DNA from: Natronorubrum halophilum
Lineage (GTDB): Archaea; Halobacteriota; Halobacteria; Halobacteriales; Natrialbaceae
Assembly: GCF_003670115.1 (NCBI RefSeq)
Contig: NZ_QQTY01000001.1
Coordinates: 930,001-994,000 of the forward strand
Direction of reading: 5' to 3'
DNA: 64,000 nucleotides
Notes under the pieces: model-generated
The model's database searches: none
What the model was told of the DNA's origin: nothing
Seen by the model: only the letters and a program-made list of their open reading frames with translations
Shown here: one piece after another, positions 1 through 64,000 of the stretch
Layout: each line of letters begins with the position of its first letter
How positions within the stretch are numbered: position 1 is the first letter of the stretch
Translations under genes and position numbers: made by a program

Positions 1-1883
1 TCGGGCGCGTGAAACCGCTCGCGGCCGTACTCGAAGAGCGTGTAGCCGAGGATCGCCACGCCGAGTACCGTCAACACCGGGTAGAGGATGCTCGGTTCGG
101 CACCGGTGCCGACGAGCGTGTCGGGTGCCGTTCCAGTTCCGTCGGCGAACGAAACCATGTACGGGGTGATTCCCGAAATCCCGAGGAAGAAGACGAACAT
201 GCCGAATCCGATCCCGACCGGCCAGATACTGGCGTGATCGGCGTGTTCCGCCTGGTGCGACGCGTCGGCCGTCAGACCGCCGTCGGTGGCGGCCGCCGAG
301 TCGTCGACGAACTCGAGGCGACCGCTGGCGTAGCTCGGACGGCCGTCCCAGTTCTCGAGCGGCGGGGGCGACGGAATCGCCCACTCGGCGGTTCGGGAGT
401 ACGCCCACGGATTGTCGGGGGCGTCGGGACCCGACAGCCAGCTCTTGGCGAGCGTGTAGAACATGATCAGGAACGACGCACCGAGGACGAACGCCCCGGC
501 GGTCGCCATCCGGTGGTACAGTTGCAGTCCGACACCGTAATCGAAGACGCGACGCGGCGTCTCCCAGGCGAGGAACATCGGGAAGTACAGCAGGTTGAAC
601 CCGAGGAAGTAGACCGCGAAGTGGAGTTTCCCCAGCGTCTCGGAGTACATCTTCCCGGTGATTTTGGGCCACCAGTAGTAGAGGCCGCCGATCAGCGCAG
701 TTACCCCCGAAACCATCACGTAGTGGAAGTGAGCGACGACCCAGTAGGTGCCACGGAACTCGAAGTCCAACACGACGGCCCCGAGGAAGACCCCGGTGAT
801 CCCGCCGAGGATGAACAGGACAAGCGCACCCAGCGAGAAGAGAAACGGCGTGGTAAATCGGACCCGTCCCTTGACCATCGTGTAGATCAGCGCGAAGACC
901 ATCAGGTCGAAGGGCAGCGAAATCCCGATCGTCGTCGCCATGAACAGCGTCTTGATCTCGAGGTTGATGGTGGTCAGGAACATGTGGTGCATCCAGACCA
1001 GGAAGGACTGGACGGCCACGAGGACCATCGCGATGATGACCCACTTCCGACCGACGAGTCGCCGGCCGGTGAAGGTCTGGAACGTCTCGAACATGATCCC
1101 CAGTGCGGGGAAGAAGACGATGTACACCTCCGGATGGCCGAAGAACCAGAACAGGTGCGCCCACAGCAGGCTCGAGCCCTGGTCGGTCGCAAAGTACTGC
1201 GTCAGGAAGATGCGGTCGCTCGCCTGCAGTAACAGGGCGGCGAGCAGCGCGGCGAAGGCGAACAGCATCATCCAGACCGTCAGCAGCCACGACCAGGTGA
1301 AAAGCGGCATGTTCCAGAGGCCGAGCCCTTCCGCCCGCGAACGGTGAATCGTCGTGAGGAAGTTCACCGTCCCGATCGTGATCGAGAAGACGAACAGAAT
1401 CAAAGCCAGGATCGCCGCGTTCCCCCCGGTGGCCGCCTCCATCGCGGTCGTGTACATCGGCACGTTCAGCGGGGCGTACATCGTCCACCCGCCGGAGAAC
1501 GTCTGCCCCTGAAAGAACGAGATTCCGAACAGGATTCCCGAAAACAGGTAAAACCAGTAGCTCATCGCGTTCAATCGCGGAAACGCGAGATCCTTTGCAC
1601 CGATCTGCAGCGGGACGAGATAGTTCGCGAAGCCGGTCGCGATCGGAGACAGGAACCAGAAAACCATCAACAACCCGTGAGCCGAGACGGCCTGATTGTA
1701 TTCGCTTCCCGTGAGGAACCCCGTGCCGCCGGCATCCCACAACTGAATGCGAAACAGCATCGCGAGGACGCCGCCCAGCAGCAAGAAGAACAGCGCCGTC
1801 GCCAGATAGAGGACCCCGACGTCCTTGTGGTTCGTCGTCACGAGCCACCGCTTGATGCTCGTCATCGGGGGAAGGTCGCTCAT
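1..1883 (-). CDS. coxA: Cytochrome c oxidase (haem-copper) subunit I, 3' end cut by window edge
   Basis: Main membrane subunit of an aa3/ba3-type terminal oxidase: it reduces O2 at a haem-CuB centre and pumps protons. The minus-strand frame opens with MSDLPPMTSIKRWLVTTNHK and runs at least 627 residues off the left edge. Visible landmarks are FGHPEVYIVFFP (CuB His and cross-linked Tyr), WMHHMF (two CuB His) and VAHFHYVM (haem ligands), set in about 12 hydrophobic helices. The segment after them (SGPDAPDNPWAYSRTAEW, then a long soluble stretch and further helices) fits the long haloarchaeal form. Start chosen at the first ATG of the frame. No other oxidase subunit lies in the window. Confidence 0.95.
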   Translation of the reverse strand, partial: MSDLPPMTSIKRWLVTTNHKDVGVLYLATALFFLLLGGVLAMLFRIQLWDAGGTGFLTGSEYNQAVSAHGLLMVFWFLSPIATGFANYLVPLQIGAKDLAFPRLNAMSYWFYLFSGILFGISFFQGQTFSGGWTMYAPLNVPMYTTAMEAATGGNAAILALILFVFSITIGTVNFLTTIHRSRAEGLGLWNMPLFTWSWLLTVWMMLFAFAALLAALLLQASDRIFLTQYFATDQGSSLLWAHLFWFFGHPEVYIVFFPALGIMFETFQTFTGRRLVGRKWVIIAMVLVAVQSFLVWMHHMFLTTINLEIKTLFMATTIGISLPFDLMVFALIYTMVKGRVRFTTPFLFSLGALVLFILGGITGVFLGAVVLDFEFRGTYWVVAHFHYVMVSGVTALIGGLYYWWPKITGKMYSETLGKLHFAVYFLGFNLLYFPMFLAWETPRRVFDYGVGLQLYHRMATAGAFVLGASFLIMFYTLAKSWLSGPDAPDNPWAYSRTAEWAIPSPPPLENWDGRPSYASGRLEFVDDSAAATDGGLTADASHQAEHADHASIWPVGIGFGMFVFFLGISGITPYMVSFADGTGTAPDTLVGTGAEPSILYPVLTVLGVAILGYTLFEYGRERFHAP

Positions 1884-2486
1884 CGCCGGATCACCCGCTG
1901 GGCAGCGGCGATCGCTCGAGGAACCCACCGAACCAGCCCGATCCGACGCACAGTCCTCAGCCCACGTCCGCGAGACACGAGGTCCATTGACAGAGTGTTT
2001 CTCACTGATTTCGTGTATCAACGTATGGGGCGCATTTGCAAGGTGTCGGTAGCTGGGGGCGTTGGAGCCTCTCCGGACGGACGTTCGAGTTACCAGCCAC
2101 GCCGTAACGATGTCTCAGTTCGCGTGTCGACGATCCGTAGCCTCTCCGCTTTCGGATCTCGAGGCACGACGTAATCGGTACCGAGCCGTGCGAGCGATAG
2201 TAGCTGCTACACGTCAATGGACGCCTAGTTGCACGGTGGTTGTGCGATCGGTTTGTGCATACGTACGATTTGCGATCGGTTTATCGATACGTACGATTGC
2301 CACAGTAATTACCGATTGCTCGTCTGACGATCCGGGTAAAACCGGCCCTTATACGTGTGCAACTCCTCCGATCGATAACGAGAGATGTTGCACTGTGCGT
2401 CTCCCGGTCCGTAAAGGACGTCTGGGGACAGAACAGTCGTGTATCGATCACGGGCGCATCACAGAATCAACGCTCGTGTACACATC
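1884..2486. other. Intergenic region between coxA and the receiver gene, no gene seen
   Basis: About 600 bases separate the divergent coxA and receiver genes. Short open frames here have no haloarchaeal protein character (they are not acidic and resemble nothing). It is locally AT-richer than its surroundings, holds the tandem repeat at 2243-2298 and a TATA-like cttatacg near 2350. It most likely carries the regulatory regions of both flanking genes. Confidence 0.6.
2243..2298. repeat. Tandem 28-bp direct repeat, two copies
   Basis: Copy 1 (2243-2270) and copy 2 (2271-2298) are directly adjacent and match at 25 of 28 positions. Each begins tgcgatcggttt and ends atacgtacgatt, and the differences are confined to the four central bases. 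Each contains the palindromes tacgta/cgtacg. Placed between divergent promoters, it looks like a double operator. Confidence 0.75.
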
Positions 2487-2951
2487 ATGTCCGATCATCA
2501 CTTCAAACGGGTCGCCGAAGAGACGGCCGAAATCCTCCTCGTCGAGGATAACCCGGGCGATATTCGCCTAACAGAAGAGGCGTTCAAAGCGACGGATACC
2601 GAGACAACGCTTCACTCCATCACCACCGGTGATCGCGCCGTCGACTTTCTGACGCGGCAGATTGCTACCGAATCCGCATCGCTTCCCGATTTCGTTCTTC
2701 TCGATTTGAATTTGCCGGGGAAAAACGGCTGTGAAGTGCTCGAAGCGATCAGAAGCGATCCGCAACTCAAACCGCTTCCCGTGATCGTGCTCACGAGTTC
2801 CGAAGCCGCGGAAGACATCGAACGGTGCTACGACGCACGCGCCAACGCCTATCTGACGAAACCGAAGGGGCCGGACGAGTTCGAGGCACTCGCGAAAGCG
2901 GTCGAGAAGTTCTGGTTCGAACAGGCACGGTTTCCGTCGCCTCTACGGTAA
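2487..2951 (+). CDS. Stand-alone response regulator receiver protein (CheY/Rcp1-like)
   Basis: A 154-residue single-domain receiver. The acidic pocket is EILLVEDNPGD, the phospho-accepting Asp lies in VLLDLNLPGKNG, followed by the Thr/Ser switch in VIVLTSSEA and the Lys in AYLTKPKGPDE. There is no output domain, so it probably relays phosphate from a histidine kinase or works by protein contact, as Rcp1-type regulators do. The start at ATG 2487 (MSDHHFKRVAEET) is preferred over an upstream in-frame ATG at 2439 because the upstream residues are non-acidic. No kinase gene is adjacent; the nearest is at 60.9 kb. Confidence 0.9.
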   Translation: MSDHHFKRVAEETAEILLVEDNPGDIRLTEEAFKATDTETTLHSITTGDRAVDFLTRQIATESASLPDFVLLDLNLPGKNGCEVLEAIRSDPQLKPLPVIVLTSSEAAEDIERCYDARANAYLTKPKGPDEFEALAKAVEKFWFEQARFPSPLR

Positions 2952-3010
2952 CGACGTCTGCGAGGCGGGACAGAGCGACCATCCACGGTGAGTCGGCGAG
3001 CGAAAGCCCG

Positions 3011-3868
3011 CTACGTCCCGTCGGCGTGGGAAAAGACGAATTCCCGAACCAGTTTGCCGGCGAGCGAGGCGGCCTGTCCGTCGTCTCGGTCGTTGACCTC
3101 GACGACGTCGAACCCGCCCGAGCGGGGGGCCACCTCGCGGACGATATCGCGCATGTCACGGGACTCGAGGCCGAACGGCTCCGTCGTCCCCGTCCCCGGC
3201 GCGTACGCGGGATCGGCAGCGTCGATGTCGACGCTCAGGTAGACGGTCCGTCCCTCGAGTCGGTCCCCGAACGACCAGTCCGCGATATCCCTCGGCGGGA
3301 CGACGGTCACGTCGTCCTCGCTCGCACGGTCCCACTCCGCTTCGCTTCCCGTTCGCACGCCGAGGAGGACGACCTCCTCGACGGCGTCGACCTCGAGAAT
3401 CCGTCGCGTGACGGCGGCGTGGGAGAGTTCGTTCCCGGCGTAGGCGTCGTACAAGTCAAGGTGAGCGTCCAGACAGACTACCACCTCGGGTTCGACCGCG
3501 CGGACGCCGGCGAGCGAGACGCTGTGTTCGCCGCCAAGCATCAGCGGGATGGCGTCGTCCCAGACGACGTCGCGCAGGGTTCCCGTGAGGTACTCGAGGT
3601 ACTCCGCGGCGTCGTCCCAGGCGGGGACGTCGCCGCGGTCTTCGACGGCGAGGTCCGAGAAGTGCCGGTCCGTCCGGTGGTCGTAATCGTCGAACGGCTC
3701 CGCAAAAGTTCGAATGCGTCGGGGACCGAATCGAGTCCCCGGCTGAAAGGTCGTCGAGACGTCCAGGGGCGCACCGACGACCACGAAGTTCGGCCCGTCA
3801 CGATCGGGATCAACCGCCTGATCCGCCGTATCGGTCTCCTCGCGTTCGTCACTCGCCCCGGGAAACAT
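3011..3868 (-). CDS. speB: Agmatinase/arginase-family ureohydrolase
   Basis: A 285-residue ureohydrolase. Manganese ligands are visible in GGEHSVS, CLDAHLDLYD and LSVDIDAADPAYAPGTGTTE, all in family order. Agmatinases split agmatine or agmatine-like groups, releasing urea. The start codon shares one base with the eIF5A stop codon directly upstream, so the two are co-translated. In Haloferax volcanii an agmatinase-like protein is thought to complete deoxyhypusine from an agmatine-modified eIF5A; the arrangement here fits that role better than free polyamine synthesis. The substrate is inferred. Confidence 0.9.
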   Translation of the reverse strand: MFPGASDEREETDTADQAVDPDRDGPNFVVVGAPLDVSTTFQPGTRFGPRRIRTFAEPFDDYDHRTDRHFSDLAVEDRGDVPAWDDAAEYLEYLTGTLRDVVWDDAIPLMLGGEHSVSLAGVRAVEPEVVVCLDAHLDLYDAYAGNELSHAAVTRRILEVDAVEEVVLLGVRTGSEAEWDRASEDDVTVVPPRDIADWSFGDRLEGRTVYLSVDIDAADPAYAPGTGTTEPFGLESRDMRDIVREVAPRSGGFDVVEVNDRDDGQAASLAGKLVREFVFSHADGT

Positions 3869-4242
3869 CAGACGATCTTTCGCTGGTCTTCCATCTCGAG
3901 GTACTCGATGTTCTCGTCGGGGGAGACGTCGACGTCCTCGGGAATGCGCATCGTGAGCGTCTCGTACGTTTCAAGGTCCATGACCTGCATGTCGTTGCCG
4001 TCGACGGAGACGACCTGACCGTTCTTCCGCTCGATGATCGGGACCCAGATCTTCGCGTCGACGGGCTGGGAGAGCGAGCGCTTCTTCCCGTCGAAGACAC
4101 CTTTGGCCTCGACTCGAGCCTTGGCGCTGCCGTGTTTACCGGGTTTGGCGGTCGAGTAGGCGTTGATCTTACAGGCTGCGTCGTCGATCATGACGTAGCT
4201 TCCTTCCTGGAGTTCGCGAACTTCGGTCTGCTGTTTCGCCAT
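3868..4242 (-). CDS. eif5a: Translation initiation factor 5A (aIF-5A)
   Basis: A 124-residue factor that rescues stalled ribosomes, particularly at proline runs. The modified lysine loop reads [13 protein letters not shown]; the Lys in PGKHG is the deoxyhypusination site. The N-terminal SH3-like barrel is followed by an OB-fold domain with acidic halophilic surface ([19 protein letters not shown]). First gene of a two-gene operon with the agmatinase. Transcription probably starts at or next to the ATG because a TATA box lies about 28 bases upstream. Confidence 0.97.
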
Positions 4243-4265
4243 GTCCCGGCGTAATCAACCGACGG

Positions 4266-4274
4266 CCATAAACC
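4266..4274 (-). promoter_or_regulatory. TATA box of the eIF5A-agmatinase operon
   Basis: On the minus strand ggtttatgg is centred about 28 bases before the eIF5A start codon, the spacing expected for a leaderless archaeal transcript. Confidence 0.6.
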
Positions 4275-4427
4275 GTTTGGAATGGACGCTGCCCCGAGGT
4301 CGGTCGGACTGGCGGACGGAAACCGGACAACCGCTTCTCGGTCGCCCGTTCGGGCGAGATCTGTCACTCGAGACGATCGCCCAGCAGTGATGGTTCCGGC
4401 CGTCCTCGGGGTCGGCGGGACGGAGTA

Positions 4428-5522
4428 CTACGCGGCGTCCGCGTCGGTAGTCCACCGAAATCCGCTCGGCTCGAGCGGCGGCACGAGCGGGCTCGTCGGC
4501 AACCCGTCGCCGACCGCGGAGTCGTTGTACGCCCGCGGCGCGACGTCGTTTGGGCCGTCGGGGTAGTACAGCGACGCCAGCGTCTGGATGTGACCGCGGC
4601 CGACGCCGAGTTCGAACTGGCCGCCGCCGTACAGCCGAATCCCGCGTTCGTCGCAGTGGGCGAGCGTCTCGAGGAGCGACTCGAGCGAGCCGAACCGCGA
4701 GGGTTTGATGTTGAGCCAGTCGGGCTCCCACGGGAGCGCTTCGACGTCCTCGAGTCCGTCAATCGGGGCGTCCCACGACGTCCGAGCGCGGACGGCAGGA
4801 TCGTCGAACAGCGGCTCCGTCTCGTCGGTCAGCGCGGGGTCCTCGATGACGGTCTCGGGGAAGGCCTCGAGCACCCGCCGATACAGTTCGGGATCGGCCG
4901 GCGTGTCGACCTCCGTCCCCTCGTACTGGCCTTTGAGGTCGAGAATGCGGATCGCGTCGGCCCCGACGGTTTCGTCGAGCGCCGTCACGACGCCGTCGTC
5001 CCACGCCGGGGTCGGATCCAGCTTGAACTCGAGACCGGGAACCCGCTCGCGGAGGCGCTCGAGTCGGTCGGTCGTCGGCGGATCGCCGAGTCGGGTGCTG
5101 GCGACGAACCGGACCGGTTCGAGCGAGCGGTCGAGCGCGCTCGCGACGGTCGTTCCCGCCTGGCGGAGGGCGAGATCGAGCGCCGCGCTCTCGAGCCCCC
5201 AGCGCCGGTAGTTTCGAAACACCTCGCGATCCGGCGCACCCGCCGGGAACAGATCGACCGACTCGAGGTGTGACGAGAAGGAATCGATCGTGTACTCGCC
5301 GGTCGAATCGGGCAGTCCCGACTCGGCCAGCGCGTCGTGGTCTGCCGTCTCGTAGGTGACGTCCTCGCCTCGACCGACCGCCGTTTCGCCGTCGGGACCG
5401 ACGCCGGACAGGGCGAACTCGGTGGTGACGCGGGTGAACTCGCTCGAGGTCTCGCGTTCGAGGCGCTCGCTCGAGACGTCGTCGATCGACAGCGACAGGT
5501 CGGCGATCCGCTCGTAGTCCAT
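4428..5522 (-). CDS. Enolase-superfamily protein (muconate lactonizing/o-succinylbenzoate synthase-like)
   Basis: 364 residues with the capping domain first and the barrel after. Candidate metal ligands are ILDLKGQYEG (Asp), VIEDPALTDE (Glu) and a following acidic segment; LEFKLDPTPAWDD and LNIKPSRFGSL supply the candidate catalytic lysines. The C-terminal GGGQFELGVGRGHIQTLASLYYPDGPND fits the enolase-superfamily barrel end (given here as a description, not a family signature). Substrate unknown: there are no menaquinone or sugar-acid genes beside it. TATA-like gttcttttcgg sits about 27 bases upstream of the ATG at 5522. It could be an epimerase or a lactonizing enzyme. Confidence 0.8.
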   Translation of the reverse strand: MDYERIADLSLSIDDVSSERLERETSSEFTRVTTEFALSGVGPDGETAVGRGEDVTYETADHDALAESGLPDSTGEYTIDSFSSHLESVDLFPAGAPDREVFRNYRRWGLESAALDLALRQAGTTVASALDRSLEPVRFVASTRLGDPPTTDRLERLRERVPGLEFKLDPTPAWDDGVVTALDETVGADAIRILDLKGQYEGTEVDTPADPELYRRVLEAFPETVIEDPALTDETEPLFDDPAVRARTSWDAPIDGLEDVEALPWEPDWLNIKPSRFGSLESLLETLAHCDERGIRLYGGGQFELGVGRGHIQTLASLYYPDGPNDVAPRAYNDSAVGDGLPTSPLVPPLEPSGFRWTTDADAA

Positions 5523-5602
5523 ACCGGACGGACGGCTGCAACCGAAAAGAACGTTTCACCGGGAGCGGGAGGCGATAGGTTGCAACTGCCTCGCGCTCGG
5601 GT

Positions 5603-7249
5603 TCACTCGTCGCCCCGTCGCTGGCGCAGGTTCTGTCGCGTAAACTGCGGTCGGACGCGCGTCGAGCGCGGTTTGCGGAACGATCGGTAGAGTTGAATCG
5701 TCACCGCGACCGAGAAGACCGCTGCGATGACCGACGCCTCGGGTGCCCCGAGCGCGTAGAGGACGCCCATGGAAAACAGCGACATCGTGAGTAACATGCC
5801 GTAGACCAGCCGCTTTGCGAGCGTGTTGAAGACGTTCTCCGAGTCTTCGACGCCGATACGGACGTAGAGGTCGTCGCGGTCGAGCCGATCTAACGTGCGC
5901 TCGGCTTTGGGTGCCAGCCGGGTCAGCGATTCGCCGGTTCGGCGGAGTTGCTCGCCCGATTCGCGGAGGTACTGGCGGACGGACTCCTCGCGATAGCCCT
6001 GTTCGGTGAGGTAGTCGGTCGCGGTCTCGATGAAGTCGAACTCCGGATCGAGCGTGACGCAGACGCCTTCGACGACGGTCGCGACGCGGAGGACGAGCGC
6101 GAGGTTTTTCGGCAGTCGGAACGGGAATTCGTAGATCGAGTCCTCGATCTGGCCGATGATCTGGTTTACCCGATACTGTTCGATATCCTGGCCGCGCGCG
6201 TCCTGAATAGCCAGTTCCATCACGTCGGCCATCACCGTCCGGTCGGCCTCCGGTGAGAGCGTGCCGATCTCGGTCAGCGCGTCGAGGATGGCGTCGATGT
6301 CCCGGTTGGCGACCGCGATGTAGAAGTCGACGATCTTTCCCTGGACGAAGTCGTCGACCCGGCCGGACATCCCGAAGTCGTAGAAGACGATCCGGCCGTC
6401 GTCGGTCACCGCGAGGTTGCCCGGGTGCGGGTCGGCGTGAAAGATCCCGTCGTCGATGATCATCTGCAGGTACGACCGCTGGAGGTTCTCCGCGACCTGC
6501 GTTCGGTCGACGCCCTTCCGGTCGAGTTCCTCGACGTCGTTGATCTTCGTCCCCTCGAGGTACTCCATCGTGAGCACGCGCGGCCCCGAGTGGCTCTCGA
6601 TCACGTCGGGGATGACGAACCGGTCGTCGTCCGCGAAGTTGGCGCGGATCTCCCGTAACATCGTCGCCTCGCGCTCGTAGTCCATCTCCTCGCGAATGGT
6701 CTTTGCGAACTCGTCGGCGAGGTTCTCGAGGGAGAACGCTCGAGAATCGTCGACGAAGTAGAGGAGGATCGGCAGCGACCATCGGACGACCCGGAGATCC
6801 GCCGCCACCAAGTCCTCGATGTCCGGCCGCCGAACCTTTACGGCGACTTCGCGGCCGGTGTGGCTCTCTGGAGCCGACTGCGGCCCGTCAGTCCCAGTCT
6901 CGATGCGCGCTCGATACACCTGTCCGAGGCTCGCCCCGCTGATCGCCTCGGTCTCGAACTCCTCGAAGCGGTCGTCTAGCGGCCCGAGTTCGTCCTCGAT
7001 CACCCGCCTGGCGGCGGTCCACTCGGCGGGCGGCACCTCGTCCTGGAGCGCCGCGAGAACGTCGATGTAGGCCGGCGGCAACACGTCGGGCCGGGTCGAG
7101 AGCAGTTGACCGAGTTTGATGAACGTCGGACCGAGCGTCAACAGCGACTCGAGCAGGACCTCGGCGCGGTGGCGGTGGGTCTCGGCGTCGACCCGGCGCG
7201 GACGGCCGAACAGGAGAAACCGACGACGGTCGCGGGCGTACGCGAGCAA
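5603..7249 (-). CDS. ABC1/UbiB (AarF) family atypical kinase, 5' end uncertain
   Basis: About 548 residues from a TTG codon. It has the ABC1 signature: TFIKLGQLLSTRPD (KxGQ motif), an alanine-type nucleotide loop in SGASLGQVYRA, FAKTIREEMDYEREA, then FHADPHPGNLAV and IVFYDFGMSG as catalytic and metal motifs, and two hydrophobic C-terminal helices. UbiB proteins are ATPases acting in isoprenoid quinone/lipid metabolism at the membrane. The in-frame sequence before the TTG still reads like protein (SLRAYKRFVLVAWQFLPLL) but meets a TGA at 7316-7318 with no good start, so the true start is probably farther upstream with a 1-base shift near 7306. Follows Hsp20 on the same strand. Confidence 0.88.
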   Translation of the reverse strand: MLAYARDRRRFLLFGRPRRVDAETHRHRAEVLLESLLTLGPTFIKLGQLLSTRPDVLPPAYIDVLAALQDEVPPAEWTAARRVIEDELGPLDDRFEEFETEAISGASLGQVYRARIETGTDGPQSAPESHTGREVAVKVRRPDIEDLVAADLRVVRWSLPILLYFVDDSRAFSLENLADEFAKTIREEMDYEREATMLREIRANFADDDRFVIPDVIESHSGPRVLTMEYLEGTKINDVEELDRKGVDRTQVAENLQRSYLQMIIDDGIFHADPHPGNLAVTDDGRIVFYDFGMSGRVDDFVQGKIVDFYIAVANRDIDAILDALTEIGTLSPEADRTVMADVMELAIQDARGQDIEQYRVNQIIGQIEDSIYEFPFRLPKNLALVLRVATVVEGVCVTLDPEFDFIETATDYLTEQGYREESVRQYLRESGEQLRRTGESLTRLAPKAERTLDRLDRDDLYVRIGVEDSENVFNTLAKRLVYGMLLTMSLFSMGVLYALGAPEASVIAAVFSVAVTIQLYRSFRKPRSTRVRPQFTRQNLRQRRGDE

Positions 7250-7325
7250 CAGCGGGAGGAACTGCCACGCGACGAGAACGAATCGCTTGTATGCGCGGAG
7301 GGAGACCAGTCTCGGTCACCCCATG

Positions 7326-7691
7326 TTAGCCGGCGTCCTCGTCGACGACGTCGATGGTCGTCTCTCCACCCGAAGACAACTTGGGCAGCGTCAACTCGAG
7401 GACGCCGCGTTCCACCGTCGCCTCCGATTCCGTTTCGACCGCGTCCGCGGGCAAAGGAAGTTCGACATCGAGAAAGAGCGACCGGTTCTCCTCGAGGTAA
7501 CGATAGTCCTCGTTGGGGTCTTTTTCGCGGTGAGCCTCGATCGAGATGCGGCCGTCCTCGACCGTCAGGGTGAGCGAGTCGGCGGTAACACCGGGGACGT
7601 CGAGGACGAGCAGATAGGCGTCCTCGCTCTCGAGAAGGTCGAAGAAAACGTCCTCGGAGAGATTCCCTAATGCATCGCGGAGCGCTGACAT
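7326..7691 (-). CDS. hsp20: Hsp20/alpha-crystallin small heat shock protein
   Basis: A 121-residue chaperone that holds unfolding proteins in solution. The alpha-crystallin domain covers nearly the whole chain: YLLVLDVPGVTADSLTLTVEDGRISIEAHRE, then the conserved GVLELTLPK near the end. It has only a short N-terminal arm (MSALRDALGNLSEDVFFDLL) and a short C-terminal tail. A TATA-like gctttttcg on the minus strand about 25 bases before the ATG supports this start and a leaderless mRNA. The much longer open frame through it is antisense to moeA. Confidence 0.92.
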   Translation of the reverse strand: MSALRDALGNLSEDVFFDLLESEDAYLLVLDVPGVTADSLTLTVEDGRISIEAHREKDPNEDYRYLEENRSLFLDVELPLPADAVETESEATVERGVLELTLPKLSSGGETTIDVVDEDAG

Positions 7692-7838
7692 AGCTACAGG
7701 TTCGAACGCGGATACGAAAAAGCCCGCGGTAGCGGCCGATTCGATGGGAACGATGGAAACTGGGTGCGTCCCCGATCCGGTTTCCGAGCGAACCCGTAGT
7801 CCCCCACGCTTTTGGCGTCCGGCGACCCGGTTCAGAGT

Positions 7839-9185
7839 ATGGAAGGAGCCGACAACGAGCGCAAGCGGTCCGGGTTCAAGGTACGGACCCCGGTCGACGA
7901 AGCGCGCCGAATACTCAGGGAGGCCGTCGTAGCGGGGCACGACGGAATCGGTATCGACGGCGACGATAGCGACGGTCCTGCGAGCGTCGGTGCCGGCGAC
8001 ATCCCGCCCACGACGGATACGGAACTCGTGGACATCGAACGCGCGGACGGGCGAGTGCTTGCCGCTCCCGTCGCGTCCGCCCGAAACGTCCCCCACTATC
8101 GGCGAGCGGCGATGGACGGCTACGCCGTTCGAGCCGCGGACACGTTCGGGGCCAGCGACCGCTCCCCCGAAGTGCTCCGAGTCGCAGCGGGAACCGGCCG
8201 CGACGCCGAAGTCGCGCCGGAAACGGCCGCCCGCGTTCACACCGGAAGTGCCCTTCCCGAGGGTGCGGACGCCGTCGTCATGATCGAACAGGTCACCGAA
8301 CTCGAGTCGGTCGACGAACTCGAGGTCGCCGACGCGGTCGCGGAGGGCGAAAACGTCGCGCCCGTCGGCGAGGATATCGAGGAGGACCAACGGCTCTACG
8401 CGGCCGGCCACCGGCTCCGGCCGTCGGATCTCGGCCTCCTGCGCTCTGCAGGCTACGCGAAGGTGTCGGTCGCGAAGCGGCCGACGGTCGGCGTGATCCC
8501 GACGGGCGAGGAACTCGTCTCGAGCGACCCGGGACCGGGCGAGGTCATCGAAACCAACGGACTCACGGTCTCCCGGCTGGTCGAGCGCTGGGGCGGCCGC
8601 TCGACGTACCGAGACGTCGTCACCGACGACCCCGAATCGCTGCGCGTGGCGATTCAGCGGGACCTGACGAAGGACGTGATCGTCACCACCGGCGGCTCTT
8701 CCGTCGGTCAACGCGACCTGCTGCCCGAGGTGATCGACGACCTCGGCGAGGTGCTCGTCCACGGCGTCGGCCTCAAACCCGGCCATCCCGTCTGTCTCGG
8801 CGTCGTCGAAGGGACGCCCGTACTCGCGCTGCCCGGCTACCCCGTCGCCTGTATCGTCAACGCCGTCCAGTTCCTGCGGCCGACCGTACGCTGGCTCGAG
8901 GGGACGACTCCGGATCCACACCCCACGACGCACGCGCGCCTCGAGCGAAAGATCCCGAGCGAACCCGGGACGCGAACGTTCGCGCGGGTACAACTCGAGG
9001 CGCGCGAGGAGACGGACCTCGAGGCCGACGAGCCGCAGTTCGTCGCAACTCCGACGCGAGCGAGCGGGTCGGGGGTGCTCTCGAGCGTCGCGCTCGCCGA
9101 CGGCTGGGTGGTCGTCGGCGATGACCGCGAGGGGATTCCGGCCGGCGAGAGGGTCGCCGTGGAGGACTGGGAACCGAACCCGTAA
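7839..9185 (+). CDS. moeA: Molybdopterin molybdenumtransferase MoeA (first copy)
   Basis: A 448-residue enzyme that inserts molybdate (or tungstate) into adenylated molybdopterin. Motifs: YRRAAMDGYAVRAADTFGAS (MoeA N-terminal), HTGSALPEGADAVVM, VGVIPTGEELVS, VTTGGSSVGQRDLLPEV, VLALPGYPVACIVN. A C-terminal barrel domain ends the chain. Start at ATG 7839 (MEGADNERKRS), since nine residues encoded before it have no family match and a TATA-like gcttttgg lies about 27 bases upstream. A second, longer moeA lies at 12859. Confidence 0.95.
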   Translation: MEGADNERKRSGFKVRTPVDEARRILREAVVAGHDGIGIDGDDSDGPASVGAGDIPPTTDTELVDIERADGRVLAAPVASARNVPHYRRAAMDGYAVRAADTFGASDRSPEVLRVAAGTGRDAEVAPETAARVHTGSALPEGADAVVMIEQVTELESVDELEVADAVAEGENVAPVGEDIEEDQRLYAAGHRLRPSDLGLLRSAGYAKVSVAKRPTVGVIPTGEELVSSDPGPGEVIETNGLTVSRLVERWGGRSTYRDVVTDDPESLRVAIQRDLTKDVIVTTGGSSVGQRDLLPEVIDDLGEVLVHGVGLKPGHPVCLGVVEGTPVLALPGYPVACIVNAVQFLRPTVRWLEGTTPDPHPTTHARLERKIPSEPGTRTFARVQLEAREETDLEADEPQFVATPTRASGSGVLSSVALADGWVVVGDDREGIPAGERVAVEDWEPNP

Positions 9186-9255
9186 CAACCGCGGGACAGG
9201 CGAACGGTGGACCACCATCGTTTAATAGAGATGTCTGTGTACGTGTCCAGTAACG

Positions 9256-9396
9256 ATGGAATGGAACGAGTTCCTCGAGGGAGAGTCGCTCACCGGACGG
9301 CAAGCCGTGATCATTTTCTTCGGCTTCCTGCTGTTGGTTATCTTCGCCGGGGTACTACTCGTCGTGTTCAGTGACGTCTTCCAGGGGCTCGTGTGA
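9256..9396 (+). CDS. Small single-pass membrane protein
   Basis: A 46-residue protein, MEWNEFLEGESLTGRQAVII followed by one hydrophobic helix (about residues 17-40) and a short tail. A TATA box tttaatag about 32 bases upstream and the codon use support expression. Function unknown; small one-helix proteins like this occur widely in haloarchaea. Confidence 0.6.
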   Translation: MEWNEFLEGESLTGRQAVIIFFGFLLLVIFAGVLLVVFSDVFQGLV

Positions 9397-9460
9397 TCGC
9401 GCCGCAACCGACGGAAGAGTAACCGACGCGGCCCACGAAACGGCGCTGTCAGTCATCTCT

Positions 9461-10588
9461 CTACCGGATCGCGAGTCGAACCGCGTCCGCGAGCGCGTTC
9501 ACCCGGGCGACGTGCTCGTAGGAGCCATCGCGAACCCCGTTCGTCACGTAGGAAAAGCCGATATTCTCCTCGGGATCGGCCCAGCCGACGCTACTGCCGA
9601 GTCCGGCGTGGCCGAACGTCCGCTCCGGCGACAGCGAACCGTACGGGGCGACGGTCGTCCCGCCCTTCCAGAATCCGAGACAGAACCGCGCCTCGCGGCC
9701 GATCGTTCCGTCAGCCTCCGTTTCGGCCTCGAGGCGAGTCATCCGTTCGACGGTTTCCGGTTCGAGTATCCGCACCCCATCGAGCTCGCCGCCGTTGGCG
9801 AGACAGGCGTAGAAGCGGGCCATGTCGCCGGCCGTCCCGATGCCGTTGGCGGCGGGGATGACGGACCGGTGGATCGCCTCGTCGTTGAACGGGGCCGCGA
9901 CTTCGGCGTGATCCCCGAGTCCCTCGCCGGGGTCCCGACAGCGGTCGAACTCCTCGAAGCCGACCAGCGTCGCCACGTTGTCGTCCTCGTCCGCCCGAAG
10001 GCCGATACCGGTGTCTGCCATTTCGAGCGGTTCGAACACGCGTTCCGCGGCGGCCTCCTCGATCGGCGTCCCCGATACCCGGCGAACGAGTTCCCCGACC
10101 AACCAGCCGAACGTGAGGGCGTGGTACGCCGGAACCGCCCCCGGCGAGTGGACGAGGTCCATCGCCTCGAGGTGCTCCACGACGGCGTCCCAGTCGCTCC
10201 AGAGGTCGGGACGGTCGTCGATCTCCCCCCGGGGCAGTCCGGCGGTGTGGCTTAGCACCTGCCGAACGGTGACGGCGGCTTTCTCGGTGCCCGCCTCGGC
10301 GAACTCGGGCCAGTGATCCACGACGCGGTCGTCGTACTCGAGCGCCCCCTCCTCGACGAGGGAGTGGAGCGTCACGGCTCCGTAGGGTTTCGTACTGGAA
10401 AAGAGGACGTGCCGCGTCTCACCCGTCTCCGCCTCGCCGTCCGGACCCGTGACGCCGCCAGCGAGATCGAGCGCCCGCTCGCCGTCGACGTAGACGCTCA
10501 ACTGAGCGCCGTGATGGAGCCCCACCTCGAGGTGCCGATAGAAGAGGGCGGCGATCCGTTCCCGATCCGTCTCGGTAAGTCGTGACAT
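9461..10588 (-). CDS. Serine hydrolase, class C beta-lactamase/EstB family
   Basis: 375 residues. The active-site S-x-x-K is SSTK in HVLFSSTKPYGA, the Tyr motif is probably PAYHALTFGWLVG, and the third motif is HAG in RTFGHAGLGSSVGWADPE. The fold is that of penicillin-binding proteins and class C beta-lactamases; in archaea without murein such proteins are usually esterases or amidases. No signal peptide is visible, so it appears cytoplasmic. Transcribed independently of its neighbours. Confidence 0.9.
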   Translation of the reverse strand: MSRLTETDRERIAALFYRHLEVGLHHGAQLSVYVDGERALDLAGGVTGPDGEAETGETRHVLFSSTKPYGAVTLHSLVEEGALEYDDRVVDHWPEFAEAGTEKAAVTVRQVLSHTAGLPRGEIDDRPDLWSDWDAVVEHLEAMDLVHSPGAVPAYHALTFGWLVGELVRRVSGTPIEEAAAERVFEPLEMADTGIGLRADEDDNVATLVGFEEFDRCRDPGEGLGDHAEVAAPFNDEAIHRSVIPAANGIGTAGDMARFYACLANGGELDGVRILEPETVERMTRLEAETEADGTIGREARFCLGFWKGGTTVAPYGSLSPERTFGHAGLGSSVGWADPEENIGFSYVTNGVRDGSYEHVARVNALADAVRLAIR

Positions 10589-10645
10589 GCCACCACCCTC
10601 ACGCGGTAGGGTTGTAACCGTTGTCTTCCCGACGGAGAATTGCCC

Positions 10646-10969
10646 TCACTCGAGTCGGTGCCAGCGCGGCGCCGACTCGAGGCTCGGCAGGACCGACTCC
10701 AGATCCAACTGCGCGGCACCGTAAAATCGCTGCCGGCCGACGGGGGTGCGGACGCGCAACACGACGGTGTTCGTCGTCACTCGAAAGATCGACAGCAGCC
10801 ATGACCGTCCTGACTGCTCCCACTCGCTGTGAAGCGTCGCATCGTCGTCGTCGACGACGCGTGACCCCAGTTCCCAGCTCAGCCGCGATAGATGCGCCAG
10901 ATCGATCGGGACGGCGTCGGGAAGGGATACACCCGTGGCACCACCCTGTTGGAAGCCATGCGTAGCCAT
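10646..10969 (-). CDS. Hypothetical haloarchaeal protein
   Basis: A 107-residue acidic protein starting MATHGFQQGGATGVSLPDAV and ending in RWHRLE. The middle reads as beta-strands (SWLLSIFRVTTNTVVLRVRT). No family recognised and no membrane segment. The ATG at 10969 is chosen over one at 11008 because the TATA box at 11016-11024 would put the transcript start at about 10994, downstream of the earlier ATG. Confidence 0.65.
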   Translation of the reverse strand: MATHGFQQGGATGVSLPDAVPIDLAHLSRLSWELGSRVVDDDDATLHSEWEQSGRSWLLSIFRVTTNTVVLRVRTPVGRQRFYGAAQLDLESVLPSLESAPRWHRLE

Positions 10970-11015
10970 ACCACGAGCATCACCGCTCGAGCGGAAAAAG
11001 CCATTCATCCAGTTT

Positions 11016-11024
11016 TCTTTATAA
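11016..11024 (-). promoter_or_regulatory. TATA box of the 10646-10969 gene
   Basis: The minus strand reads cttataaag here, in an AT-rich patch. It predicts a transcript start near 10994 and decides the start codon at 10969. Confidence 0.6.
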
Positions 11025-11180
11025 GTAAGTCGTCGTTTCGACGGGAATCGACCCCCCGCTACGGGGGATCCGGACACCTGTCGCTCGGCGCTCGAGTCGA
11101 GTATCCGTCCATCGACGGTCGGCGAACGGACCCGGATCGCCGCGGTCGGTTCCGTACACCGGAGCGGGACGGGCGCGACG

Positions 11181-12659
11181 CTAGTCTCCGGGCGCGGATT
11201 CGGGGCGGTACGCGCGACTGATCGCTTTCCAGTGGCCGGCCTCGAACCGGTAGTAGGTGACGACGGCGGGGACGAGCGTCTCGAGGAGCAACGCGGCGTA
11301 GAGCGCGCCGATTCCCAGCGGCGTCACGACCTCGAGGGAGGGGATCGGGACCGAGACGGCGCCGAGGAAGGCGACGGGGAGCGCGAAGACGTACAGGCCG
11401 AGTACCTGCCCGTAGAACGGCCAGCGGGTGTCGCCGCTGGCGCGGAGCGGGCCGGTCGCGCCGCCGCTGACGCCGCGGAAGACGACGCTCACGCAGGCGA
11501 CGGCGATGAACGTCGTCACGAGCGGCAGGATCGCCGGGTCGTCCACGAAGACGCGACCGACCTGCTCGGCGAAGACGAGCACGACCGCCGCGCTGACGAG
11601 GTAGACGCCGACGCCGAACCAGAGGACCTCTCGGCCGTACGTGTCGGCGTCCTGCTCGTCGCCGATGCCGAGTTCCTGTCCGACCAGGCTGCTCGAGGCG
11701 AGCGAGAAGCCCCAGCCGGGAGTATCCATCAGATCGCGAACGCGCCGGGCGACGACGTAGGCGGCGAGAACGTTCGGGCCGAAGAACGCGACGATCGCGA
11801 GCATCGGGAACTGCGCGCCACGCCGGGCGACGTTCGTGAAGACGAGCGGTGTGCCGATGCTGAGGACGTCCCGAACGTCGGCGACCGTCGCCTGCGGCCA
11901 CCCGAGACTGAGGGTCACCGGGAACTCGCCGACCAGCGGCAGTCGGCCCGTGGTGAATCCGGTGACGAACGCGGCCAGGACGACGACGTTCGCGACGACG
12001 GTTCCGATCGCCGCGCCGACGACGCCCATCCCCAGCCCGAAGATCAACGCCGCATTGAGCCCGACGTTGACGAGGGCGCCGCCCGTACGGAGCATCATCG
12101 GCGTCCACGCGTCGTCGGCACCGACGAGCGTCCGGCTCCCGATGAGATTCAGCGCCGCGAACGGGACGCCGATGGCGACGACCCTGAGGTAGTCCGCGCC
12201 GTACGCGATCGACGTGGCGTCGTTCCCTACGAGTGCGACCAGTCCGTCAGGAACCAGCCAGTAGAGGGCGGCCAGCGGGAGCATGATCGCGACGACGACG
12301 AGACCGCTGGTCGTCACCGCCAGCGAGACCTCCTCGGCGCTCCCGCCGGTGTAGCGCTGGGAGACCAGCCCGATCGTCGCGCCGGCGATCCCGCCGCCGA
12401 TCCCGAACGCCAGCCCCCAGAAGGGGGTCGCGAGCCCGACGCCAGCGATGGCTGCCGGCCCGAGGGCGATCCCGACCATCGCGATATCCGCCGCGGACTT
12501 GGACATCCGGGCGAGTCCCGTCACGATCCGCGGCCACGCGAGGTCGGTCGTTCGCTCGACGCGTCGCGGTTCGATTACCCCGAATCGCGCGAGCAGCGAG
12601 CCGACTGCAAGGAGGAACCAGCGGAACGGGTTCGGGAGGGTACTCCATCGAAAAGACAC
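11181..12659 (-). CDS. MATE-family cation antiporter/multidrug exporter
   Basis: About 492 residues with 12 hydrophobic helices in two related halves, for instance SKSAADIAMVGIALGPAAIA in the first and GTPLVFTNVARRGAQFPMLA in the second. MATE proteins export organic cations using Na+ or H+ gradients. The start is set at GTG 12659 (VSFRWSTLPNPFRWFLLAVG) because a TATA box (ctttattg, 12681-12688) lies 26 bases before it. An in-frame GTG at 12710 would add 17 residues but lies upstream of that promoter. The substrate cannot be predicted. Confidence 0.9.
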   Translation of the reverse strand: MSFRWSTLPNPFRWFLLAVGSLLARFGVIEPRRVERTTDLAWPRIVTGLARMSKSAADIAMVGIALGPAAIAGVGLATPFWGLAFGIGGGIAGATIGLVSQRYTGGSAEEVSLAVTTSGLVVVAIMLPLAALYWLVPDGLVALVGNDATSIAYGADYLRVVAIGVPFAALNLIGSRTLVGADDAWTPMMLRTGGALVNVGLNAALIFGLGMGVVGAAIGTVVANVVVLAAFVTGFTTGRLPLVGEFPVTLSLGWPQATVADVRDVLSIGTPLVFTNVARRGAQFPMLAIVAFFGPNVLAAYVVARRVRDLMDTPGWGFSLASSSLVGQELGIGDEQDADTYGREVLWFGVGVYLVSAAVVLVFAEQVGRVFVDDPAILPLVTTFIAVACVSVVFRGVSGGATGPLRASGDTRWPFYGQVLGLYVFALPVAFLGAVSVPIPSLEVVTPLGIGALYAALLLETLVPAVVTYYRFEAGHWKAISRAYRPESAPGD

Positions 12660-12680
12660 GACCGTGGGTTTGGGTTCTGG

Positions 12681-12688
12681 CAATAAAG
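12681..12688 (-). promoter_or_regulatory. TATA box of the MATE gene
   Basis: ctttattg on the minus strand, 26 bases before GTG 12659. It implies a leaderless transcript starting at that GTG. Confidence 0.5.
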
Positions 12689-12858
12689 GACTTGATATCG
12701 GGGAAGACACCGAGAGATGTTCGCATTTTCTCGGGAAATTATACCATGATCGTTCATCGAGATACGAGACTGTTCGTTCGCGTCACACCGACACCGTCAC
12801 CGCTCTCGAGACGCCGCGGTCGACCGACGTTTTTACCCTCGGCCCGCCAACTGCGAGT

Positions 12859-14730
12859 ATGGAACGCAAGGAGTTTCGCGATCTCGCCTCCCCCGATGAC
12901 GCGCGTGCGGCTATCGGCTCGCTTTCGCTCGAGGGCGGTATCGACCGCGTCTCGCTCGAGGACGCCCGCGGGCGGGTGATCGTAACCCGACTCGACGCCG
13001 AACTCGACGTGCCGGGGTTCGACCGGGCGAGTCTGGACGGCTACGCCCTCCGGGCGCGGGACACGTTCGGTGCGGACGAGGCCGATCCGGCGCGACTCGA
13101 GGTCGTCGGCGAGGTCCACGCCGGCGAGAAACCCGACGTCGAACTCGAGGACGGACAGGCCGCCGAGATCTCGACGGGTGCGGTGATGCCGTCGGGAGCG
13201 GACGCGATGGTTCCGGTCGAGCGCACGGATACCGACGGATCCGGCGACGGCGGTACCGACGTGCTGATTCGAACGTCGGTCGCACCCGGAGACAACGTCA
13301 TGTTCGCCGGCACGGACGTCGCCGCGGGCGAACGCGCGCTCGGTCCTGGAACCCGAATCACGCCCCGCGACATCGGATTGCTCTCCGCACTCGGGATCGA
13401 CGAGGTTCCCGTTCGCGGGAAACCGCGAGTCGGCATCGTCTCGACGGGCGACGAACTCGTCAGGCCGGGCGAGGACCTCGAGAGCGAGCGCGGCGAGATC
13501 TACGACGTCAACAGCTACACGATCGCCGCGGGGGTCGAGGACGCCGGCGGGGAGGCGGTGCTCTACCCCCACGCCGGCGACGAACGGGACGAGATGGAGC
13601 GCGTACTCCGGGAGGCCGCCGGCGAGTGCGACCTCGTGCTCTCCTCGGGATCCACCAGCGCGAGTGCGGTCGACGTCATCTACCGCGTGATCGAAGAGCA
13701 AGGCGAACTGCTGCTCCACGGCGTCAGCGTCAAACCCGGAAAGCCGATGCTCGTCGGACGCCTGGAGTCGTCGGCCTACGTCGGCCTTCCCGGCTACCCC
13801 GTCTCCGCGATGATGGTCTTTCGAACGTTCGTCGCGCCGGCGATCCGCGAGGCTGCGGGGCTGCCCGAGCCCACGGCAGCGACGATATCGGGGCGGATGG
13901 CCCGCCAGGAGCGGTACGGGGAAGGACGGCTGCGACTCATGCCCGTCGGCGTAGTCGGGGATGCGACCGGCGATCCCCTCGTCTACCCCGTCGATAAGGG
14001 TAGCGGCGCGACCACCAGCCTCGCCGAAGCCGACGGCGTCGTCGAAGTCGATCCGGAAACCGACTATCTCGAGGCGGGCGAATCCGTCGCCGTCCGGCTC
14101 TTTTCGCCGGACGTCCGGCCGCCCACGCTGTTGGGCGTCGGCGAGGACGACCCCACGCTGAACCGGCTGCTCGACGGCCTCGAGAACCCGCGCTACCTCT
14201 CGGTCGGTTCGCGGCCGGGCGTCCGGCGACTCCGAGAGGGCGTTCCCGACGTCGCCGTCGTCGCCGGTCCCCTCGACCGCGATATCGAGGCGACCGAACT
14301 CGGGCGCTGGAGCCGCGAGTGGGGACTGATCGTCCAGGCCGGCAACCCCCGCGAAATCGAGGCGCTGGCTGACGTGGTTGATCGCGACCTGCGCTTCGTC
14401 AACCGGACGACCGACTCGGGGCTGCGCTCGAGTCTCGAGGCCGCCGTCGACGATCTCGCGGCCGATCGCGACGCCAACGCTCGCGACGTCCGCGGGACGA
14501 TCGACGGCTTCGATCTCGGGCTTCGAGCCCACGAAAGTCCCGCGCGGAAGGTCATCGCGGGCGAGGCCGACGTCGGCCTCGGACTGCGCGAGACCGCGGA
14601 TCGACTCGACCTCGGCTTCGTCCCCGTCGGCGAGCAGTCGGTGCGAGTCCTCGCGAACCCCGACCGCACGGGCAAGGACAGCGTGCGGGAACTGAAAACG
14701 GCACTCGAGAGCGGACCGAACGGCGACTGA
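12859..14730 (+). CDS. moeA: MoeA fused to a C-terminal periplasmic-binding-protein-like domain (second copy)
   Basis: 623 residues. Residues 1 to about 405 are MoeA: DRASLDGYALRARDTFGADE, ISTGAVMPSGADAMVP, VGIVSTGDELVRPGEDL, LSSGSTSASAVDVIYRV, GLPGYPVSAMM. Residues from about 415 to the end form a separate domain (LLGVGEDDPTLNRLLDG, HESPARKVIAGEADVGLGLR, FVPVGEQSVRVLANPD) like type 2 solute-binding/LysR effector domains, presumably sensing molybdate, tungstate or cofactor. This fusion is common in archaea. Start ATG 12859 has a TATA-like ttttacc 26 bases upstream. Confidence 0.93.
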   Translation: MERKEFRDLASPDDARAAIGSLSLEGGIDRVSLEDARGRVIVTRLDAELDVPGFDRASLDGYALRARDTFGADEADPARLEVVGEVHAGEKPDVELEDGQAAEISTGAVMPSGADAMVPVERTDTDGSGDGGTDVLIRTSVAPGDNVMFAGTDVAAGERALGPGTRITPRDIGLLSALGIDEVPVRGKPRVGIVSTGDELVRPGEDLESERGEIYDVNSYTIAAGVEDAGGEAVLYPHAGDERDEMERVLREAAGECDLVLSSGSTSASAVDVIYRVIEEQGELLLHGVSVKPGKPMLVGRLESSAYVGLPGYPVSAMMVFRTFVAPAIREAAGLPEPTAATISGRMARQERYGEGRLRLMPVGVVGDATGDPLVYPVDKGSGATTSLAEADGVVEVDPETDYLEAGESVAVRLFSPDVRPPTLLGVGEDDPTLNRLLDGLENPRYLSVGSRPGVRRLREGVPDVAVVAGPLDRDIEATELGRWSREWGLIVQAGNPREIEALADVVDRDLRFVNRTTDSGLRSSLEAAVDDLAADRDANARDVRGTIDGFDLGLRAHESPARKVIAGEADVGLGLRETADRLDLGFVPVGEQSVRVLANPDRTGKDSVRELKTALESGPNGD

Positions 14731-14783
14731 CGAACGCCGGATATATTTCAACAGAATCGACAGTCAGGACCGTCGGAACAGTG

Positions 14784-14790
14784 ATTTTTA
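14784..14790 (+). promoter_or_regulatory. TATA box of the HTH_10 regulator gene
   Basis: attttta lies about 28 bases before ATG 14815, giving a leaderless start. Confidence 0.5.
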
Positions 14791-14814
14791 CGCCCGTACG
14801 GTGTACCCATCGTG

Positions 14815-15468
14815 ATGTCGACGATAGCCGAGTTCCGGCTACCAGCGGTGGAGACGACACTGGGAACAGCGATCGAACACGCAGCCGGAGCCACGTTCGA
14901 ACTGGAGTCCTCAGTATCGAAAACGCGGCCCTCTCTTTGGGTATCCGGTGTCGACCGCGAGACGGCCAATGCCGCCTTCGAGGCGGATCCGTCGGTCGAG
15001 GAGTATGACTTACTCGTCGAAACCGAGTCGAGACTGTTGTTCGACGTGAGCTTCGTCGACGAGACGATGGGACTCCGCGACGAACTGCTCGCCGACGGCG
15101 GCTCCCTCCTGGAGATGTGGGGCACCGACGGCTGGTGGCAAGTCAGGGTCCGATTTCGCAGTCGGGACACGCTCACCGACGCCTACGACCGACTCGAGGA
15201 AGCGGGGATCTCCGCCGACCTCCGGCGGGTAACCGACGTCAGCGGCGTCACGGACGACGAGACCAGATTGACCCCCGAGCAACAGGAGGCCCTCGAGGCC
15301 GCACTCGAGCACGGCTACTTCGAGATACCGCGAGGGATCTCGATGGAGGAGCTGGCGGGCGAACTGGGCATCTCCCATCAGGCGCTCTCCGAGCGGTTTC
15401 GCCGTGCCTACGAGACGCTGGTCGACGACGAACTCCAGCCGGCGGGCGAACAGTCGCGCGCCGAATAA
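14815..15468 (+). CDS. Bacterio-opsin-activator type HTH_10 transcriptional regulator
   Basis: 217 residues. The C-terminal helix-turn-helix is LTPEQQEALEAALEHGYFEI followed by SMEELAGELGISHQALSERFRR, the typical HTH_10 sequence of Bat-like regulators. The N-terminal half (about residues 1-150) is the ligand-sensing BAT region with alternating strands and no PAS or GAF motif I can see. Likely a DNA-binding regulator of a nearby or distant gene; the target is unknown. A GTG at 14812 is an alternative start adding one residue. Confidence 0.9.
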   Translation: MSTIAEFRLPAVETTLGTAIEHAAGATFELESSVSKTRPSLWVSGVDRETANAAFEADPSVEEYDLLVETESRLLFDVSFVDETMGLRDELLADGGSLLEMWGTDGWWQVRVRFRSRDTLTDAYDRLEEAGISADLRRVTDVSGVTDDETRLTPEQQEALEAALEHGYFEIPRGISMEELAGELGISHQALSERFRRAYETLVDDELQPAGEQSRAE

Positions 15469-15550
15469 CCGGTCGCTCGAGACGGACGACGGCGCCGGGA
15501 CCATCTGCGTGGCCAACGTTTACAGCGACCAGCGTGGCAGACGTCATCGC

Positions 15551-15814
15551 ATGCTCGAGCTTTACCAGGCGGAACGCTGTCCGCACAGCACGGACGTCAG
15601 AGCGACGCTCACGGATCTCGGCGTCTCGTACGTCATCCACAACCCCCGCCGACCCGGCTCCGAAGGCGGCGACGTACTCAACGAACAGACCCAGCAGGCG
15701 ATGACGAAACTGGGCGGTAAGGACTCGATTCCGTTCCTCGTCGACACCGATCGCGAGGAAACGCTCTACGAGAGCGAGGAGATCATCGACTACCTCGAGC
15801 GCCACTACGGGTGA
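15551..15814 (+). CDS. Glutaredoxin/GST N-terminal-like thioredoxin-fold protein
   Basis: 87 residues beginning MLELYQAERCPHSTDVRATL. A single active-site-position Cys (CPHS, monothiol form) precedes a helix; GGKDSIPFLVDT supplies the cis-Pro, and ESEEIIDYLERHYG closes the fold. Such proteins act in thiol exchange, here probably with gamma-glutamylcysteine, the main haloarchaeal thiol (known for the group, not shown by this sequence). Confidence 0.88.
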   Translation: MLELYQAERCPHSTDVRATLTDLGVSYVIHNPRRPGSEGGDVLNEQTQQAMTKLGGKDSIPFLVDTDREETLYESEEIIDYLERHYG

Positions 15815-15859
15815 GGCGCGGACGACCGCGGCGACGAGGACGCGAGAACGCGTCGTCGA

Positions 15860-16063
15860 TCAGTCGCCCGAGTGAGAGGGCAGCAGATCGTGAACGAAAA
15901 CCTCGTGAGGGACGTCGGGGAGCTGCGGCGGGACGACCCCCTCGCTCGAGTCGATCGTGTGTCCCGTCTCGACGTGATGTTCGATCGCTCGTCGCGATCG
16001 GACTCGAGCCGCTGGTTCGTCGGTCTCGCTCGTCCACCAGTCGCAGTTGAGACAGTACTTCAT
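15860..16063 (-). CDS. Small CxxC/HxxxxH zinc-finger-like protein
   Basis: A 67-residue protein that starts MKYCLNCDWWTSETDEPAAR. The pair of Cys in YCLNC and two His in IEHHVETGH form a possible C2H2-type zinc site, and the tail (VPHEVFVHDLLPSHSGD) is acidic. Function unknown; possibly a nucleic-acid or protein-binding adaptor. Confidence 0.7.
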   Translation of the reverse strand: MKYCLNCDWWTSETDEPAARVRSRRAIEHHVETGHTIDSSEGVVPPQLPDVPHEVFVHDLLPSHSGD

Positions 16064-16189
16064 CGCGTTTCTGACTCTACCTGGAAGTGAACTGGTGAAT
16101 CCTTTTCGGTCTCGCTCGGACCGAGCGCACTCGCCGAAGCGTGGCTCGACGAGCGGCGTTCTCGACTCGAGAGCGCGACTCCGTCGCCC

Positions 16190-16837
16190 TCAGAACAGTT
16201 CGTCGAACGACTGCACGCGGTAATCGCCGCGCACGCACTGCCCCCGGCGTTCGTGGCCGACGCGTTCGACGTGGATCGCGTCGAGGCCCGCGTTCCAGGC
16301 CGCGCCGACGTCGTTGGCACCGTCACCCGCGAGCACGCCCTCGTGGCCGTTGTTGCCGACCCCGAGATCGTTCATGACGGACTGAACGGGGGCGGGGTCG
16401 GGCTTCCAGCCGGTTTCCGGGGTGCAACAGAGTCGCGCGTCGAACCAGTCCCGAATGTCGAGGTGATCGAGAACCGGCTCGCAGAGGAACCGTTGACAGT
16501 GCGTGACCAGCCCGACCGGCTCCTCGAGGTCGGCGACGAACGCCGCGTCCTCGTGAAGGTAGGTCTGTTCGGCCCGGACCTGCGGATCTTCCTCGTCATG
16601 GAAAGCCGTCCAGAACTCGTCGGGGTCGACGCCCCACTCCCGGAGCTGTCGGTCGCGAGAGCCGGTCAGACCGCTCCAGAGGATATCGGCCTCCCGGTCG
16701 GTGAACTCGCGACCGAGCCGGTCGCCGACTCGGTCGAACACGTCGCGGGTGTACGACCACTCGACGTCGACGAGCGTTCCGTCGAGATCGAGCAGCCAGA
16801 AGTCGTACTCGCAGTCGACGGCCGTCGCGCCATCCAT
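16190..16837 (-). CDS. HAD-superfamily hydrolase
   Basis: 215 residues from ATG 16837 (MDGATAVDCEYDFWLLDLDG). The nucleophile motif is LLDLDGTLVD, motif II the Thr in GLVTHCQRF, motif III the Lys in TGWKPDP, and motif IV the acidic pair in LAGDGANDVGAAWNAG. This is the phosphoglycolate-phosphatase-like arrangement with a helical cap. A GTG at 16885 would add 16 residues and begins one base after the LWR-salt stop codon; a ctttatcc TATA-like site about 28 bases before 16837 favours the shorter form. Substrate not predictable. Confidence 0.88.
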   Translation of the reverse strand: MDGATAVDCEYDFWLLDLDGTLVDVEWSYTRDVFDRVGDRLGREFTDREADILWSGLTGSRDRQLREWGVDPDEFWTAFHDEEDPQVRAEQTYLHEDAAFVADLEEPVGLVTHCQRFLCEPVLDHLDIRDWFDARLCCTPETGWKPDPAPVQSVMNDLGVGNNGHEGVLAGDGANDVGAAWNAGLDAIHVERVGHERRGQCVRGDYRVQSFDELF

Positions 16838-16886
16838 CGGACGCTGAGGTACGGCCGTCTCGGATAAAGGTGTATCGCCCGTCACG

Positions 16887-17297
16887 TCAGGACTCGTCGG
16901 CTGTTTCCGCCGCTCCGTCCGCGTCGGTAACCCTGATACTCGAGCCCAGATACTTCGAGAGCACCTCGTCGACGTTTTCGGCGTTGAACGCCTCGAGATC
17001 GGCCGCGATCGCCTCCTTCAGCGCCGTGAAGTACTCTTGGTCGACCTGCAGTTCGCGAAACGCGACCGACTCGACGGACTCGCCGAGCCACTCCTCGGCG
17101 AGTCGGCGACCGTGCGCCTCGTCGCCCACCTCGCCGCGCCACAGCGTATCCCGGAAGAACAGCCAGCCCTCGCGGCCGGGTTCCGGAGCCTCGCGAAAGA
17201 CGGTTACCGTCGTCCGGGCCGACGACGACTCGAGGCGGACCGACGACTCCTCGGACTCGAGGCGGAGCCGTGCGCGGAAGACGTACCGGGCTTTCAT
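16887..17297 (-). CDS. LWR-salt protein (haloarchaeal family of unknown function)
   Basis: 136 residues, named after the LWR motif visible in FFRDTLWRGEVGDEAHGR. The chain is mixed alpha/beta (MKARYVFRARLRLE, SSARTTVTVFREA) with a helical, acidic second half. No catalytic motif is obvious. It follows the pterin carbinolamine dehydratase by 12 bases and precedes the HAD hydrolase, so the three probably share a transcript. Confidence 0.75.
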   Translation of the reverse strand: MKARYVFRARLRLESEESSVRLESSSARTTVTVFREAPEPGREGWLFFRDTLWRGEVGDEAHGRRLAEEWLGESVESVAFRELQVDQEYFTALKEAIAADLEAFNAENVDEVLSKYLGSSIRVTDADGAAETADES

Positions 17298-17309
17298 CGG
17301 GAGCGACGG

Positions 17310-17591
17310 TTAGGCGTCTCGCTCGGATTCGATCAGCTCCGCCATCTCGATGTCATCGCCCGTGATGCCGCCTTCCTCGTGGGAGGTGAGTCGGATCTCG
17401 ACTTCGGCGTACCGGATGATAATCTCGGGGTGGTGAAACTGCGCCTCGGCGATCTCACCGACCATCTGCGCGAAGTTGACGCCGCGGAGGTAGTCGTCGA
17501 ACTCGTAGGTTCGAACGATCTCGTCGCCCTCGCGATCCCAGTCGTCCGGAAGCTGTGACTCGATTTCGTCGTCGGAAAGCAGATCAGCCAT
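17310..17591 (-). CDS. 4a-hydroxytetrahydrobiopterin (pterin-4a-carbinolamine) dehydratase
   Basis: 93 residues, the usual length. The active-site signature AEAQFHHPEIII and the partner SHEEGGITGDDIEMAELI are both present. The enzyme dehydrates 4a-hydroxypterins; in organisms without an aromatic amino acid hydroxylase next door it may serve Moco or pterin recycling. Start at ATG 17591 (MADLLSDDEIE). First gene of the set with LWR-salt and HAD. Confidence 0.93.
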   Translation of the reverse strand: MADLLSDDEIESQLPDDWDREGDEIVRTYEFDDYLRGVNFAQMVGEIAEAQFHHPEIIIRYAEVEIRLTSHEEGGITGDDIEMAELIESERDA

Positions 17592-17752
17592 GCTCGCTGG
17601 AACGGCGCGCAATCAGATAATAATTGTGCCACGCGGGTTCGTCGGGGCGGCTATCGGCCCCGACCGAGGCGGGGCAAATCCGCCCCGCTCGAGGTCAAAA
17701 ACGGATCACCGACAACGACTTATCGACGAGCGGAGTACGTGCTGGCAATATC

Positions 17753-17932
17753 ATGTGCGATCTGTCTGCGGACTGCTCGAACGACGGAACGTGTCAGCTC
17801 GTCCTTCGAAACGAGCACACGGGAATCGAAACAACCGAGTATCACTGCAAAGCACATCTCGTTCTCCGAATCTGGGAAGTCGAAGCGGACGACGATCTGA
17901 GCGTCGTCAGCGCGACCAAACTCTGGAACTAA
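17753..17932 (+). CDS. Small cysteine-containing hypothetical protein
   Basis: A 59-residue protein that begins MCDLSADCSNDGTCQLVLRN and continues through EYHCKAHLVLR. Four Cys with a His suggest a small metal site. TATA-like cttatcg about 32 bases before ATG 17753 supports expression. It converges with hemA, whose 3' end is 15 bases away. Confidence 0.6.
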   Translation: MCDLSADCSNDGTCQLVLRNEHTGIETTEYHCKAHLVLRIWEVEADDDLSVVSATKLWN

Positions 17933-17947
17933 CTACTACCGACGCAG

Positions 17948-19318
17948 TTAATCGTCGTCAGTCGCCTCGAGTTGCGGTTTGACGGACATCGTACCGGGCG
18001 TCAACGGTGACGCCATCGGCCCGTCGTCGCCGCCGAAGTCGGGATCGAACAGTTGGAGCGCGGTGTTGATCGTGCTCCAGTCGTCCTCGGCAGCGGCTTC
18101 TCGCAGGCTCTTTGTCGGCGGCGCGAGCAACTGATTGACCAGCGCGTCGGCCATCGCTTCGACGACCTCGCGCTGGTCCGCGGAAAACTGCTCCCCGTCG
18201 AGTTGCGAGAGCGCCGTCTCGAGTTCCCGCTCTTTCATCCGGTTTGCGGACTCGTACATCGCGGCGATCACCTCGTCCGCGCGGGCTCGTTTGTACTGCT
18301 CGCAGAGCAGTTCAAACTCCCTGTCGATCATCGACTCGACCTCGCGAGCCGCGTCGGCGCGTTGCTCGCGGGTTTCCGTGGTAACCGACTCGAGGTCGTC
18401 GAGATCGTAGACGGTCACGGTCGACAGCGAATCGGCGGCCGGAACGACGTCGCGCGGTTGGCCGAGGTCGACGACGACCTGCGCCGGACCGGTGCCGCCG
18501 TCACCGCCCGTGCCATCGTTTTCGCGCCCGCTATCGGCGCTCTCGAGCTGTCGCGGCTCGAGCACCGGCTCCGCGCTTCCGGTTGCCGTGATGACGACGT
18601 CGACCTCGCTCGCGACGGTGTCGAGCGCCTCCAGGGGCACGGCGTCGGCCGCCGCCTCGAGTTCGCTCGCGAGGTGTTCGGCGTGTGAGACGGTTCGGTT
18701 CGCGACGACGACGGTCCCAACGCCGGCGTCCGCGAGACTGCGAGCGGCGAGTCGTCCCATCTCGCCGGCCCCGACGACGAGGGCGGTGGCCCCCTCGAGC
18801 GGAACGTCCCGGGCGGCGAGCGTCGTCGCCGCCGAGCCGAGCGAGACGACGCCCTCGTTGATCCCGGTCTCGGTACGGGCGCGCTCGCCGACGTGGATCG
18901 CCTTCGTCACGGCGGCCTCGAGCATCTTCCCGATGCCGCCGGCGTTGCGGGCGTCCTCGTAGGCCGTTCGGACCTGTCCGATGATCTGGTCCTCGCCGAG
19001 GACGACCGACTCGAGTCCGGATGCGACGCATAGCAGGTGGTGGAGGCTCTCGTCGTGGTCCGTCAGGACGACCGCATCGTCGTCGACCGGCGCGAAAAAT
19101 TCCTCGAGGGCGGCCCGTCCGACGTCGGCGTCGGTGCCGACGACGTAGGCTTCGACCCGGTTGCACGTCGAGAGCACGTACGCCTCTTCGACCGCCGGGA
19201 CGGAACAGAGGTCGGCGACGCCGGCCCGCTGGCTCTCGGGGCTGGCAGCGGCGAGATCGTCGACGCTGCCGCTCTCGTGAGTTACTCGACCAGCGGTCAC
19301 GACCCCGGCCGGAATCAC
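17948..19318 (-). CDS. hemA: Glutamyl-tRNA reductase
   Basis: 456 residues; makes glutamate-1-semialdehyde from Glu-tRNA, the first step of tetrapyrrole synthesis. The catalytic Cys is in VLSTCNRVEAYV, with GEDQIIGQVRTAYEDAR after it, the NADPH site GAGEMGRLAARSLADAG, and the C-terminal dimerisation helix (MYESANRMKERELETALSQL). The GTG start overlaps the upstream stop codon by 4 bases (GTGA), so it is coupled to precorrin-2 dehydrogenase. A haloarchaeal acidic insert (ESADSGRENDGTGGDGGTGP) precedes the dimerisation part. Confidence 0.96.
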   Translation of the reverse strand: MIPAGVVTAGRVTHESGSVDDLAAASPESQRAGVADLCSVPAVEEAYVLSTCNRVEAYVVGTDADVGRAALEEFFAPVDDDAVVLTDHDESLHHLLCVASGLESVVLGEDQIIGQVRTAYEDARNAGGIGKMLEAAVTKAIHVGERARTETGINEGVVSLGSAATTLAARDVPLEGATALVVGAGEMGRLAARSLADAGVGTVVVANRTVSHAEHLASELEAAADAVPLEALDTVASEVDVVITATGSAEPVLEPRQLESADSGRENDGTGGDGGTGPAQVVVDLGQPRDVVPAADSLSTVTVYDLDDLESVTTETREQRADAAREVESMIDREFELLCEQYKRARADEVIAAMYESANRMKERELETALSQLDGEQFSADQREVVEAMADALVNQLLAPPTKSLREAAAEDDWSTINTALQLFDPDFGGDDGPMASPLTPGTMSVKPQLEATDDD

Positions 19319-19971
19319 GGCCGGTCACCCCCGTGGGGCAGTTCCTCGGCCAGCACGTCCTCGATCACTTGCTCACAGTTAGGAGTACCCGTACGTAAAG
19401 CTGTCCAAAGGGCCGGGGAATTGACGACATCGGTGACGATCTGCCGTCGTCGCTCGGGCGGAACGTCCCGCGCTTTGAGCTCCGTCCGGAGCCGTCCGCA
19501 GACCGTCGCCATCTCGCCCGCTCCCGAGAGCGTCTCCTCGAGTTCCGCTCGGAGGTGCTTGCTCAGCGCGGGCGCGGTTCCGCCGGTTGCGATCGAAACG
19601 ACTACCGGGTCCTCGCGCACGGTCGCCGGAACCACCACGCTACCGGAATCGCGTCCGCCCGCCCGATCCGCGCGGTTGACGAGCACCCCGCGGTCTCGAG
19701 CGGCGTCGGCGACGGCCTCGTTGACCGCCTCGTCGTCCGTCGCGGCGACGACCAGAGCGGGCGCAGTCCGCTCGAGCCAGTCGGCGACATCGGCCGGTTC
19801 CGGCGCGGATTTTATCAGTTCGGCGCCGCCAAAGTCCAGATCGGCGAACTCGGGGCTGACGACGAGCACCTCGGCTTCGCGAGCGAACCGTCGGGCCTTT
19901 CGAGCACCGACCGGACCGCCGCCGAAGACGAGTACCGTCGCATCCGTGAAATCGTGCAAGAGTGGGATCAT
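19315..19971 (-). CDS. Precorrin-2 dehydrogenase/sirohydrochlorin ferrochelatase (Met8/SirC type)
   Basis: 218 residues. The NAD-binding motif is VLVFGGGPVGARKARRF, and the active-site region reads VVVSIATGGTAPALSKHLRA. The protein oxidises precorrin-2 to sirohydrochlorin; whether it also inserts iron is not clear from sequence. It lies between ahbAB (30 bases upstream) and hemA (4-base overlap). Confidence 0.93.
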   Translation of the reverse strand: MIPLLHDFTDATVLVFGGGPVGARKARRFAREAEVLVVSPEFADLDFGGAELIKSAPEPADVADWLERTAPALVVAATDDEAVNEAVADAARDRGVLVNRADRAGGRDSGSVVVPATVREDPVVVSIATGGTAPALSKHLRAELEETLSGAGEMATVCGRLRTELKARDVPPERRRQIVTDVVNSPALWTALRTGTPNCEQVIEDVLAEELPHGGDRP

Positions 19972-20001
19972 GCTGGGAAGTGGGCCATCGACCGTGGGTG
20001 G

Positions 20002-21081
20002 TTACTCGGATTCGGTGTTGGCTTCAGCGCGCTCGTCCAACCGAATGCCCGTCTTCTTCAGTATTTGCGTCGAGAACAGCGAGTCCCAGTCGTCGTCTGT
20101 GACGTCCCAGTAGTCGGCCATGGTGTCTCGAACCTGGTCGATGCGCTGTCGGCTCTCTTCCTCGCTGCGGCCGTGGGTCATCGCGAAGAAGTTGTACGGC
20201 CAGACGCCCTCGTGGCGCGGCCGCCGGTAGCAGTGCGTGACGAAGGGCAGGGCGGCGACCGCCGGGCCGACCTCCTCCACGAGGTCGTCCGGGACGTTCC
20301 AGACCGTCATTCCGTTCTCCGTGTAGCCCAGCGCGTAGTGGTTCGGGACGACGCCGATCCGGCGGATTTTTCCCGCCCGCTCGAATCGGTTGATCGTCTC
20401 GATGACCCACCGCGTCTCCTGGCCGATGGCGTCGGCCACGTCCGCGTACGGCGTTTCGGTGAGGGGAAGTCCGCCCTGGACCTCGAGGACGAGATCGCGT
20501 TCGGCCGGCGTCAGCGCGGATCTGCCCGTCGAGGGGACGTCGGGTCCCAGGTCGGTGCAGTCGATACCCGCGCTCGCACCGTCCTCGCCGTCGAGGGGGC
20601 CGTCGACGTAAAACTTCGCCTCGACGCGAAACTCCTGTTCCTTCGGGAGGTTGTACGTCTCCTGGCCGGTCTCGGCTTCGATCTCCGCGAGCACTTCGTC
20701 GACTCGCTCCTCGTCGGCGACGCTGAGGACGAACCAGACGTTCAGGTGCGGGTGCTCGCGCTCGTAGTTGTGGGCCACCTCGCGGTAGGCGTTGACCTGC
20801 TCGACGACCTCGTCGAACCGGTCTTCGGGTGCGTGCATGGCTACCAGCGTCGCCGCGCCGCCGATCTCCTGGGCGTTGACGAGCGGGCCGAATCGCGAGA
20901 GGACCCCGCGCTCGTCGAGGTCTCGAATCGTCTCGAGCAGTTCGGTGGCGTCGATGTCGACCCCGCGATCGCACATAGCGGCTGCGGCGGGCTCGAAGGG
21001 ACGCTCCACGACGGGAAACCCGCCCTGATAGGCGTTGACGACCGCCCGTTCGCGCTCGGTCAGGTCGACGTCCGTGGTCAT
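20002..21081 (-). CDS. ahbAB: Siroheme decarboxylase, AhbA-AhbB fusion (Lrp/AsnC-like)
   Basis: 359 residues made of two repeats of the AsnC-like siroheme decarboxylase unit: TERERAVVNAYQGGFPVVER opens the first and TPAERDLVLEVQGGLPLTET the second, each with a winged helix and an RAM-like domain. The tail HCYRRPRHEGVWPYNFFAMTHGRSEEE matches the family pattern around its haem pocket. It converts siroheme to didecarboxysiroheme in the archaeal haem route. Bacterial and other archaeal versions are two separate proteins; here the subunits are one chain. A TATA box (21106-21114) 28 bases upstream starts the ahbAB-SIR-hemA unit. Confidence 0.92.
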   Translation of the reverse strand: MTTDVDLTERERAVVNAYQGGFPVVERPFEPAAAAMCDRGVDIDATELLETIRDLDERGVLSRFGPLVNAQEIGGAATLVAMHAPEDRFDEVVEQVNAYREVAHNYEREHPHLNVWFVLSVADEERVDEVLAEIEAETGQETYNLPKEQEFRVEAKFYVDGPLDGEDGASAGIDCTDLGPDVPSTGRSALTPAERDLVLEVQGGLPLTETPYADVADAIGQETRWVIETINRFERAGKIRRIGVVPNHYALGYTENGMTVWNVPDDLVEEVGPAVAALPFVTHCYRRPRHEGVWPYNFFAMTHGRSEEESRQRIDQVRDTMADYWDVTDDDWDSLFSTQILKKTGIRLDERAEANTESE

Positions 21082-21105
21082 ACCTCACCGTCGGGAGGCC
21101 CGCGG

Positions 21106-21114
21106 CATAAACGA
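21106..21114 (-). promoter_or_regulatory. TATA box of the ahbAB-SIR-hemA operon
   Basis: Minus strand tcgtttatg, centred about 28 bases before the ahbAB ATG, so the operon mRNA appears leaderless. Confidence 0.55.
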
Positions 21115-21262
21115 ACCGGGACGGCGCTCGAGTAGCGGTCAAGGGGGAGACTGGGGGTGCACTCGATTTGCGGTCGCGCCCGCGTCTCGATCGGGCGTCA
21201 GAGACATCGCCCCGGTCCGCCCGGACCCGTGCGCTGGCTCGCAATGAACCTGAGCGATCGTC

Positions 21263-21667
21263 TTATTCGCCGCGAACGCCGGTCACGTCGTAGCCCAGTT
21301 CCCGAACGTCCTGGAGGATCGCCTCGTGGTCGGCGCTTGCCTCGTAGTAGATGACGATATCGAAGCTACCCCCGCGCAACAGCTGTTGGCACTCCCAGAC
21401 GAACGCCTCGTCCTCGAGGGTCAGTCCCTGATGCTGGTTCGAGGAGAAGTCGGGGTCGTCGTTGCCCGAATAGACGTAGCAGTCTTTCGGGTCGTACCCC
21501 GAGTGCTCGGCGATGATGTCGCCGACGTCGATCGTCGCCTGCATCATCCGAACGTCTTCGCTGCCGTCGTGGTCCGTGTGAACGATCGCACCGTTGAGTT
21601 CGACGTCGCCGGGCTCGAGTAGCGTCTTGGTCCGCTGATAGAGGTCGTCGTCGATCGCGTCTGCCAT
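21263..21667 (-). CDS. DUF5778-type haloarchaeal protein
   Basis: 134 residues, acidic, mixed alpha/beta: VELNGAIVHTDHDGSEDVRM, then DIIAEHSGYDPKDCYVYSGN and FVWECQQLLRGGSFDIVIYY. The DUF number is recalled and not verified. No catalytic motif recognised. A ggctatcc TATA-like site lies 28 bases before the ATG. Divergent from uppS. Confidence 0.65.
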   Translation of the reverse strand: MADAIDDDLYQRTKTLLEPGDVELNGAIVHTDHDGSEDVRMMQATIDVGDIIAEHSGYDPKDCYVYSGNDDPDFSSNQHQGLTLEDEAFVWECQQLLRGGSFDIVIYYEASADHEAILQDVRELGYDVTGVRGE

Positions 21668-21762
21668 TGCTCGAGCCGAGGGCTCCCGAACGGATAGCCG
21701 TCACGATTTCCCGGGCGGACACTCACCGGAACGGAACGTTGTGCCGTGATAGGACACGCAAA

Positions 21763-21771
21763 ACACATAGG
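21763..21771 (+). promoter_or_regulatory. TATA box of uppS
   Basis: acacatagg lies about 27 bases before ATG 21795 and supports this start (MKRWLRQRVDAAYEG) over an earlier in-frame ATG at 21777. Confidence 0.5.
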
Positions 21772-21794
21772 GTTCGATGACCTCTAGGCGAGTA

Positions 21795-22748
21795 ATGAAG
21801 CGGTGGCTCCGTCAGCGCGTCGATGCGGCCTACGAAGGGGTGCTCTCGAGAGAGATTTCGGGCGCGCCGACCCACGTTGCGGTGATCCAGGACGGGAACC
21901 GCCGATACGCCCGACGGAACGGAGAAGCCGCCCACGACGGACACCGCCAGGGTGCGCAGACGACCGAGCACGTCCTCGAGTGGTGTCAGGATATCGGCGT
22001 CGAGGAACTGACGCTGTACACGTTTTCGACGGAGAACTTCGATCGATCGGACGAGGAGAACGAAGCGCTGTTTGATCTCCTCTGTGAGAAGCTTCGACAG
22101 TTCGCCGACGCCGAGCGCGTCCACGACAACGAGGTGCAGATCCGGGCGATCGGCGAGGTCGAAAAGCTTCCCCAGCGCGTTCGCGACGCCGTCGACTACG
22201 CCGAACGACGTACTCGCGACCACGGCCAATTCGTCCTCAACATCGCCCTCGCGTACGGCGGTCGCTCGCAGTTGCTCGAGGCGGTCCACGACGTCGCCAC
22301 CGACGTTCAGGCGGGGAGCCTCGAGCCCGACGAAATCGACGTCGAGACGATCGAGGACCGGCTGTACGATCAGCCGGTTCGCGACGTCGACCTGATCATC
22401 CGGACGGGCGGTGACGAGCGGACCTCGAACTTCCTGCCGTGGCACGCGAACGGAAACGAAGCCGCCGTCTTCTTCTGTACGCCCTACTGGCCGGAGTTCT
22501 CGAAAACGGACTTCCTTCGGGGCATTCGAACCTACGAACACCGCGAGGAATCGTGGCGACGGACCCGCGCTCGGCGGGCGATCGCCCTCCTCGGGGCGAT
22601 CAGCGATCCCGAACTCGTCGAGGCCAAATCGATCGTCGAGCGGTTCCGCGACTCGCTTCCGACGTCCGAACAGCCCGACCCGGGGGACCTAGACGACGAA
22701 AGCGAACAGGTCGACGGGATCGACTCGAGCGGACGGGCCGCCGACTGA
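21795..22748 (+). CDS. uppS: Cis-prenyltransferase (polyprenyl/undecaprenyl diphosphate synthase), catalytic subunit
   Basis: 317 residues. Makes long-chain polyprenyl diphosphate by cis addition of isoprene units, giving dolichol for N-glycosylation. The catalytic Asp sits in AVIQDGNRRYARR; LTLYTFSTENF, NIALAYGGRSQLLEAV and IIRTGGDERTSNFLPW are further family motifs, and PYWPEFSKTDFLRGI supplies the C-terminal Mg/substrate part. It lacks the usual C-terminal R-x-G motif; the chain ends in an acidic extension. The paralogue at 23357 keeps that motif. Confidence 0.95.
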   Translation: MKRWLRQRVDAAYEGVLSREISGAPTHVAVIQDGNRRYARRNGEAAHDGHRQGAQTTEHVLEWCQDIGVEELTLYTFSTENFDRSDEENEALFDLLCEKLRQFADAERVHDNEVQIRAIGEVEKLPQRVRDAVDYAERRTRDHGQFVLNIALAYGGRSQLLEAVHDVATDVQAGSLEPDEIDVETIEDRLYDQPVRDVDLIIRTGGDERTSNFLPWHANGNEAAVFFCTPYWPEFSKTDFLRGIRTYEHREESWRRTRARRAIALLGAISDPELVEAKSIVERFRDSLPTSEQPDPGDLDDESEQVDGIDSSGRAAD

Positions 22749-22866
22749 ACGGGCGAACCCCACGGAGCGCAGTCGGTTGGCTGTGGTCGGCGTCCGACTT
22801 CCGCGCTTCGAGCGAAGTGTCCGTTCGGAGCCTGTACCGTCTGTCTACGGCACTCACCGCAAAGTC

Positions 22867-22874
22867 TTTATATA
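22867..22874 (+). promoter_or_regulatory. TATA box of the 22898 HTH gene
   Basis: tttatata in a strongly AT-rich patch (22861-22890), 27 bases before ATG 22898, implying a leaderless mRNA. Confidence 0.6.
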
Positions 22875-22897
22875 TTAATAATTTTATATCAAGGAGA

Positions 22898-23284
22898 ATG
22901 TCACAACCACACCTCTCCATCGACGTCGATCGGTTCACGCAGCGCACTGGCCTCGCGGTCGAGACCGCGTACGCACTGCTCGCGTCGTCGCACACACGGC
23001 TCACGCTACGCGCCCTCTCGAGGTGTGAGCCGCCCGTGACCCTCGACCGGCTAGCGGCGGCAGTTGCGCAGTTGGACGCCGAGTTGCGCCGGTCGGCGGC
23101 CCGTATCCTGCTCGTACACGTGACCCTTCCCAAACTCGAGGAGTACGGCGTCCTCGAGTACGAACTGCGTTCGAATGGCTTGCAGCTAGAAGGGCCCGTC
23201 GTCGGGCTCGACGAGCCCCTCGGAGCGGGTCCGGAGTTACGCGACCCGGCCGAGTGGATCGAGCCCCAGGATTCCGTCGACTAG
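22898..23284 (+). CDS. Winged-helix HTH protein (DUF7344-like)
   Basis: 128 residues, MSQPHLSIDVDRFTQRTGLA onward. The segment ALLASSHTRLTLRALSRCEP followed by PVTLDRLAAAVAQLD and LVHVTLPKLEEYGVLEYELR reads as a winged helix of the type common in haloarchaea. Likely a small DNA-binding regulator, perhaps of the flanking prenyltransferase genes; this is inferred from position only. The aaggag just before the ATG is too close to work as a ribosome site. Confidence 0.7.
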   Translation: MSQPHLSIDVDRFTQRTGLAVETAYALLASSHTRLTLRALSRCEPPVTLDRLAAAVAQLDAELRRSAARILLVHVTLPKLEEYGVLEYELRSNGLQLEGPVVGLDEPLGAGPELRDPAEWIEPQDSVD

Positions 23285-23356
23285 CGTGTTTCGGTCGGCG
23301 GCGGTACCACTCCCGTCCGTGATCCGTTCTCACGACCACGTCGGAATGAACGCTCG

Positions 23357-23962
23357 CTATCGGCCGAACCGTCGCGACCGGTTGCAGTACTCCCTGACCG
23401 CCCGTAAGAAGTCCCGTTTCCGGAAATCACGCCAGTTAACGTCCGTAAAGTAGAGCTCCGAGTAGACCGACTGCCAGATCATGAAATCGGAGAGTCGTTC
23501 TGCGCCGGTCTTGATCACGAGGTCCGGTTCGGACGGAAAAATGAGGTGTTCTTCGACCCGCTCGTCGTCGATCTCGTCGGGTTCGAGTTCGCGCGTTTCG
23601 ACGCGTTCCGCGAGCGTTCGGACCGCGCTGGTAAACTCGTGTTTGCCCCCGAGACCGATGCCGATCCGGATCGGGGCGTCCGCGCGGGTCCGATCCGCCG
23701 GCCCGCGAACGGCCACCTCGTGAGGGGCCTCGAGCGTCTCGAGTTCGCGCTGCAAGGCAGGGACCGCCGCGGCGTCGAGGACGCTGACGTAGACGGTGAC
23801 CTGCGAGGCGTACTCGAACGCCCACGCGAAGAAGTCCGTGAGCGTTTCGTAGGCCCCTCGCTCGAGCAGGTCGCGCTCGGTAATCACGAGCGCGACGTGG
23901 TCGGGGCTCTCGGCGCCGTGGCGGCGAATTCGAAGAGCGAGGTACCGTTCGTACAGTCCCAC
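23357..23962 (-). CDS. Cis-prenyltransferase paralogue without the catalytic motif (NgBR-like subunit)
   Basis: 201 residues. It aligns with the uppS product: HVALVITERDLLERGAYETL replaces the catalytic DGNRR segment, IGIGLGGKHEFTSAVRTLAE parallels NIALAYGGRSQLLEAV, and LVIKTGAERLSDFMIWQS parallels the RTGGDERTSNF motif. The Asp of the catalytic motif is absent. It ends with NRSRRFGR, matching the R-x-G motif that non-catalytic NgBR subunits supply. Start at GTG 23962 (GLYERYLALRIRRHG), supported by a TATA box at 23984-23992. Probable regulatory partner of uppS; no activity expected alone. Confidence 0.85.
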   Translation of the reverse strand: MGLYERYLALRIRRHGAESPDHVALVITERDLLERGAYETLTDFFAWAFEYASQVTVYVSVLDAAAVPALQRELETLEAPHEVAVRGPADRTRADAPIRIGIGLGGKHEFTSAVRTLAERVETRELEPDEIDDERVEEHLIFPSEPDLVIKTGAERLSDFMIWQSVYSELYFTDVNWRDFRKRDFLRAVREYCNRSRRFGR

Positions 23963-23983
23963 GTGCTTGCGTTTCCGGGCCGA

Positions 23984-23992
23984 TACTATAGG
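23984..23992 (-). promoter_or_regulatory. TATA box of the prenyltransferase paralogue
   Basis: The minus strand reads cctatagta, centred about 26 bases before GTG 23962. It supports the shorter N-terminus. Confidence 0.5.
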
Positions 23993-24258
23993 CGTACGGA
24001 TTTCTGTCACCGACAGCAGTTCGGTCGCCGACTTTCGTCCGGCGTCGAGACCGGTCGTGATCGCGGACGGACCGTCACTCGAGTCGACGAGAAGAGCCGG
24101 TTGACATACCGATCACCGCCGCTCCCCGCCGTCGGAGAAGCGCTCGTGACCGGCCGATCCGAACACGGTATCGCGTCTCACTCGGGGAATTCCGCGGCGT
24201 CACCGGTGAACGGAGGTCAAGAACCTTCAAGTAAACGCCACAGAAAGGACTCGATATC

Positions 24259-25605
24259 GTGACAACACCCGTTCGGCGAGCAGGCGTGTTCGCGATCCTC
24301 TGTACGCTCGCACTCGCCGTCCCACTTGGTGGCCCCTGGGTCGGGATCGTCATCGCAGCCGCCATCGTTGTCGGCGCGTTCGCCGTGACCGACGGCCCGC
24401 TCTTCGATCTCCTCGCGTATCCCGGTGACTACGAGGACGGCCGTCTCTACGGGCTCATCACCTTCGCCCTCGCAGCCGTCGCGCTCGGCATCGTTGCGGC
24501 CACGACGTCGATGTCCGTCGCCGTCTTCGTCGGAACCGTCCTCCTCATCGGATACGGGAACCTTGCGGAACAGATCGCTCGCCGTCGGACGGACGACGAC
24601 GTCCTCCGTTCGGGGGCCTTCTGTCTGGTCGCGACCGGCGGTGCCGTCGTCGGACAGACGCTCACACACGAGTTCACCGACAGCATCGGCCCCCTCGAGT
24701 CGGTCGCGTCGACATTCCCCGCGATGATCTTCCTCGGCGCGAGCGGCGCGTTGCTCGCCGCGTTACTCCGTGACGTCCTCCTTTCTCACGACGACCCGAT
24801 CGTGATGCTCGCCGTTGGCCTGCTCTGCTGGCTGCTCGCCGAACTCGAGCCGACCCTCACCACGGCGGGAATCGTCGCGGCACTCGCGATTACCATCGCC
24901 CTCGGCTACGCCTCCTACGCGCTCGAGACGGCCTCGATCGCGGGGATGCTCACCGGAATCCTGCTCGGCCTGCTAACGATCGTTCTCGGCGGATACGGCT
25001 GGTTCGTCGTCCTCATCTCCTTTTTCGGGATCGGCGGCCTCTCGTCGAAATTTCGGTACGAACAGAAAACGGAACTCGGCGTCGCCGAGGACAACAACGG
25101 TGCTCGCGGCAGCGGCAACGTTCTGGGCAACGCCGCCGTCGCGATCGTCGCGGTACTGGGCTACGCGGCGAGTTCGGCGACGCTGTTTCCCGGTGATCCC
25201 GATCCGAACCTGTTTCTGTTCGCGTTTACCGGCTCCGTCGCGACCGCGATGAGCGACACCCTCTCGAGCGAGATCGGGAGCGTCTTCGAGACGCCGCGGC
25301 TGATCACCACCTTAGAGCCCGTCGAACCCGGCACCGACGGTGGCGTCACGTGGCAAGGCGAGATCGCCGGTCTCGCGGGCGCAGCCGTCGTTGGCGGCAT
25401 CTCCTACGCGCTCTTTCCGGAGGTCACCGCCGTCGGTGCGGCGATCATCGTCGCCGCCGGTATCGTCGGCATGACCGTCGACAGCCTCCTCGGCGCGACG
25501 CTCGAGGGGAACGTCCTCGGCAACCAGGGCGTCAACTTCCTCGCGACGCTGTCCGGCGCATTGATCTGTGCGCTGCTCGTGCTTTCGTTCGCGATGCTCG
25601 GGTAG
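24259..25605 (+). CDS. DUF92 integral membrane protein (phytol phosphate kinase-like)
   Basis: 448 residues with about 11-12 hydrophobic helices. The family signature region reads GGLSSKFRYEQKTELG followed by GSGNVLGNAAV, and SVATAMSDTLSSEIGSVF and TVDSLLGATLEGNVLG lie farther on. DUF92 includes the plant phytyl-phosphate kinase VTE6, so lipid-phosphate phosphorylation is the leading guess. Its position beside two cis-prenyltransferase genes agrees with polyprenyl phosphate metabolism. GTG start at 24259; a TATA-like segment lies about 28 bases upstream. Confidence 0.85.
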   Translation: MTTPVRRAGVFAILCTLALAVPLGGPWVGIVIAAAIVVGAFAVTDGPLFDLLAYPGDYEDGRLYGLITFALAAVALGIVAATTSMSVAVFVGTVLLIGYGNLAEQIARRRTDDDVLRSGAFCLVATGGAVVGQTLTHEFTDSIGPLESVASTFPAMIFLGASGALLAALLRDVLLSHDDPIVMLAVGLLCWLLAELEPTLTTAGIVAALAITIALGYASYALETASIAGMLTGILLGLLTIVLGGYGWFVVLISFFGIGGLSSKFRYEQKTELGVAEDNNGARGSGNVLGNAAVAIVAVLGYAASSATLFPGDPDPNLFLFAFTGSVATAMSDTLSSEIGSVFETPRLITTLEPVEPGTDGGVTWQGEIAGLAGAAVVGGISYALFPEVTAVGAAIIVAAGIVGMTVDSLLGATLEGNVLGNQGVNFLATLSGALICALLVLSFAMLG

Positions 25606-25736
25606 TACGCTCGACAACGCAGTTCCAGTTCGTAGATGAATCGTTTCGGTCGAACGGGCACATTGAACGCGACGAGCGGTCTCGAGTGCCGAAAGTACCG
25701 CACCGACACCGTGGAGGCGTCCGTCAGCGGCCGACG

Positions 25737-27164
25737 TCAGCTTCTGTCGGGCGCTTCCTCTGCGACGTCGTCGATCGCGTGAATCCTGACGGCGGTCGGC
25801 CGTTTGGTGAACTGCCCGAGCGACCGCGCGATGACCCGTTCGACACCGCGGTCGGCCGCCAGATCGAGCAGTTGTTGACTCAAAATCCCGTCGAGGATCA
25901 TCGTCGTTGGCTCCGTCTCGAGCGCTTTGAGGGCGTCCGCCGCGTCGTTCGCGTCGGTCTCGTCGACGGTATCGTTGTCGGCGTCGAGGAATCGAACCCG
26001 GTCGGTTCCCGCTCGAATGACGTCCGTTGCGTGACCGTAGACCGTTTCGGGTTCGGCGGGTTCGTCCGCCGACTCGGCGGTGTTCTCGATCGCGGTCCGT
26101 GCGTTGGACGCCGTTCGCCGGTGTCCGGTTGCGGCGTCGGAGTCGCCGTTCGAGCCGTCGTCGTCGGCAGCGCCACCGGTCACACCCGTGTCGGAAGCCG
26201 CGTTCGCCGGACTCGCCGCCGCGGCGTTCGAGTCGGACGGCTCGTCGATCGTTGGTGGCGACGCGACGGGGGAGCCGTGATCGGCATCGGTCTCGGTCGG
26301 CGCTGGTGCCGGTGTCGAACTCCCGTCGGTCGCGGCGACGGCGTCCCTGGGCTCGTTCATCCCCGAGACGGTGTCGTAGGGGACCTTGTTCCGCAGCGCT
26401 GCAAACAGCTGGTGGTGATCGAGTTCCTCGACGGAACTCCCGGAGGGGGCGAAGGCGACGTAATCGATGTCGCCGACCTGCGAAAGCTCCTCGAAGATGA
26501 GGTCGCCGCCGCGGTCGCCGTCGAGAAACGCGGTGACGGTACGGTGGCGGGTGAGCTCCGCAACGGCATCGGGAACGTTGGTCCCTTCCACCGCGATGGC
26601 GTTTTTGACGCCGTACTTGAGCAGCGTGAGCACGTCCGAGCGCCCCTCGACGACGATGATCGCGTCGCTGTCCGTCACGCGGGGACCGGCAGGGAGCCCC
26701 TCGTACTCCGTGATATCCTCGACGCGGACGTGTTGGCGCACCTCCGCGAGGATCTCCTCGGAGCTCATGACGGTGTCGTCGAACCCCGTCCGGAGGAGTT
26801 CCTTCGCGCGGTCGACGACCTCCTTTCGCTTCGCCGCTCGCACGTCCTCGATCTCGGTCACCTCGAGGTCGGCCCGGCAGGGACCGACTCGGGTGATCGT
26901 CTCGAGGGAGGCGGCAAGCGTCGCGGTTTCGACCTTGTCGAGGCTGGTCGCGATAGTGAGGTGGCCGTGTGACTGGCCGCCGGTACTGGTTATTTCGACG
27001 TCGATGCGGCCGACTTTCTGTGACTGGCGGAGATCGCGGAGATCGAGTTCGTCGCCGAGCAACCCTTCGGTCTGGCCGAAGATCGCGCCGACGACGTCGC
27101 TCCGCTCGACGATTCCGTCGGCGGTCACGTTCGCGTGGATGAGATATTTCGACGTGTCTTCCAT
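25737..27164 (-). CDS. dnaG: DnaG-type primase (archaeal)
   Basis: 475 residues. The N-terminus MEDTSKYLIHANVTADGIVE and the following 160 residues are the archaeal DnaG N-terminal region; the TOPRIM domain holds IIVVEGRSDVLTLLKYG (Glu) and TVTAFLDGDRGGDLI (DxD). A Pro/Ala/Asp-rich low-complexity linker (about residues 290-380) precedes the C-terminal region with TTMILDGILSQQLLDLAADRG. In archaea DnaG works with the exosome as an RNA-binding subunit as well as or instead of priming. The in-frame upstream sequence is not used; start at ATG 27164. Confidence 0.96.
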   Translation of the reverse strand: MEDTSKYLIHANVTADGIVERSDVVGAIFGQTEGLLGDELDLRDLRQSQKVGRIDVEITSTGGQSHGHLTIATSLDKVETATLAASLETITRVGPCRADLEVTEIEDVRAAKRKEVVDRAKELLRTGFDDTVMSSEEILAEVRQHVRVEDITEYEGLPAGPRVTDSDAIIVVEGRSDVLTLLKYGVKNAIAVEGTNVPDAVAELTRHRTVTAFLDGDRGGDLIFEELSQVGDIDYVAFAPSGSSVEELDHHQLFAALRNKVPYDTVSGMNEPRDAVAATDGSSTPAPAPTETDADHGSPVASPPTIDEPSDSNAAAASPANAASDTGVTGGAADDDGSNGDSDAATGHRRTASNARTAIENTAESADEPAEPETVYGHATDVIRAGTDRVRFLDADNDTVDETDANDAADALKALETEPTTMILDGILSQQLLDLAADRGVERVIARSLGQFTKRPTAVRIHAIDDVAEEAPDRS

Positions 27165-27313
27165 GGGAATCTGTCCCGCGGTACCGCGAACACGGTACCA
27201 CAACGGTTTATGTGGATTTTGGATCGTGACGGGGAAATAGCTGTTGACCTCCGAGTCAGCAACTCCGACCGCCAGGGACGGGGAGTTCACGGGATCGGAC
27301 GGCCGTCGAAGCG

Positions 27314-27440
27314 GTATATCGTACAGTAGCCGCTGCACGTACTGCACGCCCGATCGCATCTCCGCGGTTCGGAGCGAACGGAGTGAGCGAGAACCGCGGA
27401 GATGCGATCGGTGTGTAAATGGTTTCAGGTTGTCCGATAG
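27314..27440. repeat. Palindromic intergenic element, copy A, with a long hairpin insert
   Basis: 127 bases between dnaG and the HTH membrane gene. Outer arms (gtagccgctgcac at the left, gcgatcggtgtgtaaatgg at the right) match the elements at 38058 and 44283. Its centre holds a perfect 20-bp inverted repeat (27351-27370 and 27391-27410) around a 20-base loop. The right end overlaps the last codons of the membrane HTH gene. Confidence 0.75.
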
Positions 27441-28303
27441 TGCGACGGACGATACCAGTACCAGTAGCACATGACCGCGAGCAATACGATCAACCCGCCG
27501 AGAAAGAAGATGAGGCCGGGCGGGACGGTATCGAAGAGTACCTCGGCGACTTCGGCCCCGCCGTCGCTTACGTCCCCGGCGGATTCGTTCCAGTCGGCGG
27601 TCACGACTTCCTCGTCGGCCGGCGTGTCGACAGCGTTCCCGTCGGCACCGGTGTCGGCAGCGTCACTCTCGTTTCCGCTGGTGGTCGTGTCCTGAGCCTC
27701 GAAATCCCCGGCCGCTTCGTCGCCGTCGGCCGAGCCGCCTGCATCGCCAGACTCGGTTGTAACGTCCGTAGACTCCGAATCGTCCGTCCCGCTCGTAGAC
27801 TCCCGATCGTCCGCTCCTGCGGCCGGCGCACCCGCACCCTCCGCCGACGAATCCGCCGCCGACTCGGCCCATCGCGTGAGACCGTACTGGACCAGAAGGC
27901 TTCCGCCAGCAAGCGCGCCGATTCCGCCGACGAATCGGGAGAGCGCTTCGCGCAACCGGCTCGCCGTCGACTCGTCGCTCGTGACGATCAGGGGGCCGTC
28001 GGTCGTCGCGTAGACGCTCATCTCGTTGCCCCGCGAGGAGTACCACGTGTCGACGACCTCGATGAGTCCGGCGCCCTCGAGGTTTTCGAGGTGGTACCGA
28101 ACGTTCTGTATCGACGAGTCGATCGCGTCCGCGACGTCGCTCGGCGTCCCGGGTTCGTCCTCGAGTCGCGCGTAGATCTGCCGGGCCGTCGTCGAGGAGA
28201 GGGCACCGAACACCGCGTCGGCGTCCTCACCCTCGAGATCGACGACGCGCGGGTGGCCCTCGTTCTGGGCTGGTTCGGAACGGAACGGGAACAACCGGGC
28301 CAT
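27425..28303 (-). CDS. Membrane-anchored ArsR-type winged-helix protein
   Basis: 292 residues. The N-terminal winged helix reads DAVFGALSSTTARQIYARLE followed by GTPSDVADAIDSSIQNVRYH and LENLEGAGLIEVVDTWYSSR. A first hydrophobic helix (SRFVGGIGALAGGSLLVQYG) comes near residue 115, then a Gly/Asp/Glu/Ser-rich spacer of about 100 residues, then a second helix (VPPGLIFFLGGLIVLLAVMC) near the C-terminus. A DNA-binding head tied to the membrane on both sides of a long acidic spacer suggests a sensor of envelope state. Its last codons fall in the repeat element. Confidence 0.8.
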   Translation of the reverse strand: MARLFPFRSEPAQNEGHPRVVDLEGEDADAVFGALSSTTARQIYARLEDEPGTPSDVADAIDSSIQNVRYHLENLEGAGLIEVVDTWYSSRGNEMSVYATTDGPLIVTSDESTASRLREALSRFVGGIGALAGGSLLVQYGLTRWAESAADSSAEGAGAPAAGADDRESTSGTDDSESTDVTTESGDAGGSADGDEAAGDFEAQDTTTSGNESDAADTGADGNAVDTPADEEVVTADWNESAGDVSDGGAEVAEVLFDTVPPGLIFFLGGLIVLLAVMCYWYWYRPSHYRTT

Positions 28304-28478
28304 CTCAGTTCAAATTACATTCGCCTGCCGACACCTATACGCTTTTTCCTCCCTGAAAAATCGATTTTACCTTCCGAAAAACGGGCCCAGAGGCGGCCGT
28401 GAGAGATCGATGGTTGAAACTCTTCAATAGTGGCTGTTGAAGGGAAACGGTTACCAACGTCGGGCCACACCACCCCGT

Positions 28479-28766
28479 ATGCGCCGTCTGGAACGCGTGG
28501 GCTGGATCACGGCTGCGATCGTCCTCAGCGCGCTCGCGATTCCGTGGATGCTCTGGGGCGACGCGACGGTCGTCGCCGGCCTCCCGCTGTGGCTCTGGTG
28601 GCATATCGCCTGGATGGGGATCGCGTCGGTCGTCTTCTGGCTGTTCACCCGCAGAGCGTGGGGAATCGGCATCGAAACCGGCAGCGACGCCGGCGACTCG
28701 AGCGACGCGGGCGGCGGACCCGCAGATCGCTCGTCGCGGTCGATCGGCGGGGGTGATCAACCGTGA
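28479..28766 (+). CDS. DUF3311 small membrane protein (symporter partner)
   Basis: 95 residues, two hydrophobic helices (ERVGWITAAIVLSALAIPWM and LPLWLWWHIAWMGIASVVFW) and a disordered tail. DUF3311 proteins are commonly encoded just before sodium/solute symporters. The stop overlaps the symporter start (GTGA), so both are co-translated. Start at ATG 28479. Confidence 0.85.
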   Translation: MRRLERVGWITAAIVLSALAIPWMLWGDATVVAGLPLWLWWHIAWMGIASVVFWLFTRRAWGIGIETGSDAGDSSDAGGGPADRSSRSIGGGDQP

Positions 28767-30232
28767 GCGTCGCCCTGCAGATGGGAATCATCGTCGGGTA
28801 TCTGTTGCTGGCGCTGGCTGTCGGTCTAGTCGCCTACCGGCTGACCGACCGCACGGCCGAGGACTTCTACCTCGCGAGTCGGACCCTCGGCACCGTCGTC
28901 CTGCTCTTTACGACCTTCGCGACGCTGCTGTCGGCGTTTACGTTCTTCGCCGGCCCGGACATCGCCTACGAGCAAGGCCCCGAGTGGATCCTCGTCATGG
29001 GATTGATGGACGGGATCATCTTCGCGATACTCTGGTACGTGATCGGCTACAAACAGTGGCTGCTCGGCCGGCAGTACAGCTACGTGACGCTCGGGGAGAT
29101 GCTCGGCGACCGATTCGCCTCGAGACGCCTGCGCGGCCTCGTTGCGGGTATCAGCCTGCTGTATCTCTTTCCGTACGTCATGCTTCAGCAGGTCGGCGCG
29201 GGCACCGCGCTCGAGGCGCTTACCGAGGGTGCCGTACCGTACGCCGTCGGTGCCGGGCTGATCACCGCGTTCATGATCCTCTACGTCGTCGTCGCCGGGA
29301 TGCGCGGCATCGCCTGGACCGACACCCTGCAGGGCGCGTTCATGCTCGTCACCACCTGGATCGCCCTGCTCTGGGTGCTCGCCGCCGTCGGCGGTCCCGG
29401 AGCCGCGACGTCGGCGCTCGAGCGCGAGACGGCCGGCCACCTCGCGCTCGGCGGCGGCCTGTACACCCCGCAGTGGATGCTCTCGACGGCGATCACGATC
29501 GGCTTCGGCGTCGCGATGTTCCCGCAGGTCAACCAGCGCTTTTTCGCCGCCGGATCGAAGACCGTTCTCAAACGGTCCTTCGTCCTCTGGCCGATCCTCT
29601 GCGTCCTGCTGTTCGTCCCCTCGTTCATGCTCGGCGCGTGGGCCGCCGGCCTCGAGGTGGCGATCCCCGAGGGCGAGAACGTCCTCCCCGTTATCCTCGC
29701 CGAGTACACGCCCGTCTGGTTCGCCGCGCTCGTCATCGCCGGCGCGATGGCCGCGATGATGTCCTCTTCGGATTCGATGCTGCTCTCGGGCTCGTCGTAC
29801 TTCACCCGAGACCTCTACCGACCGTTCGTCGACCGCGATCTCACGGAGCGACGCGAGGACCTGCTCGCCCGGATCGGCGTCGTAGTCTTCGCGACCGCAT
29901 CCTTCGGGGCGAGCCTGATCAATCCGGCGACGCTGTTCGAACTCGGCGACGCGGCGTTCAGCGGCTTCGCACAGCTCGCCTTGCCCGTACTCGTCGCCCT
30001 CTACTGGCGGCGGACGACTCGAGCCGGGATCACGGCCGGAATAGTCGCCGGTCAGCTGTTCTACCTCTCGAGTCTCTTTCTCGCCGTCGTTCCCGACACC
30101 TACGCCGGCTGGACGGCCGGTATCGTCGGCATGGGCGTCAGTCTCGTCGTCACCGTCGGCGTCTCGCTGGTCACGACGCCGGCAGCGGACGAACGGCGGG
30201 CAATCTACTTCGAGCACACGGGATCCGACTGA
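28763..30232 (+). CDS. Sodium:solute symporter (SSF) family permease
   Basis: 489 residues with about 13 membrane helices. The Na+ site region GAMAAMMSSSDSMLLSGSSY and VAGMRGIAWTDTLQGAFMLV match the SSF pattern, and FGVAMFPQVNQRFFAAGS lies between them. Solute not predictable; substrate types include pantothenate, proline, acetate and glucose. It forms an operon with DUF3311 upstream. Confidence 0.9.
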   Translation: MSVALQMGIIVGYLLLALAVGLVAYRLTDRTAEDFYLASRTLGTVVLLFTTFATLLSAFTFFAGPDIAYEQGPEWILVMGLMDGIIFAILWYVIGYKQWLLGRQYSYVTLGEMLGDRFASRRLRGLVAGISLLYLFPYVMLQQVGAGTALEALTEGAVPYAVGAGLITAFMILYVVVAGMRGIAWTDTLQGAFMLVTTWIALLWVLAAVGGPGAATSALERETAGHLALGGGLYTPQWMLSTAITIGFGVAMFPQVNQRFFAAGSKTVLKRSFVLWPILCVLLFVPSFMLGAWAAGLEVAIPEGENVLPVILAEYTPVWFAALVIAGAMAAMMSSSDSMLLSGSSYFTRDLYRPFVDRDLTERREDLLARIGVVVFATASFGASLINPATLFELGDAAFSGFAQLALPVLVALYWRRTTRAGITAGIVAGQLFYLSSLFLAVVPDTYAGWTAGIVGMGVSLVVTVGVSLVTTPAADERRAIYFEHTGSD

Positions 30233-30321
30233 ACGAGTCTCCTACCGCTACGCTCGAGGGCGGCCGCGAGCACCTTGCCCACGTCACCGAAACTTTGTAT
30301 CTCGTCACCGTGGACACGGCC

Positions 30322-31107
30322 ATGGATCTCGACCTCGACGGCAACGGCGCACTGGTAACGGCCTCCTCGAGCGGCCTCGGATTCGCGAGCGCGCAGGCGC
30401 TCGCCGAGGAGGGCGCAAACGTGATGATCTGCGGGCGCGACGAGGAACGTCTCGAAAACGCTCGCGAGGAACTCGCCGAGACGGCCGAGGGGGAGGTACG
30501 GGCCACGCCGACCGACCTCACCGACCCCGACGAGGTCTCCCACCTCGTGAGCGAGACGGTCGACGCCTTCGGCGGCCTCGACCACCTCGTCACCTCCTCG
30601 GGCGGCCCGCCGAGTACGACCTTCCTCGAGACGGACGAACAGGACTGGTACCAGGCCTACGACCTGCTGGTGATGAGCGTCGTCTGGACGATCGAGGAAG
30701 CCCGCGAGCACCTGCTCGACTCCGAGTACGGCTCGATCACCTGCGTCACGTCGCGGACGGTCCGCGAGGTCGCGGACGGCCTCTTGCTGTCGAACTCGGT
30801 CCGTCGGGGCGTGATCGGCCTCGTGAAGACGGTTTCGCGGGAGTTCGCCCCCGAAATCCGCGTGAACGCGGTGCTACCGGGGACGATCGAAACGCCCCGA
30901 ATCGAGGAGCTCATCGAGGCGAACATCGAGCGCGGCGTCTACGACGACTACGAGGACGGACTCGCGACTCTCGCGGACGATATTCCGATGGACCGAATCG
31001 GCGAGCCCCGCGAACTGGGCGATATCGTGACCGTGCTCTCGAGTCCGCGCTCGAGTTTCGTCAACGGCGTCGCGGTGCCGATCGACGGCGGGCTGTTGCG
31101 GAGCTAG
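30322..31107 (+). CDS. Short-chain dehydrogenase/reductase without the usual Tyr-Lys pair
   Basis: 261 residues. The NAD(P) motif is GALVTASSSGLGFASAQAL (T-A-S-S-S-G-L-G), followed by MICGRDEERLENA and the Asp in TPTDLTDPDE. At the catalytic position the sequence reads LLLSNSVRRGVIGLVKTVSR, where classical members have YxxxK; the end IRVNAVLPGTIETPR is normal. SDR members with S-N-x-x-R here form a known subgroup that may lack classical oxidoreductase activity. TATA-like ctttgtatct lies about 26 bases before the ATG. Confidence 0.88.
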   Translation: MDLDLDGNGALVTASSSGLGFASAQALAEEGANVMICGRDEERLENAREELAETAEGEVRATPTDLTDPDEVSHLVSETVDAFGGLDHLVTSSGGPPSTTFLETDEQDWYQAYDLLVMSVVWTIEEAREHLLDSEYGSITCVTSRTVREVADGLLLSNSVRRGVIGLVKTVSREFAPEIRVNAVLPGTIETPRIEELIEANIERGVYDDYEDGLATLADDIPMDRIGEPRELGDIVTVLSSPRSSFVNGVAVPIDGGLLRS

Positions 31108-31208
31108 CGGCGAGTTCGTCGCCCGTGCGGGACGCCGCCGTGAGCGTTTCGTAGGCTCCTCGCTCGAGCCCATTCCGCCTCAGTAGCGAAATCTACGTGT
31201 GACGACCC

Positions 31209-31523
31209 TTACGTCTCGACCCGTTCGAGCACGATTCGGTCTTCGAATCGACCCCGCTCGCTTGCTTTCTCCGAGCGAAGGGACGACAAGCGATCCGCCG
31301 AAACCCCGTGGTGCTCCCGGATCGCGTGAACTACTTCTAGGACATCGGCCAACTCGGCCATCTCTTTCCCGTCCCGAAACTCCGCGACCTCCTCGTCCAG
31401 TTTCTCGAGGAGGCGTTGCTCGTACTCCTCGTCGTCCGCGGTGTGAACGACCGGCGTCTCACCGTTTCGTTCGATGCGTTCCGGAATACCGTCTCGCACC
31501 AGTTTATCGTATTCTCGCCCCAT
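31209..31523 (-). CDS. MazG-like nucleotide pyrophosphohydrolase family protein
   Basis: 104 residues starting MGREYDKLVRDGIPERIERN. The E-x-x-E pattern is in LLEKLDEEVAEFRDGKEMAE and the D in ELADVLEVVHAIREHHG, forming the all-alpha NTP pyrophosphatase metal site. Members hydrolyse non-canonical nucleotides or phosphoribosyl-ATP-like substrates. Start at ATG 31523; the longer frame upstream is antisense-type sequence. Confidence 0.88.
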   Translation of the reverse strand: MGREYDKLVRDGIPERIERNGETPVVHTADDEEYEQRLLEKLDEEVAEFRDGKEMAELADVLEVVHAIREHHGVSADRLSSLRSEKASERGRFEDRIVLERVET

Positions 31524-31632
31524 AGGCCCACTCCACGCGTCGCCGTCTTTTGGATTATGGTGTCGAACGGGCGTCGGAACTACGAGTTCCGGCTGGACGA
31601 ACGCAGTTGAAACGGATCGGAGAGCTGACCGG

Positions 31633-32496
31633 CTAATCTGCCGAAATTTCGCAGCTGCCTTCGTAGGAGACATCGTCGACCGACTCGATCTCGGCGTCCT
31701 CGCCACAGACCGGACAGGACGGGTTCGACAGTATATCGACCGTCTCGAAGGTCATGTCCATCGCGTCGTACATGAGGAGTCGCCCCTCGAGCAGGTCGCC
31801 CTTCTCGAGCAGGTACTTGACGACCTCGGTGGCCTGAATGCAGCCGACGGTGCCGGGCAGGACGCCGAGCACGCCGGTGGTAGCGCAGTCGGGGACGGTG
31901 CCGGGTTCGGGCGCTTCGGGGAAGAGACAGCGATAGCACGGCGGCGAGCCTTCGGACGCCGAATCGGCCTCGCTCGAGTCGTCGCCGCGGTCGTTCGTGA
32001 ACGTCGTGACCTGCCCCTCGAAGCGATAGATCGCGCCGTGGGAGAGCGGCGTGCCGGTGAGCACGCAGTGGTCGTTGAGCAGGTATCGCGTCGCGAAGTT
32101 GTCGCTGGCGTCTAAGACGACGTCGTAGTCGTCGACCAGTTCTGCGACGTTGACCGCCGTGAGGCGGGTCTCGTGGGTATCCACGTCGATATCCGGATTC
32201 AGGCGGGCCACGTAGTCGGCCGCGCTGTCGACTTTCGGCCGACCGACGTCGTCGTCGCCGTGGATGATCTGGCGCTGCAGGTTCGACCGTTCGACGACGT
32301 CGTCGTCGACGATGCCCAGTCGGCCGACCCCCGCCGCTGCGAGGTACTGGATCGCCGGCGATCCCAACCCGCCCGCGCCGACGACGAGGACGCTCCCCTC
32401 GAGCAGCCGTTGTTGGCCCTCGGGTCCGATTTCGTCCATGATCACGTGTCTCGAGTAGCGATCGAGTTGGGTCGCATCGAGGCGGAGGTCGCTCAT
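31633..32496 (-). CDS. ubaA: SAMP-activating E1-like enzyme UbaA (MoeB/ThiF/HesA)
   Basis: 287 residues. ATP site: VLVVGAGGLGSPAIQYLAAA, with the Arg finger in ERSNLQRQIIHGDDDVGRPK. The catalytic Cys is in VPDCATTGVLGVLPG, and the zinc pairs are CYRC and CPVC. In haloarchaea UbaA adenylates the ubiquitin-like SAMPs for protein modification and for sulfur transfer in Moco and tRNA thiolation, which links it to the two moeA genes in the window. Confidence 0.95.
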   Translation of the reverse strand: MSDLRLDATQLDRYSRHVIMDEIGPEGQQRLLEGSVLVVGAGGLGSPAIQYLAAAGVGRLGIVDDDVVERSNLQRQIIHGDDDVGRPKVDSAADYVARLNPDIDVDTHETRLTAVNVAELVDDYDVVLDASDNFATRYLLNDHCVLTGTPLSHGAIYRFEGQVTTFTNDRGDDSSEADSASEGSPPCYRCLFPEAPEPGTVPDCATTGVLGVLPGTVGCIQATEVVKYLLEKGDLLEGRLLMYDAMDMTFETVDILSNPSCPVCGEDAEIESVDDVSYEGSCEISAD

Positions 32497-32669
32497 ACTC
32501 GGTAGTTGGTGCGAGAGCGAGAAAAATCCGCGGGTCGATCCAGCGCTGGCGCTCGGGCGGACGACCAGCGCGTGTTGCGTGTCTGACGGTTGTCGCGTTC
32601 GTCGAGCGGTCGAGGCAGATCTGTGGGTGAACCCGACGTTTTAATAGTGTGGTGTGCGTTCACATAGCT

Positions 32670-32855
32670 ATGGCAACCTCACCCAACGGTGCCGGTGACG
32701 ATGTCGTTGATCAATTCCTCGCAGATCACGGTCACACGGTAGAACGAGTCGGGTGGGAACGAGAGTATAACAAGAAACAGTGCCCCGAGTGCGGCGGCTT
32801 ACACGATACGGCCGCCAATTCCTGTACCGTCTGTGGCTGGGAACCGACGTTGTAG
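32670..32855 (+). CDS. HVO_0416-type zinc finger protein
   Basis: 61 residues, MATSPNGAGDDVVDQFLADH, then a zinc ribbon built from QCPECGG and NSCTVCGWEPTL (two CxxC pairs). The conserved core VERVGWEREYNKKQCPECGG matches a small haloarchaeal family I recall as HVO_0416-type. TATA-like tttaata 27 bases before the ATG makes it leaderless. It lies upstream of the helicase region. Confidence 0.8.
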   Translation: MATSPNGAGDDVVDQFLADHGHTVERVGWEREYNKKQCPECGGLHDTAANSCTVCGWEPTL

Positions 32856-33014
32856 CACCACACCCTACGCTCGTTTTCGACGACGCTATCGCGGCTTCGT
32901 ACCGGACTGTCTCGGAGCACCACGCTCCTGAGAGACCGTCCCAAATATTTTCAACCATCGTCATACGGTACAATTATAATATATTGTTTTCAATAGAAGT
33001 TCTGAGGATTACCA

Positions 33015-33173
33015 ATGCCCGAATGCCAGAACTGCGGTGCGTTCGTCACGGACGCGTACGCCCGGGTGTTTACCCCTCGAGGTGTCGACGATCCACGTGT
33101 CTGCCCCGACTGCCAGGACAAGATCCGCGACGGCGCCGACATCCGAACCGCCCGCTCCCCGCGGAACCCCTGA
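33015..33173 (+). CDS. DUF7563-type small zinc-ribbon protein
   Basis: 52 residues beginning MPECQNCGAFVTDAYARVFT and containing VCPDCQDKIRDGADI. Two CxxC pairs form a zinc ribbon. An AT-rich promoter (ttataatatatt) lies near 32970-32985. DUF number recalled, not verified. It precedes the UvrD helicase on the same strand by about 100 bases and could be an accessory factor, though it has its own promoter. Confidence 0.8.
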   Translation: MPECQNCGAFVTDAYARVFTPRGVDDPRVCPDCQDKIRDGADIRTARSPRNP

Positions 33174-33280
33174 GGCGATCGACGACCGGCCGCCGTCCGT
33201 CGAGTTCGCCGGACGGACGGGGCTTTTCTATTGACGAAAATCCACGTGACTTATGGGTATTGCGCCCTTGAATAGCTACA

Positions 33281-35155
33281 ATGGCTACCACGGAGACGAA
33301 GGTTACCCGGTTGTTCGGTGGTCCGGGCAGCGGCAAGACGACCGCCCTGCTCGACCACGTCGAAGAAATCCTCGAGCAGGATGGCGTGACGTTCCGGGAT
33401 ATCCTCGTCGTCTCGTACACGAGAGCGGCCGCACAGGAAGTTCGCGAACGACTGGCCGAACGACTCGACGAAAGCCCCCGTGCGCTGCAGGGCAACGTCT
33501 GTACGATGCACGCGAAGGCCTACGAGTTGCTCGACCTCTCTCGAGCCGACGTTATCGGCGAATCCGACAAGGAGGAGTTCTGTGACGATTACGGCATCGA
33601 CTACGAAGACGAGTACAGCGGTGCCGGCCGCCGTACCGCCCGCTCGACGACGATCGGGAACAAGATCATCGCGACGAGCCAGTGGCTCCAGCGGACCAGC
33701 CGCGACGTCTCCGACTGGTACGACGTTCCCTTCCAGTGGGACGAGGAGGAAGTTCGGCTCCCCCCGGAAATCGACTCCAACGCCCAGGAGGGAAACAAGT
33801 ACACACCGACGTGGCCCTCCGACGACGACAGAATCGACGTCCCCGAAGCGATCCGCGCCTGGCGCAACTACAAGGGTGAGGAAGGGAAAATCGGCTTCGC
33901 GGACATGTTAGAACGCGTCAAACAGCGCTCCCTGCTGCCGAGCGTCGACTACCTGGTGATCGACGAGTTTCAGGACATCACCACCCTCCAGTACGATGTC
34001 TACGAGGAGTGGAAACCCCAGATGAAACAGGTGTTGATCGCCGGCGACGACGATCAGGTCGTCTACTCCTGGCAGGGTGCCGATCCCGCGCTCTTGCTCG
34101 ACGAAGAGGTCGACGAGGACGTCATCCTCCCGAACTCCTACCGACTCCCTTCGAACGTCCTCAACGCGGTCAACAAGGAGATTCGCCATATCGAGATGCG
34201 ACAGGACAAGGATCTCAAACCGCGCAAGGAAGGCGGCGCCGTCGAGGCTCGAGCGAACGCGTCCATGCTCGACGTCGTCCGGAACGTCCGACGGACGCTC
34301 ATCGAGAGCGACGGCACGATCATGATCCTGTTCCGAGCGCGCTACCAGATGTTCCAGTTCATCGACGAATTCATCACCGAGGGGATTCCGTTCACCTCGC
34401 TGACCGACCAGCGGATGTGGACCGACCGACTCACCCAGTACGTCCGCGCCGTCGAGGCCATCGACAAGGGAGACGACGTCACCGGACTGCAGGCCCGCCG
34501 ACTCGCCGACATGCTGCAGGATTCGGCCTTCGGAACGACCGAGCGCGACGAACTCTTCGACGAAATCGACGAACGACAGGAAGAGACCGGCATCGATGAC
34601 CTCGAGGAGCTGATGATTCCCGCCGAAGTCGTCCGGGACCACGCGCCGTTCATGCCGGGTCCCGCCTCGGCCTCGGACATGGTTCGGAAGGTAACCAACT
34701 TCCAGAAAAAGAGCATCCGATCGTACTTCGCGATCGGCGAGTACCTCAAGATGGAGACCGACCGCGTCCGCGTCGGTACCATCCACTCCGCCAAGGGACG
34801 TGAGGCCGACCACGTCATCGTCGGCACCGACCTCACCGAGAAGGTCGTCGAGCAGATGGTCGCAACCGTCGACGATCCCACGGACATCCCCGGCTGTGAG
34901 GAGTTCACCAAGACGACCTCGCCCGTGCCCGTCCTCACCGACAACGAGCGCCGCGTGTTCTACGTCGGCATGTCCCGGGCCCGCGAGCGCCTCGTCCTCC
35001 TCGAGAACCTCGTCGACGGAGCCCCGACCCTGCCGATCGACGTCCTGCTCAACAACCGGCTGACGGACGCGAGCATGGAAGAGTTGGTCGAGCAGGCCCA
35101 GCAACCACAGGACACCGACGCGGACGGCGAAGCGATCGAAGCCGAAGCGCCGTGA
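33281..35155 (+). CDS. UvrD/Rep-like superfamily 1A DNA helicase
   Basis: 624 residues. Walker A is FGGPGSGKTTALLDHVEEIL, motif Ia VVSYTRAAAQEVRERLAE, Walker B VIDEFQDITTLQY, motif III LIAGDDDQVVYSWQGADPAL, motif V TIHSAKGREADHVIVG and motif VI NERRVFYVGMSRARERLV, all in order. It should translocate 3' to 5' on ssDNA. It lacks long 1B/2B insertions and nuclease domains, and has an acidic disordered C-terminus. Start at ATG 33281 with TATA-like cttatgg 29 bases upstream. The next gene overlaps its stop codon by 4 bases. Confidence 0.94.
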   Translation: MATTETKVTRLFGGPGSGKTTALLDHVEEILEQDGVTFRDILVVSYTRAAAQEVRERLAERLDESPRALQGNVCTMHAKAYELLDLSRADVIGESDKEEFCDDYGIDYEDEYSGAGRRTARSTTIGNKIIATSQWLQRTSRDVSDWYDVPFQWDEEEVRLPPEIDSNAQEGNKYTPTWPSDDDRIDVPEAIRAWRNYKGEEGKIGFADMLERVKQRSLLPSVDYLVIDEFQDITTLQYDVYEEWKPQMKQVLIAGDDDQVVYSWQGADPALLLDEEVDEDVILPNSYRLPSNVLNAVNKEIRHIEMRQDKDLKPRKEGGAVEARANASMLDVVRNVRRTLIESDGTIMILFRARYQMFQFIDEFITEGIPFTSLTDQRMWTDRLTQYVRAVEAIDKGDDVTGLQARRLADMLQDSAFGTTERDELFDEIDERQEETGIDDLEELMIPAEVVRDHAPFMPGPASASDMVRKVTNFQKKSIRSYFAIGEYLKMETDRVRVGTIHSAKGREADHVIVGTDLTEKVVEQMVATVDDPTDIPGCEEFTKTTSPVPVLTDNERRVFYVGMSRARERLVLLENLVDGAPTLPIDVLLNNRLTDASMEELVEQAQQPQDTDADGEAIEAEAP

Positions 35156-36288
35156 CCGGCGTCGACGCTGGCTCCGACGACGGTGTCGGATCTCCCCTCG
35201 AGTCGCTCGTTCGCGAGACGCTCGAGGCCCGCGACGCCGTCGCGTTCGTCCACGCCGGCGGGCGCGACGATCCGGCCGTTCGGTACTGCTGGGCGACGCT
35301 CGAGCGCGGCGCAGTTCCCGAGCACGGCGTCGTCGCAGTCGGGTTCGACGGCGAGGAGTGGATGACACACACGAGTCGGGACGCGTCCGCACACCCCGCT
35401 CGGACGCTCGGCTCCCAACTGGCCGGCCGCGTCGAAACGGCGACGCTGCTGACGCCGCCACGGATCCCGCACGACGCCGCCCTCTATCTCGAGAACGACG
35501 GATTCGCGCTCGCCTCGACGGACGTCATAGAGCGCGCTCGAGCGACGAAGACGCCGGCCGAACGCGACCGAATTTCGACCGCGCAGGCCGCCGCTGGCGC
35601 TGGAATTCGGCAAGCCGCATCGCTGCTCGCGAACGCAGCGATCGACGACGGCCGACTCGTAGTCGACGGCGAGGAACTGACGCCAGGTCGGCTCCGAATC
35701 AGTATCGATGAGGCCGTCGTCTCGGCCGGCGCGTTTCCCGCGGGCAACACCGTTATCAACCCGGATCCGGGACACGCGCCCTCGAGTCTCAGCGACGGCG
35801 GTACCGCCCTCCGCCCCGGCGAGCCGATCGTTCTCGAGACGGCTCCCCGCGGTCCGGGCGGCTACTACGGGGGGCTCGTTCGGACGCTCGTCGTCGACGG
35901 CGACGGCGGCCGAGAGCGCCGAGCCCACGTCGGGGTGACCCAATCCTTCCAGTCGGCGCGGGCGATGTTGACGGCGGATACGGAGTCCGTCACGAGGATC
36001 GAAGCCGACCTCGAGGCCGAGGTCCGCGCCTTCGGGTTCGGCGAGGCCGACGAGGTCGAAACGCGCGTCGCCGGTGTCGGCCTCGAGCCCCGCGAACGGC
36101 CGCTCGAGGGCGGTACCGAGGTCGAACCTGGAAGCGTCGTTCAACTCGAGTCGGCCGTTCGCGTCGACGACGATGGCGGCTGGCTCCGGATCGCAGATAT
36201 TCTGGTGAAAGGAGAGACGGGAGAGCGGCCGGAAGTTCTCCCGGCACCATCGCGCTCGCTCGAACCGACGGCGGTGCTCGAGGAGTAG
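35152..36288 (+). CDS. M24 (aminopeptidase P-like) fold protein with lost metal ligands
   Basis: 378 residues with the creatinase N-terminal domain followed by a pita-bread domain. Counterparts of the metal ligands are altered: IVLETAPRG (Glu for Asp of the first motif), GGLVRTLVVDG (Gly for the second Asp), AGVGLEPRERP (Ala for His) and GWLRIADILVK (Ala for Glu). The fold outline (LRPGEPIVLE, VEPGSVVQLESAV) remains. Start GTG 35152 overlaps the helicase stop by 4 bases (GTGA), so the two are co-translated. Probably a binding or scaffold protein, not a peptidase. Confidence 0.75.
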   Translation: MTGVDAGSDDGVGSPLESLVRETLEARDAVAFVHAGGRDDPAVRYCWATLERGAVPEHGVVAVGFDGEEWMTHTSRDASAHPARTLGSQLAGRVETATLLTPPRIPHDAALYLENDGFALASTDVIERARATKTPAERDRISTAQAAAGAGIRQAASLLANAAIDDGRLVVDGEELTPGRLRISIDEAVVSAGAFPAGNTVINPDPGHAPSSLSDGGTALRPGEPIVLETAPRGPGGYYGGLVRTLVVDGDGGRERRAHVGVTQSFQSARAMLTADTESVTRIEADLEAEVRAFGFGEADEVETRVAGVGLEPRERPLEGGTEVEPGSVVQLESAVRVDDDGGWLRIADILVKGETGERPEVLPAPSRSLEPTAVLEE

Positions 36289-36310
36289 CGGGACTGCCTC
36301 GAGTAGGCAG

Positions 36311-36451
36311 TCACTCGTCTCTATCAGATTCCACACCGCACTCGGCATCGTCGGTATCCTGATCGGAGCCTCGGAACCACCCGAAGATGCTTGCCGTAGC
36401 ATCGACCACTACCTCTGCGATTTTGAGGACGCCGATTATGAGATCGAGCAT
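36311..36451 (-). CDS. Small hypothetical protein (46 aa)
   Basis: MLDLIIGVLKIAEVVVDATA followed by SIFGWFRGSDQDTDDAECGV and an acidic end. The N-terminal half is an amphipathic or membrane-surface helix. A clear AT-rich TATA (tttatattc near 36497) sits about 46 bases upstream. It is too short for recognition. Low certainty that it is translated. Confidence 0.45.
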   Translation of the reverse strand: MLDLIIGVLKIAEVVVDATASIFGWFRGSDQDTDDAECGVESDRDE

Positions 36452-36518
36452 GCGTAGCGATCGACCGGATACCTGTCCTTTCGTGTAGAAGAATATAAAT
36501 TTCCGCCTCGGTCGCAGC

Positions 36519-36809
36519 CTACGGACGGTCGTCGTCGCTGACGGTCGCCGACGTCTCCTGTGAGTCGGTCGATTCGGCGTCCGGCTCGCTCGTTACCGTT
36601 CCAACGACTCGCTTCGCAGCGAGTTCGGGAATGTCCGTCGGCATCGTGAGCCGTTGCTGGATGAGGACGAGCAAGACGGCGAGGACGAGCAAGACGCCGC
36701 CGACCAGCGTCTCGCCTCGAACCAACAGCAACTCGAGTCCGGCGAGCGCGGCGGGAATCGCGAGCACGAGGACTCCCGCGAGTTTGATGGTGTCGATGAT
36801 ACCGGCCAT
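36519..36809 (-). CDS. Small two-helix membrane protein
   Basis: 96 residues. Two hydrophobic helices (VLVLAIPAALAGLELLLVRG and LVGGVLLVLAVLLVLIQQRL) are followed by a Ser/Asp/Glu-rich cytoplasmic tail ending DDDRP. Function unknown; the family appears haloarchaea-specific. Divergent from riboflavin synthase. Confidence 0.7.
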   Translation of the reverse strand: MAGIIDTIKLAGVLVLAIPAALAGLELLLVRGETLVGGVLLVLAVLLVLIQQRLTMPTDIPELAAKRVVGTVTSEPDAESTDSQETSATVSDDDRP

Positions 36810-36932
36810 TGCGTTGTGATAGCGCGGGTAGCGACAAAAGGACGACGACTAGGCCGCAGGTCGTCCCGGTTCCAAATATGGAACGCATACCGGTATCAGA
36901 ACGCATTTAGCCGTCGGCTGGCATCTTCGGGT

Positions 36933-37538
36933 ATGTTCACGGGAATCGTCGAGGAGACCGGCGTAATCGTCGCTCGAGAGCGAACCGAGGACGGCCTCCG
37001 GCTCCGGATCGGAGCCGACGCGGTCGCGACGGACCTCGAGCACGGACAGAGCATCAGCGTCAGCGGCGTCTGTCTCACGGTCGAGCGCTTCGAAGCGGGA
37101 GCGTGGTTCGAAGTCTTTCTCGCGACCGAAACGATCGAGCGGACCTATCTGGGCGACCTCGCGGAGGGCGATACGGTCAACCTCGAGCGGGCGATGCCCG
37201 CGGACGGCCGCTTCGACGGCCACGTCGTCCAGGGTCACGTCGATGCAGTCGCGACGGTTTCGAGTATCGAATCGGTGGAAGAGGACTGGTTCTTCGAGTT
37301 CGAACTGCCCGAAGGCTACGAGCGCTACGTCGTCGAGAAGGGGTCGATCACGCTCGACGGGATCAGCCTCACCGTCGCCGACCTTGATTCGGAGATCGGT
37401 CGCGTGACCGTCGCGATCATTCCGACGACCTACGACCTCACGACGCTCGCCGAAAAGGAGGTCGGCGATCCGGTCCACCTTGAGGTCGACGTACTCGCGA
37501 AGTACGTCGAACGGCTGCTCGAAGCGCGATTCGAGTAG
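36933..37538 (+). CDS. ribE: Riboflavin synthase (alpha-subunit type)
   Basis: 201 residues, exactly two tandem lumazine-binding modules: MFTGIVEETGVIVARERTED with SVSGVCLTVERF, and GRFDGHVVQGHVDAVATVSS with KGSITLDGISLTVADLDSE. Dismutates two 6,7-dimethyl-8-ribityllumazine molecules into riboflavin. This is the bacterial-type enzyme; many methanogens use an unrelated protein. TATA-like catttag lies 26 bases before the ATG, so the mRNA is leaderless. Confidence 0.96.
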   Translation: MFTGIVEETGVIVARERTEDGLRLRIGADAVATDLEHGQSISVSGVCLTVERFEAGAWFEVFLATETIERTYLGDLAEGDTVNLERAMPADGRFDGHVVQGHVDAVATVSSIESVEEDWFFEFELPEGYERYVVEKGSITLDGISLTVADLDSEIGRVTVAIIPTTYDLTTLAEKEVGDPVHLEVDVLAKYVERLLEARFE

Positions 37539-37568
37539 GTGTTCGTCAGGGTACGAGCGACGGACGGA

Positions 37569-37922
37569 TCACGCGCCGGGGATTCCGAACGCGCCAACGC
37601 CCAGCCCGAAAATCGTGTTGAGCACGAAGAGGATCACGATCGCGGCGCCCCACGCAGCGATGCCGATGAGCGCGGCGTTGATCCACCCGCCGGGGTATCG
37701 CCAGTTGATGACCCAGATCCAGGCGAGTAACGCGATAATCGGGCCGAACAGCGGAATCCACGCCGTTAGCGCCCACACGATTGCGCCGACGAACGCCGTG
37801 ACGACCGCGTGAGAGTAATCGTCGACGTCGACGATGATCGATGCGCCGAGATATATCGCCAGGCCGCCGACGAGCAGTGCAACGACGAACGCGACGACCG
37901 ATCCGATAACTGCGACCATCAC
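37569..37922 (-). CDS. Four-helix membrane protein of unknown function
   Basis: 117 residues, almost entirely hydrophobic: VIGSVVAFVVALLVGGLAIY, AVVTAFVGAIVWALTAWIPL, FGPIIALLAWIWVINWRYPG and INAALIGIAAWGAAIVILFV are four helices. No charged active-site residues apart from one DVDD loop. Alternative ATG at 37919. Confidence 0.75.
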   Translation of the reverse strand: MMVAVIGSVVAFVVALLVGGLAIYLGASIIVDVDDYSHAVVTAFVGAIVWALTAWIPLFGPIIALLAWIWVINWRYPGGWINAALIGIAAWGAAIVILFVLNTIFGLGVGAFGIPGA

Positions 37923-38057
37923 GACAACGTACCCGTTCAGGAGGGATATACACTGCGCCGCGGCCGCTCGAGGTCGACGCCTTGCTCAGTCCGTGAACCG
38001 AGTCGCTCGGCAGCGTCTCCCGCCTTTGTCGCCCGACGGCTCACACCGCTTCGTCCG

Positions 38058-38142
38058 CTATCACCGCCACTGAAACGATTCACACACCGATTGCAACGCC
38101 GTCCGGCGATCGGTGTGTAGCGATCTGCAGCGGCTACGATAG
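38058..38142. repeat. Palindromic intergenic element, copy B
   Basis: About 85 bases with arms ctgaaacgattcacacacc and ggtgtgtagcgatctgcag, and an inner 9-bp perfect pair acacaccga/tcggtgtgt. It resembles the copies at 27314 and 44283. Its right end supplies the stop codon of the acidic repeat protein gene on the minus strand. Confidence 0.7.
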
Positions 38143-40032
38143 CCGTCGCCGGCATTCCTCGAGCAACTCGACCTGTCGCTCGAGTACCGCTGTGACCCGT
38201 TCATCTCCCTGTTCGACGCCCTCGTCGAGTTGCATCCGAACCTCTCGAAGCTGCTCGAGGTGGTCCGCGAGCCGTCCCGAGAGTTCCTCGTCCGCCAGTT
38301 GTCCGTGGGCGTCCTCGAGTTCGGCGATCGCCTCGTTCATCGACTGTTGTCGGCCGCGCAGTTCACCGGCATCGGCTTCCGCCAGCGCGGAGACGGCGTC
38401 GAAGTACTGTTGGGTAGCGTTCTGGGCCGCCTCGATCCCCTGTCGCTGGACGAGCAGCGACGTTTGGAAGGCCTCTCGGGCAGCGCTCTGTTGGACGGCG
38501 AGTCCCTGTTCGATCAGCTCCTGGCCGTTCGCCATGGCGGTGCGCTGTGCGGCGAGCGCGGCCGAGAGTGGAGTTTCCGAGCGGTCTCGGTCCTGGCTTT
38601 CCTCGGACTCGCTCGCGTCGGGCGTCGTCTCGCCAGCCGCCAGATCAGCCACGGCAGCGTCCCCCGGAACGACCTCGCGAGCCGTCGTTTCGGCACCCGT
38701 TTCTGCGTCACTGTCTCGGCCGGCGATCGTATCGGGGTCGGTCTCGGGCTCCGAACGCTGATCCGAGTCGACGGCCGATTCGACATCGACGTCCGGAACG
38801 ATTTCGGAGTTCGCGTCGACGGTCGCTGACGCAGCGTAGACATCGTCCTCCAACTCGGTTTCCGGGTGTGAATCCGCCGCGCCGGACGAATCGACGTCGA
38901 CGTCGGGATCCAGTTTCGTTTCCGGACGGGAGTCCGATCCTGTCTCCGCCTCCGATCGAGAGTCCGTCGCCGCCTCGGAATCCGCCTCCACCACCGATTC
39001 GATATCGACGCTGAAATCGAATTCGTCGGACAGATCCATCGCTTCGGTTTCGCTCGTCTCGAGGTCTTTCGCGTCGTCCGGTTCCGCAGCCGACTCGAGA
39101 TCGACGCCGGTGTCCAGTTTCTCGGCAACGTCATCCGCTCCGCTCGGCCCTTCAGCCTCGTCTCCCTCGTCGGGTTCAGCGGCGTCGGCAGCCGATTCAA
39201 TGTCGACACCGTGGTCCAGTTCGTCGACCGGGTCCGACTCGTCGGTTGGCGGTCCGGCCGTCATTCCGTCGCTCGAGTCGGTCCCGTCGCTCGTTGCGGC
39301 TGGGTCGCTATCGTGATCCACCCCGCCGTCCATCTCATCCGGTTCTGTCGCCGGTTCATCGGGGAGCTCTGTCGCTGATTCGTCCGAGGGTTCTGTCGCC
39401 GGTTCGTCGGGGAGATCACCCATCGGAGTATCTTGAACGCCGGATCTGTCCACCGACTCGTCCGTCTCAGCGTCGGCGATCGATTCCGTCGCGGCCCCGT
39501 CGGTCGTCTCCGTCTCCTCGTCGTCGACGGCACCGGGTTCCGCGGCCGGCCCGGTCGCGTCGGCCGTGTCAATGGCACCGATGTCGTCGGCCACACCCGT
39601 TTCGTCGTCTCTCTCGGCCGCGTTGTCGTTCGCGGCCGCCATCTCACCTCCCTCGGGAGCCGTCTCCCGTGTTGGGTCCTCGATCGTCTCCTCGGCGGGT
39701 TCGTTTCTGGGCTCTCGGTACGCCGTGTGGTCGGACTCGAGCCCCGTTTCGGACGGAGAGTCGGCCGACGGCTCTTCCTCGAGGGCATCGACGGACTCGA
39801 CGTCGAGTCGGATCGACTCGCTCGATATTTCGTAGACGGCGGTTTCGTGAATCTCAAGGGTGTCCTCGTGGGACTGGCCCCAGCTGAGCGTCGACCTGAT
39901 CGAATCCAGAATACCGGCGCGCGGCGCGACGCGAGCGGTCTCGCCGTCGACCGCCGTGACTGTCCCGATCACCTCACCGTTGGCGTTCTCGACCGTTTTC
40001 TCGAGGTCGTCGTCGGTAAACGTCGCACTCAT
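38134..40032 (-). CDS. Acidic repeat protein: PRC-barrel-like N-terminus, long linker, phasin-like C-terminal helices
   Basis: 632 residues from ATG 40032 (MSATFTDDDLEKTVENANGE). Residues 5-75 resemble a PRC-barrel (GEVIGTVTAVDGETARVAPR, TLEIHETAVYEISSESIRLD). Residues 80-480 are extremely acidic with internal repeats: ELDHGVDIESAA (271), KLDTGVDLESAA (305), EFDFSVDIESVV (337), KLDPDVDVDSSG (373), VPDVDVESAV (412). Residues 488-632 are long amphipathic helices (SAALAAQRTAMANGQELIEQ, LLVQRQGIEAAQNATQQYFD) like phasin or coiled-coil proteins. No enzymatic motif. A granule, membrane or cytoskeletal-scaffold role is possible but unproven. Lies 83 bases downstream of a PrsW protease gene. Confidence 0.8.
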   Translation of the reverse strand: MSATFTDDDLEKTVENANGEVIGTVTAVDGETARVAPRAGILDSIRSTLSWGQSHEDTLEIHETAVYEISSESIRLDVESVDALEEEPSADSPSETGLESDHTAYREPRNEPAEETIEDPTRETAPEGGEMAAANDNAAERDDETGVADDIGAIDTADATGPAAEPGAVDDEETETTDGAATESIADAETDESVDRSGVQDTPMGDLPDEPATEPSDESATELPDEPATEPDEMDGGVDHDSDPAATSDGTDSSDGMTAGPPTDESDPVDELDHGVDIESAADAAEPDEGDEAEGPSGADDVAEKLDTGVDLESAAEPDDAKDLETSETEAMDLSDEFDFSVDIESVVEADSEAATDSRSEAETGSDSRPETKLDPDVDVDSSGAADSHPETELEDDVYAASATVDANSEIVPDVDVESAVDSDQRSEPETDPDTIAGRDSDAETGAETTAREVVPGDAAVADLAAGETTPDASESEESQDRDRSETPLSAALAAQRTAMANGQELIEQGLAVQQSAAREAFQTSLLVQRQGIEAAQNATQQYFDAVSALAEADAGELRGRQQSMNEAIAELEDAHGQLADEELSGRLADHLEQLREVRMQLDEGVEQGDERVTAVLERQVELLEECRRRLS

Positions 40033-40115
40033 ATCCGAATCTGCGCCACTGGTACCCAAGCCGGTGGTGCCTGCACCAGCGTGGGCGGTGCGATAGTCGC
40101 GGTGGAGGTCGCTTG

Positions 40116-41129
40116 TCACCGCTGTGGGGGTTCGAACTCGGTCCGCTCCGGCTTCGGAGGTGTACCGGTGTCGTCTCTAACGGACAGGTAAGTCCGGCGG
40201 TATCGAGCGATCTTCCGGTAGAGATAGTACCCGATGACGAGATCGAAGAGTATCACGTAGGAGACGAACGCCAGGCCGAAGCCGATGGGGAGTACCGAGG
40301 TGATGAGTTCCGGAGCGATTCCGACCGTGACGTTGTACGTTCCGTGAATAAAAGCGGCGATCAACAGCCCCTTCACGACGAGCGGACCGGCGTATCGGGG
40401 GTTGAACTTCGCGAGTCCGAGGTAGTAACCCGCGATCGCGGAGTAGATGACGTGGCCGGGGCCGACGAGCGCCCGAACGGTCGCGATGCCGGTCGCGGCG
40501 GTGACCGTTCCGGTCCCGGCCCCGGCCTGGGAAACCGTGCTGGCGATGTAGATGGCGTTCTCGATCGCGGCGAACCCCAACCCGGCAATCGCACCGTAGA
40601 CCGCGCCGTCGATGACCGCATCGAACGTGTCGCTTCGGTAGGCGAAGACGCGAACTGCGAGGAGTTTCACGCCCTCCTCGACGGGACCGACGATCAGGTA
40701 GAAAAAGAGGATCGTGCCGACGAGCGGAATCGCCTGGAGACTCGGACCGAACGCGCTGTTTACGACCGCGGCGAACGTCGCGAAGAGCACGGCCAACAGG
40801 AACGTCCCGACGAGGAGTCCGAGGGGTTCGTTCGTCGTGATATCCGTGCGCCAGATGAACCCGGCGAGCAACGCCGCGGGAACGACCGAGAGCCCGAAGA
40901 AAACGGCGAGCGACGGATCCTCCAGAACGAGTACGGCGGGCTGGACGAGTAAGGCGAGGGTGATCACGAGCGCGACGACGAGAACGATCGTCTGGAACCC
41001 GTAGCTGATTCCGGTATAAATCGCGGACGCGAGTCGATCGGTGATCGATCGCGGCTCCCACGTCGATACGTCGTAGAGATCTCTCGATTGCTCGTCCGCC
41101 CGTTCGACCGGGTCACGTCCAGGCGACAT
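40116..41129 (-). CDS. PrsW-family intramembrane metalloprotease
   Basis: 337 residues with about 8 membrane helices. Catalytic landmarks: VGPVEEGVKLLAVRVFAYRS (EExxK), GLGFAAIENAIYIAS (ExxEN-type), GPGHVIYSAIAGYYLGL and FIHGTYNVTVG (His motifs). PrsW proteases cut membrane-bound regulators such as anti-sigma factors; the archaeal targets are unknown. Start at ATG 41129 (MSPGRDPVERADEQ). The short gap to the acidic repeat protein suggests one transcript. Confidence 0.9.
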   Translation of the reverse strand: MSPGRDPVERADEQSRDLYDVSTWEPRSITDRLASAIYTGISYGFQTIVLVVALVITLALLVQPAVLVLEDPSLAVFFGLSVVPAALLAGFIWRTDITTNEPLGLLVGTFLLAVLFATFAAVVNSAFGPSLQAIPLVGTILFFYLIVGPVEEGVKLLAVRVFAYRSDTFDAVIDGAVYGAIAGLGFAAIENAIYIASTVSQAGAGTGTVTAATGIATVRALVGPGHVIYSAIAGYYLGLAKFNPRYAGPLVVKGLLIAAFIHGTYNVTVGIAPELITSVLPIGFGLAFVSYVILFDLVIGYYLYRKIARYRRTYLSVRDDTGTPPKPERTEFEPPQR

Positions 41130-41253
41130 ACCCCCTCCTACGACGTCCGCTCCGGTAAGCGTTCGGCGACGAACGGTCCTAGTATGATATTGACACTCAA
41201 GACCAGTATAAGGATCGTACTTATCCGTGTTCGATCGCCATAAACGGGCACTC

Positions 41254-41415
41254 ATGTACAGTTCAAGCCGCGGCATCCTCTACAGCGCGCCACCGGAACC
41301 GGACGAGACCGACGGCAGTCGAGCGATCGACGCGGCCAACGCATCGACGGCGGACGAAGACGACGCCGACGCGACCGCTTCTGGAAGCGCGGACGCCGTT
41401 ACAGCCGACGATTAA
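41254..41415 (+). CDS. Small Ala/Asp-rich hypothetical protein
   Basis: 53 residues, MYSSSRGILYSAPPEPDETD then an Ala/Thr/Asp-rich low-complexity tail. A TATA-like acttatcc lies about 30 bases before the ATG. No family recognised; might be non-coding. Confidence 0.4.
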   Translation: MYSSSRGILYSAPPEPDETDGSRAIDAANASTADEDDADATASGSADAVTADD

Positions 41416-41469
41416 CGCTCCCGGAGCGGACTCGGAATCCACAAAGGCCTCGCCTTCGAACCCGCCCGT

Positions 41470-41847
41470 ATGCACTTCGATCAGCGAACTCAGAAGGCGC
41501 TTCGAGACGCCGGCCTCAAGACCGACGACCTTCAGGCCGTCTCGCAGGCGATCGTCGACGCCGTCGACGCCGACGCGTCGGCGCTCGAGGAGTTTTTCGA
41601 CGCCAACGACACCGTCTACTCGGACATGGAGATGGCACACTCGACGTCGGCGTATCCCGAACACGCGGTCGACTATCTCGATCTCACGACCCACGCCGAC
41701 GAGATGCGCGGATGGCTCCGGTTCGACTCGTGGGGCGTCTACGTCGAAGGCGGCCGGATACTGCCGGACGAGTCCGTCGAACTGACGCTCGGACCGACGA
41801 TCGACGGTCGCGTGCGATTCGCGCCCGATCGGGAGACGCTGCGGTGA
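41470..41847 (+). CDS. Hypothetical haloarchaeal protein
   Basis: 125 residues, MHFDQRTQKALRDAGLKTDD with helical N-terminus and beta-rich second half (WLRFDSWGVYVEGGRIL, SVELTLGPTIDGRVRF). Acidic and conserved-looking, no family recognised. Short spacing to the FAU-1 gene (64 bases) suggests linked expression, although FAU-1 has its own TATA-like site. Confidence 0.75.
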   Translation: MHFDQRTQKALRDAGLKTDDLQAVSQAIVDAVDADASALEEFFDANDTVYSDMEMAHSTSAYPEHAVDYLDLTTHADEMRGWLRFDSWGVYVEGGRILPDESVELTLGPTIDGRVRFAPDRETLR

Positions 41848-41911
41848 TCCTCGTGTTCGAACGCGTCGGGTATATCTCCACTGACGGGCGTGTAGCCACG
41901 GAGGGGCCGCG

Positions 41912-43351
41912 ATGACGACGGCACGCGTGCGCGGCATCTACACCACCGCGATCACGCACCTGCTCGGAACGAACGGTCTCGAGGTCGTCCAGGCCTCCGA
42001 ACCGATTCGAGAGCGCTTCGACGAGTCGTTCCCCGCCGCCCCGGCGGACGTGACTATCGAAACGACCCGCGACAGACAGGGGGTCGAGATCTCGGGCGTA
42101 TCCGAGGCGGTCGAAACAGTCGCGGACGAACTCGAGGCGCTCGCGATCGATAGTTTCCGCTGGAAGAGCGACGTCCCTCGCGGTGCCGTCTTCGACGCCG
42201 ACGTGCTCGAGGCCGGCGGGGGTGGCGGCGCGACGGTCGACCTCGGAGACGACCAGCGCGGCTACCTGCACTACGACGATGCGGACGGCTACGTCGACGA
42301 AGGCGATCGCTATCGCGTACAGGTCCACGAGCCAACGCCGCCGTGGAGCGACGACGAGCCGCGAGTCGTGCCGACGCTCGAGGTACAGGGCGGGCTCTGT
42401 ACGCTCTCGCGGGACCGGACCGGCGTCTCGGCGGCCCTCCGGGGCGAAAAGGCAGACGAACTCGTCGGGATGACCGACCTGCTGTCGGTCGACGTGCCGG
42501 CGGGATGGGGCGTCCGCTGGCAGCGCGCGGCCGCCGACGCCGATCTCGAGGCGATGCGTACCGCCCTCGAGCGGGCGGCGGATCGATCACGGGCGCTCGA
42601 GGACGCGCTCGCAGACGCACCCGACGAACCGGCCGAACCGGGACGGTTGGCCGCGCCGCGAGCGACGACGTGGTGCTGGTTCGGCCGCGATTCGCGACTC
42701 GCGCTGGATGCGCTCCGCCGCGAAGTCGAGACGACGATGCCGGGACATCACCGAACCAAGGCCGCCGACCGGGCCGCGAGCGCGGCGGTCGACTTCGCGG
42801 AGGCCGTCTGTGAGTCGACCGGCACGGCGGGGGACGACGGCGACGGCGAGTTCCCCTTCGCCGCCGTCACCCGGCAGTTCGGACCGACGGCAGGCGATCG
42901 GATCGAGATCGGTCACGGCAAGCCCGACGGCCGGTTGATCACCCTGGGTCGCGGCGAGGTGACCGACTGGGACGGCGACGGGAAGGTGACGCTCGAGCGC
43001 TCGATGCGCGGCGGCGGTAGCTACGACGCCCTCGGCGTCCCGAAGGAGGAAGGCGACGTCGCCGTCACGAAGTTTCGCGAGGGCCGGTGGTGGTACCCGA
43101 CGACGTACAAGGACGCCGCCGGATCGGCGAAGGGAACCTACGTCAACGTCTGTACCCCCGTCGAACTCTTCCCCGACTCCGCGCGGTACGTCGACCTCTA
43201 CGTCGACGTGATCCGCACTCCCGACAGCGCGGTCGAGATCGTCGACGCGGACGAACTCGAGGCGGCGGTCGCGGACGGCCACGTTTCGGACGAACTGGCC
43301 GAGAAGGCGACGAGCGTCGCCGAAGCCGTCGAGCGCGCGCTCTCGAAGTGA
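41912..43351 (+). CDS. Probable ribonuclease FAU-1 (AU-1 RNA-binding protein)
   Basis: 479 residues. N-terminal RNase E/G-like S1-type region (TARVRGIYTTAITHLLGTNG, LGDDQRGYLHYDDADG), a long helical middle (LEAMRTALERAADRSRALED) and a C-terminal DUF402 domain (KVTLERSMRGGGSYDALGVP, EGRWWYPTTYKDA). FAU-1 binds AU-rich RNA and is implicated in rRNA or RNA stability. Shine-Dalgarno ggaggg lies 6 bases before ATG 41912, an unusually clear ribosome-binding site for this window, matching a leadered transcript. Confidence 0.93.
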   Translation: MTTARVRGIYTTAITHLLGTNGLEVVQASEPIRERFDESFPAAPADVTIETTRDRQGVEISGVSEAVETVADELEALAIDSFRWKSDVPRGAVFDADVLEAGGGGGATVDLGDDQRGYLHYDDADGYVDEGDRYRVQVHEPTPPWSDDEPRVVPTLEVQGGLCTLSRDRTGVSAALRGEKADELVGMTDLLSVDVPAGWGVRWQRAAADADLEAMRTALERAADRSRALEDALADAPDEPAEPGRLAAPRATTWCWFGRDSRLALDALRREVETTMPGHHRTKAADRAASAAVDFAEAVCESTGTAGDDGDGEFPFAAVTRQFGPTAGDRIEIGHGKPDGRLITLGRGEVTDWDGDGKVTLERSMRGGGSYDALGVPKEEGDVAVTKFREGRWWYPTTYKDAAGSAKGTYVNVCTPVELFPDSARYVDLYVDVIRTPDSAVEIVDADELEAAVADGHVSDELAEKATSVAEAVERALSK

Positions 43352-43444
43352 GTCGGCCGGCGATTGCGCCCCGAGAAGGCGTCGAGGTGACGATCGGTTC
43401 TGGAAACCCGCGTTTTATCGACATCACGCCCCTATCAGTGGTGA

Positions 43445-44203
43445 ATGGCACCCAGCGAGTCTGATTCCACGTCTCAGTCGATCCCCACCGTTTATGACGC
43501 CGCGGACGTGGCCCACGCCGGCGGTATGCGGGCGAATCGCGCGTTCCCGACGCGGGCGCACTCCCACCAGGATCCGTTCGTGCTCTTCGAGCGGTTCCAC
43601 ATCGACGCCGGCCAGGGCTTCCCCGCCCACGCACACGCCGGCTTCGAGATCTGTACCTACATGCTCGAGGGCGGCATGGCTCACGGCGACTCGCTGGGTG
43701 ACGACACGACGACTCGAGCGGGCGAAGCGATGGGAATCACCGCCGGCGAGGAGATCCGGCATTCCGAATTCCCGGCCGATGGACCCTGCAGCGGCCTCCA
43801 GTTGTGGATCAATCTTCCGCGGAACCGAAAGGATATCGAGCCGTCGTACGCCGACGCCTCGAGCGATCAGTTGCCGACCGAAGCGGTGGACGGAGCGAGC
43901 GTCACGACCGTCGTCGGCGAGGGCTCGCCGCTCGAGTTCGAGACGCCGATGACCTACCTCGATGTGGTGCTCTCGGAGGGGACGGCGTGGGCGTGGGACC
44001 GACCGGACGAGTGGGTCGGCTTTTGTTACGTCGTTTCAGGATCGGGAACGGTGGACGGAACGCCGCTCGAGCGCGGACAGTTCTATTCCGTCGGTACTGA
44101 CGGCGGCGCTGTCACGCTTTCGACGGACGAGACGTGCCGCGTCGTCGTCGATGGCGCGCCACACGAGGAGGAGATCCACCAACGCGGGCCGATCGTCGCG
44201 TAA
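43445..44203 (+). CDS. Pirin-family bicupin protein
   Basis: 252 residues with two cupin barrels. The metal site shows in GQGFPAHAHAGFEICTYMLE (HxHxxxE pattern), while EIRHSEFPADGPCSGLQLWI and VVSGSGTVDGTPLERGQFYS make up further barrel strands. Pirins are quercetinases or regulatory iron sensors; activity not decidable here. TATA-like gttttatcg lies about 30 bases before the ATG. Confidence 0.93.
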   Translation: MAPSESDSTSQSIPTVYDAADVAHAGGMRANRAFPTRAHSHQDPFVLFERFHIDAGQGFPAHAHAGFEICTYMLEGGMAHGDSLGDDTTTRAGEAMGITAGEEIRHSEFPADGPCSGLQLWINLPRNRKDIEPSYADASSDQLPTEAVDGASVTTVVGEGSPLEFETPMTYLDVVLSEGTAWAWDRPDEWVGFCYVVSGSGTVDGTPLERGQFYSVGTDGGAVTLSTDETCRVVVDGAPHEEEIHQRGPIVA

Positions 44204-44282
44204 GCACTCGTTTCATCGGTCGAACGGTGTCGGCCGCAAGAAACTGGTCGGTCGATCCGTGGCGTCACAACGACGAGCGAAG

Positions 44283-44366
44283 TATAGTAACAACTGAAAC
44301 GATTTACACACCCATCGCATAGCTGTCGTGCGATGGGGTGTGCATTGACTTTCAGTGGCTACTATA
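44283..44366. repeat. Palindromic intergenic element, copy C (most regular)
   Basis: 84 bases, an imperfect palindrome over its whole length: tatagtaacaactgaaacg at the left and the complement of cagtggctactata at the right, with cacacccatcgca/tgcgatggggtgtg inside. Lies between convergent pirin and NUDIX genes and ends one base before the NUDIX stop codon. It provides the consensus for the copies at 27314 and 38058. Confidence 0.85.
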
Positions 44367-44367
44367 G

Positions 44368-44826
44368 TTAATCCGAAATCGTCGCAACGTCTTCGGTCCG
44401 GCCGGTGGTCGGCAGCAAGTGAACGTAATCGTCGAGGTCGAGCGCGAACTCTCTGGCGGCCGTCGGCTTGACCCAGTGCAGGTCGAACTCGTAGCCGTGT
44501 TCCCCTCCGCCGTCGGTTACGGTGTGCGTCCAGCGGTCGCGGGATTCGTGGACCGTCGAGTGAAAGAAGTGCCGGACGTATCGTTTCGGAGGCGACTCGC
44601 GGCGCGTCCAGACGTCCGTCGTCAGGTGTCTCGTCGCATTGAGCGCCCCGAGTCCGCTCTCCTCGACGACCTCTCTGAACAACGCTTCTCGCGGCGATTC
44701 GCCGGGCTCGAGCGTTCCCTTCGGAATCTGCAACCCATCGTGTCCCGGCCCGTCGAAAACCAATAACTCACCCGTCTGGCGTGTGACATACGCACACGCC
44801 TTCTGGACGTACGTTACGTTTTCCAT
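44368..44826 (-). CDS. NUDIX hydrolase
   Basis: 152 residues. The Nudix box reads PKGTLEPGESPREALFREVV followed by EESGLG, with all Glu ligands intact. It hydrolyses nucleoside diphosphate-linked substrates; the target is unknown. Start at ATG 44826 (MENVTYVQKACAYVTRQTGE), leaderless given TATA ttttttatg at 44852-44860. Confidence 0.92.
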   Translation of the reverse strand: MENVTYVQKACAYVTRQTGELLVFDGPGHDGLQIPKGTLEPGESPREALFREVVEESGLGALNATRHLTTDVWTRRESPPKRYVRHFFHSTVHESRDRWTHTVTDGGGEHGYEFDLHWVKPTAAREFALDLDDYVHLLPTTGRTEDVATISD

Positions 44827-44851
44827 AGTACAACTAGTCACACCGTCGGTA

Positions 44852-44860
44852 CATAAAAAA
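44852..44860 (-). promoter_or_regulatory. TATA box of the NUDIX gene, flanked by acacc/ggtgt inverted repeats
   Basis: The minus strand reads ttttttatg 30 bases before the ATG. Just upstream (about 44862-44877) acacc and ggtgt flank ccaaaa, and a second ggtgtta follows near 44890, with a gttatg/cataac pair next to it. These may be regulator sites for this promoter. Confidence 0.45.
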
Positions 44861-44967
44861 CACACCCCAAAAGGTGTTAAAAGAGGCTAAGGTGTTATGT
44901 GCACCCATAACAGTACTTCCTGCGAATAGAGCGGGTATACACCGGCTGCCACAGGATGCTCCAGTGT

Positions 44968-46023
44968 TCAGTCGGCTGCGAGCTTGTCCAGCCCGGCCGA
45001 CTCGATGTCTGCGCCGTCGACCGACGAGCGAAGGGAGTCCATCCCGTCGTCGCGATCGATCTCGAATCCGTTCTCGTACAACCCCTCGACTCGAGCCAGC
45101 TCTTCGTCGGAAAGCTTCGGCACGTCGCTCGCGGCCGCCCACTCGTCGATATCGCCCTTCGTGCGGAAGGTCGGCGTCACGGACGCGACCGGGTCGTGGG
45201 AGAGGAGCCACGCGATCGAGGCCTGTCCCATCGTTCGCTCTCCGTCGCGCTCTAAGAACCGCAGCTTCTCGAGTTTCTCCCAGCCGGTCTCGTACCACTC
45301 GTCGGGGCGGAACCCGCGGTGGTCGCCCTCGCCGAGTTCGGTGTCGGGCGTGACCTGTTCGTTGAGAATGCCCGACGAATGAGGCACGCGAGGGATCAGG
45401 CTCGTCTGTGAGCCCGTTCGCTCGATCGTCTCGAGGAAGTGGTTGCCGACCTCCTGTTCTAAGACGTTCCAGACGAGTTGCAGCGAGTCGAACTCCTCTT
45501 CGATCGCGAGGTCGCCCTCCGCGAGCCAGCCGATCGAGGGGCCGAGCGCGAGGCCCGTGGCGTCGATTACGCCCTCTTCTTCGAGTTCGTCGAGCACGTC
45601 GAGCACGTCGGGGGTGATCTCCTCGACGTCGGCGTTGTGCAGTTGGAGGACGTCGATGGAGTCCACCTCGAGGCGCTCGAGGCTCTGTTCGACGGCGTCG
45701 CGAAGGTAGTCGGGGTCGATCTCCTTGGGCAACTCGCCGTGGCCGGCCTGCGGATTGTTGTAGAAATCGTAGCCGACCTTGGTCGCGATCGTCACCTCCT
45801 CGCGAACATCGGACAGCGCCTGCCCGATCAGCTCTTCGCTGCGGCCGTGGCCGTAGACGTCGCCCGTATCGAAGTAGGTGATACCCTGCTCGACGGCGTA
45901 CCGGATCATCTCGATGGCGTCGTCTTCCGAGCGGTCGCCCCACCAGTCGGTGCCGACGACCCACGCGCCGAATCCGACCTCGCTGACCTCGACGCCGGAG
46001 TCGCCGAGTTCCTGGTATTGCAT
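44968..46023 (-). CDS. Aldo/keto reductase
   Basis: 351 residues. The catalytic tetrad is visible: Asp and Tyr in ITYFDTGDVYGHGRSEE, Lys in VTIATKVGYD, His in DVLQLHNADVEE. N-terminus MQYQELGDSGVEVSEVGFGA is typical of this NADPH-dependent family. Start at ATG 46023. Substrate unknown. Confidence 0.94.
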   Translation of the reverse strand: MQYQELGDSGVEVSEVGFGAWVVGTDWWGDRSEDDAIEMIRYAVEQGITYFDTGDVYGHGRSEELIGQALSDVREEVTIATKVGYDFYNNPQAGHGELPKEIDPDYLRDAVEQSLERLEVDSIDVLQLHNADVEEITPDVLDVLDELEEEGVIDATGLALGPSIGWLAEGDLAIEEEFDSLQLVWNVLEQEVGNHFLETIERTGSQTSLIPRVPHSSGILNEQVTPDTELGEGDHRGFRPDEWYETGWEKLEKLRFLERDGERTMGQASIAWLLSHDPVASVTPTFRTKGDIDEWAAASDVPKLSDEELARVEGLYENGFEIDRDDGMDSLRSSVDGADIESAGLDKLAAD

Positions 46024-46194
46024 ATTCGCCCCTTCGTAGCGAGAGACCTTATTGGGTACGGAACTCGCCCGTGATCGGGCGCGATCCCGCCCGAACGCGT
46101 TCGCTCGGTGCCGTTCGAGCGGTCGAGTCCACCGCGTTCTGTCCGGCAGTAATCGGTCCGAATAGTTCATGGCCGAGCGCTGACAACCGATGGT

Positions 46195-46464
46195 ATGGTC
46201 GACGAACGAAGCCGGTCGCTCGAGTACGGAACGCAGTTGCTCGTGTTCGTCGGCGTGTTACTCGCGACTCTCGCCGTTCTCGCGCTCCTCGTCGCGTTGC
46301 AGGCCGATCCCGCGGTGCCGCTCGAAGCGATTCCGCTGCGTGTCAGCCCAGGACTGCTCGTCGTCGGCGCGCTGCTCGTCGCCGGTGCGATCGGGATTCC
46401 GGCGCTCATTCTCACCGGATGGCAAGCGACACAGAAAGAGGCGACTCGAGACCGAGAGCGGTAG
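46195..46464 (+). CDS. Small two-helix membrane protein
   Basis: 89 residues with two hydrophobic helices (LLVFVGVLLATLAVLALLVA and LRVSPGLLVVGALLVAGAIG) and a charged C-terminus (QKEATRDRER). No family recognised. Diverges from the aldo/keto reductase. Confidence 0.65.
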   Translation: MVDERSRSLEYGTQLLVFVGVLLATLAVLALLVALQADPAVPLEAIPLRVSPGLLVVGALLVAGAIGIPALILTGWQATQKEATRDRER

Positions 46465-46540
46465 CGAGCCGCCTCGACGAAGTCGGCTCGCGTTCGAAGT
46501 ATCAGAGTACGTCTCAGCTCACGCGAATGCGTGATTTCGA

Positions 46541-47308
46541 TTAGCGATCGTGGTCGTCGTCTTCGGCCGACTCGTCGTCGGTATCGGCGTGTGCCTTCTC
46601 GTCATCCGCGTCCTCGTCCGGCTCGACTTTCATATCCGATGCGTCCTCGTCGGGCGTTTCTTCGGGTTCGATCGCGTCGGTCTGGGACGGCTGGGCCTGC
46701 TCGGGATCGGGGCCCGTCGCCTCGCTCACCTCGTCGGCCATGGCCGTGTCGGAGACATCGACCTCGACCGGACCGTCCTCAGTGTCGCGCCGCGGGTCCG
46801 CTTCGTCGCCTCCGCTCTCCGGTTTCGTTCGCGGCTCCTCCTGGTCCGCGTCGTCGGTGAACTCGACGCGCGACCCCGTATCGCCCTCGTCACCGAGCTG
46901 CGCCGAGTCGTCGATCTCGCCGGCGGCGTCGATCTGCGACTCGCGACCGGAATCGGGGCGCTCGGCGGCTGCGTGGGCGTGATCCGACGTTTCCTTGCCT
47001 TCGGTTCCGCCCTCGATTTCGTCCGTCTGTGGCTCGAACGTCGACGCTTCGCTCGAGCGGCGGTTTCGAAGGCCGTAGCTGAGCAACCCAGCGGCGGCAA
47101 CTCCCTTCGGAAGCGCCCGTAGCTGGCCCCGGCCGAGCGATCGGAGGGCGGACAGGAGCACCACACCGCCGCCCAGCAACGGCAGTAGCTCGCGCTTGGT
47201 GTCACCGGAGGCGACCGACCGCGCCAGCGCTATCGGACTCCCTGTCTCGAGCGACTCGATGCGTTCCAACTCGTCCGTCGAAAGGTCGTAATCGCGTTCC
47301 TCAGACAT
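46541..47308 (-). CDS. Acidic hypothetical protein with a short hydrophobic segment
   Basis: 255 residues from ATG 47308 (MSEERDYDLSTDELERIESL). A hydrophobic stretch (ELLPLLGGGVVLLSALRSLG, then LPKGVAAAGLLSYGLRNRRS) near residues 40-80 could sit in the membrane, followed by about 170 extremely acidic, repetitive residues (EPDEDADDEKAHADTDDESA). Resembles no family I know; might be a surface or scaffold protein. Confidence 0.65.
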   Translation of the reverse strand: MSEERDYDLSTDELERIESLETGSPIALARSVASGDTKRELLPLLGGGVVLLSALRSLGRGQLRALPKGVAAAGLLSYGLRNRRSSEASTFEPQTDEIEGGTEGKETSDHAHAAAERPDSGRESQIDAAGEIDDSAQLGDEGDTGSRVEFTDDADQEEPRTKPESGGDEADPRRDTEDGPVEVDVSDTAMADEVSEATGPDPEQAQPSQTDAIEPEETPDEDASDMKVEPDEDADDEKAHADTDDESAEDDDHDR

Positions 47309-47422
47309 TGATTGGTCCTCCGCGCACGCTGCGCTCACGACTGGTACGCATCCCGCACGGTTGAAAGTTGGACCGGCAACTGAAACCGAATACCCGATCT
47401 CGCACGGGGTCGCGTCGACCGG

Positions 47423-49975
47423 TTACCACTCGAAGCGATCCGGATCGCGTGCCGCGAGCGCCGTCCTGACCGCCGCAACGTTCTCGGGGACGTCGTGGAC
47501 CCGGACGATATCGGCCCCGCGATCGGCCGCGATCGCACTCGCCGCGACGGTCGCCGCACCGCGATCGCCGGCCTCGCGGCCGACGTGGTCGAACATCGAC
47601 TTGTGCGAGTGGCCGAACAGCACCGGACAGCCGAGCGCGCGGAACTCGTCGATGCGACCGAGGACCTCGAAGCCTTCGCGAGCGGATTTTCCGAAGCCGA
47701 TCCCGGGGTCGACGACGATATCCTCGCGGTCGATGCCGGCCTTCTCCGCAAGCAGGATTCGTTCGGAAAGCTGGTCGATCACGTCCTCAACGACGTCGTC
47801 GTACTCGATCCGGCGATCCGGAACGACCGGGGCGTCGATGCTGTGCATCACGACGAGCCCCGCGCCGTGCTCGGCGACGACGAAGCGCATCTCGGGATCC
47901 TCGAGACCCGAGACGTCGTTGACGATATCGCCGCCCGCCTCGAGAGCAGCGTCGGCGACCGCAGCCTTGCGGGTATCGACCGAAATGAGGGCGTCGAGGT
48001 CCGCGATTCGCTCGACGACGGGAACGACGCGATCGATCTCCGCGTCGGCCGGAACGGGGTCGGCACCGGGTCGGGTCGACTCGCCGCCGATGTCTATCAC
48101 GTCGGCACCGGCCTCGACCATCGCCTCCGCGCGGGCGACGGCGTCGCCCACCGCGTCGTACTCGCCGCCGTCGTGGAAGCTATCGGGCGTGACGTTCAGG
48201 ATCCCCATCATCGCAGTGTGGTCGGCCCACGGATACTTCGAGGCCGTGGGTTCGGCGTCCCGCCCGGTATCCGAACTCGGATCGGGGCCGTTCGAGTCGA
48301 ACTCGAGGGTTTCGCGAAGTTCTCGAGCGATCTCCGCACGTTCGTGTGACCGAGCGTCGGATCGGGGTCCACCTCGAGTTCCGGACTCGAGCGTTTCGAT
48401 GAGACGCTCGAACTGGGAGACGGTCCCCATCAAGACGGCGTCGACGGTCTCGTCGTTCCGTCGGAGGCCGGAAAGCGCACACTCGCCGCCGAAACGTAAC
48501 AGGTCCTGTTTCAGGGCGGTGGCCTGCCGGTGGTCGAGGCTCGTTTTGACGACGCGGTGAACGGCGTCACCCTGCAGTCGGTGAACGCCGGATTCGGGAA
48601 CGTCCGCCCCTGCGAGCGCCCCGCGGGCGTCCTCCAGATTGCGAACTCGCTTGGGGACGCCGGCGCTGAGCCACCTCGAGCGAGCCTCGGCGACGGCAAA
48701 CAGCGAGCCGGTAACGAGCACGCAGTCGTCGGCGTCGGCGTCCGCGAGCGTGGTTGCGAGCGCGTCCTGAACGGTCGCGTTCGTGCGAACGTCCCCGACG
48801 CCGGCGTCCGTAAACACCTCGGCGAGAACGTCGCGGTCTTCGGCCCGCTCGAGGTTCGGTTCCGTCGTGATCGCCACGTCCGGCGTCGGCAGCGTCGCCG
48901 CCATCTCGCGGTGATCCTTGTCGTGCATGGCTCCGAAGATCAGCGTGAGGGTGTCGTACTCGTAGGTCGCCAGCGTCGCCGCGAGTTGCTCGCAGGCACC
49001 GGGGTTGTGCGCGCCGTCCAGAATCACCAGCGGCTCCGTATCGAGTACCTCGAACCGACCCGGCCAGTGGGCGTTTCGCAACCCCCGTGCGAGCGCGTCG
49101 TCGGAGAGATCGGTCAGTTGGCGGGCCAGAACGGCGGCGATACCCGCGTTCTCGGCCTGGTGCGTTCCCAACAGGGGGATCCGCGTCTCGAGGTGCCAGT
49201 CGCCGGCATCAACGGTCACGGCGGCTTCGGTATGGTTCGTCCGACCGCCGTAGGTGACCCGCACGTCCGGCGGAATGGCGTGTTCCGCCTCGGTCACAGC
49301 AGTCCCATCGGCTCCGTCGCGTCGCGAACCGACCGTAACGACGTCGCCCGCGACGTCGCGAATCGCCTCGAGGGCGTCCCCGGAGACGCCGGTCACCAGC
49401 GGCGCGTCGGCCGGGGCGACGTGGGCCTTATCGCGGGCGATCTCCGCTTCGGTGTCGCCGAGGATCCCCGTGTGCTCCAGGGTGACGCTCGTGACCGCGC
49501 TGGCAACCGGATCGACGACGCTCGTGGCGTCGTACTTGCCGCCGATGCCGACCTCGAGGACGGCGACGTCGACGTCCTCGCGGCCGAAGTGCCAGATCGC
49601 CATCGCCGTCATCGTCTCGAAGAACGTCGGCGACTCGCCGTCGGCACCGCGTTGGGTGATGTACTCGTGGACGGCCTCGACGTAGTCACGGACCGCCGAC
49701 CGGGGGATTTTGCGCCCGTCGACGCGGATCCGTTCGCGAAGGTCCTCGAGATGCGGCGAGGTGTAGAGCCCGACGGAGAGCCCGGCTTCCCGGAGGCTCC
49801 GTTCGACCATTCGCGCCGTACTTCCCTTCCCGTTGGAGCCCGCGATCTGTACGAAATCGACCCCTTCGTGGGGATTTTCGAGGTGGGCGAGTAGCCGCGC
49901 TGTCGATTCCGTCCCCGGTTTCGGGCGGAACCGCCGCAGATCGAATAAAAAGTCCGCCGCCTCGTAATACTCCAT
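47423..49975 (-). CDS. folCP: Bifunctional folate enzyme: dihydrofolate synthase FolC fused to dihydropteroate synthase FolP
   Basis: 850 residues. Residues 1 to about 430 are FolC/Mur-ligase-like: VQIAGSNGKGSTARMVERSL, GLYTSPHLEDLRERIRVDGR, SVTLEHTGILGDTEAEIARD and VILDGAHNPGACEQLAATLA. An intermediate domain follows (SGVHRLQGDAVHRVVKTSLD). From about 585 the DHPS barrel: MMGILNVTPDSFHDGGEYDA, DVIDIGGESTRPGADPVPAD, IVNDVSGLEDPEM, VVDPGIGFGKSAREGFEVLG, FGHSHKSMFDHV and VRVHDVPENVAAV. The same fusion is known from Haloferax. It makes dihydropteroate then dihydrofolate. A sequence of adjacent steps in one chain suggests channelling. Confidence 0.96.
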   Translation of the reverse strand: MEYYEAADFLFDLRRFRPKPGTESTARLLAHLENPHEGVDFVQIAGSNGKGSTARMVERSLREAGLSVGLYTSPHLEDLRERIRVDGRKIPRSAVRDYVEAVHEYITQRGADGESPTFFETMTAMAIWHFGREDVDVAVLEVGIGGKYDATSVVDPVASAVTSVTLEHTGILGDTEAEIARDKAHVAPADAPLVTGVSGDALEAIRDVAGDVVTVGSRRDGADGTAVTEAEHAIPPDVRVTYGGRTNHTEAAVTVDAGDWHLETRIPLLGTHQAENAGIAAVLARQLTDLSDDALARGLRNAHWPGRFEVLDTEPLVILDGAHNPGACEQLAATLATYEYDTLTLIFGAMHDKDHREMAATLPTPDVAITTEPNLERAEDRDVLAEVFTDAGVGDVRTNATVQDALATTLADADADDCVLVTGSLFAVAEARSRWLSAGVPKRVRNLEDARGALAGADVPESGVHRLQGDAVHRVVKTSLDHRQATALKQDLLRFGGECALSGLRRNDETVDAVLMGTVSQFERLIETLESGTRGGPRSDARSHERAEIARELRETLEFDSNGPDPSSDTGRDAEPTASKYPWADHTAMMGILNVTPDSFHDGGEYDAVGDAVARAEAMVEAGADVIDIGGESTRPGADPVPADAEIDRVVPVVERIADLDALISVDTRKAAVADAALEAGGDIVNDVSGLEDPEMRFVVAEHGAGLVVMHSIDAPVVPDRRIEYDDVVEDVIDQLSERILLAEKAGIDREDIVVDPGIGFGKSAREGFEVLGRIDEFRALGCPVLFGHSHKSMFDHVGREAGDRGAATVAASAIAADRGADIVRVHDVPENVAAVRTALAARDPDRFEW

Positions 49976-50047
49976 ACTCGAATCACAGAGTCCGCGCGCT
50001 TAGGAATGTCGGACTCGAGTCTGGCGGGTCAGTCGGCCGCTCGAGGC

Positions 50048-50941
50048 TCACCCCGGCTGACCCGACGCTGAGCCACCGGCGTCGAAGTACCGATGGCGGT
50101 TGACGAGATAGACGGCGGACGCGAGCCAGAGCGCACCGAAGAAGCTGTAGATGGCGTATCCGGGTGGATATCCCACTCCCCAGAGCGTCGCCACCGAATA
50201 GACGCCCACGTACACGCCGAGCGGACCGCCGACGTACACCCATACGCTCGGGAGCCAACCGGTTCCGCGTTCCCGGGGAGCAGTCGCGTCGATGAAGAGC
50301 GCGACGAACGCAACGATCGAAAGGGGGACGAGAAATAGCATCCCCAGCGCAGAAAGGAGGAATCCGACATCGCTTTCTCCCAATTCCAACAGCACGTATC
50401 CCAACACCGGCGGGGCTACGAGGACGTACGCGGCGACGGCCTTCCAGTATTTCGAGGCGGGACCGGTTCGGTCGTCGCCGCCCGCAGGGCCGGACACGCG
50501 CCGGTCTCGATCGAGTCTCGTCGTCACCCAGCCCGCGAGCTGTGCGGCGACCATCGTGACCAGAACGGTGAGTCCGACGCCGATCACGAGGGCGACCGGC
50601 GTCAAGACGACGATGACTGCGGTCCATCGCGACGAGTGCGAACCGATCGTCGTGATCGTGTGAGTGACGTACAGAAGTACTACCGCGATCGAACCGGCGA
50701 GACCGGTCCAGATCCCGGCACGGCGGCTCTCCGTCTCTCGGTCGCTGTAGTAGTAGCCGACGATCAGCCCCGCCAACAGGAGGGCTTCACCCGAAACGGT
50801 GCCGCCGACGGTGGCGACATCGTCCGGCGCCGATATCCACGAGAGGGCGAGCGTGAACGGAACCGTGGCGAGTCCGACGAGAATCGCAACCCGCAACGAG
50901 TCGTCGGTCAGTCCGTCCCGGAGGGCTCGAAGTGGAGCCAT
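50048..50941 (-). CDS. Polytopic membrane protein, DUF5518-like
   Basis: 297 residues with about 8 hydrophobic helices. Motif fragments VGLATVPFTLALSWISAPDD, ALLLAGLIVGYYYSDRETES and RRAGIWTGLAGSIAVVLLYV resemble haloarchaeal DUF5518-type membrane proteins (tentative). The C-terminal half (PSVWVYVGGPLGVYVGVYSV, NRHRYFDAGGSASGQPG) is additional. Function unknown. Confidence 0.7.
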   Translation of the reverse strand: MAPLRALRDGLTDDSLRVAILVGLATVPFTLALSWISAPDDVATVGGTVSGEALLLAGLIVGYYYSDRETESRRAGIWTGLAGSIAVVLLYVTHTITTIGSHSSRWTAVIVVLTPVALVIGVGLTVLVTMVAAQLAGWVTTRLDRDRRVSGPAGGDDRTGPASKYWKAVAAYVLVAPPVLGYVLLELGESDVGFLLSALGMLFLVPLSIVAFVALFIDATAPRERGTGWLPSVWVYVGGPLGVYVGVYSVATLWGVGYPPGYAIYSFFGALWLASAVYLVNRHRYFDAGGSASGQPG

Positions 50942-51122
50942 GGTGTTCCTGTTCGTGTACCGGATACGGATCCGTTAATCTATTGGTCCGTTCACATGAC
51001 TGGAGAGATTCGGCTCGCTCGAGCGACGGAGACCACCGGCGGCTCGGCGGGCCGACACCCCGGCGGAACGTGCGACGGGGCGATGAACGTGGATGGGGCG
51101 ATACGAGCGGATAGCGCGGACG

Positions 51123-51911
51123 CTACTTCGGCGACGCCTCCGCCGAACGGCCCGTTTCCTCCTCTGGCGTCTCCTGGGTCACCTCGAGGAACGCCTCCTC
51201 GAGACTGCGGGCTTCGCCGGTCTCGGCGCGGGATTTCAACGCTTCGGGCTCCCCCTGAGCGACGAGTTTGCCGTCGTGAAGGACGCCGATTTCGTCGGCC
51301 AGTTCGTCGACGACGGGGAGGATGTGCGTCGAGAGGAAGATCGTCATCTTCTGATCCGCGAGGTCGGCGATCGTCTCGCGCATCGTCCGAGCGGCGCGAG
51401 GGTCGAGCCCGCTCGTGGGTTCGTCGAGGAAGGCGACGGCGGGTTCGTGCAACACCGCCTGGATGACGCCGACCTTCTGGCGCATCCCCTTGGAGTAGCC
51501 TTCGATGCGCCTGTCGGCGTCCTCGAGCAGGTCGAATCGCTCGAGCATGGACTCGATCCGGTCGCGCGACTCGGCCTCGGGCAGATCCCGCAGACCGGCG
51601 GCGTACTCGAGTTGCTCGCGGCCGGTGAGTTCGTCGTAGATCGGCGGCTCTTCGGGCAGGTACCCGATGTGGGGCGTGACGTCCTCGCGGTCGGCGATCG
51701 AGTGGCCGGCGACGCGCGCCGTTCCCGACGTCGGCTTGGTAAGCGTCGTCAGCATCCGCATCGTCGTCGTCTTCCCCGCGCCGTTCGGGCCGAGGAAGCC
51801 GTAGACCGTTCCACGGTCGACGTCCATCGTCAATCCGTCGACGGCGGTCGTCTCCCCGTACCGTTTCGTGAGGGACTCGGTTTCGATGGCGGCTGCATCG
51901 ACAGAGCTCAT
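51123..51911 (-). CDS. ABC transporter ATP-binding protein (ABC-2 exporter type)
   Basis: 262 residues. Walker A YGFLGPNGAGKTTTMRMLTT, Q-loop region IGYLPEEPPIYDELTGREQL, signature EGYSKGMRQKVGVIQAVLHE (SKGM in place of SGGQ), Walker B VAFLDEPTSGLDPRAARTMR and the H-loop in FLSTHILPVVDELADEIGVL. It energises the permease encoded divergently at 52160. Start at ATG 51911, with TATA ttatac centred about 28 bases upstream. Confidence 0.93.
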   Translation of the reverse strand: MSSVDAAAIETESLTKRYGETTAVDGLTMDVDRGTVYGFLGPNGAGKTTTMRMLTTLTKPTSGTARVAGHSIADREDVTPHIGYLPEEPPIYDELTGREQLEYAAGLRDLPEAESRDRIESMLERFDLLEDADRRIEGYSKGMRQKVGVIQAVLHEPAVAFLDEPTSGLDPRAARTMRETIADLADQKMTIFLSTHILPVVDELADEIGVLHDGKLVAQGEPEALKSRAETGEARSLEEAFLEVTQETPEEETGRSAEASPK

Positions 51912-51934
51912 ACTCGTCTCGTTTCGTCGGCATC

Positions 51935-51944
51935 TGTATAAATG
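51935..51944 (-). promoter_or_regulatory. TATA box of the ABC ATPase gene
   Basis: Minus strand catttataca 28 bases before ATG 51911: a leaderless promoter facing away from that of the permease. Confidence 0.6.
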
Positions 51945-52075
51945 TGTAACACGTTCCGTCGAGGGCGAGGGCACCGACGTCCGAACGCGATTCAGCCGAG
52001 AACGCCGTCGCGAACGACCGGTTCGCGACGGACGCCGCCGTCGACGGTCCGGCTCCGACCGCATGACAAAATCCA

Positions 52076-52084
52076 AACTATTTA
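52076..52084 (+). promoter_or_regulatory. TATA box of the permease transcript
   Basis: aaactattt, centred about 28 bases before ATG 52110. It predicts a transcript starting at the leader ORF, not at the permease start. Confidence 0.5.
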
Positions 52085-52109
52085 CTCGGTGCAGGACGCG
52101 CTATCGATT

Positions 52110-52160
52110 ATGATCCCCGAACCAACGTGCAGTCCCCGGTTCGTGTGGGGGTATCGGTGA
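52110..52160 (+). CDS. Possible 16-codon leader peptide of the ABC permease
   Basis: ATG 52110 opens MIPEPTCSPRFVWGYR and stops at TGA 52158-52160, whose last base is the A of the permease ATG (tgatg). The TATA box at 52076-52084 would start the mRNA exactly at this ATG. Could be a translational coupler for the permease, or chance. No family to compare. Confidence 0.4.
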   Translation: MIPEPTCSPRFVWGYR

Positions 52161-53821
52161 TGTCGCGCGTTCCCCTCGTCGTCGCCAGAACGGAATTTCG
52201 CCGGACGGTTCGAGCGGTTTCCTCCGAGCGGACGAAGCTGCTCATGATGGCGGCGCTCGCGGTGTTCATGCTCGGGTCGGTCGTGATCGCCGGCGGCTAC
52301 TTGCTCCCCGAACTGGGCGAGCAGTTGGCGGAAGGTGTCACCGCCGAAGGCGCTGCGATGGCGACGGAACTCGTCACCGGCGGGGTCGCAGTCGGGTGGC
52401 TGTTTTTGATCTTTATGGCGGGAATACGAACGTTCACGTCGGCAGCGACCGTCGATAAACCCGCCTTTCTGCTCACTTCGACGTCGCTCCGGAACACCGT
52501 CATCGGCGTCATCGCGGCCGAGATCCTGCTGTTCGGCGTCTGGCTCGTGCCACCGGCAATACTGCTTTCAGGCGCGTTCGCCTACGGTGCGGGGACGATC
52601 CTCCCCGTCCCGTTCACGCTGCTCGCCGTCGCGCTCGTCCTCGTCACCGCCGTCCCCGTCGGGTTCGTCGTCGGCACCTGGGTCCGCCACCTGGTCACCG
52701 TCTACGAGCCGATCGCCCGGTATCGAGTGGTGTTGCTCATCGGATTCTGGGTGGTCTACTTCGGCGCGATCATGACGGGGCAGTTCAACGTCGTCATGGG
52801 CCGGTTGTTCACCGCCCTCCAAGACAGCCCGCTGGGCTGGCCCGGCCACCTGCTGTTGGCCGGCGTCCCGAACGTTGCCGCCTCGAGCGCGACGATCGCT
52901 GGAGCCATTGTGGGTGCAACGCTCCTTAGTACGGTCGCGTTCGCCGTCGGCATCGCCTCCGCGCGGATACACTGGTTCGCCGATCCCGCCCGATTCGAGG
53001 AATCGGCGGAGCCGGCACAGCCGGATTCGTCGAACCGACTCGCGGGGCTGCTCGCTCGCGGCGTCGCGCGACCGACGCAGACGGTCACGCTGACTGCCAT
53101 CCGTCGAACCAAACGCGCCCCGATCCGACTGGTCTACGTCGCCTATCCGCTGTTCGGTGCGATCGGATTCGTTCAGGGTATCATCCAGACCGGAACGGTA
53201 CCCTCGTACGCGGCCGTGATCCTCTCGCTCTACGTCATCTGGGCCACCGGAGCCCTGTTTACACTCAACCCGCTGGGCGACCTCGGACCGGCGTTGCCGG
53301 CCGTGGTCACGTCGCCGCTCACCGGGCGGCAGGCCATCAGTGGATTGGTGGTCGCCGGGACGCTCGTCGCCGCCCCGGTCGCCCTCGTCGTCTCGCTCGC
53401 GTTGGGACTCATCAGCCCGCTCTCGCTCGAGCAAACGGCCGCGCTGGTTGCCGGAACGGTCGTCGGCACCGTCGTAACGCCGGCGCTCGCGACCGGTATC
53501 GGGTCGACGTTCCCCCGGTTCGGGAGCGTCAACGTCACGAACAACCGCGAGGCGGTGATGCCGAGCAAGACCGCGTTCGTCGTCTACTCGCTCGCGATCG
53601 TACTCCCGGCGGCCGCAGCGGTCGTCCTCTATACGGACTCCCCCGACATGCTCGCCGAGTTGATCACGACGGTCTCCGCGTGGACGCCCGGTCCCGACGT
53701 GTCAGTCTCCGCTCGCGGGATCACCATCACCGCGTGGGCCGTCCTCGTTATCGGCCTCGTCGCGCCGGTGGTCTCGTCGCTGTACGCCGTCGAACGGTTC
53801 GACTGGTACACGCTCGACTGA
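52160..53821 (+). CDS. ABC-2 type exporter permease
   Basis: 553 residues with about 12-14 hydrophobic helices in the arrangement of ABC-2 export permeases (ARTEFRRTVRAVSSERTKLL, then MMAALAVFMLGSVVIAGGYL; TSPLTGRQAISGLVVAGTLV farther on). Its soluble loop ARFEESAEPAQPDSSNRLAG is acidic. Divergent from and probably the partner of the ATPase at 51123. Cargo unknown. Confidence 0.85.
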   Translation: MSRVPLVVARTEFRRTVRAVSSERTKLLMMAALAVFMLGSVVIAGGYLLPELGEQLAEGVTAEGAAMATELVTGGVAVGWLFLIFMAGIRTFTSAATVDKPAFLLTSTSLRNTVIGVIAAEILLFGVWLVPPAILLSGAFAYGAGTILPVPFTLLAVALVLVTAVPVGFVVGTWVRHLVTVYEPIARYRVVLLIGFWVVYFGAIMTGQFNVVMGRLFTALQDSPLGWPGHLLLAGVPNVAASSATIAGAIVGATLLSTVAFAVGIASARIHWFADPARFEESAEPAQPDSSNRLAGLLARGVARPTQTVTLTAIRRTKRAPIRLVYVAYPLFGAIGFVQGIIQTGTVPSYAAVILSLYVIWATGALFTLNPLGDLGPALPAVVTSPLTGRQAISGLVVAGTLVAAPVALVVSLALGLISPLSLEQTAALVAGTVVGTVVTPALATGIGSTFPRFGSVNVTNNREAVMPSKTAFVVYSLAIVLPAAAAVVLYTDSPDMLAELITTVSAWTPGPDVSVSARGITITAWAVLVIGLVAPVVSSLYAVERFDWYTLD

Positions 53822-53934
53822 ATTCCCGAATCCTCCTCGAGCGCGGCCGAGCTCGTATTCGAAGTCGGCGACCGTCGACGTCCCGATATCGACGACCCAA
53901 TACTTATTTCGCGGGCCGAGAAACCGCTCGCGCA

Positions 53935-54510
53935 ATGCCACGGCTGTGGCGGCTGACACGGAATCGGTACGGTCGCGCCGTCTACGACGCGCTCGCACGG
54001 CGCGGAATCACGGCGACGGAGATGATCGAGTACGTCGCCGACCTCGAGGACGCGCCGGCCGCCGACGGCGGGAGCCAGCGCAGTGCATACGCGGTCGAGA
54101 CCTGCGATCCGTCGACGGTCACAGCGCTTGACGCGCCAATCAAAGAACTCCAGTCGGACGAACTCGTCGTCGCCGCGCTCGAGGACGACCGTCCCCGTGG
54201 TTACCTGTTTTGCTCCGTCGACGCGGCCCACGAGATCCATCCCCTCGAGCGGGAGTTGCGCTTCGAGGGGGTGTACATCAGGCGCGTCTTCGTCGACCCC
54301 GACCACCGCAACCGCGGCATCGCGACGGCGCTGGTCGGCGAGACCTGCCGACTGGCCCGGAAACGGGGGGAAGAACGCGCGACGGCGCTGGTCGCGCTCG
54401 ACAACAGCCCCTCGCGAGCCCTGTTCGAACGCCACGGATTCGACCCGAATCGCCGCCGCCGCTACGTCAGGGTCGGTCCGTTCTCCCATCGATCGGTTCG
54501 ACCGACCTGA
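53935..54510 (+). CDS. GNAT-family N-acetyltransferase
   Basis: 191 residues. The acetyl-CoA motif reads VYIRRVFVDPDHRNRGIATA followed by LVGETCRLARKRGEERATAL, and the C-terminal ALDNSPSRALFERHGFD is the GNAT motif B. An N-terminal segment (MPRLWRLTRNRYGRAVYDAL) adds a helix not typical of the core. TATA-like acttattt lies about 31 bases before the ATG. Acceptor unknown. Confidence 0.9.
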   Translation: MPRLWRLTRNRYGRAVYDALARRGITATEMIEYVADLEDAPAADGGSQRSAYAVETCDPSTVTALDAPIKELQSDELVVAALEDDRPRGYLFCSVDAAHEIHPLERELRFEGVYIRRVFVDPDHRNRGIATALVGETCRLARKRGEERATALVALDNSPSRALFERHGFDPNRRRRYVRVGPFSHRSVRPT

Positions 54511-54590
54511 TCGGGACATACCTCCGAGCTCGGTGCATTCGCCGTCCCGTACAGATCGACGGAAACTCCGTACTGGCACGTAGCGACCAG

Positions 54591-54623
54591 GAACTATATA
54601 GATACGCACTAAGTAAATAGTTC
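54591..54623. promoter_or_regulatory. gaactat/atagttc inverted repeat upstream of a TATA box
   Basis: Arms 54591-54597 and 54617-54623 face each other across 19 bases, ending just before the ctttattt TATA at 54633-54640 of the phosphatidyltransferase gene. A plausible regulator site; arms are only 7 bp. Confidence 0.35.
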
Positions 54624-54669
54624 TCGGAGCAGCTTTATTTCGGTTCGGGTGGAGGTACCACTCGAGCGG

Positions 54670-55368
54670 ATGACCAACGAACTGCGAGAGGCGATACGGG
54701 GCGTCAGGAACCGACTGGATCTCGCCGATCGACGGGTCGGGACGTCGGCCGAACGAACGAACGTGCTCGAACAGTTGACGGGCGCCGACTACATCAGCCT
54801 CGGGGCGCTGTTCGTCGGCTGGGCCAGCGCCCTACTGTTCGTCGGCGGCGAACCCAACTGGGCGCTGCTGGCCATGTTCGGCGCGTTCCTGCTGGACAAG
54901 GCCGACGGCTGGTACGCCCGCCGCACGGGGACGTCGTCGCCGTTCGGCCGGCAGGTAGACTCGTTCATCGACATCTTCGCTTACCTGGTGCCGGCGGTAC
55001 TTCTCTATCACTTCGTCCTCGCGCCGCACGTATTCGCTAGCCTCGTCGTCGGCTTCCTCGTGCTCGCCTTCGGCGGTCTGCGACTGGTCCGGCACAACGA
55101 GGAAGGATTCGGCTCCGACGGCGGCGCCAGTTACTACCACGGGACGACGGTCGTCCACACGAACCTCCTCGTGGTCGCGAACTACTTCGTCGCCGCTCTC
55201 GTCGGGTCGTGGAACGGCTGGATCGCGGGATTGCTCGTCGCCGCCGCCTGCCCGCTGATGGTCTCGGACTACAAGGCCTACAAGACCGACGGCACCCACC
55301 TTCTCGCCGGCCTCGCCGCGGTCGCGGCCGTCGGCCTGGCACTGGGCCTCGAGTTCGGTTACCTATGA
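54670..55368 (+). CDS. CDP-alcohol phosphatidyltransferase-family membrane enzyme
   Basis: 232 residues with about 6-7 helices. The catalytic motif is DKADGWYARRTGTSSPFGRQ followed by VDSFIDIF, that is D-G-x2-A-R-x8-G-x3-D-x3-D. Transfers a phospho-alcohol from a CDP-lipid or CDP-alcohol, probably in archaetidylserine or archaetidyl-alcohol synthesis; the substrate is inferred. Stop overlaps the next gene's start (ATGA). Confidence 0.88.
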   Translation: MTNELREAIRGVRNRLDLADRRVGTSAERTNVLEQLTGADYISLGALFVGWASALLFVGGEPNWALLAMFGAFLLDKADGWYARRTGTSSPFGRQVDSFIDIFAYLVPAVLLYHFVLAPHVFASLVVGFLVLAFGGLRLVRHNEEGFGSDGGASYYHGTTVVHTNLLVVANYFVAALVGSWNGWIAGLLVAAACPLMVSDYKAYKTDGTHLLAGLAAVAAVGLALGLEFGYL

Positions 55369-56099
55369 CGAACCGGACCGAATACGCCGCGATCGATCCA
55401 GGGCCGCAAACGCTCCGAATCGACCCCCACGTGCACACCGCGGCGTCCTTTGACGGGACGACGACGCCGACGGAACTGGTCGACGCGGCCCGCCGCGCCG
55501 GCCTCGATGGAATCGCCGTCACCGACCACGATACGATCGACGGCGCCCGTGAGGTCGCGCGACTGGCGCCCGCTGATCTCCTCGTCATCGTCGGCTGCGA
55601 GGTCTCGACCGCCGACGGCCACCTGCTCGCGCTCGGCGTCGACGCCGCGCCGGAACCCGGCCGCCCGCTCCCCCGGACGGCCCGAACGGTGCGAGACGCC
55701 GGCGGGATCGCAGTCGTCGCCCACCCGTTCCAGCGCTCGCGCCACGGGGCCCGCGGGGCCGCGATCGACGGCGTCGACGGCGTCGAGGTCTACAACGCCC
55801 ACGCCGTCACGAACGTCCGCAACCGACAGGCCGACCGGTTCGTGATCCGCCGCGACTACCCCCGGTTCGGCGGCAGTGACGCCCACCGTCCGGCGAACGT
55901 CGGCCGCGCCGCTACCGACGTTCGACTCCCTGCCGACGCCGTTTCGTCCCCGGATGCTACGCCCGCGACCGAGACGGTCCTCGAGGCGATGCGCGCCGGT
56001 CGAACCGACCCCGTCGGAGATCGGACGACGGCCTGGCAGTACATGACCAAGGTCGTCGGCAACGCCCGGCGGAAGACGCCGTCGCTTTCGCTGTTCTGA
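55365..56099 (+). CDS. PHP-domain phosphoesterase
   Basis: 244 residues. Metal-site motifs in order: IDPHVHTAASFDG, AVTDHDTIDGAREV, VVAHPFQRSRHG and GGSDAHRPANVG. PHP proteins hydrolyse phosphoesters, as in histidinol phosphatase and polymerase exonuclease domains. Its start overlaps the phosphatidyltransferase stop, suggesting a linked job in lipid or phosphoester chemistry, not shown. Confidence 0.9.
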   Translation: MTNRTEYAAIDPGPQTLRIDPHVHTAASFDGTTTPTELVDAARRAGLDGIAVTDHDTIDGAREVARLAPADLLVIVGCEVSTADGHLLALGVDAAPEPGRPLPRTARTVRDAGGIAVVAHPFQRSRHGARGAAIDGVDGVEVYNAHAVTNVRNRQADRFVIRRDYPRFGGSDAHRPANVGRAATDVRLPADAVSSPDATPATETVLEAMRAGRTDPVGDRTTAWQYMTKVVGNARRKTPSLSLF

Positions 56100-56253
56100 G
56101 CGGTCTGCGATGCCGAATTCGAGGGTAGTACGGCGCGACGTTCCGGTTCGTCGCGCTGTCGCTGTGATTCGAGAAGCGCCGCTCGAGTCCACCCCGACCG
56201 CCAGAAGGGACTTCTTTATCAGGATTGAGAGCTACGTACCGAACAGTATCGCT

Positions 56254-56910
56254 ATGATGGCGCTCACCCACGGGTTCATGGCCCTCGCGGCCGCCGTTTT
56301 TCTCTTACCGGTTTTCGGCGAGTACGCCGGGCCGGCCCTCCTTGCGGCCGCGTTCCTCGGCGGCCTCGCGCCCGACGCCGATCTGGTGGCGCGCCACCGG
56401 AAGACGCTGCACTTTCCGGTCTGGTTCTCGGTCGCGACGCTCGCGCTCTCGAGTCTCGCTGCCCTGACGGGGTCGGGCACGCTTCTGGTGCTGACCGTCG
56501 CTGTCTGGGCCGCCGCCCTCCACTCGATTTCGGACGTCCTCGGCGGCAGCGCCGAGTGTGAGCCGTGGAATCCCGTGACCGAAAACGGCGTCTACAACCA
56601 CGTTCTCGGGCGCTGGCACCGACCGCGCCGGTACGTCCGCTACTCGGGCGCGCCGGAGGACTTCCTCGTCTGTCTCGCCTTCGCGGCCGTCGCGATCGAC
56701 TCCGGACTGACCGGACCGGCCGTCGACCGCGCGCTGCTCGTGCTCGTGGCGTTCGCCGGCGTCTACGCGCTCTGTCGGAAACGACTTGCGGAGATCGGCA
56801 CGGTGGCCGGTAGTCTCGTTCCGAGGAAACTGCGCGCGATCCTCCCTGCGGTCCGCGTCGAGGAGACCGAGACCGACGGGACGACGGTCGACATTCGGTT
56901 CGGACGGTGA
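56254..56910 (+). CDS. Membrane-bound metal-dependent hydrolase-like (YdjM/DUF457) protein
   Basis: 218 residues: MMALTHGFMALAAAVFLLPV, GGLAPDADLVARHRKTLHFP, HSISDVLGGSAECEPWNPVT and HVLGRWHRPRRYVRYSGAPE. The HG, DADL and H-Dx motif layout with four to five helices is that of DUF457 (YdjM) proteins. Second ATG at 56257 is an alternative. A TATA-like tctttatc lies about 37 bases upstream. Confidence 0.85.
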   Translation: MMALTHGFMALAAAVFLLPVFGEYAGPALLAAAFLGGLAPDADLVARHRKTLHFPVWFSVATLALSSLAALTGSGTLLVLTVAVWAAALHSISDVLGGSAECEPWNPVTENGVYNHVLGRWHRPRRYVRYSGAPEDFLVCLAFAAVAIDSGLTGPAVDRALLVLVAFAGVYALCRKRLAEIGTVAGSLVPRKLRAILPAVRVEETETDGTTVDIRFGR

Positions 56911-57358
56911 GCCAATCGAATCGTCACGGCTCGCGTCGGTCGGCCCGTCCCGGCCCGGAGAGCCGATTTTACCAGTTTCGTTTCGCCTCGACGGAGGATC
57001 GTACTGGTCGTCGCGTTATCGATATCGGCCGCTCGGGCGACCGCTCGCATGTCGACGGCTGACGAACCTACCTGAAGCGCAGGGAGAACGACGCCGTCCG
57101 GATCTGGAAACGAGACGTATCGCGTGGTCGCCGCCGAGTACGAGACGGTGTACGATACCACGCTGTCCCACGGATTCGCCGCGAACGAAGGCAGCGATCG
57201 GCCCCACAACTGGTCGGCGAGAGTCGGCAGCCGGTCGAATCGGAAACGCGAGCGAGGTGGACGAGATCGACGGCAAGAACGAGATGGGATACCCCGCCGC
57301 TGCGCTCGAAAACGAGAAAAACGGCAACACTGGCTCGAGAGAGCCGTCCGTCAGTTCG
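56911..57358. other. Convergent intergenic region, no gene seen
   Basis: About 450 bases between the DUF457-like gene and the 3' end of carB. Open frames on both strands (for example about 57016-57330 and 57124-57405) encode basic, arginine-rich chains unlike the acidic proteins of this genome. No hairpin or repeat stood out. Probably contains transcription termination regions for both flanks. Confidence 0.6.
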
Positions 57359-60300
57359 TCAGTCCGAGCGGCCCCACTCGGCGGAGCGCTTCGGGCGTCC
57401 GGTGATCGCCTGGACGTCGATCGGTTCGTCCTCGGCTTCGAGCGCCTCGAGCGCGGCCGCGGCGCTGGCGGGCGTCGAGAAGTAGGTTATCTCCTCCTCG
57501 ACGGCGACCTCGAGCAGGCTGCGATCCCGCGAGACGATGAGATCGACTTTGCCTTCGCGGACGGCCTGGGGAAGATCGACTTCCTCGCAGAGGTTGAAGT
57601 GGTCGGTGAAGCCGTCGACGAGCGCGTCGCCTTCGTCGGTTTCCGGATCGGGGAACTCGTCGGCCGAGAGGTCGATGATGGCAGTTCCCGACTCGGGAAT
57701 CGGCTTGCCCGTCGCGTCCTGAGCCTTGTCGTAGGCCTTGCCGAAGGTGTCGGCGCTACCCATGACCTCGCCGGTGGATTTCATCTCCGGGCCGAGACGC
57801 GGGTCCGAGCCCGGCAGGCGGTCGAACGGCAGGACGACCTCCTTGATCGACGTCTGTTCGGGGATCTGCTCGTCGATATCGAGGTCGGCGAGCGTGGTGC
57901 CGGCCATGACCTTCGCGGCGATCTTGGCGATCGGCACGCCGGTCGCCTTCGAGATGAACGGGACGGTACGCGAGGAGCGCGGGTTCGCCTCGAGAACGTA
58001 CACTTCGCCAGCGTCGGACTCATCCGAGTCCGACGAGCCATCCGGGCTACGCCCGGAGACGCCGCGCACTGCAAGCTGGACGTTCAGCAGGCCGACGGTG
58101 TCGAGCGCGTCGGCGATGTCCTCGGTCACCTCGCGGACGCGAGTCAGCGTGTCGTCGTCGAGCGAGCGCGGTGGGATCATACAGGCCGAGTCGCCGGAGT
58201 GGACTCCGGCGGCCTCGACGTGTTCCATGATGCCGCCGATCAGGACGTCCTCGCCGTCGGAAACGGCGTCGACGTCGAGTTCGACCGCGTCCTCGAGGAA
58301 GTCGTCGACGAGAATCGGTTTCTCCGGGCTCACGCGGACGGCTTCCTCGATGTACTTCTCGAGTTCCTCGTCGTCGTAGACGACCTCCATCGCGCGGCCA
58401 CCCAGCACGTAGGAGGGACGGACGAGGACGGGGTAGCCGATGTCGTGAGCGAGTTCGAGCGCCTCCGTCTTGGAGAAGGCGGTCCCGCCCTCGGGCTGGG
58501 CGATCCCCAGTTCGTCCATCAGGGCGTTGAAGCGGTCGCGGTCCTCCGCCAAGTCCATCGCTTCGACGCTGGTTCCCATGACCGAACATTCGAGGCCGCG
58601 ACGGGTGATCTCGTCCTTCAGCGGTTCGCCGATGTTGACCGACGTCTGGCCGCCGAACTGGACCATCACGCCGTCGGCACCGGTCGCCTCGGCGACGTCG
58701 GCGACCTCCTCGGCCGTAATCGGCTCGAAGAACAGCCCATCGGAGGTGTCGTAGTCCGTCGAAACCGTCTCGGGGTTGTTGTTGACGACGTGAGCGTCGA
58801 CCCCCATTTCGCGCAGCGCCTGCACGGCGTGGACCGAACAGTAGTCGAACTCGACGCCCTGCCCGATACGGATCGGGCCGCCGCCGACGACGATCACGCT
58901 CTCGAGGTCGCGATCGACCTCGAGTTCGCCGGAGGCGGCGTCGCCGATGAGCGGGCCGGACTCGAACTCCGGCTTGCGCGCGGAGTAGTAGTACGGCGTT
59001 TCCGCCTCGAACTCGCCGGCGCAGGTGTCAACTTGCTTGTACGTCCGTCCGGGAACGGCTTCCTCGACGGTGCCGACGTCGGTTCCCGCCGTCGCGGCGA
59101 TGGAGGTGTTGGTGTGGCCGGCAATCGCGGCCTCGGTGAAGTCGCCCTCCTGTGCGGCCAGCGTCGAGTCGGCGATGCGCTCGTAGCGCTCGACGTACCA
59201 CTCGAAGACGCCCGTAAGCTCCTGGACCGCCGCGGCGGTGTAGCCGCGTTCGAAGGCCTCGAACATCGCGTAGGGACGGTCGGGGGAGGGGCGCTCGAGG
59301 TAGTGCTCCTCGAGTTCCTCGTCGGAGACGTCGGCCCAGTCGACGTCGGGTTCGTACTCCGACGAGCGAAGCGCCTTCAGGAGTGACTCCTCGAAGGTGC
59401 GGCCGATGGCCATCGCCTCGCCGGTCGATTTCATCGCCGTCGTCAGCTCGAAATCGACGTCTTCGAACTTGTCCTTGGGCCAGCGCGGAACTTTGGTAAC
59501 CACGTAGTCGATCGCGGGCTCGAACGCGGCCGTCGTCTCGCCGGTGATCTCGTTCGTGATCTCGTGGAGACGCTTGCCGAGTGCGACCTTCGCGGTCACG
59601 CGAGCGATCGGGTACCCCGTCGCCTTGGAGGCGAGCGCGGAGGAACGAGAGACGCGCGGGTTGACCTCAACGACCCTGTATTCGCCGCCGGGGGTGCCGT
59701 CGTCGTGCCAGGCGAACTGGATGTTACAGCCGCCCTGAATGCCGAGTTCGCGGATGACGTCGAGCGCGGCCGTACGCATCTCCTGGTGGCCCTCGTCGGG
59801 GACGATCTGGGAGGGCGTGACGACCGTCGACTCCCCGGTGTGGATACCCATCGGGTCGATGTTCTCCATGTTACAGATGATGATACAGGAGTCGTCGGCG
59901 TCGCGCATGACCTCGTACTCGTACTCGACCCAGCCGGCGATCGATTCGGTGATGAGGACCTCGCTGTTGCGCGAGAGGCGAAGCCCTTTGCGGACGCGAG
60001 CGAGGAGTTCGTCCATCTCCTCGACGACGCCCGAGCCGGAGCCGCCGAGCGTGTAGGTCGTTCGGGCGATGACCGGCAAGCCGCCGACCTTCTCGACGGC
60101 GGCCTCGACGCGCTCGCGGATGTCCTCGTCGCTGAGTTCCGTGACCGACTCGCCCTCCTCGAGCGAGATCGTCGTCGATCGAGGAACGGGCTGCCCGATC
60201 TTCTCCATCCGCTTGCGGAAGAGGTCGCGGTCTTCGGTCGCGTAGATCGTATCCAGGGGCGTCCCCATGATCTCGACGTCGTACTGCTCGAGTACGCCTT

Positions 60301-60634
60301 CTTCTGCTAGTTCGGCGGTGACGTTCAGTCCGGTCTGGCCGCCGAGACCGGCGATAACGCCGTCGGGCTGTTCCTTCCGGATGATCTCGGCGATGGCCTC
60401 GGTCGTGATCGGCTCGATGTAAACCTCGTCAGCCATCTCCGGATCGGTCATGATCGTCGCCGGGTTCGAGTTGACGAGCACGACGCGAGCGCCCTCCTCC
60501 TGTAGCGCCCGGCAGGCCTGTGCGCCGGAGTAGTCGAACTCGGCGGCCTGCCCGATCTGGATCGGTCCGCTCCCGATCAACAGGATCGTGCGTCCATCCC
60601 CTGTGTCGCTCTCGCCCTGATGGTCCGTGCTCAT
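57359..60634 (-). CDS. carB: Carbamoyl-phosphate synthase large subunit
   Basis: 1091 residues. Two homologous ATP-grasp halves: ILLIGSGPIQIGQAAEFDYS with VLVNSNPATIMTDPEMADEV in the first, VIVVGGGPIRIGQGVEFDYC with NNNPETVSTDYDTSDGLFFE in the second. An insertion SDSDESDAGEVYVLEANPRS appears in the second half, and the C-terminal MGS-like domain closes the chain (TYFSTPASAAAALEALEAED). Makes carbamoyl phosphate for arginine and pyrimidines; the small subunit is not in the window. Start at ATG 60634 with TATA-like gcttatta about 34 bases upstream. Confidence 0.97.
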   Translation of the reverse strand: MSTDHQGESDTGDGRTILLIGSGPIQIGQAAEFDYSGAQACRALQEEGARVVLVNSNPATIMTDPEMADEVYIEPITTEAIAEIIRKEQPDGVIAGLGGQTGLNVTAELAEEGVLEQYDVEIMGTPLDTIYATEDRDLFRKRMEKIGQPVPRSTTISLEEGESVTELSDEDIRERVEAAVEKVGGLPVIARTTYTLGGSGSGVVEEMDELLARVRKGLRLSRNSEVLITESIAGWVEYEYEVMRDADDSCIIICNMENIDPMGIHTGESTVVTPSQIVPDEGHQEMRTAALDVIRELGIQGGCNIQFAWHDDGTPGGEYRVVEVNPRVSRSSALASKATGYPIARVTAKVALGKRLHEITNEITGETTAAFEPAIDYVVTKVPRWPKDKFEDVDFELTTAMKSTGEAMAIGRTFEESLLKALRSSEYEPDVDWADVSDEELEEHYLERPSPDRPYAMFEAFERGYTAAAVQELTGVFEWYVERYERIADSTLAAQEGDFTEAAIAGHTNTSIAATAGTDVGTVEEAVPGRTYKQVDTCAGEFEAETPYYYSARKPEFESGPLIGDAASGELEVDRDLESVIVVGGGPIRIGQGVEFDYCSVHAVQALREMGVDAHVVNNNPETVSTDYDTSDGLFFEPITAEEVADVAEATGADGVMVQFGGQTSVNIGEPLKDEITRRGLECSVMGTSVEAMDLAEDRDRFNALMDELGIAQPEGGTAFSKTEALELAHDIGYPVLVRPSYVLGGRAMEVVYDDEELEKYIEEAVRVSPEKPILVDDFLEDAVELDVDAVSDGEDVLIGGIMEHVEAAGVHSGDSACMIPPRSLDDDTLTRVREVTEDIADALDTVGLLNVQLAVRGVSGRSPDGSSDSDESDAGEVYVLEANPRSSRTVPFISKATGVPIAKIAAKVMAGTTLADLDIDEQIPEQTSIKEVVLPFDRLPGSDPRLGPEMKSTGEVMGSADTFGKAYDKAQDATGKPIPESGTAIIDLSADEFPDPETDEGDALVDGFTDHFNLCEEVDLPQAVREGKVDLIVSRDRSLLEVAVEEEITYFSTPASAAAALEALEAEDEPIDVQAITGRPKRSAEWGRSD

Positions 60635-60686
60635 GTTACTTGTTCGTCCGAAGTTCGTACATCGTAATAAGCCCCACGATACAGTA

Positions 60687-60715
60687 CGAATCTCGAAATG
60701 CCTTTTCGAAATTCG
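60687..60715. promoter_or_regulatory. Inverted repeat between carB and the histidine kinase gene
   Basis: Arms cgaatctcgaaa (60687-60698) and tttcgaaattcg (60704-60715) match at 11 of 12 positions across a 5-base spacer. Positioned upstream of the carB TATA box near 60668. A candidate site for a dimeric regulator of carB. Confidence 0.5.
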
Positions 60716-60932
60716 AACTATCGCGATCGTCGGTCCCGCCATCGCGGTTGGGGACCCGACACCACCTCGAGAGCGTCCAGGCTCCGCGTTCAGACCTCCG
60801 AATCGGTCATCGACCTCGACCGACGCGCTGCGGGCGCATCGATCGTACGTCGGCGGAGCGTCATTATCGCTTAGAGGTCGTTCGGTGATATCAGCCCAAA
60901 TCTATATCTTCGCACTGGAGAGAAGTGTGCGC

Positions 60933-63209
60933 ATGAAATCGACGGGCGAATCGAACTGCGATACCGCCCATCCGAGCCGAATACGCGTGTTACACGTCGA
61001 CGACGAGCCCGAGTTTGCGGACCGAACTGCTGCGGCGCTCGAGCGAGAACGCGACGCGTTCGATACGATCACTGCGACCACCGCACGCGACGGGCTGGAG
61101 TTACTCGAAGAGACGCGGATCGACTGTATCGTCTCGGAGTACGACATGCCCGAGATGGACGGACTGGCATTTCTGGAACGAGTCCAGTGCGGGGACGAAG
61201 CAACGCCCTTTATTCTGTTTACGGGTTCGGGGTCCGAAGCCCTCGCCAGCGAAGCGATTACGGCGGGCGTGACGGACTACTTTCAGAAAGGAGACGGTGC
61301 CAGTCAGTATCCGGTTCTCGCGAACAGAATCGTCAACGCGGTCGAAACGACCCGAACCCGGCGGCAGCGAAACCACCAGCTACGCGCCATCGAAACCGCA
61401 CAGGAGGGGATCAGTCTGCTCGATGCGGACGGGACGTTCAGCTATATGAACCGGTCGTACGCCGACTGCTTCGGATACGAACCGTCGGCCCTGATCGGCG
61501 AACACTGGGACGTACTCTATACCAACGAGGAGGCGGCGACCGTTCACGAGGAGGTTCTCCCCACGGTGATGGACGAGGGCTACTGGCGCGGTGAGACGGT
61601 CGGTCTCCGAGCGGACGGCACGCAAATCATCGTCGATCACACGCTCTCGACGACCGATCACGGCGAACTCATCTGCACCGTTCGGGACGTAACCGACCGC
61701 AAGGATCGCGAGCGGGACCTAGAACGGTACGAGACTATCATCGAGGCCCTCGGCGATCCAGTCTACACGGTCGATTCGGACGGCCGCTGTGCGTTCGTCA
61801 ACGACGCCTACGCGGAGATGACCGGCTACACGAAGGCCGAACTCATCGGCAAGCCAGTCTCGTTCCTGCTGGACGAATCGTCCGCCGGACGCGGAACGGA
61901 CGTCGTTCGAGAGCTCTTATCCAGCGAGACGACAGCGACCCAGCAGACCTACGAGATCACCGTCGTCACGAAAGACGGAACCCGAATCCAGTGTGAAGAC
62001 AACGTCTCGTTGCTTCCGCTCGAGGACGGGCAGTACCGCGGCGTCGCCGGCGTCGTTCGGAACATCACGGAGCGAAAGGATCGCGAACGCGAACTCGAGC
62101 AGTACGAGACGATTCTCAGGACGATCCCCGACGAAGTGTACATGCTCGATGCGGACGGCTACGTGACGAACGTCGTTCCGCCGACCGGTTCCGAACTGAC
62201 GACGACGGGGTATCGGCCGGCGGAACTCCGCGGCGAACACGTCTCGGTCATACTGAGCGACGACGACATCGCCAGAGGCGAGGTGGAGATCCGGCGACTG
62301 TTGAAACGCGACGACCGCGAGAAGGCGTCGTTCGAGATGACTCCCATCACGAGAGACGGCGATCGCGTTCCGAACGAAAACCACATCGCCTTGCTTCCGA
62401 CGGACGACGGAACGTTCCGCGGCACCGTGGGCGTCCTTCGAGATATCACCGATCGAAAGGAGCGCGAACGCGAACTAAAACGCCAGAACGAACGGCTTGA
62501 GTCGTTCGCCAGTATCGTGAGCCACGACCTCCGGAACCCGTTGAACGTGGCACAGGGCCAACTCGAGCTGGCTCGAGAGGAGCACGACGAATCCCGTCTC
62601 AGGACCGTTTCGAAGGCACACGAGCGCATGCAGCGGCTGATCGATGACATCCTACGGATTGCACGCGAGGACGACCCGGTAACGGAGACCGAACCGATCG
62701 ACCTTGCGGCGTTCGCTCGCTCCTGTTGGCAACACGTCGAGACCGAGGATGCGACGCTCAACGCGGAAACGGACGCCGTCGTTCAGGCCGATCGGTCCAG
62801 GTTCGAACGACTCGTAGAAAATCTGATTCGGAACGCCGTCGAGCATAGCTCGACGAGCCATTCGGTCGCCGACACTCCCGAAGACGCCGTCGAAAACAGT
62901 GTTACGGGCCTCGAGTCGCAATCTCACAGCGGTGTCGTACAGGGGAACGAGCGCGACGGCGTTACCCTCACCGTCGGTTCGCTCCCGGGACGGGCGGGAT
63001 TCTACGTCGAGGACGACGGGCCGGGTATCCCGCCCGAGGACCGCGACGCGGTGTTCGAAACCGGCTACTCGACGACGACCGACGGCACCGGCTTCGGGCT
63101 CTCCATCGTCGAACGGATCGCCGATGCCCACGGGTGGACGGTGACCGTAGTCAACGGAGACTCCGGCGGCGCGCGGTTCGAGTTCCGCGACGTCGAGGTC
63201 CGTCGCTGA
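60933..63209 (+). CDS. Receiver-PAS-PAS-PAS sensor histidine kinase
   Basis: 758 residues. Receiver domain (about 20-140): IRVLHVDDEPEFADRTAAAL and FILFTGSGSEAL, with the phospho-site segment IVSEYDMPEMDGLAFLERVQ having Glu69 where Asp is usual. Three PAS domains follow (from about 150, 275 and 395: GISLLDADGTFSYMNRSYAD; PVYTVDSDGRCAFVNDAYAE; EVYMLDADGYVTNVVPPTGS). The H box FASIVSHDLRNPLNVAQGQL carries His531, then the N box VENLIRNAVEHSS and G boxes VEDDGPGIPPEDRDAVFETG and GTGFGLSIVERIADAHGWTV. Soluble; senses an internal signal. Leaderless from TATA tctatatc near 60905. Confidence 0.93.
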   Translation: MKSTGESNCDTAHPSRIRVLHVDDEPEFADRTAAALERERDAFDTITATTARDGLELLEETRIDCIVSEYDMPEMDGLAFLERVQCGDEATPFILFTGSGSEALASEAITAGVTDYFQKGDGASQYPVLANRIVNAVETTRTRRQRNHQLRAIETAQEGISLLDADGTFSYMNRSYADCFGYEPSALIGEHWDVLYTNEEAATVHEEVLPTVMDEGYWRGETVGLRADGTQIIVDHTLSTTDHGELICTVRDVTDRKDRERDLERYETIIEALGDPVYTVDSDGRCAFVNDAYAEMTGYTKAELIGKPVSFLLDESSAGRGTDVVRELLSSETTATQQTYEITVVTKDGTRIQCEDNVSLLPLEDGQYRGVAGVVRNITERKDRERELEQYETILRTIPDEVYMLDADGYVTNVVPPTGSELTTTGYRPAELRGEHVSVILSDDDIARGEVEIRRLLKRDDREKASFEMTPITRDGDRVPNENHIALLPTDDGTFRGTVGVLRDITDRKERERELKRQNERLESFASIVSHDLRNPLNVAQGQLELAREEHDESRLRTVSKAHERMQRLIDDILRIAREDDPVTETEPIDLAAFARSCWQHVETEDATLNAETDAVVQADRSRFERLVENLIRNAVEHSSTSHSVADTPEDAVENSVTGLESQSHSGVVQGNERDGVTLTVGSLPGRAGFYVEDDGPGIPPEDRDAVFETGYSTTTDGTGFGLSIVERIADAHGWTVTVVNGDSGGARFEFRDVEVRR

Positions 63210-63277
63210 GAGCGGTCAGATCGAACCGTGGTGGCTACGCCAGTAACGCGGAGGGAGGGCGCTCGAGTCGCGGGACG

Positions 63278-63814
63278 TTAGAGGGCGCGGTCGTGTTCGC
63301 TCTCGAAGTCGCGCTGGCGACGGTACTGCTCGACGAACTCGCCCACGTCGAACTCGAGCATCTGCGACTCGAAGTCGGTGACGGCGTCGTCGTCCTCGGC
63401 GTGGCTGATCGCGTGATCCATGAGTTCGACGACGAGTTCGACGATGATCTCGTGGAGACGGCGGGCGTCGAAGTCGGTCACCCACAGCATCGCGTAGCCG
63501 ACGGCACCGTCGTTGCTGGCGTCGTAGCTGACGACCTTCTCGGGAAACTCCTCGAGCACGACGCCCATCAGGTGGGGCGTGCCGAACTCGCCGAACTCGT
63601 CGTCGGTCTCGATCGTCTCCTGGAGGACGGCGACGAGCGACTCGGGGAAAAACCGGGAGGGCGGGTGAACGTCGGTGACGACGGCGTGATCCTCACCACA
63701 GCTACAGGTGTACTCGCGCATGCCGAGGTCGATCTCGTGTGGATCGAGCGTCGTCCCACAGGGAAGTTCGAGGCTCCGATCGCCGCCGGAACCCGGTACG
63801 CGGGGCTCTGCCAT
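63278..63814 (-). CDS. DUF5815-type haloarchaeal protein
   Basis: 178 residues: MAEPRVPGSGGDRSLELPCG, GMREYTCSCGEDHAVVTDVH, PPSRFFPESLVAVLQETIET. CxC and other Cys/His suggest a small metal site (ELPCG, YTCSCGEDH). The C-terminal half is helical and acidic. DUF number recalled, not verified. Start at ATG 63814. Confidence 0.75.
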   Translation of the reverse strand: MAEPRVPGSGGDRSLELPCGTTLDPHEIDLGMREYTCSCGEDHAVVTDVHPPSRFFPESLVAVLQETIETDDEFGEFGTPHLMGVVLEEFPEKVVSYDASNDGAVGYAMLWVTDFDARRLHEIIVELVVELMDHAISHAEDDDAVTDFESQMLEFDVGEFVEQYRRQRDFESEHDRAL

Positions 63815-63949
63815 TGCGTGTGGTTCGGTCGGCGAAGTCATAAGGGCGACGACTCGGCGACCCGCGAACTCGAGGACCGGCACTCGAGAGGTCGGTTCGC
63901 CGAGTCGAACGCCCGGCCCCTCGGTTCGGGCTCGGCGGCGTCGCGCGGC

Positions 63950-64000
63950 TCACGCGGACAGCCGCATCGCGACGCTGTACATCTCGCCGACCGATTCGGA
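63950..64000 (-). CDS. 3' end of a further minus-strand gene (partial)
   Basis: Reading in from the right edge, 16 codons give SESVGEMYSVAMRLSA and a TGA stop at 63950-63952. The composition is protein-like and the frame is open to the window edge, but too short to identify. Confidence 0.4.
   Translation of the reverse strand, partial: SESVGEMYSVAMRLSA

Follow-up and report, generated by a model that had tools for sequence, protein, structure and literature searches.

A probable two-subunit cis-prenyltransferase encoded by convergent genes in Natronorubrum halophilum

Organization of the locus

Two genes of the cis-prenyltransferase family lie close together in the window, that is, in the whole stretch of 64,000 nucleotides of Natronorubrum halophilum DNA that was analysed. 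The first, uppS (21795..22748, plus strand), encodes a predicted catalytic subunit of 317 residues. The PF01255 profile covers this protein over its full length (E 1e-68) and its TIGR00055 score is above the cut-off, and it has no C-terminal R-x-G motif. The second gene (23357..23962, minus strand) starts with GTG and encodes a protein of 201 residues, referred to here as the partner. Only its C-terminal half is matched by PF01255 (profile positions 108-219, E ~7e-27); this match and the alignments described below point to a non-catalytic subunit. A search of the whole genome found these two PF01255 genes only. Both open reading frames are located where a previous sequence-only reading had placed them, and their starts are upheld by relatives: ATG at 21795 in 49 of 49, and GTG at 23962 in 50 of 50.

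The two genes are convergent, with their 3' ends 608 bases apart. This agrees with the earlier description of a spacing of about 600 bases and a small gene in between. Since they are convergent, the genes cannot form one operon, and this possibility was ruled out. The gene in the gap (22898..23284, plus strand) belongs to the DUF7344 family (PF24035, E 5e-7). Because no more than 20 of 80 loci showed it, it was rejected as a member of the system, and is probably outside it.

Separate promoters had also been proposed for the two genes, and an AT-rich box approximately 27 bases 5' of the start, conserved for uppS and for the partner, backs this proposal. The conserved upstream box of uppS (CACGCAAAACACATAG / CACACAAGACACATAG; 21755..21770, plus strand) occupies -40 to -25 across 49 relatives, and that of the partner (consensus acCCG.AAcC.gTAt; 23988..24002, minus strand) occupies -40 to -26 across 50. 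Each is the likely promoter of its gene. The uppS box is strongly conserved and unlike the usual TATA box.

The partner is flanked on its 5' side by a divergent gene for a DUF92 membrane protein (24259..25605, plus strand; PF01940, E 1e-58). Upstream of uppS and of a DUF5778 gene, a siroheme decarboxylase-like AsnC/NirDL gene adjoins a CysG-like gene (19315-21081).

Division of the motifs between the two chains

Motifs were scored by alignment to E. coli UppS (from MG1655) in 160 catalytic subunits and 138 partners from the whole phylum. The equivalents of D26, N28, R30, R194, R200, and S202 are each kept in 159-160 of the 160 catalytic subunits. As the earlier reading had claimed, the window UppS retains the catalytic Asp (D33 in QDGNRR, 21888..21905, plus strand), which corresponds to D26 of the E. 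coli enzyme; this Asp is found in 159 catalytic subunits, and the remaining one has a gap. It was also right that the R-x-G motif is missing from this chain. Among the residues listed at the position of G244, Gly is found in none of the 160 proteins, most of which have S-W-R or S-W-Q there. In the window protein, S253-W254-R255 (22551..22559, plus strand) stands at the position of R242-F243-G244, where R-x-G is expected. Three catalytic subunits from other families (L220-L222) are exceptional in having an R-x-G motif one residue out of register. In a homodimeric UppS of the bacterial type, the Asp and R-x-G are on one chain, and this combination is not found in the window UppS. It has instead the Asp loop without a C-terminal R-x-G, which is the pattern of the catalytic subunit of a heteromer.

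The extreme C-terminus is Ala-Asp in 62 of 75 haloarchaeal UppS proteins (22740-22745 in the window). The linker preceding this tip varies in length and sequence, and the tip itself is conserved.

The partner has the complementary pattern, again in line with the earlier claim. The segment ITERDLL (23864..23884, minus strand) replaces the catalytic loop, and the chain ends in RRFGR, with the R-x-G motif (RRFG) encoded at 23363..23374 (minus strand). The equivalents of R239, R241, R242, and G244 are all kept in 138 of 138 partners, and the D26-N28-R30 set is kept in none of them. This lack of the catalytic loop combined with a terminal R-x-G is the pattern of the second subunit of a heteromer.

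Loss of the catalytic segment might suggest a pseudogene copy in decay. Its conservation refutes this explanation, which is almost certainly wrong: the identity across haloarchaeal genera is 68-92%, R-x-G is invariant, and so is ITERDLL (I27-L33) in the haloarchaeal alignment of 29 partners. This invariance means that the segment has been kept by selection and has not decayed. Outside the haloarchaea, in the same phylum, the replacing loop is variable, often with a D-[LIM] core. Some partners carry an insertion of approximately 18 residues (genus g22, e.g., L164 and L165; gene length of 660 versus approximately 606 bases).

Co-occurrence, gene order, and descent

The two genes are found together. 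Both are present in 193 of 194 Halobacteria genomes, and the case that the sequence-only reading had named as refuting, a paralogue missing from many genomes with uppS, did not arise. A partner-grade match is present in all 194 (E <= 6.5e-36); the sole genome without a full catalytic gene, G072, is a fragmented draft. In the rest of the phylum, both genes are present in 116 of the 118 genomes having any family member. In the other two (G278 and G313), which are fragmented assemblies, 87-89% complete, a catalytic gene was detected but no partner. No PF01255 gene was found in five genomes of the family f17 (G200, G209, G218, G227, and G234) or in one further genome of the phylum survey, which is 76% complete.

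Three family genes are present in seven Halobacteria genomes. In six of these (G061, G068, G098, G105, G148, and G149), a single partner accompanies two catalytic genes, which recalls yeast, where one Nus1 serves both Rer2 and Srt1 (PMC7839719). In G002, the third member (L210) is a very divergent cis-prenyltransferase with IPDGHRRY and the C-terminus RRNEGR.

This distribution bears on the possibility of a homodimeric UppS that needs no second chain, in which some other residue has taken over from R-x-G and the partner does no more than regulate, anchor, or stabilize it. UppS has the full set of substrate-binding residues, and some single plant cis-prenyltransferases rescue a yeast rer2 mutant without a co-expressed partner (PMC8904820). 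However, R-x-G is never lost in the partner, the catalytic subunit has none in register, and both genes are kept together throughout the phylum. We therefore regard a self-sufficient UppS as improbable. A still less probable explanation gives the partner, as an inactive paralogue, an unrelated role, for example polyprenyl lipid binding or self-pairing. Although DUF92, not UppS, is the constant neighbour of the partner in a few loci, no genome family keeping the partner without UppS was seen. In addition, conservation of the partner peaks in the C-terminal half, which in the known enzymes forms the dimer contact and the edge of the active site.

The gene order is also conserved. In the named haloarchaeal loci, uppS and the partner are close together in approximately 75 of 80, tail-to-tail in most. 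Outside Halobacteria, 12 of 19 families have the pair within 5 kb in tail-to-tail order, and where the distance is less than 20 kb, this order holds in 41 of 42 genomes. The order is ancestral. The rates of UppS and the partner covary with a partial r of 0.30, a value within the range of the control pairs (DUF92, DnaG, and DUF5778).

No gene is found beside the partner more constantly than the divergent DUF92 gene, which adjoins it in 78 of 80 loci. The DUF92 family includes plant VTE6. A phytyl-phosphate kinase role has been reported for VTE6 (PMC9782597), and on this basis it is a reasonable guess, and no more, that the DUF92 protein might be a polyprenyl-phosphate enzyme.

In a tree of 112 sequences (a quick search, for which the program noted long branches), the partners form one group with an SH-aLRT value of 100 and the catalytic subunits form another with a value of 92. 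The MM_0014 group and the E. coli enzyme fall apart from both. Since each subunit forms its own clade, the split is old and of single origin, predating the radiation of the phylum.

According to PMC8131916, Methanosarcina mazei carries MM_0014, a homodimer encoded by a single gene, and a heteromeric cis-prenyltransferase with C45-50 products that is made up of two paralogues, MM_0618 and MM_1083 (citing Emi et al. 2019). MM_0014, which belongs to the same superfamily and is likewise archaeal, differs from the window pair in being a one-gene enzyme of another tree group. A Methanosarcina-like genome (G299, genus g113) has three family members: one MM_0014-like, one in the catalytic clade, and one in the partner clade. 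The first is near-identical to MM_0014 over all 219 residues (E 3.4e-137). By elimination and by group membership, the window pair would be orthologous to MM_0618/MM_1083, and would share common descent with this biochemically proven archaeal pair. With the proteins of Methanosarcina-like genomes, UppS is 48-49% identical over approximately 260 residues and the partner 37% over 215 residues. There are also differences. The two genes are apart in the Methanosarcina-like family and tail-to-tail in the haloarchaeon, and an invariant ITERDLL loop is a trait of the haloarchaeal partner.

Relation to known enzymes and the proposed heteromer

The predicted model of UppS (pLDDT 77.5) gave human DHDDS (7pax_A) as the top match in a structure search. 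Their alignment spans 300 columns and takes in the C-terminal helices found in UppS in the place of R-x-G. The model of the partner (pLDDT 81, low at residues 156-167) has the cis-prenyltransferase fold. Every listed match was an ordinary cis-prenyltransferase or DHDDS. Given these matches and its moderate quality, the model does not discriminate between an NgBR-like and a UppS-like partner.

The division of labour itself is equal to that of human DHDDS/NgBR (NUS1) and yeast Rer2-Srt1/Nus1, in which the catalytic chain lacks R-x-G and the non-catalytic chain has the C-terminal motif. The likeness to DHDDS/NgBR and to the Methanosarcina heteromer proposed in the earlier reading is thus borne out by the complementary motif loss, together with the probable orthology to the M. 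mazei pair. Bacterial UppS (E. coli IspU, a homodimer) shares the fold and the catalytic residues with haloarchaeal UppS, but bears on one chain the Asp and R-x-G that the haloarchaeon has on two.

The partner was also compared with NUS1. The profile of haloarchaeal partners aligns with NUS1 residues 17-202 (E 4e-4), and a profile search with the N-terminal half of the partner alone did not find NUS1. With the profile built from diverse partners, NUS1 aligns along almost all of its length at an E value of 4.5e-13, versus 1e-33 for bacterial UppS. The haloarchaeal partner is closer in sequence to bacterial UppS, and, unlike NgBR/Nus1, has no membrane-anchoring N-terminal extension. Because bacterial UppS outscores NUS1 with the diverse profile, a special kinship with NgBR is unsupported. 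Strict orthology of the partner to NgBR/Nus1 was rejected on this ground and because its N-terminal half misses NUS1. The nearly full-length match of NUS1 could be read as common ancestry: a single ancestral split would have given rise to eukaryotic NgBR/Nus1 and to the non-catalytic subunit of archaea, and eukaryotes would have inherited the two-subunit dolichol enzyme from archaea. As the match is not preferential, we consider this history doubtful.

The motif split, the co-occurrence, the conserved gene order, and the predicted fold of each chain support a split enzyme. We consider it very probable that uppS and the partner encode one heteromeric cis-prenyltransferase, for which we infer the complex, the dependence of activity on the partner, and the product. 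UppS would bind both substrates, isopentenyl diphosphate and the allylic primer, and carry out the condensation, with the partner packed on it to complete the dimer. As is established for the family (PMC13247534, citing Grabinska 2017 and Edani 2020; PMC7839719), the arginine of R-x-G helps to bind isopentenyl diphosphate, and in heteromers the second chain supplies this arginine in trans. The C-terminal R-x-G of the partner would reach into the active site of UppS and keep isopentenyl diphosphate in place, the part that NgBR plays for DHDDS. Since the cell has no further cis-prenyltransferase, the partner is the only source from which UppS can get this arginine. The polyprenyl diphosphate formed would be converted to dolichol phosphate, the glycan carrier, which in Haloferax volcanii is C55/C60 (PMC3827465).

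The sequence-only reading had described the pair as a haloarchaeal heteromer that would set dolichol chain length; a part of the partner itself in setting this length is conjectural. That the pair makes up one split enzyme is strengthened by the motif loss, the co-occurrence, the lack of any other cis-prenyltransferase, the gene order, and the orthology. The arrangement did not arise separately in the haloarchaea: it is common to the phylum, and the split enzyme seems to be the haloarchaeal version of a phylum-wide one. The split arrangement is already known from Methanosarcina. Added here are its near-universality in the haloarchaea and the phylum, its single origin and ancestral gene order, and the link to DUF92. 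No report of a haloarchaeal heteromeric cis-prenyltransferase was found in the literature searched, from which subscription papers were mostly absent.

In the haloarchaea, where N-glycosylation is well studied, the synthase of the dolichol chain would thereby be assigned to a two-gene enzyme. The partner gene, which could readily be mistaken for a truncated or additional uppS, probably encodes a half that this enzyme requires. As the split is shared phylum-wide, the haloarchaea may provide a tractable setting for studying how the non-catalytic subunit works and how the human DHDDS/NgBR arrangement arose.
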